Of a stretch of DNA of 53,635 nucleotides, positions 1-53,635 are shown piece after piece; the first letter of the stretch is position 1; the number at the start of each line of letters is the position of its first letter. Made by a program: the position numbers and the translations under genes. The notes under the pieces were generated by a model that saw only the letters and a program-made list of their open reading frames with translations, did not search any database and was not told where the DNA came from. Source of the DNA: a bacterium (GTDB lineage: Bacteria; Vulcanimicrobiota; Vulcanimicrobiia; Vulcanimicrobiales; Vulcanimicrobiaceae); the NCBI GenBank assembly GCA_021790895.1, contig JAJYFM010000005.1, positions 1 through 53,635 of the forward strand, read 5' to 3'.

Positions 1-944
1 ACGCCGTCCTCTTCGAAGATCTCGACCGCGACGACCTTCGCCGGAGCGAGCGCGTTCATGATGAAGGTCGTCGCATCGTCATCCCACTTGATGATGTCGA
101 CCTTTTCACCGCGCAGATTATCGGTGACGTTGGCGATGCGGCTCGATTTCGGCCCCAAGCATGCGCCGATCGGATCGATCTCGGCACGCGTGCTGCGCAC
201 CGCAACCTTCGAACGACTTCCCGCTTCGCGCGCGATCGCCATAATTTCGACGAGTCCGTCGGCGATCTCCGGCACCTCGGCCTCGAGCAGTCGCTGCACG
301 AGCCCCTCGGCGGCGCGCGAGAGAATGACCTGCGGTCCCTTCGCCGATTTTTTGACGTCGAGCACGTACGCGCGCACGAAGTCGTTGATGCGATACATCT
401 CGCCGGGAACTTGTTCGGACTGCGGCAGCACCGCTTCGTCCTTGCCCTCGAGCAATACGTACATGTTGCGCTGTTCGTAGCGCTGCACCGTTCCGGTGAC
501 CAGATCGTTCAGTCGCCGCGCGTACTTATGAAAAACGGTATCGCGCTCCGCTTCGCGGATGCGCTGCACGATCACTTGCTTGGCGGTCTGCGCGGCGATG
601 CGACCGAAATCTTTGGGCTGCACCGTCTCGTCGAAGAAATCGCCGATTTGATACGGCGCGCCGGCTTCTTGAATGGAGACTTCGGTCTTGGGATCGACCA
701 CCTCGGCAACGACGGCACGTCGATGGAAGACCATGTACGCCCCTGTTGTCCGGTCGACGCTCACGATTGCATTCGCTTCGGCGCCGTAATGACGTTTGTA
801 CGCATTGAGCAGCGCTGCTTCGAGCGCTTCCAACAACATCTCAAAACCGATGTTTCGTTCTTTTTCAACGATGCGTAGAACGTCGATGAGACTTTCGGGA
901 GCTTCTTCTTGCGTTTTCGTATTTCGAGTCGTGCGTTTAGCCAT
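1..944 (-). CDS. nusA: Transcription termination/antitermination factor NusA (3' part lies beyond the window edge)
   Basis: Minus-strand frame from ATG at 944 open to window edge: MAKRTTRNTKTQEEAPESLIDVLRIVEKERNIGFEMLLEALEAALLNAYKRHYG...GACLGPKSSRIANVTDNLRGEKVDIIKWDDDATTFIMNALAPAKV; NusA N-terminal/S1/KH pattern; adjacent to rimP. Confidence 0.95.
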   Translation of the reverse strand, partial: MAKRTTRNTKTQEEAPESLIDVLRIVEKERNIGFEMLLEALEAALLNAYKRHYGAEANAIVSVDRTTGAYMVFHRRAVVAEVVDPKTEVSIQEAGAPYQIGDFFDETVQPKDFGRIAAQTAKQVIVQRIREAERDTVFHKYARRLNDLVTGTVQRYEQRNMYVLLEGKDEAVLPQSEQVPGEMYRINDFVRAYVLDVKKSAKGPQVILSRAAEGLVQRLLEAEVPEIADGLVEIMAIAREAGSRSKVAVRSTRAEIDPIGACLGPKSSRIANVTDNLRGEKVDIIKWDDDATTFIMNALAPAKVVAVEIFEEDG

Positions 945-1437
945 GGCGTTTGCGTTCTCTCTTGTTGGCGGCGAGGTCGGCGCGTGGGTCGTATTCGAGG
1001 TTGGCGCTGCGGATGGCAGCGAGTGGGATCGGGAGCGGCCCCGAGGAGGTGAGGAGTTCGACGTTGCTCCCAAAGACACCGCGCAGGGTACCGCGGTGCG
1101 TCTTTGCTCCCCCGATCGCGAGCGTCGTGACGATACGCGCGTTCTTCCCGGCGAAGCGTTGGTAATCACCCGGACGGAGCAGCGGCCGTTCGAGCCCCGC
1201 CGACTCCACTTCCAAGGAGTAGGGCTCCGGGCAGCTCTCCAGGGCCTCGTTCACGCGCGCGGCGACCCGCTCGCAGGAACCGATATCGACCCCACCGACC
1301 CGGTCGATCGTGAGGGTGAGGGCGAGCCCCGCTCCACGACGGCCGACGCTGTGCGTGACGACCTCGATATCGGCAAAGGCGGGGTCGTGTTCGAGCTGGG
1401 TAACGACCGCCTCGAAGGCTTGCTGAACTTCCGACAA
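937..1437 (-). CDS. rimP: Ribosome maturation factor RimP
   Basis: 166 aa, VESAGLERPLLRPGDYQRFAGKNARI motif; overlaps nusA start by 8 nt. Confidence 0.93.
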   Translation of the reverse strand: MSEVQQAFEAVVTQLEHDPAFADIEVVTHSVGRRGAGLALTLTIDRVGGVDIGSCERVAARVNEALESCPEPYSLEVESAGLERPLLRPGDYQRFAGKNARIVTTLAIGGAKTHRGTLRGVFGSNVELLTSSGPLPIPLAAIRSANLEYDPRADLAANKRERKRHG

Positions 1438-1751
1438 CTCCGACTCCTCCTTTCCCTTTTTCGATGGCGCCGCCCCGGAAGCAACGAAGCGCGGGACATG
1501 CCCACGCTCCTTCTTGAAACGACCATCCCATTCTACGCAAAAAAACGACGGGCCGCAACCCTATGGCTGCCGCCCCTCGCTTGGATCATCTCCGCTCTGC
1601 GGTCGCGCGCCTGCCGGAAAGTCCGGCTTGCCTAGGCGCTACGCGAACGCCTTACAACGCGTGGCGCGACTCGCTGAGATGGTGACCCGGTGGATCTTGC
1701 GGTGACAAACCGCCCTCCTTCTGCGTGACGCGCACGACGTGCGTTGTGCTT

Positions 1752-1776
1752 GTACCGATCGCGTCGGTACGTTTTT
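1752..1776 (+). terminator. Hairpin plus T-run resembling an intrinsic terminator
   Basis: GTACCGA-TCGCG-TCGGTAC perfect 7-bp stem followed by GTTTTT on the + strand. Confidence 0.4.
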
Positions 1777-1779
1777 ATG

Positions 1780-2409
1780 CTACTCCCATCCGCGGCGGGT
1801 TGCAAGAGGCTTCGGCGTCGATGTCGCCGCAGCCGCTGGGGCGAATCCGCGCACGGCCGATCCGCGCCGCGTGACCGCGACGTACACGCTTTGGTTGACG
1901 AACGCATGGTAGGTATGTGCATCGTCGATCGTCACATCTTTGCCGCGCACGAAATTATGCGCGAACAATCCCGGAATACCTAAGAATACCGCCGAAACGA
2001 CGGTAATCGTCGATGCTTTCCCCTTCTCGCTTTTACCGTGCTCCGTCCGGTCTTGATCGGTGAGGCGAATTTTGTTGCCGTCGGCGCCGTAGATCCAGTC
2101 CATCTGCAGTTTCAAGCTTCCCGCGTGCCCATGCGGGCCCGCACGGTCGACCGCAACGACATCGCCTTGCCCCGTCGCCCCGCGTGGGATGACGACCCAT
2201 CCATCGACGACGACGTTGTGTGCGGCCCGAATCGGAAACGTATCACCCACTCGTGCATTCGCAGAAGAGAGATCTCCGACAACGTGATACGCGACCGAGG
2301 TGCCGCCTGGTAGCGTCACACGGTGCCCTGGAGATGCGGCGAGTCGGTGTGGCACCGCGAAAAGAAAGACCCCCAAAAAAAATGCCGCGAGGCGCCAAGA
2401 TACTTGCAT
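1780..2409 (-). CDS. Secreted hypothetical protein with signal peptide
   Basis: Likely start MQVSWRLAAFFLGVFLFAVPHRLAASPGHRV within ORF 1780..2631; hydrophobic signal peptide; no family recognised. Confidence 0.7.
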   Translation of the reverse strand: MQVSWRLAAFFLGVFLFAVPHRLAASPGHRVTLPGGTSVAYHVVGDLSSANARVGDTFPIRAAHNVVVDGWVVIPRGATGQGDVVAVDRAGPHGHAGSLKLQMDWIYGADGNKIRLTDQDRTEHGKSEKGKASTITVVSAVFLGIPGLFAHNFVRGKDVTIDDAHTYHAFVNQSVYVAVTRRGSAVRGFAPAAAATSTPKPLATRRGWE

Positions 2410-2473
2410 GCTGACAACGATCCTCGACTTTCTAAAGAAAAGCGAATGAAGTGCAAAAGCCTGCGCTCCTTCG

Positions 2474-3640
2474 CTACGGCGAAGGAGGTGTGAACGGCTC
2501 GAGGAGGTGGGGATTACAGGTGTAGGAGACGTTCGCCTGTACGATCGGTCGTTCTCCGCCACGCATCGGATTGAGAAATGGGCGCGTCCCTCCGGCGAAG
2601 ACCCCGCCGAGCGGCCCCGGGGGTGCGGCATAGCGCGGCGGCGGCACGCGCACTAACCACCCATGGCAGACGGTGAACGGGCCGCGGTGGGAGACTCCGG
2701 TCACCCACATCTCGATCTGCCCGTCGCTGCCGTTGTGGCGATAGAGAAACTTCGTCGCCGCGAGCACGCTGCTCGGCGGCGACGGCCCAAGGTTGCGTCC
2801 GAGGTGATAGACCGTCCGAACCTGCGTCATGCCTCTCGGGGTCGCATGCACGTGGGGGATCAGTGCATTGAGTCGCTGCTGGTACGGGTTGGCGCCACGC
2901 TTCGAATGCGGCTTCGGGGTCGGAGCGACCGCGATCGGGCGCGGCGGAGCCGCGATGGGATGCGCGACCGGCCCTTTTGCCTCCGGAGCCGCCGAGCGCT
3001 TCGGCCCGGGGGTCGCGACGCTGCGCACCGGGTGCGGCATCGGCGAGGGCACCGGTCGCGGCGCCGGCGATGGCGCGTGGGTCGGCTGCGGCGAGGGCGC
3101 GACGGTCGGCACCGGTGAGGGCACCTGGGTCGGCTGCGGTGAGGGAATCGGGCGCGGCGTCATCGTCGGCCGCGGCGAGGGCCGCGGGGCGAGTGTCGGC
3201 TGGGGGCTTGGATGCGGAGCGACCCGCGCGACGAGCGGGGCGGCGCTCGGGCGGATGCGCGGCGCGGCGCGCGGCGGTGCCGGCGAAGGGCGCGGCGTGC
3301 GAATCGGGCGAGGCGGCGGCTTCGGCGAGGCTTTCGGGCGCGTCACCGAGAGCAGACGCGGCTGATGCGGGGGGCGCGGCGGCTGCGGCGGGCGCGGGAG
3401 GCTCTTCGGCTGCGGCGGCTGCGGGCGCGGATTCGCTTTCACCGCGGCGACCATGCGTTCGACGATCACCACCGTACTTGTGCTCGCGTTTGCTTCGGGT
3501 TGCTCTGCGGAGGGAGCGATCGAGATTGTGAAGAGCGTCGCCGCCATCAACGCGTGCAAGAGCAGCGAACCGAACGCGCTGAGCGCATGGCGTCGGCGTC
3601 GCTCGCTTCGGTCGTCGTTACCGCTCAAATGCTCGCTCAT
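2474..3640 (-). CDS. Membrane-anchored proline-rich protein, TonB-like architecture with a C-terminal domain of unknown type
   Basis: MSEHLSGNDDRSERRRRHALSAFGSLLLHALMAATLFTISIAPSAEQ, long Pro-rich linker (PSPQPTQVPSPVPTVAPSPQPTHAPSPAP), C-terminal globular domain with two Cys. Confidence 0.7.
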   Translation of the reverse strand: MSEHLSGNDDRSERRRRHALSAFGSLLLHALMAATLFTISIAPSAEQPEANASTSTVVIVERMVAAVKANPRPQPPQPKSLPRPPQPPRPPHQPRLLSVTRPKASPKPPPRPIRTPRPSPAPPRAAPRIRPSAAPLVARVAPHPSPQPTLAPRPSPRPTMTPRPIPSPQPTQVPSPVPTVAPSPQPTHAPSPAPRPVPSPMPHPVRSVATPGPKRSAAPEAKGPVAHPIAAPPRPIAVAPTPKPHSKRGANPYQQRLNALIPHVHATPRGMTQVRTVYHLGRNLGPSPPSSVLAATKFLYRHNGSDGQIEMWVTGVSHRGPFTVCHGWLVRVPPPRYAAPPGPLGGVFAGGTRPFLNPMRGGERPIVQANVSYTCNPHLLEPFTPPSP

Positions 3641-3705
3641 CGCTCCGACGCGTATTGCGCGCCGCAGCACGCAGGAGCCTGCAATCTCGGGCGCGCAACG
3701 CAAAG

Positions 3706-5142
3706 ATGATGGAACCGATCATGCAAAAACGGACGAAGATCGTCGCAACGATCGGCCCCGCCTCGCGCGACCGAAGCGTTATGCGCTCGTTACTGGTCTC
3801 CGGCGCGAATGTCTTTCGCCTGAATTTTTCTCACGGCACTCCGGACGAACATGCGGCCGTTATTCGCACGGCGCGCGAACTCGCCGCCGAACTCGGCATC
3901 CACATCGCGCTCTTGCAAGATCTTCCCGGCCCGAAAGTGCGCACCGGAAGTTTCGCCGAGGGCAAAGAGAGCGTGCACCTCGAACGCGGCGACCGTTTCG
4001 AACTCTACGTCGACGATCGTGTCGGCGATGCGGAGGGCGTTAGCGTTTCGTATGCTGCCCTTCCGCACGACGTCGAGGTCGGCAAACGCATCTATCTTCA
4101 AGATGGGTCGATCGCGCTGCGCATCGTCGAAAAGGATGCCGAACGCATCGTCACCACCGTCGAATTCGGCGGCGATCTCCGGGCGCGCCAAGGCATCAAC
4201 TACCCCGACGGATCCCTCAATATCGACGCGGTCACCGATCGCGACCTCGAGTTCCTCGCATTCGGGCTCGAGCAACAGGTCGATTATGTCGCCGTCTCGT
4301 TCGTTCGCAGCGTCGCCGATATCGAACGCGTAAAAAACTTCATGAACGAGCGCGGCAAGCGCGTACCCGTTCTTGCCAAGATCGAGAAGCACGAAGCGCT
4401 TGAAGATATCGATCGCATCATCGCTGCCGCAGACGGGATCATGGTTGCGCGCGGTGACCTCGGTATCGAGATTCCGCTCGAGCAGGTGCCGCTGGTTCAG
4501 AAAGATCTCATCGCGCGTTGTAATCGCGCGAGCAAACCGGTCGTGACGGCGACGCAGATGCTCGAATCAATGACCTCGAATTCGCGCCCGACGCGCGCCG
4601 AGGTCGCCGACGTCGCCAACGCCATCCTCGACGGCACCGACGCGATCATGCTCTCCGGGGAGACCGCTCGCGGTTCGTACCCCACCGAAGCGGTTCGCAC
4701 GATGGCCGAGATCGCTCGCGAGGTCGAGAAGCATTATCCGCATGCAACGCTACGCGATCGGCGGTTGGAAAAGAGCGAGCCGACGATCGCGAGTTCGATC
4801 GCCGAAGCGGCGACGAGAGCGAGTAGCGAACTCGGCATACCTTTTATCGTCACCGGCACGACCACCGGCAACACCGCACACCATATTGCGGCATTCCGCC
4901 CGAGCGCGCGCATCGTCGCACTCACGCCGCATCGCAAGGTCGCGCAGCGGCTCGCATTGGTCTGGGGAGTCGAGGCGCTGCTGATCGATCAATACGCCTC
5001 GATCGATGTGCTCCTCTACGTCACCGAGCGCCGCATGCAAGAAGAGGGCTTCGTGCAACGCGGCGATCTCATCGCTTTCACGACCGGGATGCCGGTCGGC
5101 GCGGGCGGGACGAACGTCCTAAAGATTCACCAGATCCCGTAG
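3706..5142 (+). CDS. pyk: Pyruvate kinase
   Basis: MQKRTKIVATIGPASRDRSVMRSLLVSGANVFRLNFSHGTPDEH; MVARGDLGIEIPLEQVPLVQKDLI; TATQMLESMTSNSRPTRAEVADVANAILDGTDAIMLSGETA. Confidence 0.97.
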   Translation: MMEPIMQKRTKIVATIGPASRDRSVMRSLLVSGANVFRLNFSHGTPDEHAAVIRTARELAAELGIHIALLQDLPGPKVRTGSFAEGKESVHLERGDRFELYVDDRVGDAEGVSVSYAALPHDVEVGKRIYLQDGSIALRIVEKDAERIVTTVEFGGDLRARQGINYPDGSLNIDAVTDRDLEFLAFGLEQQVDYVAVSFVRSVADIERVKNFMNERGKRVPVLAKIEKHEALEDIDRIIAAADGIMVARGDLGIEIPLEQVPLVQKDLIARCNRASKPVVTATQMLESMTSNSRPTRAEVADVANAILDGTDAIMLSGETARGSYPTEAVRTMAEIAREVEKHYPHATLRDRRLEKSEPTIASSIAEAATRASSELGIPFIVTGTTTGNTAHHIAAFRPSARIVALTPHRKVAQRLALVWGVEALLIDQYASIDVLLYVTERRMQEEGFVQRGDLIAFTTGMPVGAGGTNVLKIHQIP

Positions 5143-6811
5143 CGGCGGCGCGCGCGATCATCTCGCGTGCGTGGTCGAGCGCCTGTCGGTGCGGTTCGCC
5201 GGAAAGCATGCGCGCGATCTCGCTTTCGCGCGCACTCGCGTCGGCGACCGGGTTGAGCGCAATCGCGGTCCCTTCGCCGAGGGGTACTTTCTCGAGCACG
5301 ATCTGGGCACGCGCATGCACGGCGATCTGCGCGAGATGGGTAACGCAGATAACCTGCGCATCGTTTGCTAGGCGCGCGAGCCGTTCGCCGACGGCAACGG
5401 CGACCGCGCCGCCGATGCCCGCATCGACCTCGTCGAAAACGTAGCTCGCCCCGCGACGCACGCCGGCAAGCGCGAGCACCAATGCCAGTAAGACGCGCGA
5501 ACGCTCGCCACCCGACGCAATCTTCGCCAGCGCTCGCTCCGGCTCGCCCGGGTTCGGCGCAAACGTAAATATCGTGCGCTCGCTACCGTGCACACCACAC
5601 TCGCCGCGCGCTTCGAAGCTCACGCCGAAATGCGCTCCTGCAAGCGCGAGCGCCGCGAACTCCGCATCGATCGTCGCACTCAATCGTCCTGCCGCCTCGC
5701 GGCGCGCCGAGCGTTGGCGAGCATCGGCTTCGGAGAGAATCTCCCGTGCCGTGCGTTCCTCTTCTCGTGCCGCCGCGAGCAGCGCTTCGCCGTTCTCGAG
5801 TAGATCGACCGCCGCGCGCATCTCTTCCCAGAGCATAGCGAGTGCATCGGCCTCTCCGTTGCCGTAGAGCCGCGCGAGCCGTTCGAACTCCGCCGAACGC
5901 GATTCAAGCGTTTCGAGTTCGCCCGGTGCGCGTTCGAGGCTTTCGAGCGCGCGTGAAATTTCAAGCGCAAGGTCGCCGCACTCCCCTTGCAACGCCTCCA
6001 TGCGCGCGAGCATCTCGGCGATCTCCGGAAGGAGCGGGAGAATCGATCGCAACGCTGCGTCGGCACCGCCAATCGCGCTCTCGACGGATCCTTCCTCGCC
6101 GCGCAGCGCTTCGTGTGCGGAGCGCAGGGCGACGGCGATTCGTTCGCCGTGTGCGAGCACCGTGCGACGCTCGCGCATCGTTGCATACTCCCCGGCCTCC
6201 GGGCGCAGTGCTTCGAACGCGCGCAGTGCGTCGTGAACGAATGCCGCCCGCTCTCGTTCCGTCCTGCGCCCTGCTTCCAACTCCGTTAATCGGTTGCGGG
6301 CCGCTTCGACCGCTCGATACGCGGTGGCGACCGCGCTCGCCGCCGCAAGCGTAACGTCGCCGCCGAAGCGGTCGAGCATGCTTCGCTGAAAACTTGCGGC
6401 GGTCAACCGCTGCGCTTCGTGCTGACCGACGAGATCGACGATCTCGCGCCCGAAATCGCGCAGCACCGCGAGGCTCGCGCTGCGGCCGCAGATGCGCGCG
6501 GCACTCTTTCCACTGCGCGAAATCTCGCGTTCGAGCGTAATATCCTCATCCTCTTCGATCTCGTAGCCGCGCTCGTCGAGCCAGGCCTTGAGCTCCGCGT
6601 CGGCGTCGACACGAAGCGTTACCAACGTGCGCTCGTCCGGGCGCGCGATGCTTTCGCTATCGTTACGCGCTCCGCACGCAAAGGCAAGCGCTCCGAGAAG
6701 CATCGACTTCCCCGAACCCGTCTCGCCGGTAAATGCGGTGAGACCCGCTCCGAACTCCACGTCGGCGCTCCGAATGAGTGCGAAGTTCTCGATGCGCAAG
6801 GAACGAAGCAC
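5078..6811 (-). CDS. recN: DNA repair protein RecN
   Basis: MLRSLRIENFALIRSADVEFGAGLTAFTGETGSGKSMLLGAL; LASGGERSRVLLALVLAL; VFDEVDAGIGG; QVICVTHLAQIA. Confidence 0.95.
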   Translation of the reverse strand: MLRSLRIENFALIRSADVEFGAGLTAFTGETGSGKSMLLGALAFACGARNDSESIARPDERTLVTLRVDADAELKAWLDERGYEIEEDEDITLEREISRSGKSAARICGRSASLAVLRDFGREIVDLVGQHEAQRLTAASFQRSMLDRFGGDVTLAAASAVATAYRAVEAARNRLTELEAGRRTERERAAFVHDALRAFEALRPEAGEYATMRERRTVLAHGERIAVALRSAHEALRGEEGSVESAIGGADAALRSILPLLPEIAEMLARMEALQGECGDLALEISRALESLERAPGELETLESRSAEFERLARLYGNGEADALAMLWEEMRAAVDLLENGEALLAAAREEERTAREILSEADARQRSARREAAGRLSATIDAEFAALALAGAHFGVSFEARGECGVHGSERTIFTFAPNPGEPERALAKIASGGERSRVLLALVLALAGVRRGASYVFDEVDAGIGGAVAVAVGERLARLANDAQVICVTHLAQIAVHARAQIVLEKVPLGEGTAIALNPVADASARESEIARMLSGEPHRQALDHAREMIARAAATGSGESLGRSSRPRRPASRS

Positions 6812-6820
6812 GAATCGCGC

Positions 6821-7672
6821 CTACCGAACGGTTTCGACGATCGAGGCGCCCCAGCGAAGTTTCGCTTCGAGACGTTCGAAGAATCGCAGTGCCTCGACGC
6901 GGGCGAACCGCACCAATCGTGGATATCGAGAGACGACGATGGGTTCGTTCGGTGCGATCTCGGTCACGACATCACCGTCGCACTCCAAGTGCGCCCCACC
7001 GAGATCGGCATCGCAAAAAATCGTGACGCGCGCATCGCCCGCGACGATGAGCGGGCGTGAAAACAAGGTGTGCGGCAGAAGCGGAACGACGCCGAATGCG
7101 TCGACGCGCGGCGAAATCAGCGAGCCCCCTGCCGAGAGAAAATACGCCGTCGAACCGGTCGGCGTGCAGACGCAGATACCGTCGGCTGGAACGCCGACCG
7201 CTTCCTCGTCATCGAGATGGAGCCGAAAGGGGACGACGCGCGCGATATCGCCTTTGCGAACGACGACGTCGTTCAGCGCAAAATGCTTCTTCCCGCAGAC
7301 CTCGACTTGCAGGGCGACGCGCTCTTCGATGAGGAGCCCGCGTTCGAGAAGGTCGGGGAGCGCCTCGATACGGGGATCGTTGCTATCGAACTCGGTGAGA
7401 AACCCCAAGCGACCGGTATTGATACCGAGAATCGGAATACCGAGATCGACGACGCGCCGCGCCGCGCGGAGGAGCGTGCCGTCCCCGCCGATGCTCACGA
7501 GGAGATCGGCGCGTTCGAGGAGCTTGGGATCGGCCGCTCCCTCTTCGAGAACCACGCACGAGATCGAGCGCTTCTCGAGGAGGTCGATAAAATGTTCGGC
7601 ATACGCATGCGCGGACTCGCGCGACGAGAGGTGGACGGCGACCGAACGCCGCGCGAACGAAAGCGTTTTCAT
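6821..7672 (-). CDS. nadK: NAD kinase
   Basis: LLVSIGGDGTLLRAARRV, GINTGRLGFLTEF, CVCTPTGSTAYFLSAGGSLISP. Confidence 0.95.
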   Translation of the reverse strand: MKTLSFARRSVAVHLSSRESAHAYAEHFIDLLEKRSISCVVLEEGAADPKLLERADLLVSIGGDGTLLRAARRVVDLGIPILGINTGRLGFLTEFDSNDPRIEALPDLLERGLLIEERVALQVEVCGKKHFALNDVVVRKGDIARVVPFRLHLDDEEAVGVPADGICVCTPTGSTAYFLSAGGSLISPRVDAFGVVPLLPHTLFSRPLIVAGDARVTIFCDADLGGAHLECDGDVVTEIAPNEPIVVSRYPRLVRFARVEALRFFERLEAKLRWGASIVETVR

Positions 7673-8457
7673 GGTGCCGAGAGTCCTTCGCCGACGACCT
7701 CCTCGATTCGTCCCTCCGCAAGCGGTTCTCCTGAACGCCGTAGCTCCAGCAAGAACTCGCGGTTCCCGGCGGGCCCCGTCAACGGCGAGGCGATCAACGC
7801 CGTCGGCAGCAGGCCGAGCGCGGTCGAGGAGTTCGCGACCTCGTGCAGGACGGCACGGTGGACGGAGGGGTCGCGCACGACGCCGCCGCGCCCGAGACGC
7901 TCTCTACCCGCTTCGAATTGCGGTTTCACCAACGCAACGACCGTGCCGTCGGGTGCAAGAAAGCGTATCGCCGAGGCGAGAATCGTATGCAGCGAGATAA
8001 ACGAGACGTCGATCACGATGATCTCGAATGGTACCGCAAACGCATCGACGGAAAGATTGCGCGCGTGTGTCCGCTCCATGACCGTGACGCGGGGATCGTT
8101 CCGAAGACGCCAGTCGAGCTGCCCGTAGCCGACGTCGAGCGCGGTCACGTGCGCGGCGCCGCGTTGGAGCAGGCAATCGGTGAAGCCGCCGGTCGAGGCA
8201 CCGATATCGAGCGCCCGCAGTTCGCGAACATCGATCGCGAATGCATCGAGCGCCGCCTCAAGTTTCTCCCCTCCACGGCTCACGAACCGACGCGGCTGAC
8301 GCAGCTCGATCGCGGCACCCGGCCGGACATTGGCGCCGGCTTTCTGCGCCGGCGCGCCGTCGACACGTACCCGCCCTTCGAGAATCAGGCTGCGCGCGTG
8401 CGAACGCGAGAGCGCGAATTGCTCGGCAACTGCATCGTCGAGTCGCGTTCCTTTCAT
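7669..8457 (-). CDS. tlyA: TlyA family rRNA (cytidine-2'-O)-methyltransferase (S4 plus FtsJ-like)
   Basis: [35 protein letters not shown]...[36 protein letters not shown]...[13 protein letters not shown]. Confidence 0.92.
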
Positions 8458-8565
8458 CTACTGCTCCTTCGCGAAGCGCGACGCAATGCTTGCAGCGGCT
8501 CTGCTTGCTCAGGCAGGAGGGGTCGCTGCAGGCGCCGCAGCCGGATGCGACGGAGGTCGTACATC

Positions 8566-9681
8566 ATGAGTGCTGTCCGCGTTCTCGCCGGTACAAAAAA
8601 AGGCGCCTTCATTCTGCAAGCAGATGCAAAGCGCGACCGTTGGAAGATCGATGGTCCCTTTTTCGCCGGTTGGGAGATCTATCACGTCACAGGCTCCCCC
8701 GCCGATCCCCAACGCCTCTACGCCTCGCAGAACAGTTCGTGGTTCGGACAGGTGATGCAACGCTCGGATGACGGCGGGCAGACGTGGCGCACGGTCAATA
8801 ATGAATTCAGCTATGCCGGCACTCCCGGCACGCATCAATGGTTCGACGGCACCGCCCGACCGTGGGAGTTCAAACGCGTTTGGCACATCGAACCCTCGCT
8901 CGCGAACCCCGATGTGCTCTACGCCGGGGTCGAGGATGCAGCGCTCTTTCGCTCCGATGACGGGGGCGAGAGCTGGCGCGAACTCGATGCGCTTCGCACG
9001 AGCAGCACCGGGAGCACGTGGCACCCCGGAGCCGGCGGCCTCTGCCTGCACACGATTCTTCTCGATCCGAAGGATTCGCAACGGATCTATGTCGCGATCT
9101 CCGCGGCCGGAGCGTTTCGCACCGATGACGGTGGTGCCAACTGGCGACCGATCAATCGCGGCCTGCATTCGGAGTATATTCCCGATCCCAATGCAGAGGT
9201 CGGGCATTGCGTGCATCGGCTTGCCATGCATCCGGCGAAGCCGCAGGTGCTTTTCATGCAGAAGCACTGGGATGTTCTGCGCAGCGACGACGGAGGCGAT
9301 CGCTGGTACGAGATCAGCGGGAACCTCCCCACGGATTTCGGATTTGCAATCGACGTTCACGCTCACGAACCCGATACGATCTACGTCGTTCCCATTACGA
9401 GCGACCGCGAACACTTTCCGCTCGATGGTGCGCTGCGCGTTTACCGGAGCAAGAGCGGCGGCAATGAATGGGAGGCGCTGACGAAGGGGCTGCCGCAAGA
9501 GCACTGCTACGTGAACGTTCTGCGCGATGCGATGGACGTCGATCGGCTCGATTCCTGCGGCATCTATTTCGGGACGACCGGCGGACAGATCTACGCGTCA
9601 TCCGATAGTGGCGATTCCTGGACGGCGATCGCGCGCGATCTTCCCCCGGTGCTCTCGGTGGAGGTGCAAACGCTCGAATGA
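8566..9681 (+). CDS. WD40/YVTN/BNR-repeat-like (sialidase-fold) protein
   Basis: [17 protein letters not shown]...; repeated [40 protein letters not shown] Asp-box motifs; start chosen inside longer ORF 7843..9681. Confidence 0.85.
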
Positions 9682-9974
9682 TCCGCGTCATTCTTCCCGC
9701 CCATCTCAAAGTGTTGGCAAATATCGGTGGGGAGATCGACGTCGAGCCGAAAGGCGAGCCGACGATCGCCGCGGTGATTGGCGCAATCGAGGAACGGTAT
9801 CCGGCGCTGCGCGGGACGATGCTTCACCACGATACGCGCATGCGTCGAGCGATGGTTCGCTTCTATGCCTGTAACACCGATCTCTCGCAGAGCGATCCCG
9901 CGAGTCTCCTCCCCGACGCCGTCGTCGACGGCGACGAGCCGTTGCTGATTATCGGTGCGATCGCCGGCGGCTAG
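9678..9974 (+). CDS. MoaD/ThiS family ubiquitin-like sulfur carrier protein
   Basis: 98 aa beta-grasp-like, [24 protein letters not shown]..., ends ...[10 protein letters not shown] (C-terminal Gly-Gly); ATGA overlap with upstream gene. Confidence 0.8.
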
Positions 9975-10021
9975 CGCGAGCGTTGGAAATGCGTGACAGC
10001 CTCAGCCTGTTCTTGTGCGCG

Positions 10022-10255
10022 CTAGCGCGGCGCCAAGGAGGCTGCGAACACGAAAATCGCCACGACCAGAACGAGGCCAACGCCGATAAGAATGGTGCCG
10101 ACGGCCGATCGCCCCGGCCACGCCTGCTCCGCTCCTCGTCGATCTGCCGTCGCGCTTTCGGCAGCAATCGCACCGATGAACGCGCCGCACGCGGTGCACG
10201 AAATCGCCGATGTCGCACATGCGGCTCCGCATGCGGTGCAACATCCGCCGCTCAT
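10022..10255 (-). CDS. Small zinc-ribbon membrane protein
   Basis: MSGGCCTACGAACATSAISCTACGAFIGAI (Cys pairs) plus C-terminal TM helix. Confidence 0.7.
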   Translation of the reverse strand: MSGGCCTACGAACATSAISCTACGAFIGAIAAESATADRRGAEQAWPGRSAVGTILIGVGLVLVVAIFVFAASLAPR

Positions 10256-10455
10256 GCCTTGCTCTCGCCCTTCGTGGAAGCCTCGACCTGTTCTTGAGCG
10301 CCTTTGAGCAGCGCTTCGCAGGCGGTAATCAGCGCGCGCCCCTCCTGAAAGAGCGCGACGCCGCGGTCGAGCGTCGTCTGTTCGTTTGCCAACTCCTTGA
10401 CGATCGCATCGATGCGTGCGAGTTTTTGTTCGAAGGGCTCGCCGGGTTCGCTCAT
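10252..10455 (-). CDS. xseB: Exodeoxyribonuclease VII small subunit
   Basis: MSEPGEPFEQKLARIDAIVKELANEQTTLDRGVALFQEGRALITACEALLKGAQEQVE; adjacent to xseA. Confidence 0.92.
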   Translation of the reverse strand: MSEPGEPFEQKLARIDAIVKELANEQTTLDRGVALFQEGRALITACEALLKGAQEQVEASTKGESKA

Positions 10456-11786
10456 GCCTGTTCCTCCTCTGTTTCGATACGTTCGATACGCGCGCGTGCA
10501 GCCCCGCGCCCGAAGCGGGCACGCACTTCGTCGCCGACCTGCAATTGAAGCGCGCTACGGACGGCAACGCCGTCGCGAAGAACGATTGCATAGCCGCGCT
10601 CCAACGGAGCGTGGGGATCGAATCCTCGCAGTGCAGCCGAGCGCAGATCGAGCAGCGATCGCTTTCGCAATGCAAGTCCGGCAACACGATCCGGAAGGCG
10701 TTCGCCACGAACGTCGATCTGCGTACGCGCTCTGCGTAAAAGTGCGGCTGCCGATGCCTGGAGTTGCTCGCTTTTCGTCGCGACCGCCGCCGCGCGGGCA
10801 GCGAGGCGAGCGCGCGGGTCGAGCGCCACAAGCGAACGCTCGCGTTGCACGATCTTCGTCTGGATCGCCGCGAGGCGACCGACGATCGCTGTCTCGACGG
10901 CACGCGAATGCATTTCGAGATCGCGCGTCGCCCGGTCGAGCCCCCGCTGCGCCGCATAGCGAAGCCGCTCGCTCATCTTCGGTAGCCATTCAGCCGCCTT
11001 GCTCCACCCCTCCAGCACGCGATCGGCGGCAAGGCTCGGCGTATTGGCACGCTCGTCGGCTGCGATATCGGCGAGGTGAATATCTGCGCTGTGGCCGATC
11101 GCCGTCAGTATCGGCGTCTGCGCAGCAACGATCGCGCGCACGACCTCCTCGCGGTTGAAAGGAAAGAGATCTTCGTAGGACCCGCCGCCGCGCCCGAGCA
11201 CGATAAGATCGGCGCCACTGCGATCGGCACGCTCGATAGCAGCGGCGATATCGCGCTCCGCGCCGATCCCTTGCACGCGCGTATCGAAGATGTGCAGGCG
11301 CACGAAGGGCGCGCGTTTTTCGATCACGCGAACGAAATCGTCGATGCCCTTCCCTTCGCGCGTCGAAACGACGGCGACCTTGCGCGGGAAGCGCGGCAGC
11401 GCGCGTTTTCGGTCATCATTAAAGAGGCCCTCGCGTTGCAAACGATCCTTGAGCGCTTGAAATTCAAGGAAGAGCAATCCGAGCCCGGTCGCCGCAATTT
11501 CACGAACGGTTAACGAGTAGCGGCTGCGTGGCCCATAGTTGATTATCTCTCCGCGCGCAACCACGGCCAAGCCGTCGGCGAGTTTCACGTCGTTCGGAAG
11601 CCGATCGGCGCGCAGAAAACACGATAGCAATGGACCGCCCTGCGCTCCCTGATCTTTCAGATCGAAGTAGATCGCGTTCGCTGATGGGCGCATGCCGGTA
11701 ATCTCGCCGCTAACGGCGATATCGCGAAATCGTGAAATTCGCGCAAAAAGGTTGCTCATGCGTTGCGAGAATTCCGCAACGGTCAT
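10452..11786 (-). CDS. xseA: Exodeoxyribonuclease VII large subunit
   Basis: MTVAEFSQRMSNLFARISRFRDIAVSGEITGMRPS; VVSTREGKGIDDFVRVIEKRAPFVRLHIFDTRVQG; LIVLGRGGGSYEDLFPFNREEVVRAI. Alternative GTG start at 11816. Confidence 0.93.
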   Translation of the reverse strand: MTVAEFSQRMSNLFARISRFRDIAVSGEITGMRPSANAIYFDLKDQGAQGGPLLSCFLRADRLPNDVKLADGLAVVARGEIINYGPRSRYSLTVREIAATGLGLLFLEFQALKDRLQREGLFNDDRKRALPRFPRKVAVVSTREGKGIDDFVRVIEKRAPFVRLHIFDTRVQGIGAERDIAAAIERADRSGADLIVLGRGGGSYEDLFPFNREEVVRAIVAAQTPILTAIGHSADIHLADIAADERANTPSLAADRVLEGWSKAAEWLPKMSERLRYAAQRGLDRATRDLEMHSRAVETAIVGRLAAIQTKIVQRERSLVALDPRARLAARAAAVATKSEQLQASAAALLRRARTQIDVRGERLPDRVAGLALRKRSLLDLRSAALRGFDPHAPLERGYAIVLRDGVAVRSALQLQVGDEVRARFGRGAARARIERIETEEEQA

Positions 11787-11812
11787 CGGAATATGAAGCT
11801 TTTCCCCCTCGC

Positions 11813-13948
11813 TCACGGCGTTGCACTCGCCTGCGGGGTCGGCGTCGGCGCCTGCGCGGTATCGCTGTTTGACGTCGGCGCCGGTGTCATCGAAGGGAGC
11901 GGAGTCGAGCCGAGCGGGATATAATTCGTTCCATCTCCGGCAGTATTCGGCGGTGGCGTCGCATCCGGATTCGGAGTCGCCGAAGACGTCGGGGAGGGCA
12001 GCACTTTCGGGTGTCCGCAATGCACGGATTTTTGATTCCCCGCCAAGAAAAAGTCGGCGCCGCCGTTGCAGGTCGGCTCTCTGACCACACCCTTCGGTAC
12101 GGAGAACGGATGCGGCGGAGTCTCGGCGAGTGCAGCGCGCATGAAGCGCGCCCAGATGCGCGCCGGAACGTTGCCTCCGTACGACTCGATCATCCGCGAA
12201 TCGTTATCGTTACCCATCCAAACGGCGGTGACGAGATCGGGCGTATATCCGACGAACCACGCGTCGCGAAAATCAGAGGTCGTTCCCGTCTTCCCCGCAG
12301 CGGGGCGCCCGATGTTCGCGTTAACGCCCGTACCGTAGGCGATGGTATCTTCGAGCATCGAGGTCATCAGGAACGCGACCGCCGGAGAAACGACGCGCCG
12401 TTCGCGCGGGGTGCGGTCGTCGAGAACGACGTTCCCGTATGCGTCGCGAACCATCAATATCGAGCGCGGCGTTATATGCAACCCTTGATTCGCTAACGTC
12501 TGAAATCCGCTCGCCTGGTCGAGTACGCTCACCGAGGAAGTGCCGAGCGCCAACGAGAGATTCGGCTCCAAGGGGGCGCGTACGCCCATTGCATGGGCAT
12601 ACGAAATGAACTTATCGAGCCCAATGCGGTCGGCGAGTTTCACCGCCACGACATTGCGCGAGAGCGCGAGCGCGCGGCGAAGCGTAATAGGTCCCATAAA
12701 GCGGTTATCGTCATCGTGAGGCGACCACGTCTTCCCATCGAACATGGGATAGGTTACCGGCGTGTCATCCATCACCGTTGACGGCGAGAGACCACTATTC
12801 ATCGCCGCAGTATAGAGGTAAATTTTAAACGACGACCCAGGCTGACGCAGCGCCTGCCACGCTCGATTGAACTGATCGTCGGCAGAGAATTTCTTTCCCC
12901 CGATCATCGCGACGATCTCGCCGGTAGACGGACGTATTGCAACGAGCGCAGCTTGATGCGCGCCGATTCCCTCGGCCTTTGCCGCGCGTAGCCCCCAGTC
13001 GATCGCCGACTGCGCATCGCTCTCCATGCGCGGGTCGAGACTCGTATAGACCTGCAACCCACCTTCGCGAACCGCGCGATTTCCAAAAAGACGGCGTAAA
13101 CGGGCAATGACGTAGGTGGTAAACCACGGTGCGCGATAGCCAAGCGGCCCCGCACTACGCTCTTTTACGAAATGCAGCGGCGCCGCAAACGCCGCGTGTG
13201 CTTGTGCCCGCGTGATATATCCGCTTGCCACCATGCGGCCGAGCACGTGGCGTTGGCGCTCTCGTGCGAGCTTGAGATTGACGAACGGCGAATAATCGGA
13301 AGGAGCGGCGACGACACCGGCGATCATAGCGGCCTGCCCGATTGTTAATTGCGAAACACTATGACCGAAATAGGTCCGCGCGGCAGCATCGACGCCGTAG
13401 GCTCCGGCGCCGAGATAGATAAGGTTGAGGTATCGGTCGAGGATTTGATCTTTTGTGTAGTAATGTTCGATTTTCAGCGCCAACAGGGCTTCTTCTATTT
13501 TTCGCGTGATCGTTATGCGATCGTTGAGAAAGAGGCCACGAGCGAGCTGTTGCGTGATCGTCGAAGCGCCTTCGAGCGGTTGATGGAGCGCATCGGCAAT
13601 AGCGGCGCGGATGATGCCGACAACATCGATACCGGGATTTGTATAAAACGTGTGATCTTCGTTGGCAATAAACGCATCACGAACGATCGGGGGAATTTTC
13701 GCGAGTGGAACGTAGACACGGTTCTGTTTGTAAACGCTACCCAGCACGCTACCGTCGGCGGCAAAGATTCGCGTTGCGCCTTCAGGTTGATAATCGGAGA
13801 GCTCGCGGACGTCGGGAAGGTTACGTGATATCACCAACACCATGCCCGCCAACGTGCCCACCCCGAATATAACGAGGAGGGAGACGATCATCCAGATGCT
13901 TCTCCATCGCACGGGGCGACGGGGTTTACGCTTCGGCGCTCGTCGCAT
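11813..13948 (-). CDS. Penicillin-binding protein 1A family (transglycosylase/transpeptidase)
   Basis: EDHTFYTNPGIDVVGIIRAAIADALHQPLEGASTITQQLARGLFLND; QPGSSFKIYLYTAAM; AGKTGTTSDFRDAWFVGYTPDLVTAVWMGND. Confidence 0.95.
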   Translation of the reverse strand: MRRAPKRKPRRPVRWRSIWMIVSLLVIFGVGTLAGMVLVISRNLPDVRELSDYQPEGATRIFAADGSVLGSVYKQNRVYVPLAKIPPIVRDAFIANEDHTFYTNPGIDVVGIIRAAIADALHQPLEGASTITQQLARGLFLNDRITITRKIEEALLALKIEHYYTKDQILDRYLNLIYLGAGAYGVDAAARTYFGHSVSQLTIGQAAMIAGVVAAPSDYSPFVNLKLARERQRHVLGRMVASGYITRAQAHAAFAAPLHFVKERSAGPLGYRAPWFTTYVIARLRRLFGNRAVREGGLQVYTSLDPRMESDAQSAIDWGLRAAKAEGIGAHQAALVAIRPSTGEIVAMIGGKKFSADDQFNRAWQALRQPGSSFKIYLYTAAMNSGLSPSTVMDDTPVTYPMFDGKTWSPHDDDNRFMGPITLRRALALSRNVVAVKLADRIGLDKFISYAHAMGVRAPLEPNLSLALGTSSVSVLDQASGFQTLANQGLHITPRSILMVRDAYGNVVLDDRTPRERRVVSPAVAFLMTSMLEDTIAYGTGVNANIGRPAAGKTGTTSDFRDAWFVGYTPDLVTAVWMGNDNDSRMIESYGGNVPARIWARFMRAALAETPPHPFSVPKGVVREPTCNGGADFFLAGNQKSVHCGHPKVLPSPTSSATPNPDATPPPNTAGDGTNYIPLGSTPLPSMTPAPTSNSDTAQAPTPTPQASATP

Positions 13949-14339
13949 CGCCTAGAATGCCGGAGAGAACACCGTTGACAAAGCGCGCGGCCTCCGGCGT
14001 TGAGTAGCGTTTAGCAAGTTCGACGGCCTCGTTAATAATGACCGCCCGCGGCGGAGCCTCGCTTCGTTCCGACTCGCAGACTGCCAAACGCAGAATCGTT
14101 CGGTCGACGATCGCGAGACGGTCGAGCGTCCACCCCTGGAGTGCCGGACCGATGCGCTCGTCGGCGGCGTCTGCACCGGCGATCGTTCCAAGAACGAGTT
14201 CGCGTACGAACGCGCGCTCCTCGCTCGCGCCGCCGTTTCCGAATACTTCGTCGAGCACCTCTGTCGGCTCGCGACCTCCGACTTCGATTGCGTAGAGCGC
14301 CTGTAAAGCACGCTCCCGCAACATGCGCCGAGAAGGCAT
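13926..14339 (-). CDS. nusB: Transcription antitermination factor NusB
   Basis: MPSRRMLRERALQALYAIEVGG...LDRLAIVDRTILRLAVCE...AVIINEAVELAKRYSTPEAARFVNGVLSGI. Confidence 0.95.
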   Translation of the reverse strand: MPSRRMLRERALQALYAIEVGGREPTEVLDEVFGNGGASEERAFVRELVLGTIAGADAADERIGPALQGWTLDRLAIVDRTILRLAVCESERSEAPPRAVIINEAVELAKRYSTPEAARFVNGVLSGILGDATSAEA

Positions 14340-14342
14340 CGT

Positions 14343-15692
14343 TTATCCGACGCGCTGCGCGAGCATGCGGGGGAGGAAACCGATATCGTACGTTCCGTTA
14401 CGAAACCCTTCGGTGGCAAGAATTTCCAAGCACATCTCCGTCGTCGTCGCAACGCCTTCGACCAGCGTTTCGCGGAGCGCACGCTCCATGCGTGCAATCG
14501 CTTGATCGCGGGTGTTCGCAAACGCAATCACCTTTGCCAACATCGAATCGTAGTACGGCGGAACGCTCGCGCCGGAGAAAATGTGCGTATCGATGCGGAT
14601 ACCCGGTCCACCCGGGAAAAGAACGGCACCCAAGGTGCCGGCCTGCGGCGCGAAATTATTCCGTGCATCTTCGGCATTGATACGGCACTCGATGGCGTGC
14701 CCGCGCGGTTCGAGATCGGCCTGTGTGTAGCCGAGATGCTCTCCCGACGCGATGCGAATTTGCTCTTTGACTAAGTCGATGCCGTAGACCATCTCGGTAA
14801 CCGGATGCTCGACCTGAATGCGCGTGTTCATTTCCATGAAAAACACGTCGTCGCCGCTTGAAAGAAACTCCAGCGTTCCCGCATTGCTGTAGCCGACGTG
14901 GCGGCATGCAAGGATCGCCATTTCGTGCAGCCGAGCGCGAGCGCGCTCGGTGAGATTGGGAGCACCGGCCTCTTCGATGAGTTTTTGGTGCGAGGGTTTT
15001 TGAATCGAACAGTCGCGCTCGCCGAGATGCACCACCTGGCCATGTTCGTCGGCGAGCACCTGCACTTCGATATGGCGTGGATCGCGGATGAGCTTTTCCA
15101 TATAGACGCGACCGTCTTTAAACGATGCCTCCGCCTCTGCCGTCGCGCCGAGAAACGCGCGCTCTAAATCTTCCGGACGCTCGACGACGCGCATCCCTTT
15201 GCCGCCCCCGCCGGCCGTCGCTTTGAGGAGCACCGGATAGCCGACCTGCTCGGCGGCTTCGCGCGCGAGTTCAACGGTGGCGAGAATATCGGTTCCCGGC
15301 GTCGTTGCGACACCGGCATCGGCCATGACGCGCTTCGCGGTCGCCTTATCGCCCATCGCGGTGATGATCTCGGGGCGCGGGCCGATGAATTTCAAGCCGT
15401 GATCGGCGCAGATCTCGGCGAAGCGCGCGTTCTCGGCGAGAAAACCGTAACCGGGATGAATGGCGTCGCAGCCCGATACCAGTGCCGCAGAGATAATGTT
15501 CGGAACGTTGAGATAGGAGCGCGGTACGGGACCGGGGCCGACGCAAAAGGCTTCGTCCGCAACGCGGACGTGCGTCGAGGCACGATCCGCCTCGGAGAAA
15601 ATCGCGACGCTGCCGATGCCGAGCTCGCGACAAGCGCGCACGATCCGTAACGCGATCTCACCTCGGTTCGCAACAAGGACCTTCCGCAGCAT
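14343..15692 (-). CDS. accC: Acetyl-CoA carboxylase biotin carboxylase subunit
   Basis: MLRKVLVANRGEIALRIVRACRELGIGSVAIFSEADRAS; GGGGKGMRVV; MNTRIQVEHPVTEMVYGIDLVKEQIRIASGE. Confidence 0.97.
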   Translation of the reverse strand: MLRKVLVANRGEIALRIVRACRELGIGSVAIFSEADRASTHVRVADEAFCVGPGPVPRSYLNVPNIISAALVSGCDAIHPGYGFLAENARFAEICADHGLKFIGPRPEIITAMGDKATAKRVMADAGVATTPGTDILATVELAREAAEQVGYPVLLKATAGGGGKGMRVVERPEDLERAFLGATAEAEASFKDGRVYMEKLIRDPRHIEVQVLADEHGQVVHLGERDCSIQKPSHQKLIEEAGAPNLTERARARLHEMAILACRHVGYSNAGTLEFLSSGDDVFFMEMNTRIQVEHPVTEMVYGIDLVKEQIRIASGEHLGYTQADLEPRGHAIECRINAEDARNNFAPQAGTLGAVLFPGGPGIRIDTHIFSGASVPPYYDSMLAKVIAFANTRDQAIARMERALRETLVEGVATTTEMCLEILATEGFRNGTYDIGFLPRMLAQRVG

Positions 15693-15697
15693 CGCTC

Positions 15698-16120
15698 CTA
15701 TCCTCGCTCGATCTCGAAGAGAGCGCGGCCATAGTCGACCGCGGCGCCGTCCTGGCAGAGAATCGCCTTGAGCCGTCCGGTCGAGCGGGCTCGCACCGAG
15801 GTGCGAATGCCCAACGCTTCGATTGCGGCGAGTTCACGCTCCTCGACGATCTCCTCGCCGAGCGACGGGGCGTTACGCCCGAAGCGCACGATGCCGACGA
15901 CATCGGCTCGGAGGATATCGACGGGGAGCTCGGCGGCAGGTTCGGGGGATTGCGCCGCCTCGGAGCTATGCGAGGCATGGGTCGGTGAGGAGCGCGCAAA
16001 CTCGAACTCCTCGTCCTCACGCTCGATTCGCAAGCGGAGGAGCGGAGTACCGACGAAAAATTCGGCCAGACGCTGCGCACGTGCCGATGCTGCGTCCTCG
16101 GGAGAGTACTCGGAGGTCAT
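15698..16120 (-). CDS. Biotin carboxyl carrier-like protein lacking the biotinylated lysine (BADC-like)
   Basis: C-terminal VGIVRFGRNAPSLGEEIVEERELAAIEALGIRTSVRARSTGRLKAILCQDGAAVDYGRALFEIERG aligns by eye with the BCCP domain, with EALGI in place of EAMKM; directly upstream of accC. Confidence 0.8.
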   Translation of the reverse strand: MTSEYSPEDAASARAQRLAEFFVGTPLLRLRIEREDEEFEFARSSPTHASHSSEAAQSPEPAAELPVDILRADVVGIVRFGRNAPSLGEEIVEERELAAIEALGIRTSVRARSTGRLKAILCQDGAAVDYGRALFEIERG

Positions 16121-16197
16121 CGCGCCGCCTTTTCGGGGAGCTACCCCGAACACCCCTTCGCCGGGAGTTCCCTCGGCTGTAGCCGAACCTCAAAGCT

Positions 16198-17946
16198 GTG
16201 CTCTCGTACTTTCTCTACGCTCGGGGCGCAGAGGTTGGGGATGTCGCGTCCCTTCTCCACACCGCGGGTTTTGAAACCTATGAGGTCGAGTTCGATCGCT
16301 TGCTCGACGAAGGCGGCCTCGCCGCGTTCGGGGAGCCCGGCCCGACGATCCTCGTCGGCGACCCTCGCAACCACGACCTTGCAAAGCTCGCTGAGGATCC
16401 GCACGTTGTCGCGGTGCTCACGCCGCCGATCGAGCGCGTCTCGCTCGTCGCCGCCACCAGGGCGGCGACCCAGCTTGCCGCCGAGCGGTCGCAGACGGCG
16501 ACCCTGCTCAATGTCAGCCGCTCGCTCTCTTCGGAACGAGACCTCCCCACCCTCGAACGTTCGATCGTCCACAATGCGCGCGAGCTCACCGGCGCCGACG
16601 CCGGCAGCCTCTACCTCATCGAAGAGGTCGACGGCGTCAAGCATCTGCGCTTCGTCGTCGCGCAGACCGGACCAACCGACGAAGGGACGCTCTTCAATCG
16701 CGAGTTGCCGCTCAATACCGACTCCATCGCGGGCTACGTGGCGGTAACCGGCGAGAGCATCACGATCGACGACGCGTACCAACTCGATGCCAGCCATCCC
16801 TATTCGTTCAATCGCAGCTTCGACGAGAGCAATAATTATCGTTCGAAATCGATGATTGCGGTTGCCATGCGCAACCTCCGCGGTACGGTCATCGGAGCGA
16901 TTCAGTTAATCAATCGAAAGCCGGCGTTCGAAATCGTTCTCGACACACCGACACATACCGAGTCAATCGTCCGCCCCTTCGATCTTCACGATAGACGGGT
17001 TTTGGAAGCACTCGCATCGCAGGCCGCCATCGCCATTGAAAACGCGCGGCTCGTTGAATCGATTCAAAATCTTTTCGAGCGCTTCGTTCGCGCTTCTGTC
17101 AAGGCCATCGAAGTCCGCGACCGCTCGACACAGGGTCATTCGGAACGCGTCGCAGCTCTCACCGTCGCGCAAGCCGAGGCCGTCAATCACGTCCATTCGG
17201 GTCCGCTTTCCGATATGTATTTTACCTCCGACCAGTTACGGGAGCTGCGCTACGCGTCGCTCCTTCACGACTTCGGCAAAGTTGCGGTTCCGGAATATAT
17301 TTTTGGGAAAGCGAAAAAACTTCCGGACGGGCGACTCGATACCGTGCGACTTCGCTTTCTTCTTGCAATCGAGCAATGTCGCGATGAGGCGATGCGCGAA
17401 GAGTTGCGCGAACTGTTGGAGAAAATCCAGGCCGCAAACGAACCGAATGTCGTTGCCTCAGATGCCGATGACGCAATCGGACGCGCGATGCGTCACGCCT
17501 ACCAGGATAGCGGGGCGACACATCCGCTGCTCGATGATGTCGAACTCGCGTACTTGCGGATTCCGCGCGGATCGCTCTCGGATGCCGAGCGCGACCGCAT
17601 GCAAGAGCACGTAACGCAATCCTATCTTTTTCTGCGCGAGATTCCCTGGGGGGAGACCCCCTGGTACAACGTCGCCGAGTATGCCTACGGACATCACGAG
17701 CATCTCGACGGCACCGGCTATCCGCGCAAACTTTCCGGCGACGCGATCTCACCGCAAGTGCGCATGATGACGATCAGCGACGTCTACGATGCGTTGACGG
17801 CGACCGATCGCCCCTACAAAAAAGCGATGTCGATCGAACGCTCTCTCGATATTCTCACGAAGGAGTTCGCCGAACGAGGAAAGATCGATCGGCTCTTCCT
17901 CGATCTCTTCATCGAAAAGAAACTCTACGAAGCGAAGCTCGCGTAA
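16198..17946 (+). CDS. GAF-domain HD-GYP cyclic-di-GMP phosphodiesterase-type response protein
   Basis: GTG start; GAF region (LNVSRSLSSERDLPTLERSIVHNARELTGADAGSLYLIEE); HD LLHDFGKVAVPE and HHEHLDGTGYPRKL signature. Confidence 0.9.
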   Translation: MLSYFLYARGAEVGDVASLLHTAGFETYEVEFDRLLDEGGLAAFGEPGPTILVGDPRNHDLAKLAEDPHVVAVLTPPIERVSLVAATRAATQLAAERSQTATLLNVSRSLSSERDLPTLERSIVHNARELTGADAGSLYLIEEVDGVKHLRFVVAQTGPTDEGTLFNRELPLNTDSIAGYVAVTGESITIDDAYQLDASHPYSFNRSFDESNNYRSKSMIAVAMRNLRGTVIGAIQLINRKPAFEIVLDTPTHTESIVRPFDLHDRRVLEALASQAAIAIENARLVESIQNLFERFVRASVKAIEVRDRSTQGHSERVAALTVAQAEAVNHVHSGPLSDMYFTSDQLRELRYASLLHDFGKVAVPEYIFGKAKKLPDGRLDTVRLRFLLAIEQCRDEAMREELRELLEKIQAANEPNVVASDADDAIGRAMRHAYQDSGATHPLLDDVELAYLRIPRGSLSDAERDRMQEHVTQSYLFLREIPWGETPWYNVAEYAYGHHEHLDGTGYPRKLSGDAISPQVRMMTISDVYDALTATDRPYKKAMSIERSLDILTKEFAERGKIDRLFLDLFIEKKLYEAKLA

Positions 17947-17954
17947 CGAGCGCG

Positions 17955-18104
17955 CTTGTCAGCCCGAGTAGGGCGCCTGTTGTCAGCCCGAGTAGCGGCC
18001 GAAGGCCGCGTATCGAGGGCCCGATACGTCGCGCCTCGATACGCCGCGGAGCCTGTCCTGAGCGAGCGAAGCGAGTCGAAGGGGCGGCTACTCGGCGTGA
18101 CAAG
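17955..18104. repeat. Hairpin repeat cluster in a convergent intergenic gap: forward units facing an inverted unit
   Basis: Two ttgtcagcccgagtag motifs (17955, about 17980), forward unit with CGGCC-GAA-GGCCG stem and cgtatcgagggcc, then cctcgatacg...ggctactcggcgtgacaa inverted unit; also contains gagcctgtcctgagcgagcgaagcgagtcgaagggg. Confidence 0.85.
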
Positions 18105-18112
18105 AGGGAGCG

Positions 18113-18583
18113 CTACTCGGCGGGGCCGACGATACGCTCGACCGACTCGCGTTCGCGGCGCGGCAACGCATCGCGCCACGCTTCGAACGCCGCGTCAATC
18201 TCGGCAAGCGGAACCAACACGAACGCGCGCTCGAAGAGATGACGATGCGGTATGCGCAAAAGATCGTCTTCGAAGCCGAGATCGTCGTAGAGAAGGATAT
18301 CGAGATCGATCGCGCGCGGCCCCCAGTGCTCTCCAGGAACGCGCCCCAAGCGGCGTTCGATCGTTTGGAGAGCAGCGAGCAACGCACGCGGTGCCAGCGC
18401 AGTCTCGATGCGCGCGACGGCGTTCGTGAAGTCAGGCTGATCGCGCTTCCCCCACGGGTCGGAACGATAGAGCGACGAGCGCGCGATCACGCGACCGAGT
18501 TCATGCAACGCATCGATCGCGCGTTCCACGGTCGCTGCGGCATCGCCGATATTTCCACCGATGCCGATCGTCGCGAGTGCCAT
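18113..18583 (-). CDS. folK: 2-amino-4-hydroxy-6-hydroxymethyldihydropteridine diphosphokinase
   Basis: MALATIGIGGNIGDAAATVERAID...SSLYRSDPWGKRDQPDFTNAVARIETALAPRALLAALQTIERRLGRVPGEHWGPRAIDLDILLYDD. Confidence 0.95.
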   Translation of the reverse strand: MALATIGIGGNIGDAAATVERAIDALHELGRVIARSSLYRSDPWGKRDQPDFTNAVARIETALAPRALLAALQTIERRLGRVPGEHWGPRAIDLDILLYDDLGFEDDLLRIPHRHLFERAFVLVPLAEIDAAFEAWRDALPRRERESVERIVGPAE

Positions 18584-18930
18584 TAACGACGCTGCGAGCA
18601 GCGCACTCCCGGCGTCGCTCCGTCGAGCAACCCGGGCTTCTCGATCGTCACCACCGCTTCGCGAACGCGCGCATCCTCGAAGCAGAGATCGAGGAGACGC
18701 TGCGCGAGCCGTTCGAGCAACGCATACGATTCCTCGGCGACTAACGCAACGATTCGTCGATGCAATGCAGCATAATCGAGCGTCGCCGCGAGGTCGTCGT
18801 TCAAACGTGCCCCACTTGCATCGAGTTCGCAGTGCACCTCGATTTCAAAACACTGCGCGCGCGAGCGTTCGCCCGGATCCGCGCCGTGTCGACCGTAGGC
18901 GCGGATACCGCGCAACGTTATGCGATCCAT
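18583..18930 (-). CDS. folB: Dihydroneopterin aldolase
   Basis: MDRITLRGIRAYGRHGADPGERSRAQCFEIEVHCELDASGARLNDDLAATLDYAALHRRI. Confidence 0.92.
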   Translation of the reverse strand: MDRITLRGIRAYGRHGADPGERSRAQCFEIEVHCELDASGARLNDDLAATLDYAALHRRIVALVAEESYALLERLAQRLLDLCFEDARVREAVVTIEKPGLLDGATPGVRCSQRR

Positions 18931-19760
18931 GTCGTCGGCCTCCAGCCGCGAACGATCGCATCGGAGACCGCGACGACGTCGCGGGTCGCCGCGACATCGT
19001 GAACGCGCACGATATCGATGCCGGCGGAGACGGCGAGCGCCGTGGTTGCCGCGGTCGCGAAAATTCGCTCTTCGGGGCGACTGCGCCCGGCGAGCATCCC
19101 CAACGTCGATTTTCGCGAGGTACCCAAGAGCGTGGGAAATCCCAACGCAACGAGACGTTCCAGATGCGCGAGCAGCGTAACATTCTGCTCCGGCGTCTTT
19201 CCGAAGCCGATGCCGGGATCGAGCATGATGCGATCCGCCGGAATGCCCCTCTGTTGCGCGCGAACGGCATCGGCGAGCAACGCACGAAGCACCTCCTCGA
19301 CGATATCGCCGTCGAAGAGTTGCTCGCGGTTATGCATGATCGCAATCGACGCCCCGCTTTCGAGGGTGAGGTCGAGCATTTCGTCACTCGCGCCCCAGAT
19401 TGAATTGACGCAATCTGCACCGGCGGCGAGCGCAGCTCGCGCGACCTCGGGTTTGTAGGTGTCGATGGAGATCGGCCAATCGGGATAGCGCTCGCGCACC
19501 GCGCGAACCACGGGCAATACCCGCTCCAATTCCTCAGCGACGGCGACCGGCGCGTGCCCCGGGCGCGTCGACTCACCACCGATATCGATCGTGTCGGCAC
19601 CGGCGTCGTGCTGCGCTTCCGCTCGCTGCACCGCCTCACGCACGGCGAGCCTCCCGTCTCCAGAGAACGAGTCGGGGGTGACGTTGAGAATCCCCATGAC
19701 GAGCGTCTTTTTGTTTCGCTCGAAACTCCGGTCGCGAAACCGCACTGCTACCGCGCTCAT
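18918..19760 (-). CDS. folP: Dihydropteroate synthase
   Basis: MSAVAVRFRDRSFERNKKTLVMGILNVTPDSFSGDGRL...DIGGESTRPG...DPGIGFGKTPEQN; start chosen to give ATGA overlap with folC stop. Confidence 0.95.
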   Translation of the reverse strand: MSAVAVRFRDRSFERNKKTLVMGILNVTPDSFSGDGRLAVREAVQRAEAQHDAGADTIDIGGESTRPGHAPVAVAEELERVLPVVRAVRERYPDWPISIDTYKPEVARAALAAGADCVNSIWGASDEMLDLTLESGASIAIMHNREQLFDGDIVEEVLRALLADAVRAQQRGIPADRIMLDPGIGFGKTPEQNVTLLAHLERLVALGFPTLLGTSRKSTLGMLAGRSRPEERIFATAATTALAVSAGIDIVRVHDVAATRDVVAVSDAIVRGWRPTTWIA

Positions 19761-21082
19761 CCGATCGACGAAAGACGCTGTTGCGTCTCGAGAAGACTCG
19801 GGCGCAGCGCGGCGACGACGAAAGTCGACCCGGTGACGACGACGATGCCGGAGGGCCCGGCGCGTTCGCGCGCACGCGCGAGTGCTTCGCCGGGGTCGTC
19901 GCAGCATTCGTTTGCGATTCCCAACTCATCGGCGATTCGCGCGAGATATTCGGGCGACCGCGCGGGGCGCCCGTCGGCATCAAACGATGTGAGCACGAAA
20001 AATCGTCCCGGCTGCGCGAAAGCGGCGAGAATCGCCCGCGCATTTTTGCTTTCACCAACGCCGATGACGAAGGTCTGCGCGCGCTCGCCGAAGCGTTCGC
20101 GCAACGCATCAGCGAGCGAACGCGCCTTCTGTTCGTTGTGCGCGATATCGACGAGCACGGAGGGTGCGCCCGGAAAGATCTCCATGCGCCCGGGGATACG
20201 AACCTCCGCCAAGCCGTCCTCGATCTCGGTGCGACTCGGACGGAGTGCCGGCGGCAAGGCTTCCAACGCAAGCACGGCAGTTACGGCATTCGTCCGCTGA
20301 AAGCCGCCGAGGATCGGCAAACGAATGCGATAGTTCTCGACTGCGGTGCGAATGGCGAATCGCTGTTCGAATGCTTCGACTTCGATCTCGTCGATCCGGG
20401 CATGCGTCGCACTCTCGATCAGCGGTGCGCCGACCCGTGCACAGATCGTCGCAATCGTCGAACGCGCGGGCTCCTCCGAGACCGAGCTGACGAGCGGAAC
20501 GCCGCTTTTTGCGATCCCCGCTTTTTCAGCGGCGATCGCCTCGAGCGTGTCGCCGAGAATCTCCTGATGGTCGTAGCCGATGCTCGTGATCGCACAGACG
20601 GTCGGGGAAACGACATTTGTTCCATCGAGCCGCCCACCCAAACCCACTTCGATGACCGCGACATCGACTGCTTCGCGCGCGAAATAGAGAAACGTCAGCG
20701 CGAGCAGCATTTCGTAGTAGCTCGCCGCTCCATAGCGCCCTGCAATGCTCTCGAACGCGGGAAGCATCTCCGAAAAAAGTTCGGCGAAGCGTTCGCGCGC
20801 GATCGGTACGCCGCCGATCCGAGCGCGCTCGGTCATCGATTGCAAATGTGGTTTGACGTGCAGGCCGACACGCAGCGCGTGCCGCCGCAAAACGCGCTCG
20901 ATCATCGTCGCCGTCGAGCCTTTGCCGCTGGTGCCGGCGACATGGACGACGGGGTAACGTCGGTGCGGGTCGCCAAGCATCTCCAGCAGCGCCGTCATAC
21001 GTTCTAATCCGTAATTCGTGTGTCCGGAGCGGTGCTCGCCGATACTCGCGAGTAAATAACGCTCCGCCTCTTCAAACCTCAT
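19757..21082 (-). CDS. folC: Bifunctional folylpolyglutamate synthase/dihydrofolate synthase
   Basis: YPVVHVAGTSGKGSTATMIERVLRRHALRVGLHVKPHLQSMTERARI; VIEVGLGGRLDGTNVV; SIGYDHQEILGDTLEAIAAEKAGI; LVDIAHNEQKARSL. Confidence 0.95.
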   Translation of the reverse strand: MRFEEAERYLLASIGEHRSGHTNYGLERMTALLEMLGDPHRRYPVVHVAGTSGKGSTATMIERVLRRHALRVGLHVKPHLQSMTERARIGGVPIARERFAELFSEMLPAFESIAGRYGAASYYEMLLALTFLYFAREAVDVAVIEVGLGGRLDGTNVVSPTVCAITSIGYDHQEILGDTLEAIAAEKAGIAKSGVPLVSSVSEEPARSTIATICARVGAPLIESATHARIDEIEVEAFEQRFAIRTAVENYRIRLPILGGFQRTNAVTAVLALEALPPALRPSRTEIEDGLAEVRIPGRMEIFPGAPSVLVDIAHNEQKARSLADALRERFGERAQTFVIGVGESKNARAILAAFAQPGRFFVLTSFDADGRPARSPEYLARIADELGIANECCDDPGEALARARERAGPSGIVVVTGSTFVVAALRPSLLETQQRLSSIG

Positions 21083-21564
21083 GAGTGATCGGTCGGTCGC
21101 TCCGAAAGCAGCTCCATTGCATGCGGTAACGTCGGGAGAAGGACGTCGAGCGACTCTGCAACGGCTCGCGGGCTACCGGGAAGATTCACGATGAGCGTAC
21201 GATGGCGCACCCCCGCCAACGCACGCGAGAGCATCGCCGTGCGCACGCGAGGCAACGCCGCGGCGCGAATCGCTTCGGCGATCCCGGGAACCTCGTAGTC
21301 GAGCACAGCAGCCGTCGCCTGCGGTGTGCGGTCGCGCGGAGCGATCCCGGTGCCGCCGCTCGTGAGGATACAATCGGCGCGTTCCCCATCGGCTAGGTCG
21401 ATAAGCTCGGCTTGCAGCGCGGCTGGATCGTCGGGAAGAACGATCGCGCGCACGATCTCGTAGACAGGCTCAAGGCGTTCGCGAAAGACCGGAAGGCAGC
21501 CGTCCTCGCGTTCACCCGCGGCAGCGCGGTCGGAGAGCACGATGCACGCAACGCGGTACTTCAT
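21079..21564 (-). CDS. MogA/MoaB family molybdenum cofactor biosynthesis protein
   Basis: MKYRVACIVLSDRAAAGEREDG...ADCILTSGGTGIAPRDRTPQATAAVLDYEVPGIAEAIR...LIVNLPGSPRAVAESLDVLLPTLPHAMELL. Confidence 0.92.
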   Translation of the reverse strand: MKYRVACIVLSDRAAAGEREDGCLPVFRERLEPVYEIVRAIVLPDDPAALQAELIDLADGERADCILTSGGTGIAPRDRTPQATAAVLDYEVPGIAEAIRAAALPRVRTAMLSRALAGVRHRTLIVNLPGSPRAVAESLDVLLPTLPHAMELLSERPTDHS

Positions 21565-22049
21565 CGTTCGGCGGTCCACGTGCCGCTCTTCCCGCCGCGT
21601 TTCTCCAGCAAGCGCACCCCCTCGATGACGATCGCTCGATCGAGTGCTTTGCACATATCGTAGATCGTCAGCGCGGCGAGATTCGCCGCCATCAACGCTT
21701 CCATCTCGACGCCGGTCTGCCCCGAGGTACGCGCCTCGCTCTCGATCCGCAGCCGAGCGGGCTCGGCCCACGTCAACGTGACCGCGATGTGGCTGAGCGC
21801 AACCGGGTGCGCCAGCGGGATCAGGTTCGCGGTCTGCTTTGCGGCCATGATGCCGGCGATTTGAGCCGTCACGAAGGCGTCCCCCTTCGGTCCCATCGCC
21901 CTCCGGAGCGATTCCGCCGCTTCGGGAGCGAGGCGAACGAACGCCTCGGCACGGGCGAAGCGTTCGGTCGTTGCTTTCTTGCCGACGTCGACCATCGAAA
22001 TAGCTCCGTCGGTGTTTAAGTGTGAGGGTTTCGGCACATCAGTCGTCAA
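21561..22049 (-). CDS. moaC: Cyclic pyranopterin monophosphate synthase MoaC
   Basis: ISMVDVGKKATTERFARAEAFV...MAAKQTANLIPLAHPVALSHIAV...TGVEMEALMAANLAALTIYDMCKALDRAIVIEGVRLLEKRGGKSG. Confidence 0.95.
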   Translation of the reverse strand: MTTDVPKPSHLNTDGAISMVDVGKKATTERFARAEAFVRLAPEAAESLRRAMGPKGDAFVTAQIAGIMAAKQTANLIPLAHPVALSHIAVTLTWAEPARLRIESEARTSGQTGVEMEALMAANLAALTIYDMCKALDRAIVIEGVRLLEKRGGKSGTWTAER

Positions 22050-22061
22050 AGAGGGTCGCTA

Positions 22062-23240
22062 ATGGCGCTATTCCAGGAAGCAGACGGCGATCCTCGGGTC
22101 GCGCTCGATCGGCTCGCCGATGTGCTGTCGTACTACGGAGCAGTCGGAGATGCGGCCGCCGAGCTAGCTTTTGGCTTTTCGTTGCGAAAGGCTGCATTTG
22201 CGCGTTCCATCGCCGTCGCCCTCGACGTCGACGAACGGCTTCTCGATGCCGTTACGATCGCCGGACTGATGCACGCCGTCGGCTCGCTCGGAAACCCGGC
22301 GTTGGTGCGCGATAGCGATCTTCCCGAACGCCTTGCGACGATGGAACGCTGGGATATTCCCGCCTCGGGGGCACGCGTCTGTGCGGCGATCGGTGCGATT
22401 CCGGAGGCGGTCGCCGATATCGTGCGCTGGCAAAGCGAGGCCTGGGACGGCACCGGATTCCCCGACCAGCTCCGCTGGAACGGCATTCCGGTTCCTTCGG
22501 TCGCACTCGCACTCGCCGACCGACTCGTTCGCGCAAACGAACCGGAGGAAGCGCTCGCAAGTATCTCCGAGGAAGCGGGGCGCACCTTCGCTCCAGCACA
22601 CGCGCGCGCATTCATGTTGTGGTTTCATCAGAGCGGAGCCGAAGCGGAGCCTTTCAGCTTCCCGCGCAGCATATTGCGTCCCGAAGCGAGCGATCCCGGA
22701 GATCTTCTCCTGGAGATCGCCGACCGCATCGATCGGCATCTCGGGGTTCCGGGTCGCGCGCGCAACGTATTGCGCCTCTCCGAAGCAAGCGCTCGCTCCT
22801 TAGGTTGCAGCGCCGGCGAGATCGAAGCGCTGCGCATCGCCGCGCTCGCGTTTGGAGCCGGCGAACTTCACGACAGTTTTGAGAGCACGCTCGACCCGCT
22901 CGTTCGCCTGGGCCTCGAGCGGCGCGCCGAACATGCACGCGAAGGGGCGCGCCTTCTCGCGAACCTGCCGTCGCTCGCCGCCGCGGCTCCGCTCGTAGCC
23001 GCGCGCGCCGAGTGGTTCGACGGAACCGGAAAACCCGCAGGGCTCGGGCGCGACGCGATTCCCATCGGCGCGCGCATCCTTGCCACCGCGATTGCCTACG
23101 ATGCGATCGACATCGACACCCGCGAACGCCCTGCCGCTCGCCGCGCGACCGCCGGCGAACGACTCGACGGTGCGGCGGGCACGCATTTCGACCCGCGCGT
23201 CGTCACCGCCGTGCTCGACGCTGCAAAGGCGCACGCATGA
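22062..23240 (+). CDS. Tandem degenerate HD-GYP-like protein
   Basis: Two DGTG(F/K)P signatures (VRWQSEAWDGTGFPDQL; ARAEWFDGTGKPAGL), each preceded by an HD-like helical region with altered metal ligands. Confidence 0.75.
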   Translation: MALFQEADGDPRVALDRLADVLSYYGAVGDAAAELAFGFSLRKAAFARSIAVALDVDERLLDAVTIAGLMHAVGSLGNPALVRDSDLPERLATMERWDIPASGARVCAAIGAIPEAVADIVRWQSEAWDGTGFPDQLRWNGIPVPSVALALADRLVRANEPEEALASISEEAGRTFAPAHARAFMLWFHQSGAEAEPFSFPRSILRPEASDPGDLLLEIADRIDRHLGVPGRARNVLRLSEASARSLGCSAGEIEALRIAALAFGAGELHDSFESTLDPLVRLGLERRAEHAREGARLLANLPSLAAAAPLVAARAEWFDGTGKPAGLGRDAIPIGARILATAIAYDAIDIDTRERPAARRATAGERLDGAAGTHFDPRVVTAVLDAAKAHA

Positions 23241-24151
23241 TCGAACTTCACGAGCGGACGCGTCGCATCTCGCCGACGCGAATTCATGAAATATTGCTGC
23301 GCTACGGAGCGAAGAGTCTCGTCGATCCCTTCATGGGCTTGCCGACCCATCTCAATTATCTCAAACGCCACGGCATCGCCGTTCACGGCGGCGACGTTCT
23401 CGAATGGTTCGTGCGCGTCGGCGAGGGCATCGTCGTCAACGATCTGACGATTCTTCGCGATCACGAAGTTGCCGAGATCGTCGAAATGATTCCCGGCCGC
23501 ATCTATGCCCTCGACCTCTTTAAAGCGTGGGAGGGCGTCTTTTTCACCGAAGAACAGTGCGTCTATCTCGGCGTGTGGTTCGACAACGTCCGCAATCTTC
23601 GTAGCGACGGTCAGACCGGGCTTGCGATTCTCGGTCTCTGGCGCGTCTTCTGCTATTGGTTACAGAAGGCGCAGGAGCCCGACGAGATGCCCGATCTTCC
23701 GCCGAGCGAACTCGCGTGGTACTACATTCGCCAGACCGAACGCTGGGTTGCGAGCAACATGCGGCGCAACACCGTCCGACAGAGTGACGTCATGCAGACG
23801 CTGGAACGGCAACAAGCCGATGCGCTTCTCTTCGCACCGCCGCCGCGCAATGCACTCCACCACGCCGATCCGCGTATTTGGATGTGGGAGGCATGGTGGC
23901 AGGGCAACCCCTACTTCACGCTCGAGCATGCATACCGCGACACGCTCTTCGGCGCGCGATCGAGCGATCCGGCGGCCTATCAACGCTCGCTCGCCGGCAT
24001 TCTCTCAGAAGCGGCTGAGTTTCCGCTCCTCATCGTGGCGACCAACGAATCGCGCCTCGGGGAGATCGAACCCCTCGTCCGCAACGCGCGCGCGAAGGTC
24101 GAGTGCTACGCGCCCAACGACAGCGAGATCTACCTCATCGCGACGACGTAG
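23237..24151 (+). CDS. Divergent DNA adenine methylase-like (D12/MTase-fold-like) protein, function unknown
   Basis: YGAKSLVDPFMGLPTHLNYLKRHGIAVHGGDVLEWFVRVGEGIVVND resembles motif I/II layout; QADALLFAPPPRNAL at a motif IV-like position; ATGA overlap with upstream gene. Confidence 0.5.
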   Translation: MIELHERTRRISPTRIHEILLRYGAKSLVDPFMGLPTHLNYLKRHGIAVHGGDVLEWFVRVGEGIVVNDLTILRDHEVAEIVEMIPGRIYALDLFKAWEGVFFTEEQCVYLGVWFDNVRNLRSDGQTGLAILGLWRVFCYWLQKAQEPDEMPDLPPSELAWYYIRQTERWVASNMRRNTVRQSDVMQTLERQQADALLFAPPPRNALHHADPRIWMWEAWWQGNPYFTLEHAYRDTLFGARSSDPAAYQRSLAGILSEAAEFPLLIVATNESRLGEIEPLVRNARAKVECYAPNDSEIYLIATT

Positions 24152-24353
24152 CGTCGCTTCCCTGAAAACGCACCCACAGTAACGCGAGTACCCCAAGCAC
24201 CGCATAAAGAATCGTGTGCTTGTAATTGTGCATCGGGCTATGTCCGAAGATCAGCGCCGATTGAAAAGTACCGGTCCAACTGAGAACCGCGAGAATAAAA
24301 AAGAGCACCGCGACGATCAATCCGAGAAGCTTCACGAAATGATTCCTTTCCAT
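24135..24353 (-). CDS. Small membrane protein, two TM helices
   Basis: MERNHFVKLLGLIVAVLFFILAVLSWTGTFQSALIFGHSPMHNYKHTILYAVLGVLALLWVRFQ; overlaps the uppP end. Confidence 0.7.
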   Translation of the reverse strand: MERNHFVKLLGLIVAVLFFILAVLSWTGTFQSALIFGHSPMHNYKHTILYAVLGVLALLWVRFQGSDATSSR

Positions 24354-25201
24354 GCGAGAATGCTGCCGAGAAGCCCGAGCAGCAGGCAGTACCATCCGAA
24401 CGGCCGGAGGTCGTTCGAACGAAAATAGCGAGTGAGGAAGGCGACCGAAAAATAGGCGGCGATCCCCGAAACGACGCCGCCGACGAGCGATTCCACCAAC
24501 GCCACGTGCGCGCCCGCGGCGAAGAGATCGGGGACTTTCAAGAGCGAGGCGGCGATGATGACCGGCGTCGCCAGCATGAACGAGTACCGCGCGGCATCGG
24601 CATGGTCGAGGTCGCAGAGCAACCCCGTTACCATCGACGCCCCCGAGCGAGAGATTCCGGGCAGCAGCGCAAACGACTGACCGATTCCCACGAGTACCGC
24701 CTGAAACCATGAAAGACGTGTGAGTGGGCGATTCGTTCGATGCTCGACGGCGAGTTGCCGTCGACGTAACGCCTCGCCCAAAAACATCACCGCACCGTTC
24801 GCGATGAGAAAGAGCGATGCGAGCAACGCGCTGGCGAAGAGGGCGCGCACGCTTTTCTCCAACAACAAGCCGAGTGTTCCCACCGGAATCGTCCCCACGA
24901 CCAGGAGCCAACCGAGTCGCTCGTGCGGATCGTCGCTAAGCCGGCCGCGAATGACGCTGCGGAGCAGCGCACCGACGATCTTCCACCACTCACGGCGATA
25001 GAAAAGCACCAAGGCGAGCGCCGTTCCCAAGTGGAGGGTGACGACGAATGGAAGAAAGGTCGGATCGCTCCGATGGATATTCGTCCAGTGGAAGAGCGCC
25101 GGGATGAGAATCGTGTGGCCGAGACTGGAGACCGGAAAGAGCTCCGTTGTGCCCTGTAAGAGCGCGAGAATCAATGCCTGAAAGAGTGTCACGCGCCCCA
25201 C
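24332..25201 (-). CDS. uppP: Undecaprenyl-diphosphate phosphatase
   Basis: LILALLQGTTELFPVSSLGHTILIP; LLPGISRSGASMVTGLLCDLDHADAARYSFMLATPVI. Confidence 0.93.
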   Translation of the reverse strand: MGRVTLFQALILALLQGTTELFPVSSLGHTILIPALFHWTNIHRSDPTFLPFVVTLHLGTALALVLFYRREWWKIVGALLRSVIRGRLSDDPHERLGWLLVVGTIPVGTLGLLLEKSVRALFASALLASLFLIANGAVMFLGEALRRRQLAVEHRTNRPLTRLSWFQAVLVGIGQSFALLPGISRSGASMVTGLLCDLDHADAARYSFMLATPVIIAASLLKVPDLFAAGAHVALVESLVGGVVSGIAAYFSVAFLTRYFRSNDLRPFGWYCLLLGLLGSILAWKGIIS

Positions 25202-25291
25202 AGTACGCCAAGGCTTACCACGCAGCCTTTAACGAGTCCGTTACAGAGCGCTCGGCAGGATTGCCGGTTCTCTCGGCCAAGGCCCAACAAC

Positions 25292-25690
25292 GTGGAATCC
25301 GGTACGAGCGAGAGCGACCGATTGGAGATCGAGAGCGAACAGAGCCGCCGCTTCGAGCGAGTCGGCGATATGCTGCTCGTTTCGTATAGTATCGGCGATG
25401 ATTTTGCCCCGGAGTTTACTGAGACCTACGATATCGCGCTCGGCGGAATGGCAATGCTCACCAACGCAGAGCTCGTCAAGGATGCACCGGTCTCCATTCA
25501 ACTCGAATTGCGCGGAGACGCAACGCCGGTACTCCGCCTTCGCGGGATCGTACGTTGGTCGCGTTTCGACGCGATGCTCCAGCGCTATCGCACCGGTATC
25601 TCTTTCCTCGAACTCGACGAAGCGACGCGCCGCCACGTGCAGCGATATATCGACACGCTCAATCTCCTCCGCGACATGGGGATGATTTAG
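25292..25690 (+). CDS. PilZ-domain protein
   Basis: EQSRRFERVGDMLLVSY...ETYDIALGGMAMLTNAELVKDAPVSIQLELRG...LRLRGIVRWSRFD...YRTGISFLELDEATRRHVQRYI. Confidence 0.8.
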   Translation: MESGTSESDRLEIESEQSRRFERVGDMLLVSYSIGDDFAPEFTETYDIALGGMAMLTNAELVKDAPVSIQLELRGDATPVLRLRGIVRWSRFDAMLQRYRTGISFLELDEATRRHVQRYIDTLNLLRDMGMI

Positions 25691-25696
25691 CGCCCG

Positions 25697-26134
25697 CGTA
25701 GCACTTGTCAGCCCGAGTAGCCGCGGAACGCGGCGTATCGAGGGCCCGCGCGGAGCACTTGTCAGCCCGAGTAGCTGCGGAACGCGGCGTATCGAGGGCC
25801 CGCGCGTAGCGCTTGTCAGCCCGAGTAGCCGCGGAACGCGGCGTATCGAGGGCCCGTGCGTAGCGCTTGTCAGCCCGAGTAGCCGCGGAACGCGGCGTAT
25901 CGAGGGCCCGCGGAGCACTTGTCAGCCCGAGTAGCCGCGGAACGCGGCGTATCGAGGGCCCGCGCGGAGCACTTGTCAGCCCGAGTAGCCGCGGAACGCG
26001 GCGTATCGAGGGCCCGCGGAGCACTTGTCAGCCCGAGTAGCCGCGGAACGCGGCGTATCGAGGGCCCGCGCGGAGCACTTGTCAGCCCGAGTAGCCGCGG
26101 AACGCGGCGTATCGAGGGCCCGATCCACTTTACA
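25697..26134 (+). repeat. Tandem array of 8 hairpin repeat units, period 52 or 54 bp
   Basis: gtcagcccgagtag at 25707, 25761, 25815, 25869, 25921, 25975, 26027, 26081; consensus cggagcacttgtcagcccgagtagccgcggaacgcggcgtatcgagggcccgcg. Confidence 0.97.
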
Positions 26135-26140
26135 GCAACG

Positions 26141-26597
26141 CCTCGATACGGCGGGCTTCGCCGCCTACTCGGCGTGACAGATACGCGCTACTCGGCGCGA
26201 CAGAATACGACCGCGCGGCGCGCGAAAGCGCCTGCAATGCACCCGACGAGCGATTAAGCGAGCGGCGAGGACCCTGACATTGCTTGTCCGAGCCGCGAGC
26301 GTCTAGCGAGGAGCGGTGCGCGCAGGCGCGATAAGCGCGCACGCCTCGATAAGGCGGCTTCGCCGCCTACTCGGCGTGACATCAGCTCGCTTCTCGGCTC
26401 GACATCGTGCAACGCCTCGATACGGCGGCTTCGCCGCCTACTCGGCGTGACATCAGCTCGCTTCTCGGCTCGACATCGTGCAACGCCTCGATACGGCGGC
26501 TTCGCCGCCTACTCGGCGTGACATCAGCGCCCTACTCGGCGTGACATCAGCGCGCTACTCGGTGTAACAGCTGCGCGCTACTCAGCGTGACATCGCG
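26141..26597 (-). repeat. Inverted-orientation copies of the same element family, including three units at 71-bp period, plus half-units
   Basis: cctcgata(c/a)ggcggcttcgccgcctactcggcgtgaca at about 26144 (variant), 26344, 26415, 26486; extra (c/g)ctactcggcgtgaca half-units up to 26592. Confidence 0.92.
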
Positions 26598-26609
26598 CGG
26601 CCCTACCCG

Positions 26610-27248
26610 CTACCAGGCCTGAAAGTCGACCCGAAAAAGCATCCGCCCCGCAACATCGCGGCAGTCTTTCGTCGCCGGCGCATAGTCGGCGTTCTTCGCC
26701 ATCTGCAACGCGAGCACGTCGAGTGCTGCGTTTCCGCTACTACTCTGAATGGTCGCATTCTGAAAGAGACCGCGAGCATCGACAGAGACATCGATCGTAC
26801 TCGTCCCGCTCGTACGCTCTGCGCGCGTCGCCGGATCGATCGCCGGCGCGGTCGGCTCGACGAGTAGGTGTGGCGGAGTGCTCTGCGCGACGCACGCAAG
26901 CGCAGGGGTCGGAGAGGGATGCGGCTTCGGCGATGGTCGCGGTGTGACGCTCGGCGGAGGAGCGGCAACGCGCGCACCGATGCCCTTCTGCCTCGAGGCG
27001 GGCGTTACGCGCGCCGCATGGGTTTGCGGCCGAGGGGTCGGCGGCGGTGTTGGGGGCGGCGTCGGTGGCGTTGGCGTCCGCCGCGCGATCGTCATCGGCC
27101 GCGGAAGCGCCTGCACGGTAATGTGCGCGACCCCCGAGCGCAAGTCGAGTGGGTTTTTCTGCAGGAAGAGGGCTGCAACGATGTGGACGAGGAGCGATAG
27201 CGCAAGCGCCCACCAGAGATAACGGCGACCTCTTGCCCGCACGTTCAC
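26610..27248 (-). CDS. TonB-family energy transducer
   Basis: N-terminal TM (WWALALSLLVHIVAALFLQ), Pro-rich linker (TPPTPPPTPPPTPRPQ), C-terminal TonB-like domain STIDVSVDARGLFQNATIQSSSGNAALDVLALQMAKNADYAPATKDCRDVAGRMLFRVDFQ. Confidence 0.85.
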   Translation of the reverse strand: MNVRARGRRYLWWALALSLLVHIVAALFLQKNPLDLRSGVAHITVQALPRPMTIARRTPTPPTPPPTPPPTPRPQTHAARVTPASRQKGIGARVAAPPPSVTPRPSPKPHPSPTPALACVAQSTPPHLLVEPTAPAIDPATRAERTSGTSTIDVSVDARGLFQNATIQSSSGNAALDVLALQMAKNADYAPATKDCRDVAGRMLFRVDFQAW

Positions 27249-27263
27249 CGCTCCGAGAAAACG

Positions 27264-27290
27264 AAAAAGACGCTCACGGGAGCGTCTTTT
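27264..27290 (-). terminator. Intrinsic terminator, approximately bidirectional, downstream of the exb-tonB operon
   Basis: AAAAAGACGCTC-ACGG-GAGCGTCTTTT; T-run on the minus strand after the stem. Confidence 0.75.
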
Positions 27291-27311
27291 CGCCGACGAT
27301 GGTCGATTGCC

Positions 27312-28058
27312 TTAGTCGGGCTGGAACTGCGCATCGAAGATGTACTGCGATGCGACCGGCTTGCAATTCACGATCTTCGGATAGTAGGTGGTGTCACGTG
27401 CGGCGCGTTTCGCCTCACGATCGATCGCGAAGTTGCCGCTCGATTGCACGAGCTTCACCGAGATCACCGAGCCGGTCGCGCTCAACGACACCACGACGGG
27501 GACGTCGGCGGAACCGAAGCCTGCGTCCTGCGCCGACGACGGATAGTTCGGCGCCTGGAGTTGATTCACGGTTGCATCCTTGTACGGAACCGCACAAGCC
27601 GGGGCGAGCGTCGGAGCGATGGTCGGCGAGGGCGAGGCGGTGCCTTGCCCGGTCGGACGGCCGGTCCGCGTCCCCGTCTTGGGGTTGTTGTTGGAGATGC
27701 TCGGGCCACTCCCGGTATTGTGACTGTGAATCAGCTTGACTTTGAGCCTCGGCTGGGTCGGCGTCTGCTTCGGCGGCGGCGTCGCCTTCGTCGGCGGCGG
27801 CGTCGGCGTCGGCGGCGGAGTCGGGGTCGGCGGCGGCGGTGTCGGCACCTTAATCGGCGCCTTCTTCGCTACCGAGACTTTATCGACTTTCGTGCTCTCA
27901 TGCGGCTTCGAGAGGTTCGGGAAGAACGGAGCCGATATGGCGTGCAGGAAAAGCGCCCCGATCAACGCGATCCACAGGAAATTCGGAACTTTTTCGCCGG
28001 TCGTTAGGAACGGCGATTTCTTTTTATCGTCGGGTTGCGGTGGTTTTTGAACGGCCAT
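27312..28058 (-). CDS. tonB: TonB-family energy transducer
   Basis: TM FLWIALIGALFLHAISAPFF, PTPPPPTPTPPPTPTPPPT linker, C-terminal TonB domain VSLSATGSVISVKLVQSSGNFAIDREAKRAARDTTYYPKIVNCKPVASQYIFDAQF. Confidence 0.9.
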   Translation of the reverse strand: MAVQKPPQPDDKKKSPFLTTGEKVPNFLWIALIGALFLHAISAPFFPNLSKPHESTKVDKVSVAKKAPIKVPTPPPPTPTPPPTPTPPPTKATPPPKQTPTQPRLKVKLIHSHNTGSGPSISNNNPKTGTRTGRPTGQGTASPSPTIAPTLAPACAVPYKDATVNQLQAPNYPSSAQDAGFGSADVPVVVSLSATGSVISVKLVQSSGNFAIDREAKRAARDTTYYPKIVNCKPVASQYIFDAQFQPD

Positions 28059-28061
28059 CGG

Positions 28062-28487
28062 TTACTGCGATACTCCCTGCGGCGTACCTTGCACGTGATT
28101 GGCAAGTCCAAAATACGTTAAACCGGTCGATTTTGCGGCGTCCATCACCTGAAGGATCGTCCCGAAGTGCGCCTTCGGATTCCCTTTGATGATCACGTCT
28201 TTCAGATGCCCGCCGACGGCGTCTTCGAGCGTTTGAAAGGCGGCTTTTGCGCCTTGGATCGGCATCGTGTTCGAGCCGATCTGAATCTGGTTCTTCGCAT
28301 CAACGATAACAACGATCTGCGACGGCGAGACTTTATCTTTATTGTACGCCGTAGGAAGCGGCGGTTCTTTAGTAACCGACGCAAGGATGATGAAGATGAT
28401 GAGCAGGACCAACAGCACGTCCGTGAACGGCGTAATGTTGATCGTCGACATCACCTCTTCTTCACCACCTGAGGTTGAAACGGCCAC
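28062..28487 (-). CDS. ExbD/TolR biopolymer transport protein
   Basis: MSTINITPFTDVLLVLLIIFIILASV. Confidence 0.93.
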   Translation of the reverse strand: MAVSTSGGEEEVMSTINITPFTDVLLVLLIIFIILASVTKEPPLPTAYNKDKVSPSQIVVIVDAKNQIQIGSNTMPIQGAKAAFQTLEDAVGGHLKDVIIKGNPKAHFGTILQVMDAAKSTGLTYFGLANHVQGTPQGVSQ

Positions 28488-28504
28488 GGATTAATCCCCC
28501 ACGC

Positions 28505-28918
28505 TTACGATGTAACGAAGCCCACGTTCTCGTCGCCGGCCCGCTTGGCCGCGTCGAGGATGCGGATGATGACGCCGTAAGGCGCCTTGATATCCGAGGT
28601 CAACGAGATTTTCTTCTTTGCGCCGCGTTTCTTGATCGTGTCATACATGACGCGGTAGATGCCTTTGGTGTTGGTCTTCGTCCCATCGACGAAAATCACA
28701 CCCTTCTCGTTGACGACGACTTGAATGTCGTTTTTGTTCTTGCTGACCGTACTCTGTGAATTATTGGAGTTCGGCAACTGCTTCTCGAAGCCGGGTGGCG
28801 TCACCAAGGCTGCGAGGATCATGAAGATGATCAAAAGCACCAGCAAGACATCGGTAAATGGCGTGATGTTGATCTCCGCCATTACCTCTTCGTCGCCGCG
28901 CGCCGTAAGTAGACTCAC
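28505..28918 (-). CDS. ExbD/TolR biopolymer transport protein (second paralogue)
   Basis: MAEINITPFTDVLLVLLIIFMILAALVTPPGFEKQLP. Confidence 0.93.
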   Translation of the reverse strand: MSLLTARGDEEVMAEINITPFTDVLLVLLIIFMILAALVTPPGFEKQLPNSNNSQSTVSKNKNDIQVVVNEKGVIFVDGTKTNTKGIYRVMYDTIKKRGAKKKISLTSDIKAPYGVIIRILDAAKRAGDENVGFVTS

Positions 28919-28936
28919 GTCATTCCTCCAGTGCGC

Positions 28937-29599
28937 TTACTTCTGCGTGGGTTGATAGAGGTCCGTAGGGATCGTAGCACCGGTGTTGTGGAAATGCAGC
29001 ATTTCGGCAAGCTGGTTTGCCGCAACGATCATCTCTTGGTTGTAATTCTTGATCCGCGTTTTGAAGAAGTTGAAGAATATAACCGCGATGATTGCAACCA
29101 CAAGACCACTGAAGGTCGTGACGAGTGCTTCCGAAACGCCGGCTGCAACGACCGCCGGGCTCGAGTTGCCCTTCAACGCGATCGACTGGAACGCTTTGAT
29201 GATACCGAGAACGGTACCAGCGAGACCGACGAACGGCGCAATAACGGCGATCGTACCGATGATGCCGAGATTGCGTTCGAGATCGTTGAGGTGCTCCATG
29301 AGCGCGATCGAAAGTGCGTCGGTGATATCGGCGCGGTTCTTATCGCCGCGCTGGAGACCGAAGCGAAGGATACGCGGAAGCATGCCCTTCTGTCCGTCGC
29401 AATACTTGATTGCGCCGGCGAGGTCGTTCGCGCCAACGCGTTTACCGATCTCTTTGAGCAGCGACTTCGTATCGCCATGCTGGGCACTGAAATAAAGAAA
29501 GCGCTCGATAACGATCCATACGACCGCAACCGATAGCAAGAGCAGGACGACCATGTCGACCCCGCCCTGTTTCATCACACTGATAAATCCGTCAAACAC
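28937..29599 (-). CDS. ExbB/TolQ/MotA proton channel protein
   Basis: NLGIIGTIAVIAPFVGLAGTVLGIIKAFQSIA...GVSEALVTTFSGLVVAIIAVIFFNFF. Confidence 0.93.
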   Translation of the reverse strand: MFDGFISVMKQGGVDMVVLLLLSVAVVWIVIERFLYFSAQHGDTKSLLKEIGKRVGANDLAGAIKYCDGQKGMLPRILRFGLQRGDKNRADITDALSIALMEHLNDLERNLGIIGTIAVIAPFVGLAGTVLGIIKAFQSIALKGNSSPAVVAAGVSEALVTTFSGLVVAIIAVIFFNFFKTRIKNYNQEMIVAANQLAEMLHFHNTGATIPTDLYQPTQK

Positions 29600-29662
29600 G
29601 AGTTGTTCGAACCTCCCCTTCCGGGTGTATTGAGTGAAGCAAATCTTCTTGTAGAAACGTTT

Positions 29663-29708
29663 CGGCGGGTCTCCCCGCCGCTCCAGGGCGGTACTTTTGC
29701 CGCCCTGG
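29663..29708. promoter_or_regulatory. Two adjacent perfect hairpins in the exbB leader / TPR-exbB intergenic region
   Basis: CGGCGGG-TCTC-CCCGCCG (29663-29680) and CCAGGGCGG-TACTTTTG-CCGCCCTGG (29683-29708). Confidence 0.55.
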
Positions 29709-29743
29709 GTAAGAGTCCTGTCCTAGGTTAAGTAGAGCTTTGG

Positions 29744-31066
29744 TTAACCGCCAAGCTGCTTAAGAAACTTCTGAATCTGCAGCGCGAGCGGGGCGTTTTT
29801 CTCGGTTTTTGCTAATGCGAGCGCTTTTTTCAACGTCGCTTTCGCCTTGTCGATAAGGTCGCCCCGATGGTAGACCTCCCCGATCCCGGCCTGCCCGATA
29901 CCGCTGGCAAAGAGCGCTTCGGGGTCATTCGGGTCGATCGCCAGTGCTTTCTTGGCGTAACTCTTGGCGCGACTATAGTCGGGAGATTTGGTCTGAATAA
30001 TCACGAAAGCGGCCTGCGTGTAGGCGATCTCCGCCATCTTCGGATCCCCTGCGGCAGCGGCTTTATCGAGCGCCGCGAGCGCATCGACCGTCTTTGCCGC
30101 CTTCGCATCGGCGACGCCCTGCTTGAGGTAATAGGCAGCGACAAACTGCGCTCCCGCATTTCCCTTCGGGTCAAGCGTCTTGAGCTCCGCGAGCATTGCA
30201 TTGGAGTTCGTCGTGTCACCGGTCTGCAGATATGCTTGCAGCAGGTGGCTGTCGATCGCCACTTTCGTTGCGGTCGGCGTGCTCTTCTTCGCCCAGAGAG
30301 TTCCACGCGCTTTCTGGAGCGACGCAATGCTTTGCGCATATTGCTTCATTCCGAATTGCGCGACACCGAGTGCATAGAGCGAATCGGGGCTGGGATCGAT
30401 CACATACGCTTTTTCCGCGTATATTAACGATTCTTTCGGGTCGATGACGGCCTGTTGCACGGAGACGGCAGCGTACGATTGCGCTGCGGCGTCTCTAAAC
30501 GGCGCAGCGATCGTCGCTACTTTATCGAAAGCGTTGGCCGCCGCGGCATAATCCGACAGAAAGAAATTGGAGATACCGAGATACTGCAACGCGAGTCCGT
30601 TCCCGGGGTGAGCGCGAAGATAGCTCCCGGCAGCCTGTTTGGCATCGGTATAATTTCCGGCATGAATAAGGAGGTCGATATGTGCTAACGCGGTGTCGGC
30701 GATCTGCCCGCCCGAACGCACCACGCTCTTTCCGAATTTGAGCGTATAGTCGTAGAACGCTTGGATCGGTTTGTTGCCTCGATGTGCCGGCGAATACGTC
30801 GATGTTTTTGCAATCTCGAGCGCTGCAGCAACGTCGCCTTTATTCGTTGTACGAATAACCTTGACGACGTGGAAGCTTCCATTGGGGAACACCTCTACTT
30901 GCAAGACGACGAGTCCCGGGCCCGCCCATGGCGTGGTGGTCGTCCCTTGCTTGACGAGTTTGGCCGGCGAGAATTCGCCTGCATACTGCGCTCGCGCAGG
31001 CAGCGTCCCAAAGGCGGCGAGGGCAGCAAAGGCGAGGGTTGCGGCGACGAGCCGAAGGCGTATCAT
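29744..31066 (-). CDS. Secreted TPR-repeat protein with an N-terminal TonB-C-like domain
   Basis: Signal peptide; LVVLQVEVFPNGSFHVVKVIRTTNKGDVAAALEIAKTSTYSPAHRGNKPIQAFYDYTLKF resembles TonB_C; then TPR-like helices (AKSYAKKALAIDPNDPEALFASGIGQ). Confidence 0.7.
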   Translation of the reverse strand: MIRLRLVAATLAFAALAAFGTLPARAQYAGEFSPAKLVKQGTTTTPWAGPGLVVLQVEVFPNGSFHVVKVIRTTNKGDVAAALEIAKTSTYSPAHRGNKPIQAFYDYTLKFGKSVVRSGGQIADTALAHIDLLIHAGNYTDAKQAAGSYLRAHPGNGLALQYLGISNFFLSDYAAAANAFDKVATIAAPFRDAAAQSYAAVSVQQAVIDPKESLIYAEKAYVIDPSPDSLYALGVAQFGMKQYAQSIASLQKARGTLWAKKSTPTATKVAIDSHLLQAYLQTGDTTNSNAMLAELKTLDPKGNAGAQFVAAYYLKQGVADAKAAKTVDALAALDKAAAAGDPKMAEIAYTQAAFVIIQTKSPDYSRAKSYAKKALAIDPNDPEALFASGIGQAGIGEVYHRGDLIDKAKATLKKALALAKTEKNAPLALQIQKFLKQLGG

Positions 31067-31074
31067 GCGTGCTC

Positions 31075-31965
31075 CTATGATGGCGGCGTTGCTTTTAGGG
31101 ATCCGGCGAAGCGCTTCGGAAGGCTCCGGCCCACTGCAGCAGCGACCGCCGGCATGCTTTCCATAAACGAATCGAACTCTGCAAATGTCAGCGACTGCAT
31201 CCCATCGGAGACCGCCGAGGCAGGGTCGGGGTGCACTTCGACCATGATCCCGGCGGCGCCCGCCGCCACTGCGGCGAGCCCCATCGGCGCGACCAGCCCC
31301 GCGACACCGGTGCCGTGCGAGGGATCGACGATCGTCGGGAGGTGCGTGCGTCGGGCGAGCAAGGCCACGACGGCGAGGTCGAGGAGATTTCGTGTCGACG
31401 GGTCGAAACTGCGGACGCCACGCTCGCAGAGGACAATCCTCTCGTTGCCGGTGAGCGCGATATACTCAGCGGCCAGCAACCACTCGTCGACCGTCGCCGC
31501 GAGCCCGCGCTTGAGGAGAATCGGCTTCCCAGTCTCGCCGACCGCCCGTAGGAGCGCGGTGTTCTGCATATTGCGCGCACCGATCTGCAGCATATCGGCG
31601 CACTCGGCGACGATCTCGGCGTCGCGCGGGTCGAGAACTTCGGTGACGACGGCGAGCCCGTGCAGATCGGCGGCCTCGCGCATCAGCGCGAGCCCGTCGC
31701 GGCCGAGCCCTTGAAAGGAATAGGGCGAGGTGCGCGGCTTATAGGCGCCGCCCCGCAGAACATTGGCCCCGGCGCGCGCCACCGCTGCGGCAGTCGCGAG
31801 AATCTGCTCGCGGCTTTCAACGGCACACGGGCCGGCACAGATCGCCAACTCTTCACCGCCGAAGCTGGGGCCGTTGGGCCACAGCGCGACGACGCTGCGC
31901 CGGTCACGCGCATCGACGTGCACCAGCCGGAGATCGCGCGAGGGCGGAAGCGGGCGAGCGTTCAT
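31075..31965 (-). CDS. aroF: 3-deoxy-7-phosphoheptulonate synthase (KDO8P-like class)
   Basis: [96 protein letters not shown]. Confidence 0.93.
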
Positions 31966-32711
31966 TCCGGAGATGCTACCACGCTTCCGGCGACGGCGGG
32001 GTGGTGAGAGGTCGCACGGACGAGCTCCCCGATCTCACGCGAGGTTAAAGGGCGCACCCCTCCCGAGGGGAGCGAGCCGAGTTCGATCGGGCCGAAGCGC
32101 AGACGTCGCAGATCGATAACGGGGTGCCCGAGGGCGGCAAACATCTCGCGCACCTGCCGATTGCGTCCTTCGTGAATCGTGAGGTCGACGAGGCTCCGCA
32201 GCGAGGCCGACGAGACGATTCGCAACTTTGCCCCAGCGGCGCGAAAGGTCGGGGTGCGCACGCCCGCGCGCAGTTGCTCGATCTGCTCGGAGCTCAGCTC
32301 TCCACGAATCGTCGCGCGGTAGGTTTTCTCGACACCGAAGCGTGGGTGCAGCAAGCGGTGGATGAGGTCGCCGTCGTTACTGAGCAGCAAAAGCCCCGAC
32401 GTGTCGTAATCGAGACGCCCGGCCGGGACGACGCGTGGAAGGTCGCGCGGCAAGAGGTCGACGATCGTGCGCCGTCCCTCCGGATCGGAGAGCGTCGTGA
32501 CGACGCCGACCGGTTTATTCATCGCCAGGTAAATGTAGCGTTGCGCGAGCGCGGGTTTCCCGTCGCACAGAATGCGATCGTCGGGGCCGACGAGGATTCC
32601 GAGTTCGCGAACGACATGTCCGTTCACGCTGACGCGGCCGGCGAGAATCAGTTCGTCGGCGGCACGACGCGATGCGACCCCCGCGCGAGCAAGCGCGCGG
32701 TTGAGCCGCAT
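31962..32711 (-). CDS. RsuA/RluB-family rRNA pseudouridine synthase
   Basis: [34 protein letters not shown]...[28 protein letters not shown]...[36 protein letters not shown]; start chosen inside longer ORF. Confidence 0.93.
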
Positions 32712-32727
32712 CTGCGCGGTGTCGCGC

Positions 32728-34200
32728 CTAGTACTTTCCGTTGCTTTCTTCGTAACCACGGGACATCGAGAGCGCCTCTTTGGTAACCGACGCCAAGAAC
32801 TCGTCGTTCGTGCGCGTTTGGGCCATCTTGTCGAGGATGATCTCGGTGATATCGCCGCTGTTGAGCACGGCGGTTGCGCGACGAAGCATCCAAATCTTGC
32901 GCATCTCTTCGTTGGAGAGCAAGAGCTCTTCGTGTCGCGTTCCCGACCGTTTGATATCGACGGCGGGGAAGACGCGCGACTCGGCAAGTTTACGGGTGAG
33001 GTTGAGCTCCATATTTCCCGTACCCTTGAACTCTTCGAAAATGATGTCGTCCATTTTCGAGCCGGTCTCGATGAGCGCAGTCGCGATAATGGTCAGCGAG
33101 CCGCCCTCTTCGATTTTGCGCGCCGCACCGAAAAAGCGTTTCGGCTTATGCAGCGAGGCGGTATCGAGGCCGCCGGAGAGGGTGCGCCCGGAATTCGGCA
33201 CGACCTGGTTGTAGGCGCGGGCGAGACGCGTGATGGAATCGAGGAGAATAACGACATCTTTCCCCATCTCGACGAGACGCTTCGCGCGCTCCATCGTGAG
33301 TTCGGCAACCGCAGTGTGGTTCTCGGGATGTTCGTCGAAGGTTGATGCGACCACCTCACCGTCGATCGTCCGTTGCATATCCGTGACTTCTTCGGGACGC
33401 TCGTCGACGAGCAACGCGATGATATGCGCTTCGGGATGATTGATGGAGATGGAGTTGGCGATATTTTTCAACAGCGTCGTCTTACCGGCTTTCGGCGGTG
33501 AAACGATGAGTGCGCGCTGACCTTTGCCGATCGGGCAGAATAGATCGATGACGCGCGTCGAAAGCTGCGTTGCACGAACCTCGAGCTTGAAGCGCTCGTT
33601 GGGATAGATCGGCGTGCCTTTTTCGAAAATTTTCCGCACGCCCATTTTTTCAATGTCGATCTCGTTAATACGATCGACGCGCAAGAGGCCAAAATATTTC
33701 TCGCCCTCCTTCGGCCGACGCACGGTCGCGTCGACGCGATCGCCGCGACGAAGATCGGCTCGCCGAATTTGCGCTTGGCTGACGTAGACATCTTCATTGC
33801 CGATCACATAACCGGCGCGCCGCAGAAAGCCGTAGCCCTCCGGAAGAATGTCGAGGATGCCGCTCGCGCTCTCGATGCCGGAGCGCGCTTGCTGCGCTGC
33901 GAGAATCTGGAGGACGATTTCGTCCTTCTTTACTTTTGCCGGCGTCGCAATCTCGATCGAAAACTCTTTTGCGAGCTCGACGAGTTCGCTTTTACTCTTC
34001 TCTTCGAGTTGCGCTGCCGTCAGCATCGGCGGCGCCTGCGCCTCATTCTGAGCGAATGCTTCGGGCTGCGGGAACCCGGAATTATTGTGGCGGCGGCGCG
34101 AACGGCGGCGGCGGCCCCCATTGGGCGGGCGGCCATTTTCGTTGGGGCGATGATCGAGTTGCAGGGGAGGCTCACTCTCGCAGCGTCCGCACGCATTCAC
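32728..34200 (-). CDS. rho: Transcription termination factor Rho
   Basis: [15 protein letters not shown]...[65 protein letters not shown]; arginine-rich N-terminal extension. Confidence 0.97.
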
Positions 34201-34300
34201 CAGCGACTACATCGGGCTACGCCGCGACGGTGGGTGAGTGTGGGCGGGAGGGAATAGATTGCGCCGGGCGAGTCGATAGCGACTCAACGGCACCAGAGAG

Positions 34301-34330
34301 GTTATAGCACGGGACAGATGCTCCCTTCAA
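34301..34330 (-). promoter_or_regulatory. Candidate sigma70-type promoter for rho
   Basis: Minus strand TTGAAG-18 nt-TATAAC with TGC immediately upstream of the -10 (extended -10). Confidence 0.5.
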
Positions 34331-34379
34331 GCGCCGTGCCGAACGTTCTTTAGAAGAACGCGCGATTTTTACGATCACG

Positions 34380-34796
34380 CTACGCAGCGATGCGCGAGAG
34401 CTCGGCGCGGGCGAGTTCGGCGAGATCCTCGGCGCGACCGAGTTCGAGCGCGAACGTTGGCGTCGCCCGTAGGGAGCAGAGAAGATGGATGTACGCCCGA
34501 TGGAGCCGATAGGGGAGCGCGCGATGCTCTCGCAGGTCCTCGAGCAATTCGGAATCGGGGACGAGCACGGTCGCGATGCGGTGGCCGAAACTGCGCAGGG
34601 CATCGAGCAAGGCGTGGAGCGCTGCATAGGATGCCGCTTGCTCGGCGCACTCCTCCGGCACGGCGATGGAGAATGGAACGCGCACGAGGTGAGCGCTCCG
34701 ACCGCGCCGGATTCGAGCGATGAGGACGGCGTTACCCGTCGCTGCGGCCGCGTAGCCGTAGTCGACCAGAACCCGGTGAAGCGACGTATTCCGCAT
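34380..34796 (-). CDS. RNase H-like fold protein (RVT_3/RNase HI-like), divergent
   Basis: AEQAASYAALHALLDALRSFGHRIATVLVPDSELLEDL resembles the E-helix and D-strand of RNase HI; VDYGYAAAATGNAVLIARI at N-term. Confidence 0.45.
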   Translation of the reverse strand: MRNTSLHRVLVDYGYAAAATGNAVLIARIRRGRSAHLVRVPFSIAVPEECAEQAASYAALHALLDALRSFGHRIATVLVPDSELLEDLREHRALPYRLHRAYIHLLCSLRATPTFALELGRAEDLAELARAELSRIAA

Positions 34797-34839
34797 GCAT
34801 GGACCTCTCGGTCAGCATACATCGAACATACGTTCGCCG

Positions 34840-35973
34840 TCAAGCCGGGGTCGCAAGCCTCGCGATCGCCTCTTGGTAGATCTCGACGCAGCGCGCAACG
34901 ATGCTTCGGGCGTCGAAACGGCGGGCGGCGGCGAGCATCTCCTCGCGGGTGACCGGCGGCGGCGAGTCCGCCGCCATCGCCAAGGCAAAGCTCGGCGCAT
35001 CCGGCGCGAGCAGGCGCGCGCAGCCTCCGAGCACGTCGCGATTCTGCGGCGAGTCGGCGGCAAAGACCGGTAACCCGGCGGCGAGCGCCTCCACTTGGAC
35101 CAGCCCTTGCGTCTCGGTCATGCTGGGAAAGAGAAACCCGTCGGCACTGGCATAAAAATCGGGGAGCGACCGGCGCGGGAGCGCGCCAAGAAAGCGCACG
35201 CGCTCCTCAAGCCCGCGATCCCGCACGAGCGCTTCCAATGCATCGCGATCGGGACCGTCGCCGATGAATGCAAGCCGCACGCTCTGCGAGCGAACCGCCG
35301 CCAGCGCTTCGATCACGATATGGAGATTTTTTTCCCGGGCGAGCCGACCGACCGCGAGATAGAGACGATCCGCTGCGCGTGCGCCCATCCGCTCGCGAAG
35401 TTCTTCGCAGCGGCGACCGCGCGAGAAGAAATCGACATCGATACCGCTGGGCAACACCTCGATGCGCCCGTCGACGCCGAGTTCGTGGAGTCGTTGCTCC
35501 ATCGCGGAGGTCGGGACGATGACGGCAGCAACGGCGTTGGCAAAGCGGCGCGTCAACTCCGAAGCGGCGTAGCGTGTCGCCCGGGCCTCGAAGGGCACGT
35601 AATGCGCGTAGGCTTCCAACTGTGTGTGATAGGTATAGACGGTCGGGTGCCCGTAGCGACGCGCATAGCGTAATCCCATCCACCCGGTGACGAACGGCGA
35701 ATGCAGGTGCAGCACATCGAGTTGCGCGACGCGGCGAGCGATCTCGCTCCGACGCAGCACGGGAACGGTGAGCCGGTAATCGCTCTGCGTCGGCAGCGGC
35801 AGCGAGGGAATTCGCACGACTCCCGCATCGTAGCGTGCCTCGGGATGACGCGGGGTAAAGACGGTCACCTCGTGCCCTAAGTCCGTGAGGTATGCGCGTA
35901 GGGTATCGACGGCAGTCACGACCCCGTTGACCACCGGATGATAGACCTCGGTAAAGAGCCCAACCCTCAGCAT
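34840..35973 (-). CDS. Glycosyltransferase family 4 (GDP-mannose-dependent mannosyltransferase-like)
   Basis: MLRVGLFTEVYHPVVNGVVTAVDTLRAYLTDLGHEVTVFTPRHP; PSGIDVDFFSRG; YASADGFLFPSMTETQGLVQVEALAAGLPVFA. Confidence 0.92.
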   Translation of the reverse strand: MLRVGLFTEVYHPVVNGVVTAVDTLRAYLTDLGHEVTVFTPRHPEARYDAGVVRIPSLPLPTQSDYRLTVPVLRRSEIARRVAQLDVLHLHSPFVTGWMGLRYARRYGHPTVYTYHTQLEAYAHYVPFEARATRYAASELTRRFANAVAAVIVPTSAMEQRLHELGVDGRIEVLPSGIDVDFFSRGRRCEELRERMGARAADRLYLAVGRLAREKNLHIVIEALAAVRSQSVRLAFIGDGPDRDALEALVRDRGLEERVRFLGALPRRSLPDFYASADGFLFPSMTETQGLVQVEALAAGLPVFAADSPQNRDVLGGCARLLAPDAPSFALAMAADSPPPVTREEMLAAARRFDARSIVARCVEIYQEAIARLATPA

Positions 35974-36080
35974 CGCCGAGCTCGGTTTCCACTCGGCGTA
36001 CCCCGGGCCTTTATGATCCTTACAGAAGGATTACCCTTCTTCAAGTCGACTTTTGGCATAGGACCCCCGCGGAAGCGACG

Positions 36081-36089
36081 TGCTATAGT
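36081..36089 (+). promoter_or_regulatory. Candidate extended -10 element
   Basis: TGCTATAGT; no good -35 seen at 17 bp. Confidence 0.35.
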
Positions 36090-36090
36090 C

Positions 36091-36261
36091 CGCCCGGTCG
36101 ACGGCCACTTTGCCCGACCCGGCCGCTCCGCGGCCCATCCGAGCGGAACCCACTACGTACCAACATCTTCCGAGATGTGTAGTGAATCCGCCCCGATCCT
36201 TGGCGTTTCCCCTCCATGGTCTCGAGGGGTCCGTCAACCACCACTCCATAAACGACCGGCG
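36091..36261 (+). ncRNA. Candidate c-di-AMP (ydaO/yuaA-type) riboswitch aptamer
   Basis: Possible P1 CCGGTCG(36094-36100)/CGACCGG(36253-36259); GAGCGGAACCCACTAC...GTAGTGAATCCG and TCCGTCAACCACCACTCCATAAACG resemble ydaO conserved blocks GGGGACCCA...GGGTGAATCC and TCCGTCAGCTAACCTCATAAGCG; upstream of a cell-wall 3D/YabE-type gene. Confidence 0.55.
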
Positions 36262-36355
36262 CCACCAGCTCGCCACCGCCGCACGACTCGCGTGCGACAC
36301 CGTGCCTGCAGGACGCCCGAACGCGAAAGGAACGCGGTTGATAGGACGAAGGCCC

Positions 36356-37375
36356 ATGCGCCGACTCCATCTCATTTTCGTAGGCTTGCTGGGAGCAGGC
36401 TTTGCTCTGGGTGCCTCCTTCATCGCGCCGACCACGGCCGTGCGCGCTGCGGAGCCCACCACCTATACCGTCCTCTTCGAGGACGGATCGCGGAGCATGC
36501 CCTACCAAAGCACCGCCGCAAACGTCGGCCAATTCCTTCGCGAGCGGGGCATTCACGTTGCGCCCGGCGATGAAGTCGTGCCCGCACCCGCCGCCCCGTT
36601 GAGCAACGGCGCGACGATTATTTATCGGCGCGCGATTCACGTGGTCTTTTTCGACGGCGCCTCAGTCGAGCACGTTGCAACGACGGCACAGGATGTCGGA
36701 TCGTTTCTTGCGATGCAAGGTGTAAAGATCGGAAAATTCGATAAAGTATTTCCTTCGCTCGGCACCACGCTCCACAACGGCTCGCGCGTCAGGCTCTTTC
36801 ATATTATTGCATGGGATCGCAGCGTCGTCGTGCCGGTACGCGCGGGAACGATCCATCATCTCGATACGCACATGCGGGTCGGCGCCCATAAAATCGTTTC
36901 GGTCGGGTCGATCGGCGAACGACGCATCGATTATCGCTACTTCAAATATCCAAATGGCATCATACGCCGCGTGGCGCTCACATCGACGACCGTTCGTGCC
37001 GCGCACCCGCGCATCGTTCTCGACGGAGTTGGGGATATCGGGGCCTTTTCAAACTATACGGCGCGGAGTATCGGCAAGATGCAATTGCGTGCCGTACACG
37101 CAATCAGCATGGTTGCGACCGCTTATACGCCGTGGTGCACGGGCTGCAGCGGGATTACCGCAACGGGCGAGCGTGCCGGTCACGGAATCGTCGCCGTCGA
37201 TCCGCGCGTTATTCCCTTGGGAACCAAACTTTTTATCCCCGGCTATGGATACGCCGTTGCCGGCGACACCGGTGGCGCCATCATCGGCCACCGCATCGAT
37301 CTCGGCTTCGATTCCGAACGCGCAGCGCTTCAGTTCGGGCGCCGGAAGATCGAAGTCTTCGCTATCAAAGGGTGA
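36356..37375 (+). CDS. YabE/Rpf-like secreted protein (DUF348 repeats, G5-like region, C-terminal 3D domain)
   Basis: Signal peptide; YTVLFEDGSRSMPYQSTAANVGQFLRERGIHVAPGDEVVP and HVVFFDGASVEHVATTAQDVGSFLAMQGVKIGKFDKV (DUF348); VATAYTPWCTGCSGITATGERAGHGIVAVDPRVIPLGTKLFIPGYGYAVAGDTGGAIIGHRIDLGF (3D). Confidence 0.88.
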   Translation: MRRLHLIFVGLLGAGFALGASFIAPTTAVRAAEPTTYTVLFEDGSRSMPYQSTAANVGQFLRERGIHVAPGDEVVPAPAAPLSNGATIIYRRAIHVVFFDGASVEHVATTAQDVGSFLAMQGVKIGKFDKVFPSLGTTLHNGSRVRLFHIIAWDRSVVVPVRAGTIHHLDTHMRVGAHKIVSVGSIGERRIDYRYFKYPNGIIRRVALTSTTVRAAHPRIVLDGVGDIGAFSNYTARSIGKMQLRAVHAISMVATAYTPWCTGCSGITATGERAGHGIVAVDPRVIPLGTKLFIPGYGYAVAGDTGGAIIGHRIDLGFDSERAALQFGRRKIEVFAIKG

Positions 37376-38196
37376 GTGCACGCGGCCTACTCAACGCGGC
37401 GGGGTTACACCCGAAAAAGCGTTTCGGGCAAAATTTCTTGCTCGACGATTCGCTCTGCGTAAAAATTGCCGCGCTCGCGCTCGCAGATGCGCCGGAATGG
37501 ATCGTTGAGGTCGGCCCCGGCACCGGCGCGCTCACCACTGCCCTCGCGCGCGACGGTGCTCGCGTCCGCGCATTGGAGATCGACCGCGATTTAGTGGCGT
37601 TGCTCCGGCAAAACGAAGCACTCGCATCGGTCGACATTCTCGAGACCGACGCGCTGAATTATGCCTGGCCCGAAGCCTCGTGCAGTCGTTGGCACGTCGC
37701 AGGCAACCTGCCGTATAACATCGCAACGCCGCTCCTGATTCGGCTCGCGCAACTCGCCGATGGACCGCAACGCATCGTCGCGATGATTCAAAAAGATGTT
37801 GCCGACCGATTGCTTGCAGCGGCCGGATCACCCGCATACGGCAGCCTGACCATCGCCGTGAACAACGTCATGAACGTCGAGCGCGCGTTTACGCTCGGTC
37901 CTGCTGCATTTTATCCACGCCCGAAAGTCGATTCGACGGTTATCGTTCTGAATCGGCGCGCGCGCCCGTTGGTCGAGCCGATCGACCCAACGCTTTTCGA
38001 GAAGGTCGTGCGCGGATCGTTCGCGTATCGGCGAAAGACTTTAGCAAACTCGCTCTCGCGTGCGCTCTCCGTAGAGCGAAGCGAGATCCTCAACGCCATG
38101 CAAACGGCTGGAATCGACGAAAATGAACGCGGAGAACGGATCGACATCGATGGTTTCGCCCAGTTGGCCGACGCACTGGCGCGAGGGGGCATTTAA
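37372..38196 (+). CDS. rsmA: 16S rRNA (adenine(1518)-N(6)/adenine(1519)-N(6))-dimethyltransferase
   Basis: GTG start; LHPKKRFGQNFLLDDSLC; IVEVGPGTGALTTALARDGARVRALEIDRDL; WHVAGNLPYNIATPLLIRL; FYPRPKVDSTVIVL. Confidence 0.95.
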   Translation: MSARGLLNAAGLHPKKRFGQNFLLDDSLCVKIAALALADAPEWIVEVGPGTGALTTALARDGARVRALEIDRDLVALLRQNEALASVDILETDALNYAWPEASCSRWHVAGNLPYNIATPLLIRLAQLADGPQRIVAMIQKDVADRLLAAAGSPAYGSLTIAVNNVMNVERAFTLGPAAFYPRPKVDSTVIVLNRRARPLVEPIDPTLFEKVVRGSFAYRRKTLANSLSRALSVERSEILNAMQTAGIDENERGERIDIDGFAQLADALARGGI

Positions 38197-38902
38197 AGGC
38201 TCCTCGGTCGCCCTTGTCATCCTCGGCATGATCGGTCTGGCCGTCGCCTGTGCTGTTCTTGCCCTCGTCGCCTACATTATCATCGACCCACCGATTCTCT
38301 CGAAGCTTATGCACTCACCGGTGAACCTTCCGGTAACCGCGGTGCTTGTCGTTCAACTCGCTTTCGAATTACCGCCGATCTTCGTTTTGATGGCGATGCT
38401 TCCGCGCATCTCCCTCTATTCGTGGGAAGAGCTCGGCTTGCGGCTTCCACCGGCGAGCGCTTTGTGGTACGTCATCGGTGGTTTCGTGGCCGCAATTATC
38501 GTGGGCGACGGCGGCAGCGTCATCGTCAATCACCTCTCGCATCACCCCCATCACATGCAAGACGTCGCCAAAATTTTCGAGAACATCCGGCATACGCCCG
38601 CGATCATCGCCTTTATCCTTTATGGCGTGGTCGTTGCACCAATCGCCGAAGAGTTGATTTTCAGAGGATTTCTTTTCAACCTCGGAATGCGTTACGGCAA
38701 TTTTTGGGTCGGCGCGGTCTTCAGTTCGCTTCTTTTCGGGGCGGCACATGGCGATATCGAGCTCTTTCTCCCGCTCACGCTCGTCGGTTTTGTTCTCGCA
38801 ACCGTCTATTACCGTTCGAAAAATCTCATTATTTCAATGCTCACGCACGCCTCGTTTAACGCGATCGCCTTTTCTTCGCTGTTATGGATGAAGACACACT
38901 AA
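38123..38902 (+). CDS. CPBP-family intramembrane metalloprotease
   Basis: APIAEELIFRGFLFNLGMRYGNFWVGAVFSSLLFGAAHG...LTHASFNAIAF; start position uncertain within the overlap with rsmA. Confidence 0.85.
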   Translation: MNAENGSTSMVSPSWPTHWREGAFKGSSVALVILGMIGLAVACAVLALVAYIIIDPPILSKLMHSPVNLPVTAVLVVQLAFELPPIFVLMAMLPRISLYSWEELGLRLPPASALWYVIGGFVAAIIVGDGGSVIVNHLSHHPHHMQDVAKIFENIRHTPAIIAFILYGVVVAPIAEELIFRGFLFNLGMRYGNFWVGAVFSSLLFGAAHGDIELFLPLTLVGFVLATVYYRSKNLIISMLTHASFNAIAFSSLLWMKTH

Positions 38903-40056
38903 ATCGCGCCGACGCGAATGAGCGCGTCGAGGACGAGCTCCGGAGATATCGCTTCCGTTCCAACCTGTTCGATGCGATAGTCGAGACTCTTCGGTAAGGT
39001 CGTCGCCGCCGGACGCAAGTGATAGCCGCGTGCAATCGGGCGCTTGCCGACGAGGTGAAGCGCGAGCGGATTCGGTTCGTCGTACCACGTCGGATAGTGC
39101 GCGAGCCACAGACCGACGATCGGTATTCCCCCGCGAGCCGAAACGGCGTGCATCGGCCCCGCAGGAACGCCGACGCACGCGTGGAGACGCGCCAGCAACG
39201 CGGTGAACGTCTCGGCAAATGGTTCGTCGACCTCGGCTGCTAATGCGCGAAATGACAGCACGCTGTTGCGTTCGTGCCAGCCGTCCTCCGGATCGCCGAG
39301 CGCATCGAGCAGAATCACCCGAATGCGCGCATCGCGTGCGTGGAGAAGCTCGACAAATGCTCGTGCGTCGCCGGTCGGCCACGCTTTCGTCGGCGCGGTA
39401 TGACCGCTGGTGGCGAGGAGCAGCAAGCGTTGCTGCGGCTCGATAGATCGCGCGAGTGCATCGTTGAATCGCCGCTGCACGTCGGGCGCGACGGTAAACG
39501 AGAGCGATTGCGGTAATGGCCGAGCGAGATCGAACTGCGCGAGCCGTCGCTCCTCGACGAGGTGTCGCGCGAGAGCGCGCGCTTTGGTGTGAAACGGAAA
39601 GGCGAGTCGCCCTTCTGCCGGTTCGGGATAATCAGTATAGAGCAGCGCGGTGGGAGCGAACTCCGCGAACGCTCGCGGGAGTTCGCCCGGGAGAGCGATG
39701 CGCTCGCGTTTGCCCGACAAACGCTTCCAGTTCAGCCCGAGGTGCCGGGCACCCAACGCCGATCCATCCCCCACTGCGCGAATCCCCGACGGAAATGCAG
39801 CGACGGGTCGCGCACCCGAAAAGAGCGCGCTGTAATCGTCGCCGATCCGGAAGATCGCATACGCGTTCTCCGGCGAAAGCAGCGAGGCAATATGCCCGAA
39901 GTGTACCCAATCGCCGAAGCCGTGCGGCCAATAGATTGCAATGCGTTCGCCGCGAAGCCGCGCGAAATCGGCGCCGCGTTCGTTATACGCGGGCAGCGCG
40001 ACGCTCGGTAGCCCTGGAGCGATCGCCGGGTGTCGCGGAAACAGATTAGCGAGCAT
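38899..40056 (-). CDS. Glycosyltransferase family 9 (heptosyltransferase-like)
   Basis: GERIAIYWPHGFGDWVHFGHIASLL; LHACVGVPAGPMHAVSARGGIPIVGLWLAHYPTWYDEP; start chosen at MLANLFPRHPAIAPGLPSVALPAYN. Confidence 0.75.
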   Translation of the reverse strand: MLANLFPRHPAIAPGLPSVALPAYNERGADFARLRGERIAIYWPHGFGDWVHFGHIASLLSPENAYAIFRIGDDYSALFSGARPVAAFPSGIRAVGDGSALGARHLGLNWKRLSGKRERIALPGELPRAFAEFAPTALLYTDYPEPAEGRLAFPFHTKARALARHLVEERRLAQFDLARPLPQSLSFTVAPDVQRRFNDALARSIEPQQRLLLLATSGHTAPTKAWPTGDARAFVELLHARDARIRVILLDALGDPEDGWHERNSVLSFRALAAEVDEPFAETFTALLARLHACVGVPAGPMHAVSARGGIPIVGLWLAHYPTWYDEPNPLALHLVGKRPIARGYHLRPAATTLPKSLDYRIEQVGTEAISPELVLDALIRVGAI

Positions 40057-41125
40057 CGAGCAGCGCTCCGAGACGAGTGCGAATCTTCTCGACGAAGGCA
40101 CGATTGGAGAAATCGGCGGCATGCGCGCGCAACTGCTCTTCGTCGAATGCTCGGGCGTCGAATCGCAGGAACGCCGCGGCGAGATCCTCGGCCTCGGGCC
40201 GATCGAAGAACGATCCGGTTCTCCCCTCGATAATGCTCTCGGTCGCTCCGCCGGCGCGGTAGGCGATGCTCGGCGTTCCACTCGCCGCCGCCTCCAACGG
40301 CATAAGGCCGAAATCTTCGATTCCGGGCACGATCACCGCGCGCGCGTGCGCGAGTTCCTCAGCGATCGCATGGTCGCCGAGCTCCCCGAGAAAGGTCACC
40401 GGCGCACCCTGCGCGCGCCGCTCGAGCGCCGCGCGCATCGGCCCGTCACCAACGATGCGCAGCGGTGCATTCGCAATACGCGCAGCGTCGATTGCCAGAT
40501 CGATCCGTTTGTACGGTAACATCCGCGCCACGACGAGAAAAGCCTCGCGCGGATCTCGCCGTTGCGCGAATCGTTCGGTATCGACCGGTGGATGGAGTAC
40601 CTCGAGGGTTCGGCCATAGTACTGCAGCGCACGGCGTGCCGTCGTTGCGGAGTTTGCGAGCATCTCGGTCGGGCGCTGCGCGGCACGAAGATCCCATCGC
40701 TGCAGCGCCGCCACGAGCGGGCGCGCGAGGATTCCGACGCCGAGCCCCCCGACGTATGCATCGTAGTCGAAGAGAAAGCGACTTACCGAGTGCAGGTAAC
40801 AGAGGTGCACGCAACCGGCCGGCACGCGAATGCCTTTCGCCCACGCCGATGACGAACTGACGATTGCGTCGTAGCCCGTAAAATCGAATCGTTCGAATGC
40901 GTTCGGATAGAACGGCGCGTACCAGCGAAAATGCGAGCGAATTCCCGGCATGCCGGCGAGCCACGAGCGATGAATCGTACGCCCGGCAAACCAATCACCG
41001 GTCTTTTGCTCGTCGTAGAACGCCGTGTAGATCGGCGCGTCGGGAAACGCTGCAGCAATGACCGCGAAAACGCGCTCGGCACCGCCGCGTTGATTGAGGT
41101 AATCGTGGACGAGTGCGAGCTTCAG
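40046..41125 (-). CDS. Glycosyltransferase family 4; probable CTG initiation
   Basis: In-frame extension upstream of the listed ATG (40951) reads (L/M)KLALVHDYLNQRGGAERVFAVIAAAFPDAPIYTAFYDEQKTGDWFAGRTIHRSWLAGMPGIRSHFRWYAPFYP, a typical GT4 N-terminus; CTG overlaps the upstream TGA stop. Confidence 0.8.
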   Translation of the reverse strand: MKLALVHDYLNQRGGAERVFAVIAAAFPDAPIYTAFYDEQKTGDWFAGRTIHRSWLAGMPGIRSHFRWYAPFYPNAFERFDFTGYDAIVSSSSAWAKGIRVPAGCVHLCYLHSVSRFLFDYDAYVGGLGVGILARPLVAALQRWDLRAAQRPTEMLANSATTARRALQYYGRTLEVLHPPVDTERFAQRRDPREAFLVVARMLPYKRIDLAIDAARIANAPLRIVGDGPMRAALERRAQGAPVTFLGELGDHAIAEELAHARAVIVPGIEDFGLMPLEAAASGTPSIAYRAGGATESIIEGRTGSFFDRPEAEDLAAAFLRFDARAFDEEQLRAHAADFSNRAFVEKIRTRLGALLDAR

Positions 41126-42408
41126 GAGCCGCTTCCGTCGCTTCCCTGCACGACGGCGATGGTGGGATGAACGAGATAGCGTTTTGCAACGCGCGCCAAA
41201 TCGGCAGGGGTCACTTTTGTGATGGCAGCGATGATTTTTGCGACCGGGTCGCCGGTCCCACCGGCTGCGCGATAAATGCGCAATAGGCGCAGACGGAGCC
41301 GCGGATCGCTCTCCTGGCGAGCAAAATCGCCGATCGCCTGTGCCTTCAAGCGATTGATATTCCCGTGAAGTTTTCCATCACCGATCATCTGCGAGAGCGC
41401 GAGCGCTCCACCGATGAGCCGATCGGGGCGACCGACCGCGCCCGATGCATAGAGCAATAGCTGCGGGCGCCCGCCGAGCGAGCGATAGCGAGCACCATAG
41501 GATCGACGGATGTAAAATGCATCGAGCCCTTTGGGGAGGCCCGCCGTTTCGGCGAGGATTCGTTTCATCAGTGCCGCCTCGACCAACATTGCGGGGAAAT
41601 CCGCCGAGGTCGGTTTCGGAGCGAGGAACGACGCGACGATCATCGTCGAAAGCGTCGGCCTCGTCGTGCGTAAGACCAGGCTCGACGCATCGAGCAATAG
41701 CGACGGCGAGCTCACCCGCGGCGACTTCCCGCCGGGAAGCGCGCCTGCGAGGCGCGCGAGCGCAGCGGCGAGCCCCGGCGTCTCTTCGCCGACGATCGTA
41801 GTAGCGAGGTCTCCACGGCGATAGTTCCAGCGATAGAACGCCTGGGCTTGCGCGATCGAAAGATGCTGGATAGAAAACGGCGTTCCGTCTCGCGGCATCG
41901 CGAGATTACCCGAGCGCGCGAACGATCGGCGCAACATCTCGGTCGCCAACTCCCAGTTATTCTGCCCACGCTCCGCAATTCGATCGAGGAGTGCCGTGCG
42001 CGCCTCGGTGAGGGCCGCGAGCGAGAAGTCCGGTGCGTTCATCGCCGTCGCCAACACATCGATGAGGGTCGGCATCGCCTGCGGGAGCCCGGCGAGCTCG
42101 ATTGCAACGCGATCGTCATGAACGTGGATATTGAGATCGCCGCCCTCGGAGCGAATTGCGTCCTGCAGCGGCAGCGAGAGACCTCCGACCTCGACCGGCG
42201 TCCGCGCGAGCAGGTGCGCATCGAGCGCTGCGACGCCGTTCTCGCTCTCGCGCTCCCGGTTGAGCCCGGCACGCAGATCGAGTTGCACGAAGGTCACCGG
42301 ACGAACCGGCAAGGTCGCTGCGCCGCTTCCGCTCTCGGCGCGGACGCCCTGCGGTGAACAGAGCGCTGCGAGGAGGAGGGCGACGGCGAACGGGGCGAGG
42401 CGCTTCAT
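41122..42408 (-). CDS. M16-family (insulinase-like) protein without recognisable zinc motif
   Basis: Signal peptide; FYRWNYRRGDLATTIVGEETPG; VTPADLARVAKRYLVHPTIAVV; GVAALDAHLLARTPV where HxxEH is expected. Confidence 0.75.
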   Translation of the reverse strand: MKRLAPFAVALLLAALCSPQGVRAESGSGAATLPVRPVTFVQLDLRAGLNRERESENGVAALDAHLLARTPVEVGGLSLPLQDAIRSEGGDLNIHVHDDRVAIELAGLPQAMPTLIDVLATAMNAPDFSLAALTEARTALLDRIAERGQNNWELATEMLRRSFARSGNLAMPRDGTPFSIQHLSIAQAQAFYRWNYRRGDLATTIVGEETPGLAAALARLAGALPGGKSPRVSSPSLLLDASSLVLRTTRPTLSTMIVASFLAPKPTSADFPAMLVEAALMKRILAETAGLPKGLDAFYIRRSYGARYRSLGGRPQLLLYASGAVGRPDRLIGGALALSQMIGDGKLHGNINRLKAQAIGDFARQESDPRLRLRLLRIYRAAGGTGDPVAKIIAAITKVTPADLARVAKRYLVHPTIAVVQGSDGSGS

Positions 42409-43691
42409 TAGACGCTCTTTTCTGCGATGGGGTTCATGATGATCGTCGTTGGATCGTTGAGATAGCGTCGCACCGCGGCGGCGATGCGCTCCGGTGTGAG
42501 CCGTGCGATACTCCGGGCGTACGCTCCGTTCGGTAAGCCGGGGGCATATGCCGCATCACCTGCGGCCGCATACCAACCGAGATTATCGGCTAGCCCTTGA
42601 GGCACGTCGATCGCCGAGGCGATATGGAACTGAAAGGCGCGCAAGAGACGCTGAAAGCGCGGCTCCGAGAGCGGTGTGCGAAGTCGCTTCAGATCTGCCA
42701 GCAACACGCTTCCCATCTTTTTCGGATCGTTGCCGACACCGAAGATCGTAAAGACGCCGACGCGTTGCAGGGTGACGAAGCGCGCGACCGCGACGTTTCC
42801 GGCCGGCAACGGCAACGCCCGGCCGAGTTGCCGGTCGAGGAGTGCCGAGGCGACGAAATCGAGCGCCGTTGCATCGTCGCGCGACGTTATCGGCGGCCCC
42901 GCGAACCCGATGGCGATGGCCTGACTCGAACCTTCGACCGAGTGCGTCGACGCACTCGCGCTCACCGGCGAGCCGATCGGCGCGTCGTTTCCGGATCGTC
43001 CGAGCGCCGAGATATCTCCTAAGAGCGCATCACCGACCGCGCCGGCAAACGAGAGACTCGCATTCCCGGGGCGAAAAGCCCGTTGGGCATAGTGCTGAAC
43101 GCGCTGCAGATGAATCGCATCGAGCGATGCAGCCGAGGTCGGATAGATCGGCGCATGCATCGGACCGTCGGAGAAAAGCGCGGCGAAAAGATGGGTCTCG
43201 AGTTCGTTCTCGATATTAAAACGCTCTTCAACTGCGCGCACGCCGGTCTCGTGTCGCGCTTCATCGAGCGATTTTTCGTCGATCGTTCCGGAAAAATAGG
43301 CTTGCGTTAACGCGCGTAGCGCCGTCGATGCCTGCGCCTTGGGAACGACGACACTAATTCCTAAAAGATTCGGTGACGGCTCGATCTCGATCGTTCCGCC
43401 GACGTTCTCGACGATTGCGCGCAACGAAGAGCCACCGGCGATCGGAGCATCGGCGAGGGCATGCGCCGCGAGATCGGCGATCCCCGGCGCATCGAACGAA
43501 TAGCCGCTTGCGGGCACGCGCAGCCAGAGACCGATCGCCGCGGTCGGCGAACTCGGGTCGGCGGCAAAGGCATAGCTCGCGCCGCTGTGCAGCTCGCCGA
43601 TTGCAACCCCTTGCTCCGCGCTTGCGCGGGGAACGACGAGAAGCGGAGCGAGAACCGCAAACGCGAGAAGCGCGTGAGCGAAGCGCTTCAC
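42408..43691 (-). CDS. M16-family (insulinase-like) protein without recognisable zinc motif
   Basis: Signal peptide; GIADLAAHALADAPIAGGSSLRAIVENVGGTIEIEPSPNLLGISVVV; LTPERIAAAVRRYLNDPTTIIMNP. Confidence 0.8.
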   Translation of the reverse strand: MKRFAHALLAFAVLAPLLVVPRASAEQGVAIGELHSGASYAFAADPSSPTAAIGLWLRVPASGYSFDAPGIADLAAHALADAPIAGGSSLRAIVENVGGTIEIEPSPNLLGISVVVPKAQASTALRALTQAYFSGTIDEKSLDEARHETGVRAVEERFNIENELETHLFAALFSDGPMHAPIYPTSAASLDAIHLQRVQHYAQRAFRPGNASLSFAGAVGDALLGDISALGRSGNDAPIGSPVSASASTHSVEGSSQAIAIGFAGPPITSRDDATALDFVASALLDRQLGRALPLPAGNVAVARFVTLQRVGVFTIFGVGNDPKKMGSVLLADLKRLRTPLSEPRFQRLLRAFQFHIASAIDVPQGLADNLGWYAAAGDAAYAPGLPNGAYARSIARLTPERIAAAVRRYLNDPTTIIMNPIAEKSV

Positions 43692-45598
43692 GCCGGCTCC
43701 GGCGAGATCGTCGGCGGTAAGCGATGCGTGTCGCTGCGATCGGCCGGTTGGCCGACGCTTCGATCCGGCGGCGGCGCCTCGGGAGAGTCTTCAGAAGATC
43801 CTCGGTCGTAGGGGCGTCCGTCAACGATCGCCAGGACCTCGTCTGCCTCCACGGTCTCGTGTTCGAGCAGCGACGCCACCATGCGCTCGACTTTATCCCA
43901 GTTCGTGCTCAACAGTTGGCGACCGCGTTCGTAACAGGTCTCGACAATCCGACGCACCTCCGCATCGATTTTGCTCGCGACCTCTTCGGAGTAATTGCGC
44001 TCCTCGCCGAAATCGCGCCCAAGAAAGACTTGGTGCGCGCCTCGCCCATACTGAATCGGGCCGAGATCGCTCATGCCGTATTGCGTGACCATCCGCCGCG
44101 CAAGCTGCGTCGCTTTTTCGAAGTCGTTGCTCGCGCCGGTCGTCACATCGCCGAACTGAATCTCCTCGGCGAGGCGTCCGCCGAGGGCCATCGTGATATC
44201 GGAGAGCAACTCTTCGCGCGTAACGCTATGGCGGTCGTCTTCGGGAAGCGACCAGGTAATACCGAGCGCCATTCCGCGCGGGATAATCGTGACCTTATGC
44301 ACGGGATCGGATTTATCGAGCATCGCGCCGAGAATCGCGTGCCCCGATTCGTGATAGGCGGTATTCTCTTTTTCCTTTTGCGACATCACCATGGATTTAC
44401 GCTCGGGGCCGACCATCACGCGGTCGATAGCCTCGTCGCAATCCGCCATCTCGATAATGTTTTTATTCCGACGCGCGGCGAGCAGCGCCGCCTCGTTGAG
44501 CAGATTCTCCAAATCGGCGCCGGAGAATCCGGGCGTCCGTTTTGCAAGCGTGTCGAGTTGCACTTCTCGCGCGAGAGGCTTATTGCGCGCATGTACCTCG
44601 AGAATTTTCTGCCGTCCCTTTAAGTCCGCGCGATCGACGACGATCTGCCGATCGAAGCGCCCGGGACGCAGCAACGCCGGATCGAGAACGTCGGGGCGAT
44701 TGGTCGCCGCGATAAGAATGACGCCGGTATTCTGGTCGAACCCGTCCATCTCCACCAAGAGTTGGTTGAGCGTCTGTTCGCGCTCGTCGTGCCCGCCGCC
44801 GAGACCGGCACCGCGTTGCCGACCGACTGCGTCGATTTCGTCGATAAAGATAATGCACGGCGCAGATTTTTTCGCTTGCTCGAATAGATCGCGCACGCGC
44901 GATGCGCCGACACCGACGAACATCTCCACGAAATCCGAACCGGAGATCGAAAAGAACGGAACGCCTGCTTCACCTGCGACGGCGCGTGCAAGCAACGTTT
45001 TGCCTGAACCCGGTGGCCCGAGAAGCAGGACGCCTTTGGGAATTCGGGCGCCGAGCGATTGATATTTTTTCGGATATTTGAGAAAGTCGACGATCTCGCC
45101 GAGCTCGACCTTCGCCTCCTCGACCCCGGCAACGTCATCGAACGTGACCTTCGCGCGATTCTCCGAGAGCATTTTCGCGCGCGATCGCCCGAAATTCATC
45201 GCTTGACTACCGCCGCTCTGCGCCTGTCGGAAAATAAAGATCATCAAGACGACCAATGCCAACATCGGCAAGAGCGAACTCAATCCGTTGAAGAACGATG
45301 AATTCGGTGGGCTCTCGAAGCCCCACTTGCCGCTCTTGACGTGCGCCTGCAACTGCGCCACGAAGGCGCTGTCTTTATTGGGAATCGTTACCGTGTAGCT
45401 CTTCCCGGCGGTGGTTTTACCCGAACCCTGAAGGCCGACTGCGTGGAACGACTCGATCTTTCCGGAATCGAGTTGAGCGATAAACGAGCCGTAATCGAGC
45501 GGCTTAACGGTCGTCGGTGCGCTGACGAACCGATCGACAATGAGCAGGACGATGACGACGGCCACGCTGACGAAGAGCAACTGACGAAGGATTTTCAA
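43688..45598 (-). CDS. ftsH: ATP-dependent zinc metalloprotease FtsH
   Basis: [76 protein letters not shown]. Confidence 0.97.
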
Positions 45599-45613
45599 GA
45601 TGGTACGATCTCA

Positions 45614-46186
45614 CTACTTCTCGGGAGCGAACGACTCCGGTTTGAGGCGCGCGATGATGGGCAGATTCCGATAGAGTTCCCGGTAGTCGAGGCCGTAACC
45701 TACGACAAAGGCGTTGGGACAACGCAGGCCGACGTAATCGAGAGGCACGTTGACGAGACGGCGCTCAGGCTTCTCTAAGAGTGCGGCGGTGCGCAGCCGG
45801 GCCGGCGCCCGTTGAACGAGCAGCTCGCGCAGATACTGCATCGTTAACCCGTTATCGACGATATCGTCCACCAGCAGGACGTTGCGGCCGCGAACCGACC
45901 CGGCGAGATCCTTTCGCAATTGAACCTCCCCGCTCGACCGCGTCGCGTTTCCGTAACTTGAAGCCCATATCGTCTCAACGTTCAGCTCGCTCGGAGCGTT
46001 CGGTTGTCGGGCAATCGCCCGAACCAAATCGGTGAACACGAAGAGCGCCCCTTTCAACACCCCGACCACCAGCATTGGTTCCCCGGAAAAGTCCCGCGCA
46101 ATCGCCGCCGCCATCTCCTCGATCGCCGCGGCAATGCGACTTTCGTCGAAGAGCACCTCAGCGATGGCATCTCGATAGTCGTTCAT
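45614..46186 (-). CDS. hpt: Hypoxanthine phosphoribosyltransferase
   Basis: MLVVGVLKGALFVFTDLVRAI; NVLLVDDIVDNGLTMQYLRELL; FVVGYGLDYRELYRNLPIIARLKPE. Confidence 0.93.
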   Translation of the reverse strand: MNDYRDAIAEVLFDESRIAAAIEEMAAAIARDFSGEPMLVVGVLKGALFVFTDLVRAIARQPNAPSELNVETIWASSYGNATRSSGEVQLRKDLAGSVRGRNVLLVDDIVDNGLTMQYLRELLVQRAPARLRTAALLEKPERRLVNVPLDYVGLRCPNAFVVGYGLDYRELYRNLPIIARLKPESFAPEK

Positions 46187-47067
46187 TCTTCCACCGGCAT
46201 CCCGTCGTGCAATCGCACGCTTGTCCCGCCGCCGAGCCCGTAGCGCCCGCTCCCCCCGCGCTCGATCGCCGCGAGGAGCGCGTCGACGCGCTCGAACGCA
46301 CCCGCTTCGCGGCCGAGGCGGCGCATCAGCGCGGCGGCGAGCCAGCGCCGCGCGGCGGCGCGATCGGCATCTTCGGCGGCGGCGGCGTTCCCCGCGATCT
46401 TCGCCGCGCGAGCGACCGCACGGTCGAGCCCCGGAAAGCGCGGCCGTAACGCATCGAGCGCGTCGCGTACGGCATTGCGTCGAACGTCGAGCTCGGCGTT
46501 GCTCGGATCGACGGCATAGGGAAGCGTGCGGACATGACAGTAGGCGCGCAGCACCTCCTCGTCGACGGCGAGGATCGGGCGCAGCAGTTCGACCTCCGAT
46601 GAAATCGGGCGACGCACGCGCATCCCCCCGAGCCCGCGCTCGCCGGCACCGCGAAAGAGTGCGAGCAAGACGCTCTCCGTCTGATCCTGCGCGTGGTGCG
46701 CCGTCACGATCGCATCGTTTCCCCACGCGCGGGCATGCTCGAGCAACGCTTCGTAGCGACGATCGCGAAGCGTCGCTTCGTCGCCGCCCTCGGGTTCGAT
46801 CGCCAGCGTGTCGACTGGAATCCCAAGGCCGGCACCGACGCGCAGCACCACACATTCATCTTGCCAGGCAGAGCGCCGCGTCGCATGGTGGACGTAGGCG
46901 ACGCGCAGTTGCAAGTCGAGCCGCTCGGCGAGCGTCGCAAGAACGGCGACCAGCGCGACGGAATCCGCCCCGCCGCTGCACGCAACGCTGAATTTGCGCC
47001 CGACCAAGAGCGCGCGTTCCCGCAAAACCGCGATTTCAAGATCGCGTTCGGGATGCGCTCCCCTCAT
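46183..47067 (-). CDS. tilS: tRNA(Ile)-lysidine synthetase
   Basis: VACSGGADSVALVAVLATLAERLDLQLRVAYVHHATR; VTAHHAQDQTESVLLALFRGAGERGLGGM. Confidence 0.93.
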   Translation of the reverse strand: MRGAHPERDLEIAVLRERALLVGRKFSVACSGGADSVALVAVLATLAERLDLQLRVAYVHHATRRSAWQDECVVLRVGAGLGIPVDTLAIEPEGGDEATLRDRRYEALLEHARAWGNDAIVTAHHAQDQTESVLLALFRGAGERGLGGMRVRRPISSEVELLRPILAVDEEVLRAYCHVRTLPYAVDPSNAELDVRRNAVRDALDALRPRFPGLDRAVARAAKIAGNAAAAEDADRAAARRWLAAALMRRLGREAGAFERVDALLAAIERGGSGRYGLGGGTSVRLHDGMPVEE

Positions 47068-47552
47068 CGTCGGGCGAGTTCGCGTTCGGTCTCGCGCGCG
47101 CTCTCGCGCTTGACGATATCGGCACGCTTATCCCACATTTTCTTTCCCCGAGCGAGTCCCAATTCGATTTTGACTTTTCCTCGCGTGAAATAGAGGCGGA
47201 GCGGAACGAGCGTCAGCCCCTTCTCCTCCAGCGCCGATTTCAAACGCGCGATCTGTTCGCGATGCACGAGTAATTTGCGCGGACGTTTCGGATCGACGTT
47301 CGAGAACGTTCCCTCACGATAACTCGGAACGTGCATTCCGAGCAGCCATAACTCGCCATCGCGAATGCGGGCATAGCTTTCGGCGATGCTCGCGCCGCCG
47401 GCGCGGATCGATTTCACCTCGGTACCGGTGAGCGCGACACCCGTCTCAAGTGATTCGAGAATCGCATAATCGTGACGCGCGCGGCGATTGTCGATACTCG
47501 GCGTGCGCGCGCTGCTTGCGGCTTGCGCCTCGGCGAGGCGCTGCTGTTTCAT
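47064..47552 (-). CDS. smpB: SsrA-binding protein
   Basis: SIDNRRARHDYAILESLETGVALTGTEVKSIRAGGASIAESYARIRDGELWLLGMHVPSYREGTFSNVDPKRPRKLLVHREQIARL. Confidence 0.95.
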   Translation of the reverse strand: MKQQRLAEAQAASSARTPSIDNRRARHDYAILESLETGVALTGTEVKSIRAGGASIAESYARIRDGELWLLGMHVPSYREGTFSNVDPKRPRKLLVHREQIARLKSALEEKGLTLVPLRLYFTRGKVKIELGLARGKKMWDKRADIVKRESARETERELARR

Positions 47553-47563
47553 CTTTGCCACCG

Positions 47564-48016
47564 TCAGCGCCCCGCGAGGTCGGCGTTGGGATTCCGACGA
47601 TCGTCGACCGCTTCGAGCGGTCCGCGCGAAAGAAATCGCGCCGTGCCTTCGAGCAAGATATTCCCTGCGGCATCGCTCACGCGCCCTTCCAGCGAAAGCA
47701 CGTTGCGACGCTCTCCGGTAACGCGACCGAAGACGACCAACGGCTCGTCGAGCGGCACCGGCTTCCGAAAGCGCGCGTCGAGCGATGCGGTAACACCGCG
47801 GTGCCCGGCAGCGCCTGCCGCGTGCGCCATCACTTCGTCGAGCAAGGCGATGGCGATGCCGCCGTGCGCGATGCCCTTCCACCCTTGAAATTCAGGGCGA
47901 AGGCGAAGGTGCGCCACGACGCCGTCACCGCTGCGTTCGAACTGCATGTGCAGGCCGATGGCGTTCTCGGGTCCGCACGCAAAACAGCGACCGTCGTCGA
48001 CGGGCACCCCGCTCAA
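47564..48016 (-). CDS. PaaI/4HBT-family acyl-CoA thioesterase-like protein
   Basis: CFACGPENAIGLHMQF...FQGWKGIAHGGIAIALLDEVMAHAAG. Confidence 0.88.
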   Translation of the reverse strand: MSGVPVDDGRCFACGPENAIGLHMQFERSGDGVVAHLRLRPEFQGWKGIAHGGIAIALLDEVMAHAAGAAGHRGVTASLDARFRKPVPLDEPLVVFGRVTGERRNVLSLEGRVSDAAGNILLEGTARFLSRGPLEAVDDRRNPNADLAGR

Positions 48017-48744
48017 CGCCCCGAACCTAGACGCATGGCAAGATATCCCGGCAGCCCGACGGCGCGAATTTTCGATTGTGTCTTTCCGATATCGTATTCA
48101 AAACGCACCCACTCGACATCTTTGCGGATATCGTCGTAGATAGCAATCGAGCCCTCGGGATTGAGATCGCGCGGTTGTCCGACGCTTCCGACATCGACGA
48201 TGTAGCGATTCCCCGCGGCGATATCGAGCCGATGCGTGCCGCCGTGCTGCACGTGAATGTGTCCGTAGGCTCCTTCTGCATCGAGCGTCCACAATTCGGG
48301 GATATGCGTGTGTCCGATGAAAACGACCGGAGCATCGGTCGCGGCAAAGGCCGTCGCCGCCTCGCGCACGTCGAGAATATATTCGAAATAATCGACCGGC
48401 GCGCCATGGACGAAGAGCATCTCCGGCAGACGCAGTTCGTAGGCGAGCGTATCGATCCACGCGAGATGCTCCGGGTCGAGCACGTCACGCGTCCACGCAA
48501 CAGCCGCTCGCGCGGCGTCGTTAAAGCGATCGACACCGAAGCCGTTGAGCACGGCGAGATCGTGATTGCCGAGAACGACATACTGCGACCGCTCTCGCAC
48601 CCGCGCGATACATTCATTCGGATTCGGCCCGTACCCGATGATATCGCCGAGACAGACAACGGTATCTTCGGGCGCGATAAAGGCGAGCGCCGCATCGAGC
48701 GCTTCGATATTCGAGTGAATATCGGAGATGAATGCGTATCTCAT
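48013..48744 (-). CDS. Metallophosphoesterase (YfcE/MJ0936-like)
   Basis: MRYAFISDIHSNIEALDAALAF...VCLGDIIGYGPNPNECIARV...VVLGNHDLAVL...VFIGHTHIPEL. Confidence 0.92.
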   Translation of the reverse strand: MRYAFISDIHSNIEALDAALAFIAPEDTVVCLGDIIGYGPNPNECIARVRERSQYVVLGNHDLAVLNGFGVDRFNDAARAAVAWTRDVLDPEHLAWIDTLAYELRLPEMLFVHGAPVDYFEYILDVREAATAFAATDAPVVFIGHTHIPELWTLDAEGAYGHIHVQHGGTHRLDIAAGNRYIVDVGSVGQPRDLNPEGSIAIYDDIRKDVEWVRFEYDIGKTQSKIRAVGLPGYLAMRLGSGR

Positions 48745-49838
48745 GCCGTCACGCGCGCGCAGACCGCTCGCAGTTCGCTTGCAAATCGCTCGCGATCGCT
48801 TTCGTTGCCGACGGTGACGCGAACGCATCGATCGAGCGGTGCGAGCCCGGGCTTACGCGTCCAGACCCCACGCTGCAGCAGCGCCTCGAGGAGCGCGTCG
48901 GCACGCTCGCGCGAGGAGCAATCGAAGCAGACGAAGTTGGTCGCCGAGTCGAGCGTCGGCAGCCCCAATTCGGCCCCGAGCGCTGCATATGCGGCGCGTC
49001 CGCGCACGGTACGTTCGCGAACATCGCGCGCGAAGGCATCGTCGTTTAATGCCGCGAGCGCGCCGATCTGCGCGTTTCGATTGACACCGTACTGCAAACG
49101 CACCTTGAGCATCGGAGCGAGCAACGTTTGCGGCGCGACAGCATAGCCGATGCGCGCCCCCGCTAATCCGTAGAGTTTCGAGAACGTGCGCGCGCGCACG
49201 ACGCCTGGGAGCGCACGCGGTACGGGGAGCGCTGCCGGATCGGCGAACTCCGCGTACGCTTCATCGAGCAGAAGCAGCGTCCGGCTCGGCAGCGCCGAGC
49301 GAAAACGCGCAAGAGCATCGGCATCGACGAACGAGCCGCTGGGATTGTCGGGGTTCGCGAGATAACAGATTGCGGCATCGCAGCGCTGCGCCGCCGCCGC
49401 CAACGCATCGAGATCGATGCTCGCGTCGTTGCGATAGGAAACGCTCTCCATGCACCCGCCGTAGCCGATGACGTGGTACGCGAAGGTCGGATAGGTGCCC
49501 GCCGAACTCACCGCCGTCTCGCCGGCGGCGAGAAAACAGCGCACGACCAGACCGAGGAGTTCGTCGATTCCGCTGGTGACAAGCATCTCTTCACGCGCGG
49601 CATCCCAGCGCTCGGCGAGCGCGGTGCGCAGGTCGTAGGAATCGGGGTCGCCGTACCACGAGAGATGCGCAAGCTCGGCGGTCATCGCCGCGACTGCAAG
49701 CGGCGACGGACCAAACGCGCTCTCGTTTGCACCGAGTCGGAGCATCGTTTGTCGACCACGCTCGCGCATGATGCGCTCGGGACCGATAAACGGCTCGCCC
49801 GCCGGAATCGCCTCGATCGTTGAATTCGCCCGAATCAC
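48741..49838 (-). CDS. hisC: Histidinol-phosphate aminotransferase family
   Basis: LRLGANESAFGPSPLAVAAM; CYLANPDNPSGSFVDADAL; LLLDEAYAEFAD; RTFSKLYGLAGARIGYAVAP. Confidence 0.85.
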   Translation of the reverse strand: MIRANSTIEAIPAGEPFIGPERIMRERGRQTMLRLGANESAFGPSPLAVAAMTAELAHLSWYGDPDSYDLRTALAERWDAAREEMLVTSGIDELLGLVVRCFLAAGETAVSSAGTYPTFAYHVIGYGGCMESVSYRNDASIDLDALAAAAQRCDAAICYLANPDNPSGSFVDADALARFRSALPSRTLLLLDEAYAEFADPAALPVPRALPGVVRARTFSKLYGLAGARIGYAVAPQTLLAPMLKVRLQYGVNRNAQIGALAALNDDAFARDVRERTVRGRAAYAALGAELGLPTLDSATNFVCFDCSSRERADALLEALLQRGVWTRKPGLAPLDRCVRVTVGNESDRERFASELRAVCARVTA

Positions 49839-51079
49839 GCGGTGGGGGGTCCTCCATGAGCGTAGCGGTAGATATCGACCCGCTCCCCAACCGCGAGCGT
49901 TTCGATCCCTTCACCGAGGGCGAGATAACCGTCGGAACGGGCGGCAAGGCTCGTCATCGATGAACGTAGGGCGAGAGGTTGTGCCACAAGGCCGTCGGGC
50001 CCTTGCTGCACCGCGACCGGAACGTACCAGGTCCAACCGCGACGCTTCTGCACCGGGGCGCCGAGGCGCGCCGAAAACGCCGCCGTTCGCGGTTGCGCGC
50101 CGCAGAGTCGCGCAAGAATCGGCCCACCGACGGCGTCGAGGATCAGCAGCGAGGAGCTCGGATTCCCCGGCAACCCGAGGATCGGAACCCCGCCGACCGC
50201 GCCGAGCAGCGTCGGTTTTCCGGGCTTCACTTTGAGACCGTGGACGATCGTGCCGGGGGAGCCGAGGGCGGCAACCGCGACCGGCGTCTCGTCGCGCTCT
50301 CCGACCGAGGAGCCGCCGCTCAACACGACGGCATCGAACGTCGCGACCGCCGCCTCGAGCGCGGCGAGCAGTTCACCGGGTGCATCGCCGATACTGGGCA
50401 GATGAACCGCTTCCGCACCGATTGCGCGCAGCGCTCCGGCGATCGCGTAGCGGTTCGAATCGCGAACCTGCCATGCCTCGGGGCGCCGATCGATCGCCAC
50501 GAGTTCGTCCCCGCTGGAGAGTACGGCGATGCGCGGGCGGCGGAAAACCTCGACGCACGCATAACCGAGCGTCGCAAGCAGCGAGAGTTCCGGCGCGCCG
50601 ATGCGTCGGCCGGGCATCAGTAAGAGCTCGCCGGCGCCGACGTCGCTACCGGCGGGGGTGACCGCCTCGCCCGACGCGATCGGTCCACATTCGAGTTCGT
50701 CGCCCGCAAGATGCGCCGCCTCGATCGGCAGCACGGCATCGCAACCCGGAGGGAGCACTCCTCCGGTCGGGATGCGCACCGCTTCGCCGGGGCCGACGCG
50801 ACCGGAATAGCGGCGCCCCATCGCCACCGCCCCGACGATGCGCACTCGTCCCGGCGCGCTCGCCGCCGCAAGCGCAAAGCCGTCCATCGCCGATCGCGCG
50901 GCGACAGGAAGCGCCGACTCGGCGCGCAAGTCGACGGCGAGATAGCGCCCAAGTGCGCCGTCGAGCTCGATACGCTCGCGCCGTGGTTGCGGCAGCGTCG
51001 TGCGCTGGAAAAAAATCTCCAGCGCGCGCCCGGGCGCGAGGAGTCGCGATTCATCAAAGCCAACCGCGCGGAGTTCCAT
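49835..51079 (-). CDS. moeA: Molybdopterin molybdenumtransferase MoeA
   Basis: ALPVAARSAMDGFALAAA; VRIPTGGVLPPGCDAVLPIE; VVLSGGSSVGERDETPVAV; KPGKPTLLGAVGGVPILGLPGNPSS. Confidence 0.93.
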   Translation of the reverse strand: MELRAVGFDESRLLAPGRALEIFFQRTTLPQPRRERIELDGALGRYLAVDLRAESALPVAARSAMDGFALAAASAPGRVRIVGAVAMGRRYSGRVGPGEAVRIPTGGVLPPGCDAVLPIEAAHLAGDELECGPIASGEAVTPAGSDVGAGELLLMPGRRIGAPELSLLATLGYACVEVFRRPRIAVLSSGDELVAIDRRPEAWQVRDSNRYAIAGALRAIGAEAVHLPSIGDAPGELLAALEAAVATFDAVVLSGGSSVGERDETPVAVAALGSPGTIVHGLKVKPGKPTLLGAVGGVPILGLPGNPSSSLLILDAVGGPILARLCGAQPRTAAFSARLGAPVQKRRGWTWYVPVAVQQGPDGLVAQPLALRSSMTSLAARSDGYLALGEGIETLAVGERVDIYRYAHGGPPTA

Positions 51080-52373
51080 GCTCGATATTTCTCTCTGTCG
51101 TCGCGACCCCGACCGCATCCGTCGCTCCGCAATTCGGCGCGGTAGCGATCCGTCGTTCGTCGATGAGATTCTGCGTCTCGACGAGCGGCACCGCCTCGCC
51201 CTCACCGATCTCGAAACAAAAAAGGCCGAAAAAAACCGACTCAGCGCTGAGATCGCAAAGGCGAGCGACCGAGCGGCGGCAGCGGCGACGCTGCGCCCGC
51301 AGATCGCCGCGCTCGACGCCGAGATCTCCGCGCTCGATGAGACGGCGAAAGCGCTCGCTCCCGATACGCCGGATTCTCCGCTGCGCGAACTGTTGGTGCA
51401 ATCGCCGAATATCGTCGACGAGAGTACGCCCGACGGATCGGATGCGTCGGCAAACGTTACCTTGCGCAGTTGGGGAACGCCGCGTCATTTTGCATTCACG
51501 CCGCTACCGCATTGGGAGATCGGCGAGCGCCTCGGTATTCTCGATTTCGAACGCGCGGCAAAACTTTCGGGGAGTCGCTTCGCCGTACTGCGCGGGCTCG
51601 GGGCACGGCTCTCGCGCGCGATCGCGCAATTCTTTCTCGACCGCGCCGCCGAGCGCGGCTACGTCGAGATTGCGCCGCCCTATCTCGTCACGCAACAAAC
51701 GATGTGGAGAACGGGGCAACTCACCAAATTCTCCGATGCGATGTTCGCCGATCTCGAAGCCGGGCTCTACCTCATTCCCACCGCCGAGGTTCCGCTCACC
51801 GCTCTGCACGCCGACGAGATCTTCGACGGAACGACGCTCCCGATTCGCTACGCCGCATATTCACCGTGTTTTCGGAAAGAAGCGGGAGCTGCGGGCAAAG
51901 ACACGCGCGGATTGATACGCCAACACCAATTCGAGAAAGTCGAACTCGTCCGAATCGAACGCCCCGAAGATTCTTTCGCCGCGCTCGAAAAGATGACCGC
52001 CGATGCCGCAGCGCTCCTCGAAGAGCTTGGCCTTCCCTATCGCGTGCTCGCGCTCTGCGCCGGCGATCTCGGCTTCAACGCCGCCAAAACCTACGATCTC
52101 GAGGTCTGGCTACCCAGCAGCGCGGAGTATCGTGAGATCAGTTCTTGCTCGAATTGCACCGATTTTCAAGCGCGCCGTTCGCAGATGCGTTTCCGCCGCG
52201 AGGCGAAGGCGAAACCGGAGCTCGTGCACACGCTCAACGGATCCGGCCTTGCGGTCGGCCGCACGTTGCTCGCCATTCTCGAAAACTACCAGCAGGAAGA
52301 CGGCAGCGTGATCGTTCCCGAGGCGCTGCGCGGCTACGTAGGTGCCGAACGGATCGTGCGCCCCGAGGAGTAG
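51078..52373 (+). CDS. serS: Seryl-tRNA synthetase
   Basis: MLDISLCRRDPDRIRRSAIRRG; YLIPTAEVPLTALHADEIF; SPCFRKEAGAAGKDTRGLIRQHQFEKVE; HTLNGSGLAVGRTLLAILENYQ. Confidence 0.96.
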   Translation: MLDISLCRRDPDRIRRSAIRRGSDPSFVDEILRLDERHRLALTDLETKKAEKNRLSAEIAKASDRAAAAATLRPQIAALDAEISALDETAKALAPDTPDSPLRELLVQSPNIVDESTPDGSDASANVTLRSWGTPRHFAFTPLPHWEIGERLGILDFERAAKLSGSRFAVLRGLGARLSRAIAQFFLDRAAERGYVEIAPPYLVTQQTMWRTGQLTKFSDAMFADLEAGLYLIPTAEVPLTALHADEIFDGTTLPIRYAAYSPCFRKEAGAAGKDTRGLIRQHQFEKVELVRIERPEDSFAALEKMTADAAALLEELGLPYRVLALCAGDLGFNAAKTYDLEVWLPSSAEYREISSCSNCTDFQARRSQMRFRREAKAKPELVHTLNGSGLAVGRTLLAILENYQQEDGSVIVPEALRGYVGAERIVRPEE

Positions 52374-52446
52374 GGGAGGGAAACCGCCCGCTTCCGACGC
52401 ATGCGGTCAAGGCGCGATATCCATCGCGTAGGGGAGGATTCGCAGC

Positions 52447-53635
52447 ATGGCAGCGACGATCGACCGCTCGGCGACCCAGTCCTCGGAGAACGTTTGGGCG
52501 ATGGCCCAGCAGCAACTCGACGAAGTAGCGCAGCTCACCGGGTTGAGCGAGGAAATCCATCTCTATCTGCGCCAGCCAAAGCGCGTTCTTGAAGTCTCTG
52601 TTCCGGTCCGTATGGATGACGGCCGATTCCGCATGTTCACCGGTTATCGCGTGCAGCACAACATGTCGCGCGGGCCGGGGAAGGGCGGTATTCGTTTTCA
52701 TCCCGATGTGACGCTCGACGAAGTCAAAGCCCTCGCGATGTGGATGACCTGGAAATGCGCGCTGGTCAACATCCCCTTCGGCGGCGCGAAAGGCGGGGTG
52801 ATCTGCGATTCTAAGGCGATGTCGATGCAGGAGCTCGAACACCTCACGCGTCGCTTCACGAGCGAAATTTCGATTATCATCGGCCCCGAGAAAGATATTC
52901 CCGCACCCGACGTCTACACGACCCCGCAGGTCATGGCGTGGATCATGGATACCTTCTCGATGCAGAAGGGCTATTCGATTCCCGGCGTCGTCACCGGAAA
53001 GCCGATTGCCATCGGTGGTTCGCTGGGGCGCGACAAGGCAACGGCTCGTGGATGCCTCTACGTTGTCGACGAAGCGATGAGCGTGCTCGGAATTCCAAGC
53101 GATGGTGCGAGCGTCGCAATCCAGGGGTTTGGAAACGCCGGGATGCATGCGGCAACGTTGATGGCCGAGCGCGGTTATCGCATCGTCGCCGTCTCCGATT
53201 CGCGCGGCGGCGTTGCGAATCCGAAGGGGCTCGACACGCGCGCATTGGTCGCACATAAACTCGCAACCGGCTCGGTCGTCGGTTTTCCCGCGAGCGAGAG
53301 TATCTCCAACAAGGAAGTGCTCGAATACGCATGCGACGTCCTTATTCCAGCGGCCCTCGAGAAAGTCATCACGCGCGAAAACGCGCCGAAAATTCGCGCG
53401 AAGATCGTCGCCGAAGCTGCAAACGGTCCAACGCTTCCGGAGGCCGATGCGATCTTACACGAACGCGGCATTATGGTGTTGCCCGATATTCTCGCCAACG
53501 CCGGCGGGGTGACGGTCTCCTACTTCGAATGGGTTCAGGATCTCCAAGCAAACTTCTGGGAGGAAGATGAAATCAACGTCCGCCTCAAACAGAAGATGAC
53601 GCGCGCATTTCGCGAGACCCACGAGCAGGCGAGCA
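52447..53635 (+). CDS. gdhA: Glu/Leu/Phe/Val dehydrogenase (glutamate dehydrogenase), truncated by window end
   Basis: Open frame to window end: VPVRMDDGRFRMFTGYRVQHNMSRGPGKGGIRFHPDVTLDEVKALAMWMTWKCALVNIPFGGAKGGV; SD-like ggggagg upstream. Confidence 0.93.
   Translation, partial: MAATIDRSATQSSENVWAMAQQQLDEVAQLTGLSEEIHLYLRQPKRVLEVSVPVRMDDGRFRMFTGYRVQHNMSRGPGKGGIRFHPDVTLDEVKALAMWMTWKCALVNIPFGGAKGGVICDSKAMSMQELEHLTRRFTSEISIIIGPEKDIPAPDVYTTPQVMAWIMDTFSMQKGYSIPGVVTGKPIAIGGSLGRDKATARGCLYVVDEAMSVLGIPSDGASVAIQGFGNAGMHAATLMAERGYRIVAVSDSRGGVANPKGLDTRALVAHKLATGSVVGFPASESISNKEVLEYACDVLIPAALEKVITRENAPKIRAKIVAEAANGPTLPEADAILHERGIMVLPDILANAGGVTVSYFEWVQDLQANFWEEDEINVRLKQKMTRAFRETHEQAS

Follow-up and report, generated by a model that had tools for sequence, protein, structure and literature searches.

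The window, a stretch of 53,635 nucleotides from a member of the Vulcanimicrobiaceae, carries an array of short hairpins in tandem that runs towards similar units of the opposite orientation. REPs are among the commonest bacterial repeats, and we know of no mover for those REPs that lack a REP-associated tyrosine transposase (RAYT). The array raises the questions of what its repeating element is and how the copies have been multiplied. A sequence-only reading had described the tandem hairpin array, which is borne out here; it did not mention that the internal loop is conserved, that the outer helix covaries, that the units lie between convergent genes or that they are distributed across phyla.

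Composition of the array and of a second site

The gap between convergent PilZ and TonB genes is filled by the array (Table 1). The plus-strand units occupy 25706-26119 at spacings of 54, 54, 54, 52, 54, 52 and 54 bp, and their number, spacings and coordinates had been given correctly in the sequence-only reading. The 2-bp length difference had been called structured, and it is: the recurring step consists of one CG dinucleotide in the spacer (cgcgcggagcac and cgcggagcac). Hairpins are nearly identical within one array. Four inverted units follow at about 26141, 26344, 26415 and 26486, and these had been taken for inverted copies of the same element. The common frame, the 71-bp period of three of them and the half-units stand, but the hairpin and the outer pair differ from those of the plus-strand units, so that the inverted copies repeat the plus-strand element in its frame and not base by base. 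The proposed recent local expansion agrees with the near-identity of the units and with the species-specificity of the array at the PilZ/TonB site. The short inter-unit sequences are themselves repeated and there are no unique spacers, in agreement with the earlier view that the array is not a CRISPR.

Table 1 Repeats and flanking genes of the array, with a second repeat site in the window
Feature	Position	Strand	Remark
Left convergent gene, PilZ-domain protein	25292..25690	+	stop 15 nt 5' of first TGTCA
REP unit 1	25706..25745	+	TGTCA-GCC-CGAGTA-GCCGCGGAACGCGGC-GTATCGAG-GGC
REP unit 2	25760..25799	+	one stem mismatch, CTGCG/CGCGG
REP unit 3	25814..25853	+	
REP unit 4	25868..25907	+	
REP unit 5	25920..25959	+	
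REP unit 6	25974..26013	+	
REP unit 7	26026..26065	+	
REP unit 8	26080..26119	+	
Inverted REP unit	26139..26179	-	hairpin GGCGGCGAAGCCCGCC, outer CG/CG; head-to-head partner of unit 8
Half-unit	26188..26202	-	TGTCGCGCCGAGTAG
Companion repeat	26228..26329	+	conserved core and complementary arms (GCGCCTGC...GCAGGCGC); 7 cores in own genome
Inverted REP unit	26342..26381	-	frame variant TTATCGAG
Inverted REP unit	26413..26452	-	71-bp period
Inverted REP unit	26484..26523	-	71-bp period
Half-units, three	26532..26592	-	TGTnACnCnGAGTAG; 23-bp period, at 26532, 26555 and 26578
Right convergent gene, TonB C-terminal domain protein	26610..27248	-	
Second site	17957..18102	.	between convergent HD/GAF-domain and HPPK genes

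The second site begins with a half-unit at 17957, continues with a full plus-strand unit from 17981 and ends with a minus-strand unit, the hairpin of which bears a nested palindrome, GTCCTGAGCG...GTCGAAGG. The companion repeat has the core GCGAGCGGCGAGGANCCTGAC...GTCCGAGCCGCGAGCGTCTAGCGAG, lies inside many arrays (L153, L155, L157, L191, L195, L197 and L200 besides the copy in the window) and each genome of the genus has 2-21 copies of the core. Its fold is a rod in which GA/GA internal loops recur, and its outer arms are variable while their complementarity is kept.

A variable hairpin around a fixed internal loop

Each unit of about 40 nt follows the formula TGTCA - X Y C - CGAGTA - G(stem)loop(stem')C - GTATCGAG - G Y'X', in which an unpaired TGTCA tag is followed by a variable outer helix, an internal loop of CGAGTA and GTATCGAG, and a variable inner hairpin. 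Two covarying helices border the internal loop: the outer one has 3 bp, with C, G, T or A at its second position, and the inner stem has 4-7 bp. Among 44 distinct 40-nt units, the nine proposed pairs are formed in 98.2% of the cells, and eight of the nine are changed on both sides. The covariation score is 0.759 compared with 0.191 after shuffling, none of 500 shuffles reaches the observed value, and a slide of the partner by one column abolishes the covariation. The outer XY/Y'X' pair is matched in 75 of 88 distinct units, compared with 21.7 by shuffling. The tag reads TGTCA in 76 of these 88 units and CGTCA in five; CCTCA is found in Rhodospirillaceae and Defluviicoccus.

Both strands of the internal loop are invariant in the 44-unit alignment, partly because the search pattern required them. 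The loop sets CGAG opposite CGAG, and tandem G-A pairs could form there. A GTAG motif lies inside the unit directly 5' of the inner hairpin, and its last G is paired in 44 of 44 units. Clean hairpins account for 64 of the 84 distinct interiors in the genus, and 48 of the 64 have 3-nt loops. These triloops are of the GNA type in 44 of 48 cases, nearly all closed by C-G. According to work cited in PMC5090098, the stability of DNA triloops is set by the first and third loop bases, GAA loops are stable, and GNA-type loops are unusually stable in DNA. Folding of both strands beats that of shuffled sequence, as DNA and as RNA. None of the Rfam covariance models matched; the best hit, OxyS at E=3.3, fell far short of its threshold.

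The hairpin slot also accepts other sequence. The palindrome GTCCTGAGCG...GTCGAAGG, which is of a sequence type common in many bacteria, sits exactly inside the slot in all four resolvable cases, including the window copy at 18055; the nested palindromes are those at 18034-18102 of the window and at L167, L265 and L174. At L177, beside the TonB gene of G002, a unit is split within its hairpin loop by a sequence that starts with TGGACTTTACCCAGTTTCGTGGACGCC and resembles the end of an insertion sequence.

Distribution and kinship with known REP families

The frame was searched as CGAGTAGN{4,30}GTATCGAGG, with the pattern read backwards as control. In the 2.1-Mb MAG that contains the window (84% complete, 154 contigs), 123 exact matches stand against none backwards, which is not chance and supplies the genome-wide count that the sequence-only reading had called for. 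The lengths of the arrays in this MAG are approximate because many of them stop at contig ends and one contains Ns. These same features are what would be expected of an assembly artefact, which we consider hardly credible, since the same frame, arrays and placement recur in ten separate genomes and the stems differ at orthologous sites. All ten genomes of the genus carry the frame in 27-276 copies each, and elsewhere in the phylum 50 genomes from further genera, families and classes gave one single match. The records DAHUYY and JABEUW, assigned to Candidatus Eremiobacterota (now under Vulcanimicrobiota at NCBI), have the frame with the same TGTCA units.

A scan of GTDB species genomes yielded at least 118 stretches with the frame. 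Among the matches listed, carriers include Defluviicoccus, other Rhodospirillaceae, Sphingomonas, Naasia, Gordonia, Peribacteria, Anaerolineae, Calditrichia, Bacteroidetes and Nitrospinota, among others. Outside Eremiobacterota, 68 of the 162 matches listed form a perfectly paired stem of 4 bp or longer, compared with 6.4 by shuffling; most of these 68 also have an outer helix of at least four pairs (G-T allowed), and the loops are again mostly cGNAg. The short frame GAGTAGN{4,30}GTATCGA occurs in 9 to 253 copies per genome in 37 genomes reached through frame loci (four are Eremiobacterota or likely so), with control sums of 0 to 8; as these genomes were picked for having a match, the figures inform on copy number and not on prevalence. 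In Sphingomonas and an uncultured bacterium (L046, L062 and L102), frames are nested as TGAGTAG[...CGAGTAG-hairpin-GTATCGAGG...]GTATCGAAG, and stacking of the internal loop is thus possible, as is T-A in place of its C-G pair.

A transposase of the RAYT type resident in the genome could have mobilised the units, as GTAG immediately precedes the inner hairpin, which is also its place in GTAG REPs, and Y1_Tnp genes are present in 15 of the 37 frame-bearing genomes elsewhere. However, the remaining 22 gave no match to Y1_Tnp, and PF01797 (Y1_Tnp) matches none of the ten genomes of the genus, including the one that contains the window, although control genomes do match. The RAYT for which a search elsewhere in the genome had been suggested is not among its Pfam matches, and mobilisation by a resident RAYT, largely refuted for the genus, is very unlikely. 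An IS200/IS605 MITE would likewise need a partner Y1 transposase, in contrast to the lack of Y1_Tnp in the genus.

REPs in the broad sense are palindromes of 20-40 bp repeated in high copy, extragenic and placed chiefly between genes that converge or run in one direction. The units belong here, being palindromic, about 40 nt long, present in 123 copies per 2.1 Mb, extragenic and located mostly in convergent gaps. In the text of Di Nocera et al. 2013 (PMC3733652), REPs of the CGTC super-family are described as having the tag CGTC, often TGTC or CCTC, forming head-to-head dimers, lying at gene 3' ends and having no transposase. The array units resemble them in the unpaired CGTC/TGTC/CCTC tag at one end of a short palindrome, in their extragenic position 3' of ORFs, in their head-to-head dimers and in lacking a dedicated transposase. 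As far as that text describes them, however, CGTC REPs have a continuous stem of 8-9 bp starting with A-T and T-A, whereas the palindrome of the array units is split by the fixed internal loop; their loops have 4-5 nt, compared with mostly 3 nt here; and they seldom cluster, whereas tandem arrays with hypervariable stems are common here. They also have a 3-nt CCA tail (the text gives only 3-bp tails), which none of the array units listed has. The dRS3 repeats of Neisseria (CGTC-1 in PMC3733652) share tagged short palindromes in large clusters, but neither an internal loop of this kind nor an exchangeable inner hairpin is described for them in the text.

GTAG-tagged REPs and the REP-BIME of E. 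coli have in common with the array units the GTAG just 5' of a GC-rich hairpin, inverted pairs and interspersed intergenic copies. Their GTAG is terminal and unpaired, whereas here it is internal with its last G paired. Unlike in GTAG REPs, the hairpin is followed by the 8-nt GTATCGAG strand and enclosed by the outer helix, and the genus lacks the Y1 transposase with which GTAG REPs are associated. Because the units fit neither the GTAG definition nor the CGTC definition as described in the text of PMC3733652, we class them as a new REP variant that belongs to neither super-family. A word search found no published description of the family, and a sequence search of the literature returned chance or primer matches only.

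More tentatively, the units may belong to a third cross-phylum REP superfamily, in which the invariant internal loop GAGTA/GTATCGA would be a recognition module, the hairpin slot would be exchanged as a cassette, and a conserved non-Y1 bacterial factor would keep and move the units; we regard this as possible, with the balance against it. Stems that vary freely around one fixed internal loop would make the recognised part separable from the unrecognised part, and the presence in many phyla offers a direct way to search for a factor that would read the loop.

Placement, turnover and proposed mode of spread

In stretches of four genomes, with genes called by a purpose-written simple codon-usage caller, units are found in 41 of 59 convergent, 20 of 141 tandem and 5 of 79 divergent gaps, and none lies inside a called gene. 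Because the stretches were chosen around the elements, the enrichment in convergent gaps over the others (41/59 versus 25/220, p=3.6e-18) is a comparison between gap types and not an absolute frequency. Among 30 mixed arrays, 25 are head-to-head (plus then minus, with the TGTCA ends outside), two are tail-to-tail and three are other; tandem clusters are common alongside the head-to-head pairs. Single-orientation arrays in tandem gaps are sense in seven cases and antisense in two, which is too few to decide. An initial rule that units are always sense to the upstream gene was dropped when more genomes revealed both orientations in tandem gaps. Head-to-head pairing and convergent gaps are the robust placement rule.

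Paired hairpins between convergent genes could act as BIME-like DNA sites that relieve supercoiling through putative binding of gyrase or a nucleoid protein. The convergent bias and the head-to-head pairs fit such a role, and E. coli REPs are stated to be gyrase targets in the text of PMC3733652. However, across phyla the bias is weaker and only a trend (convergent 9/27, tandem 18/81, divergent 3/39; p=0.11), and we consider this role improbable.

Nearly all clusters lie close 3' of stop codons, at a median of 45 nt in convergent gaps and often at 2-16 nt. This placement would also suit a 3'-UTR element whose transcribed units halt 3'-5' exonucleases or have a protein bound to their internal loop and so stabilise or end mRNA, a role that Di Nocera et al. 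2013 argue for REPs in the text of PMC3733652. The folding of both strands and the possible tandem G-A pairs of the internal loop are compatible with it. Among single-mismatch stems, G-T outnumbers C-A by 6 to 1, which mildly favours an RNA role; scarcity of G-T pairs, once considered as an argument against RNA, was dropped for this reason. However, the prevalent GNA triloops are of a type reported as stable in DNA in work cited in PMC5090098, and orientations are mixed in tandem gaps. The units share with intrinsic terminators a GC-rich hairpin just 3' of stop codons, but a T-run of at least four within 14 nt follows only 9 of 298 units, the longest T-run being three or shorter in the other 289, so that nearly all units are not intrinsic terminators. 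Behind one stop codon of G007, the repeats follow a distinct hairpin that has a T-run. A primary role in RNA is, on this evidence, rather unlikely. At L216 (G000 C23), directly 3' of a stop codon, the hairpin TGTCA-CGCCGAGC-TACCGC-TAT-GCGGTG-GCTCGGCG-TTTT resembles a REP unit that has become an intrinsic terminator.

Orthologous sites keep the frame and often the outer pair, and their inner hairpins vary in sequence and length. At the TonB 3' end, a unit lies in the same place in eight species with outer CG/CG in seven of them, and the inner hairpin is unlike between most species (GGCGGCGAAGCCGCC, GGTTGCGAAGCAACC, GGCGCTGCAAGCGCC, GGGCGCTTCAGCGCCC, GGCGCCCTCGGGCGCC, GGTGGCGGAGCCACC). At L165, all seven unit-bearing species have outer CC/GG, and the inner hairpin takes four forms, one of which is common to four species. 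The plus-strand array beside PilZ is not in the complete gaps of G004, G005, G006 and G008, and the gaps of G001 and G007 contain a different array, partly decayed.

We favour, with some reserve, the reading that the array arose when a REP-type element of a new structural class expanded locally, and that its copies would have been spread and homogenised by DNA-level copying and not by a resident RAYT. The TGTCA strand would fold as single-stranded DNA during replication or repair, with the fixed internal loop as the recognised part and the inner hairpin as exchangeable filling. Arrays may grow by slippage or unequal recombination, and new sites may be reached by copying or recombination between units, with no RAYT as the driver in the genus. 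Template switching, which is reported to give rise to hairpins and to preserve them (PMC8794818), or gene conversion between copies could keep the palindromes perfect while swapping stems, and the copies that exchange stems would have 6-9 nt frame arms in common. Insertion is probably tolerated behind stop codons, so that copies would build up there, and transcribed copies may act secondarily as mRNA 3'-end hairpins.

Mobility and function are here inferred, dispersal being read from the distribution of copies; neither transposition events nor target duplications nor excisions were observed. Third-codon identity between species is only 0.62-0.90, so that slow compensatory change in place is possible over longer distances and at some sites; stems common to several species at some sites, such as the one found in four species at L165, also speak against universal exchange. 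The changes in stem length and the difference between G004 and G005 at the TonB site (0.87 identity) fit replacement better than stepwise change. The swapped hairpins at orthologous sites offer a natural test of whether palindromes stay perfect by selection or by template switching. Truncated or fused units are found at L159, L162 and L170, for example with GTATCGAGGGGACCCCGAGTAG junctions at L159, and G001 has a 31-32 bp period of TGTCATCCCGAGTAGGTTGCGAAGCCACCAA; these units suggest decaying or recombining tandem arrays.
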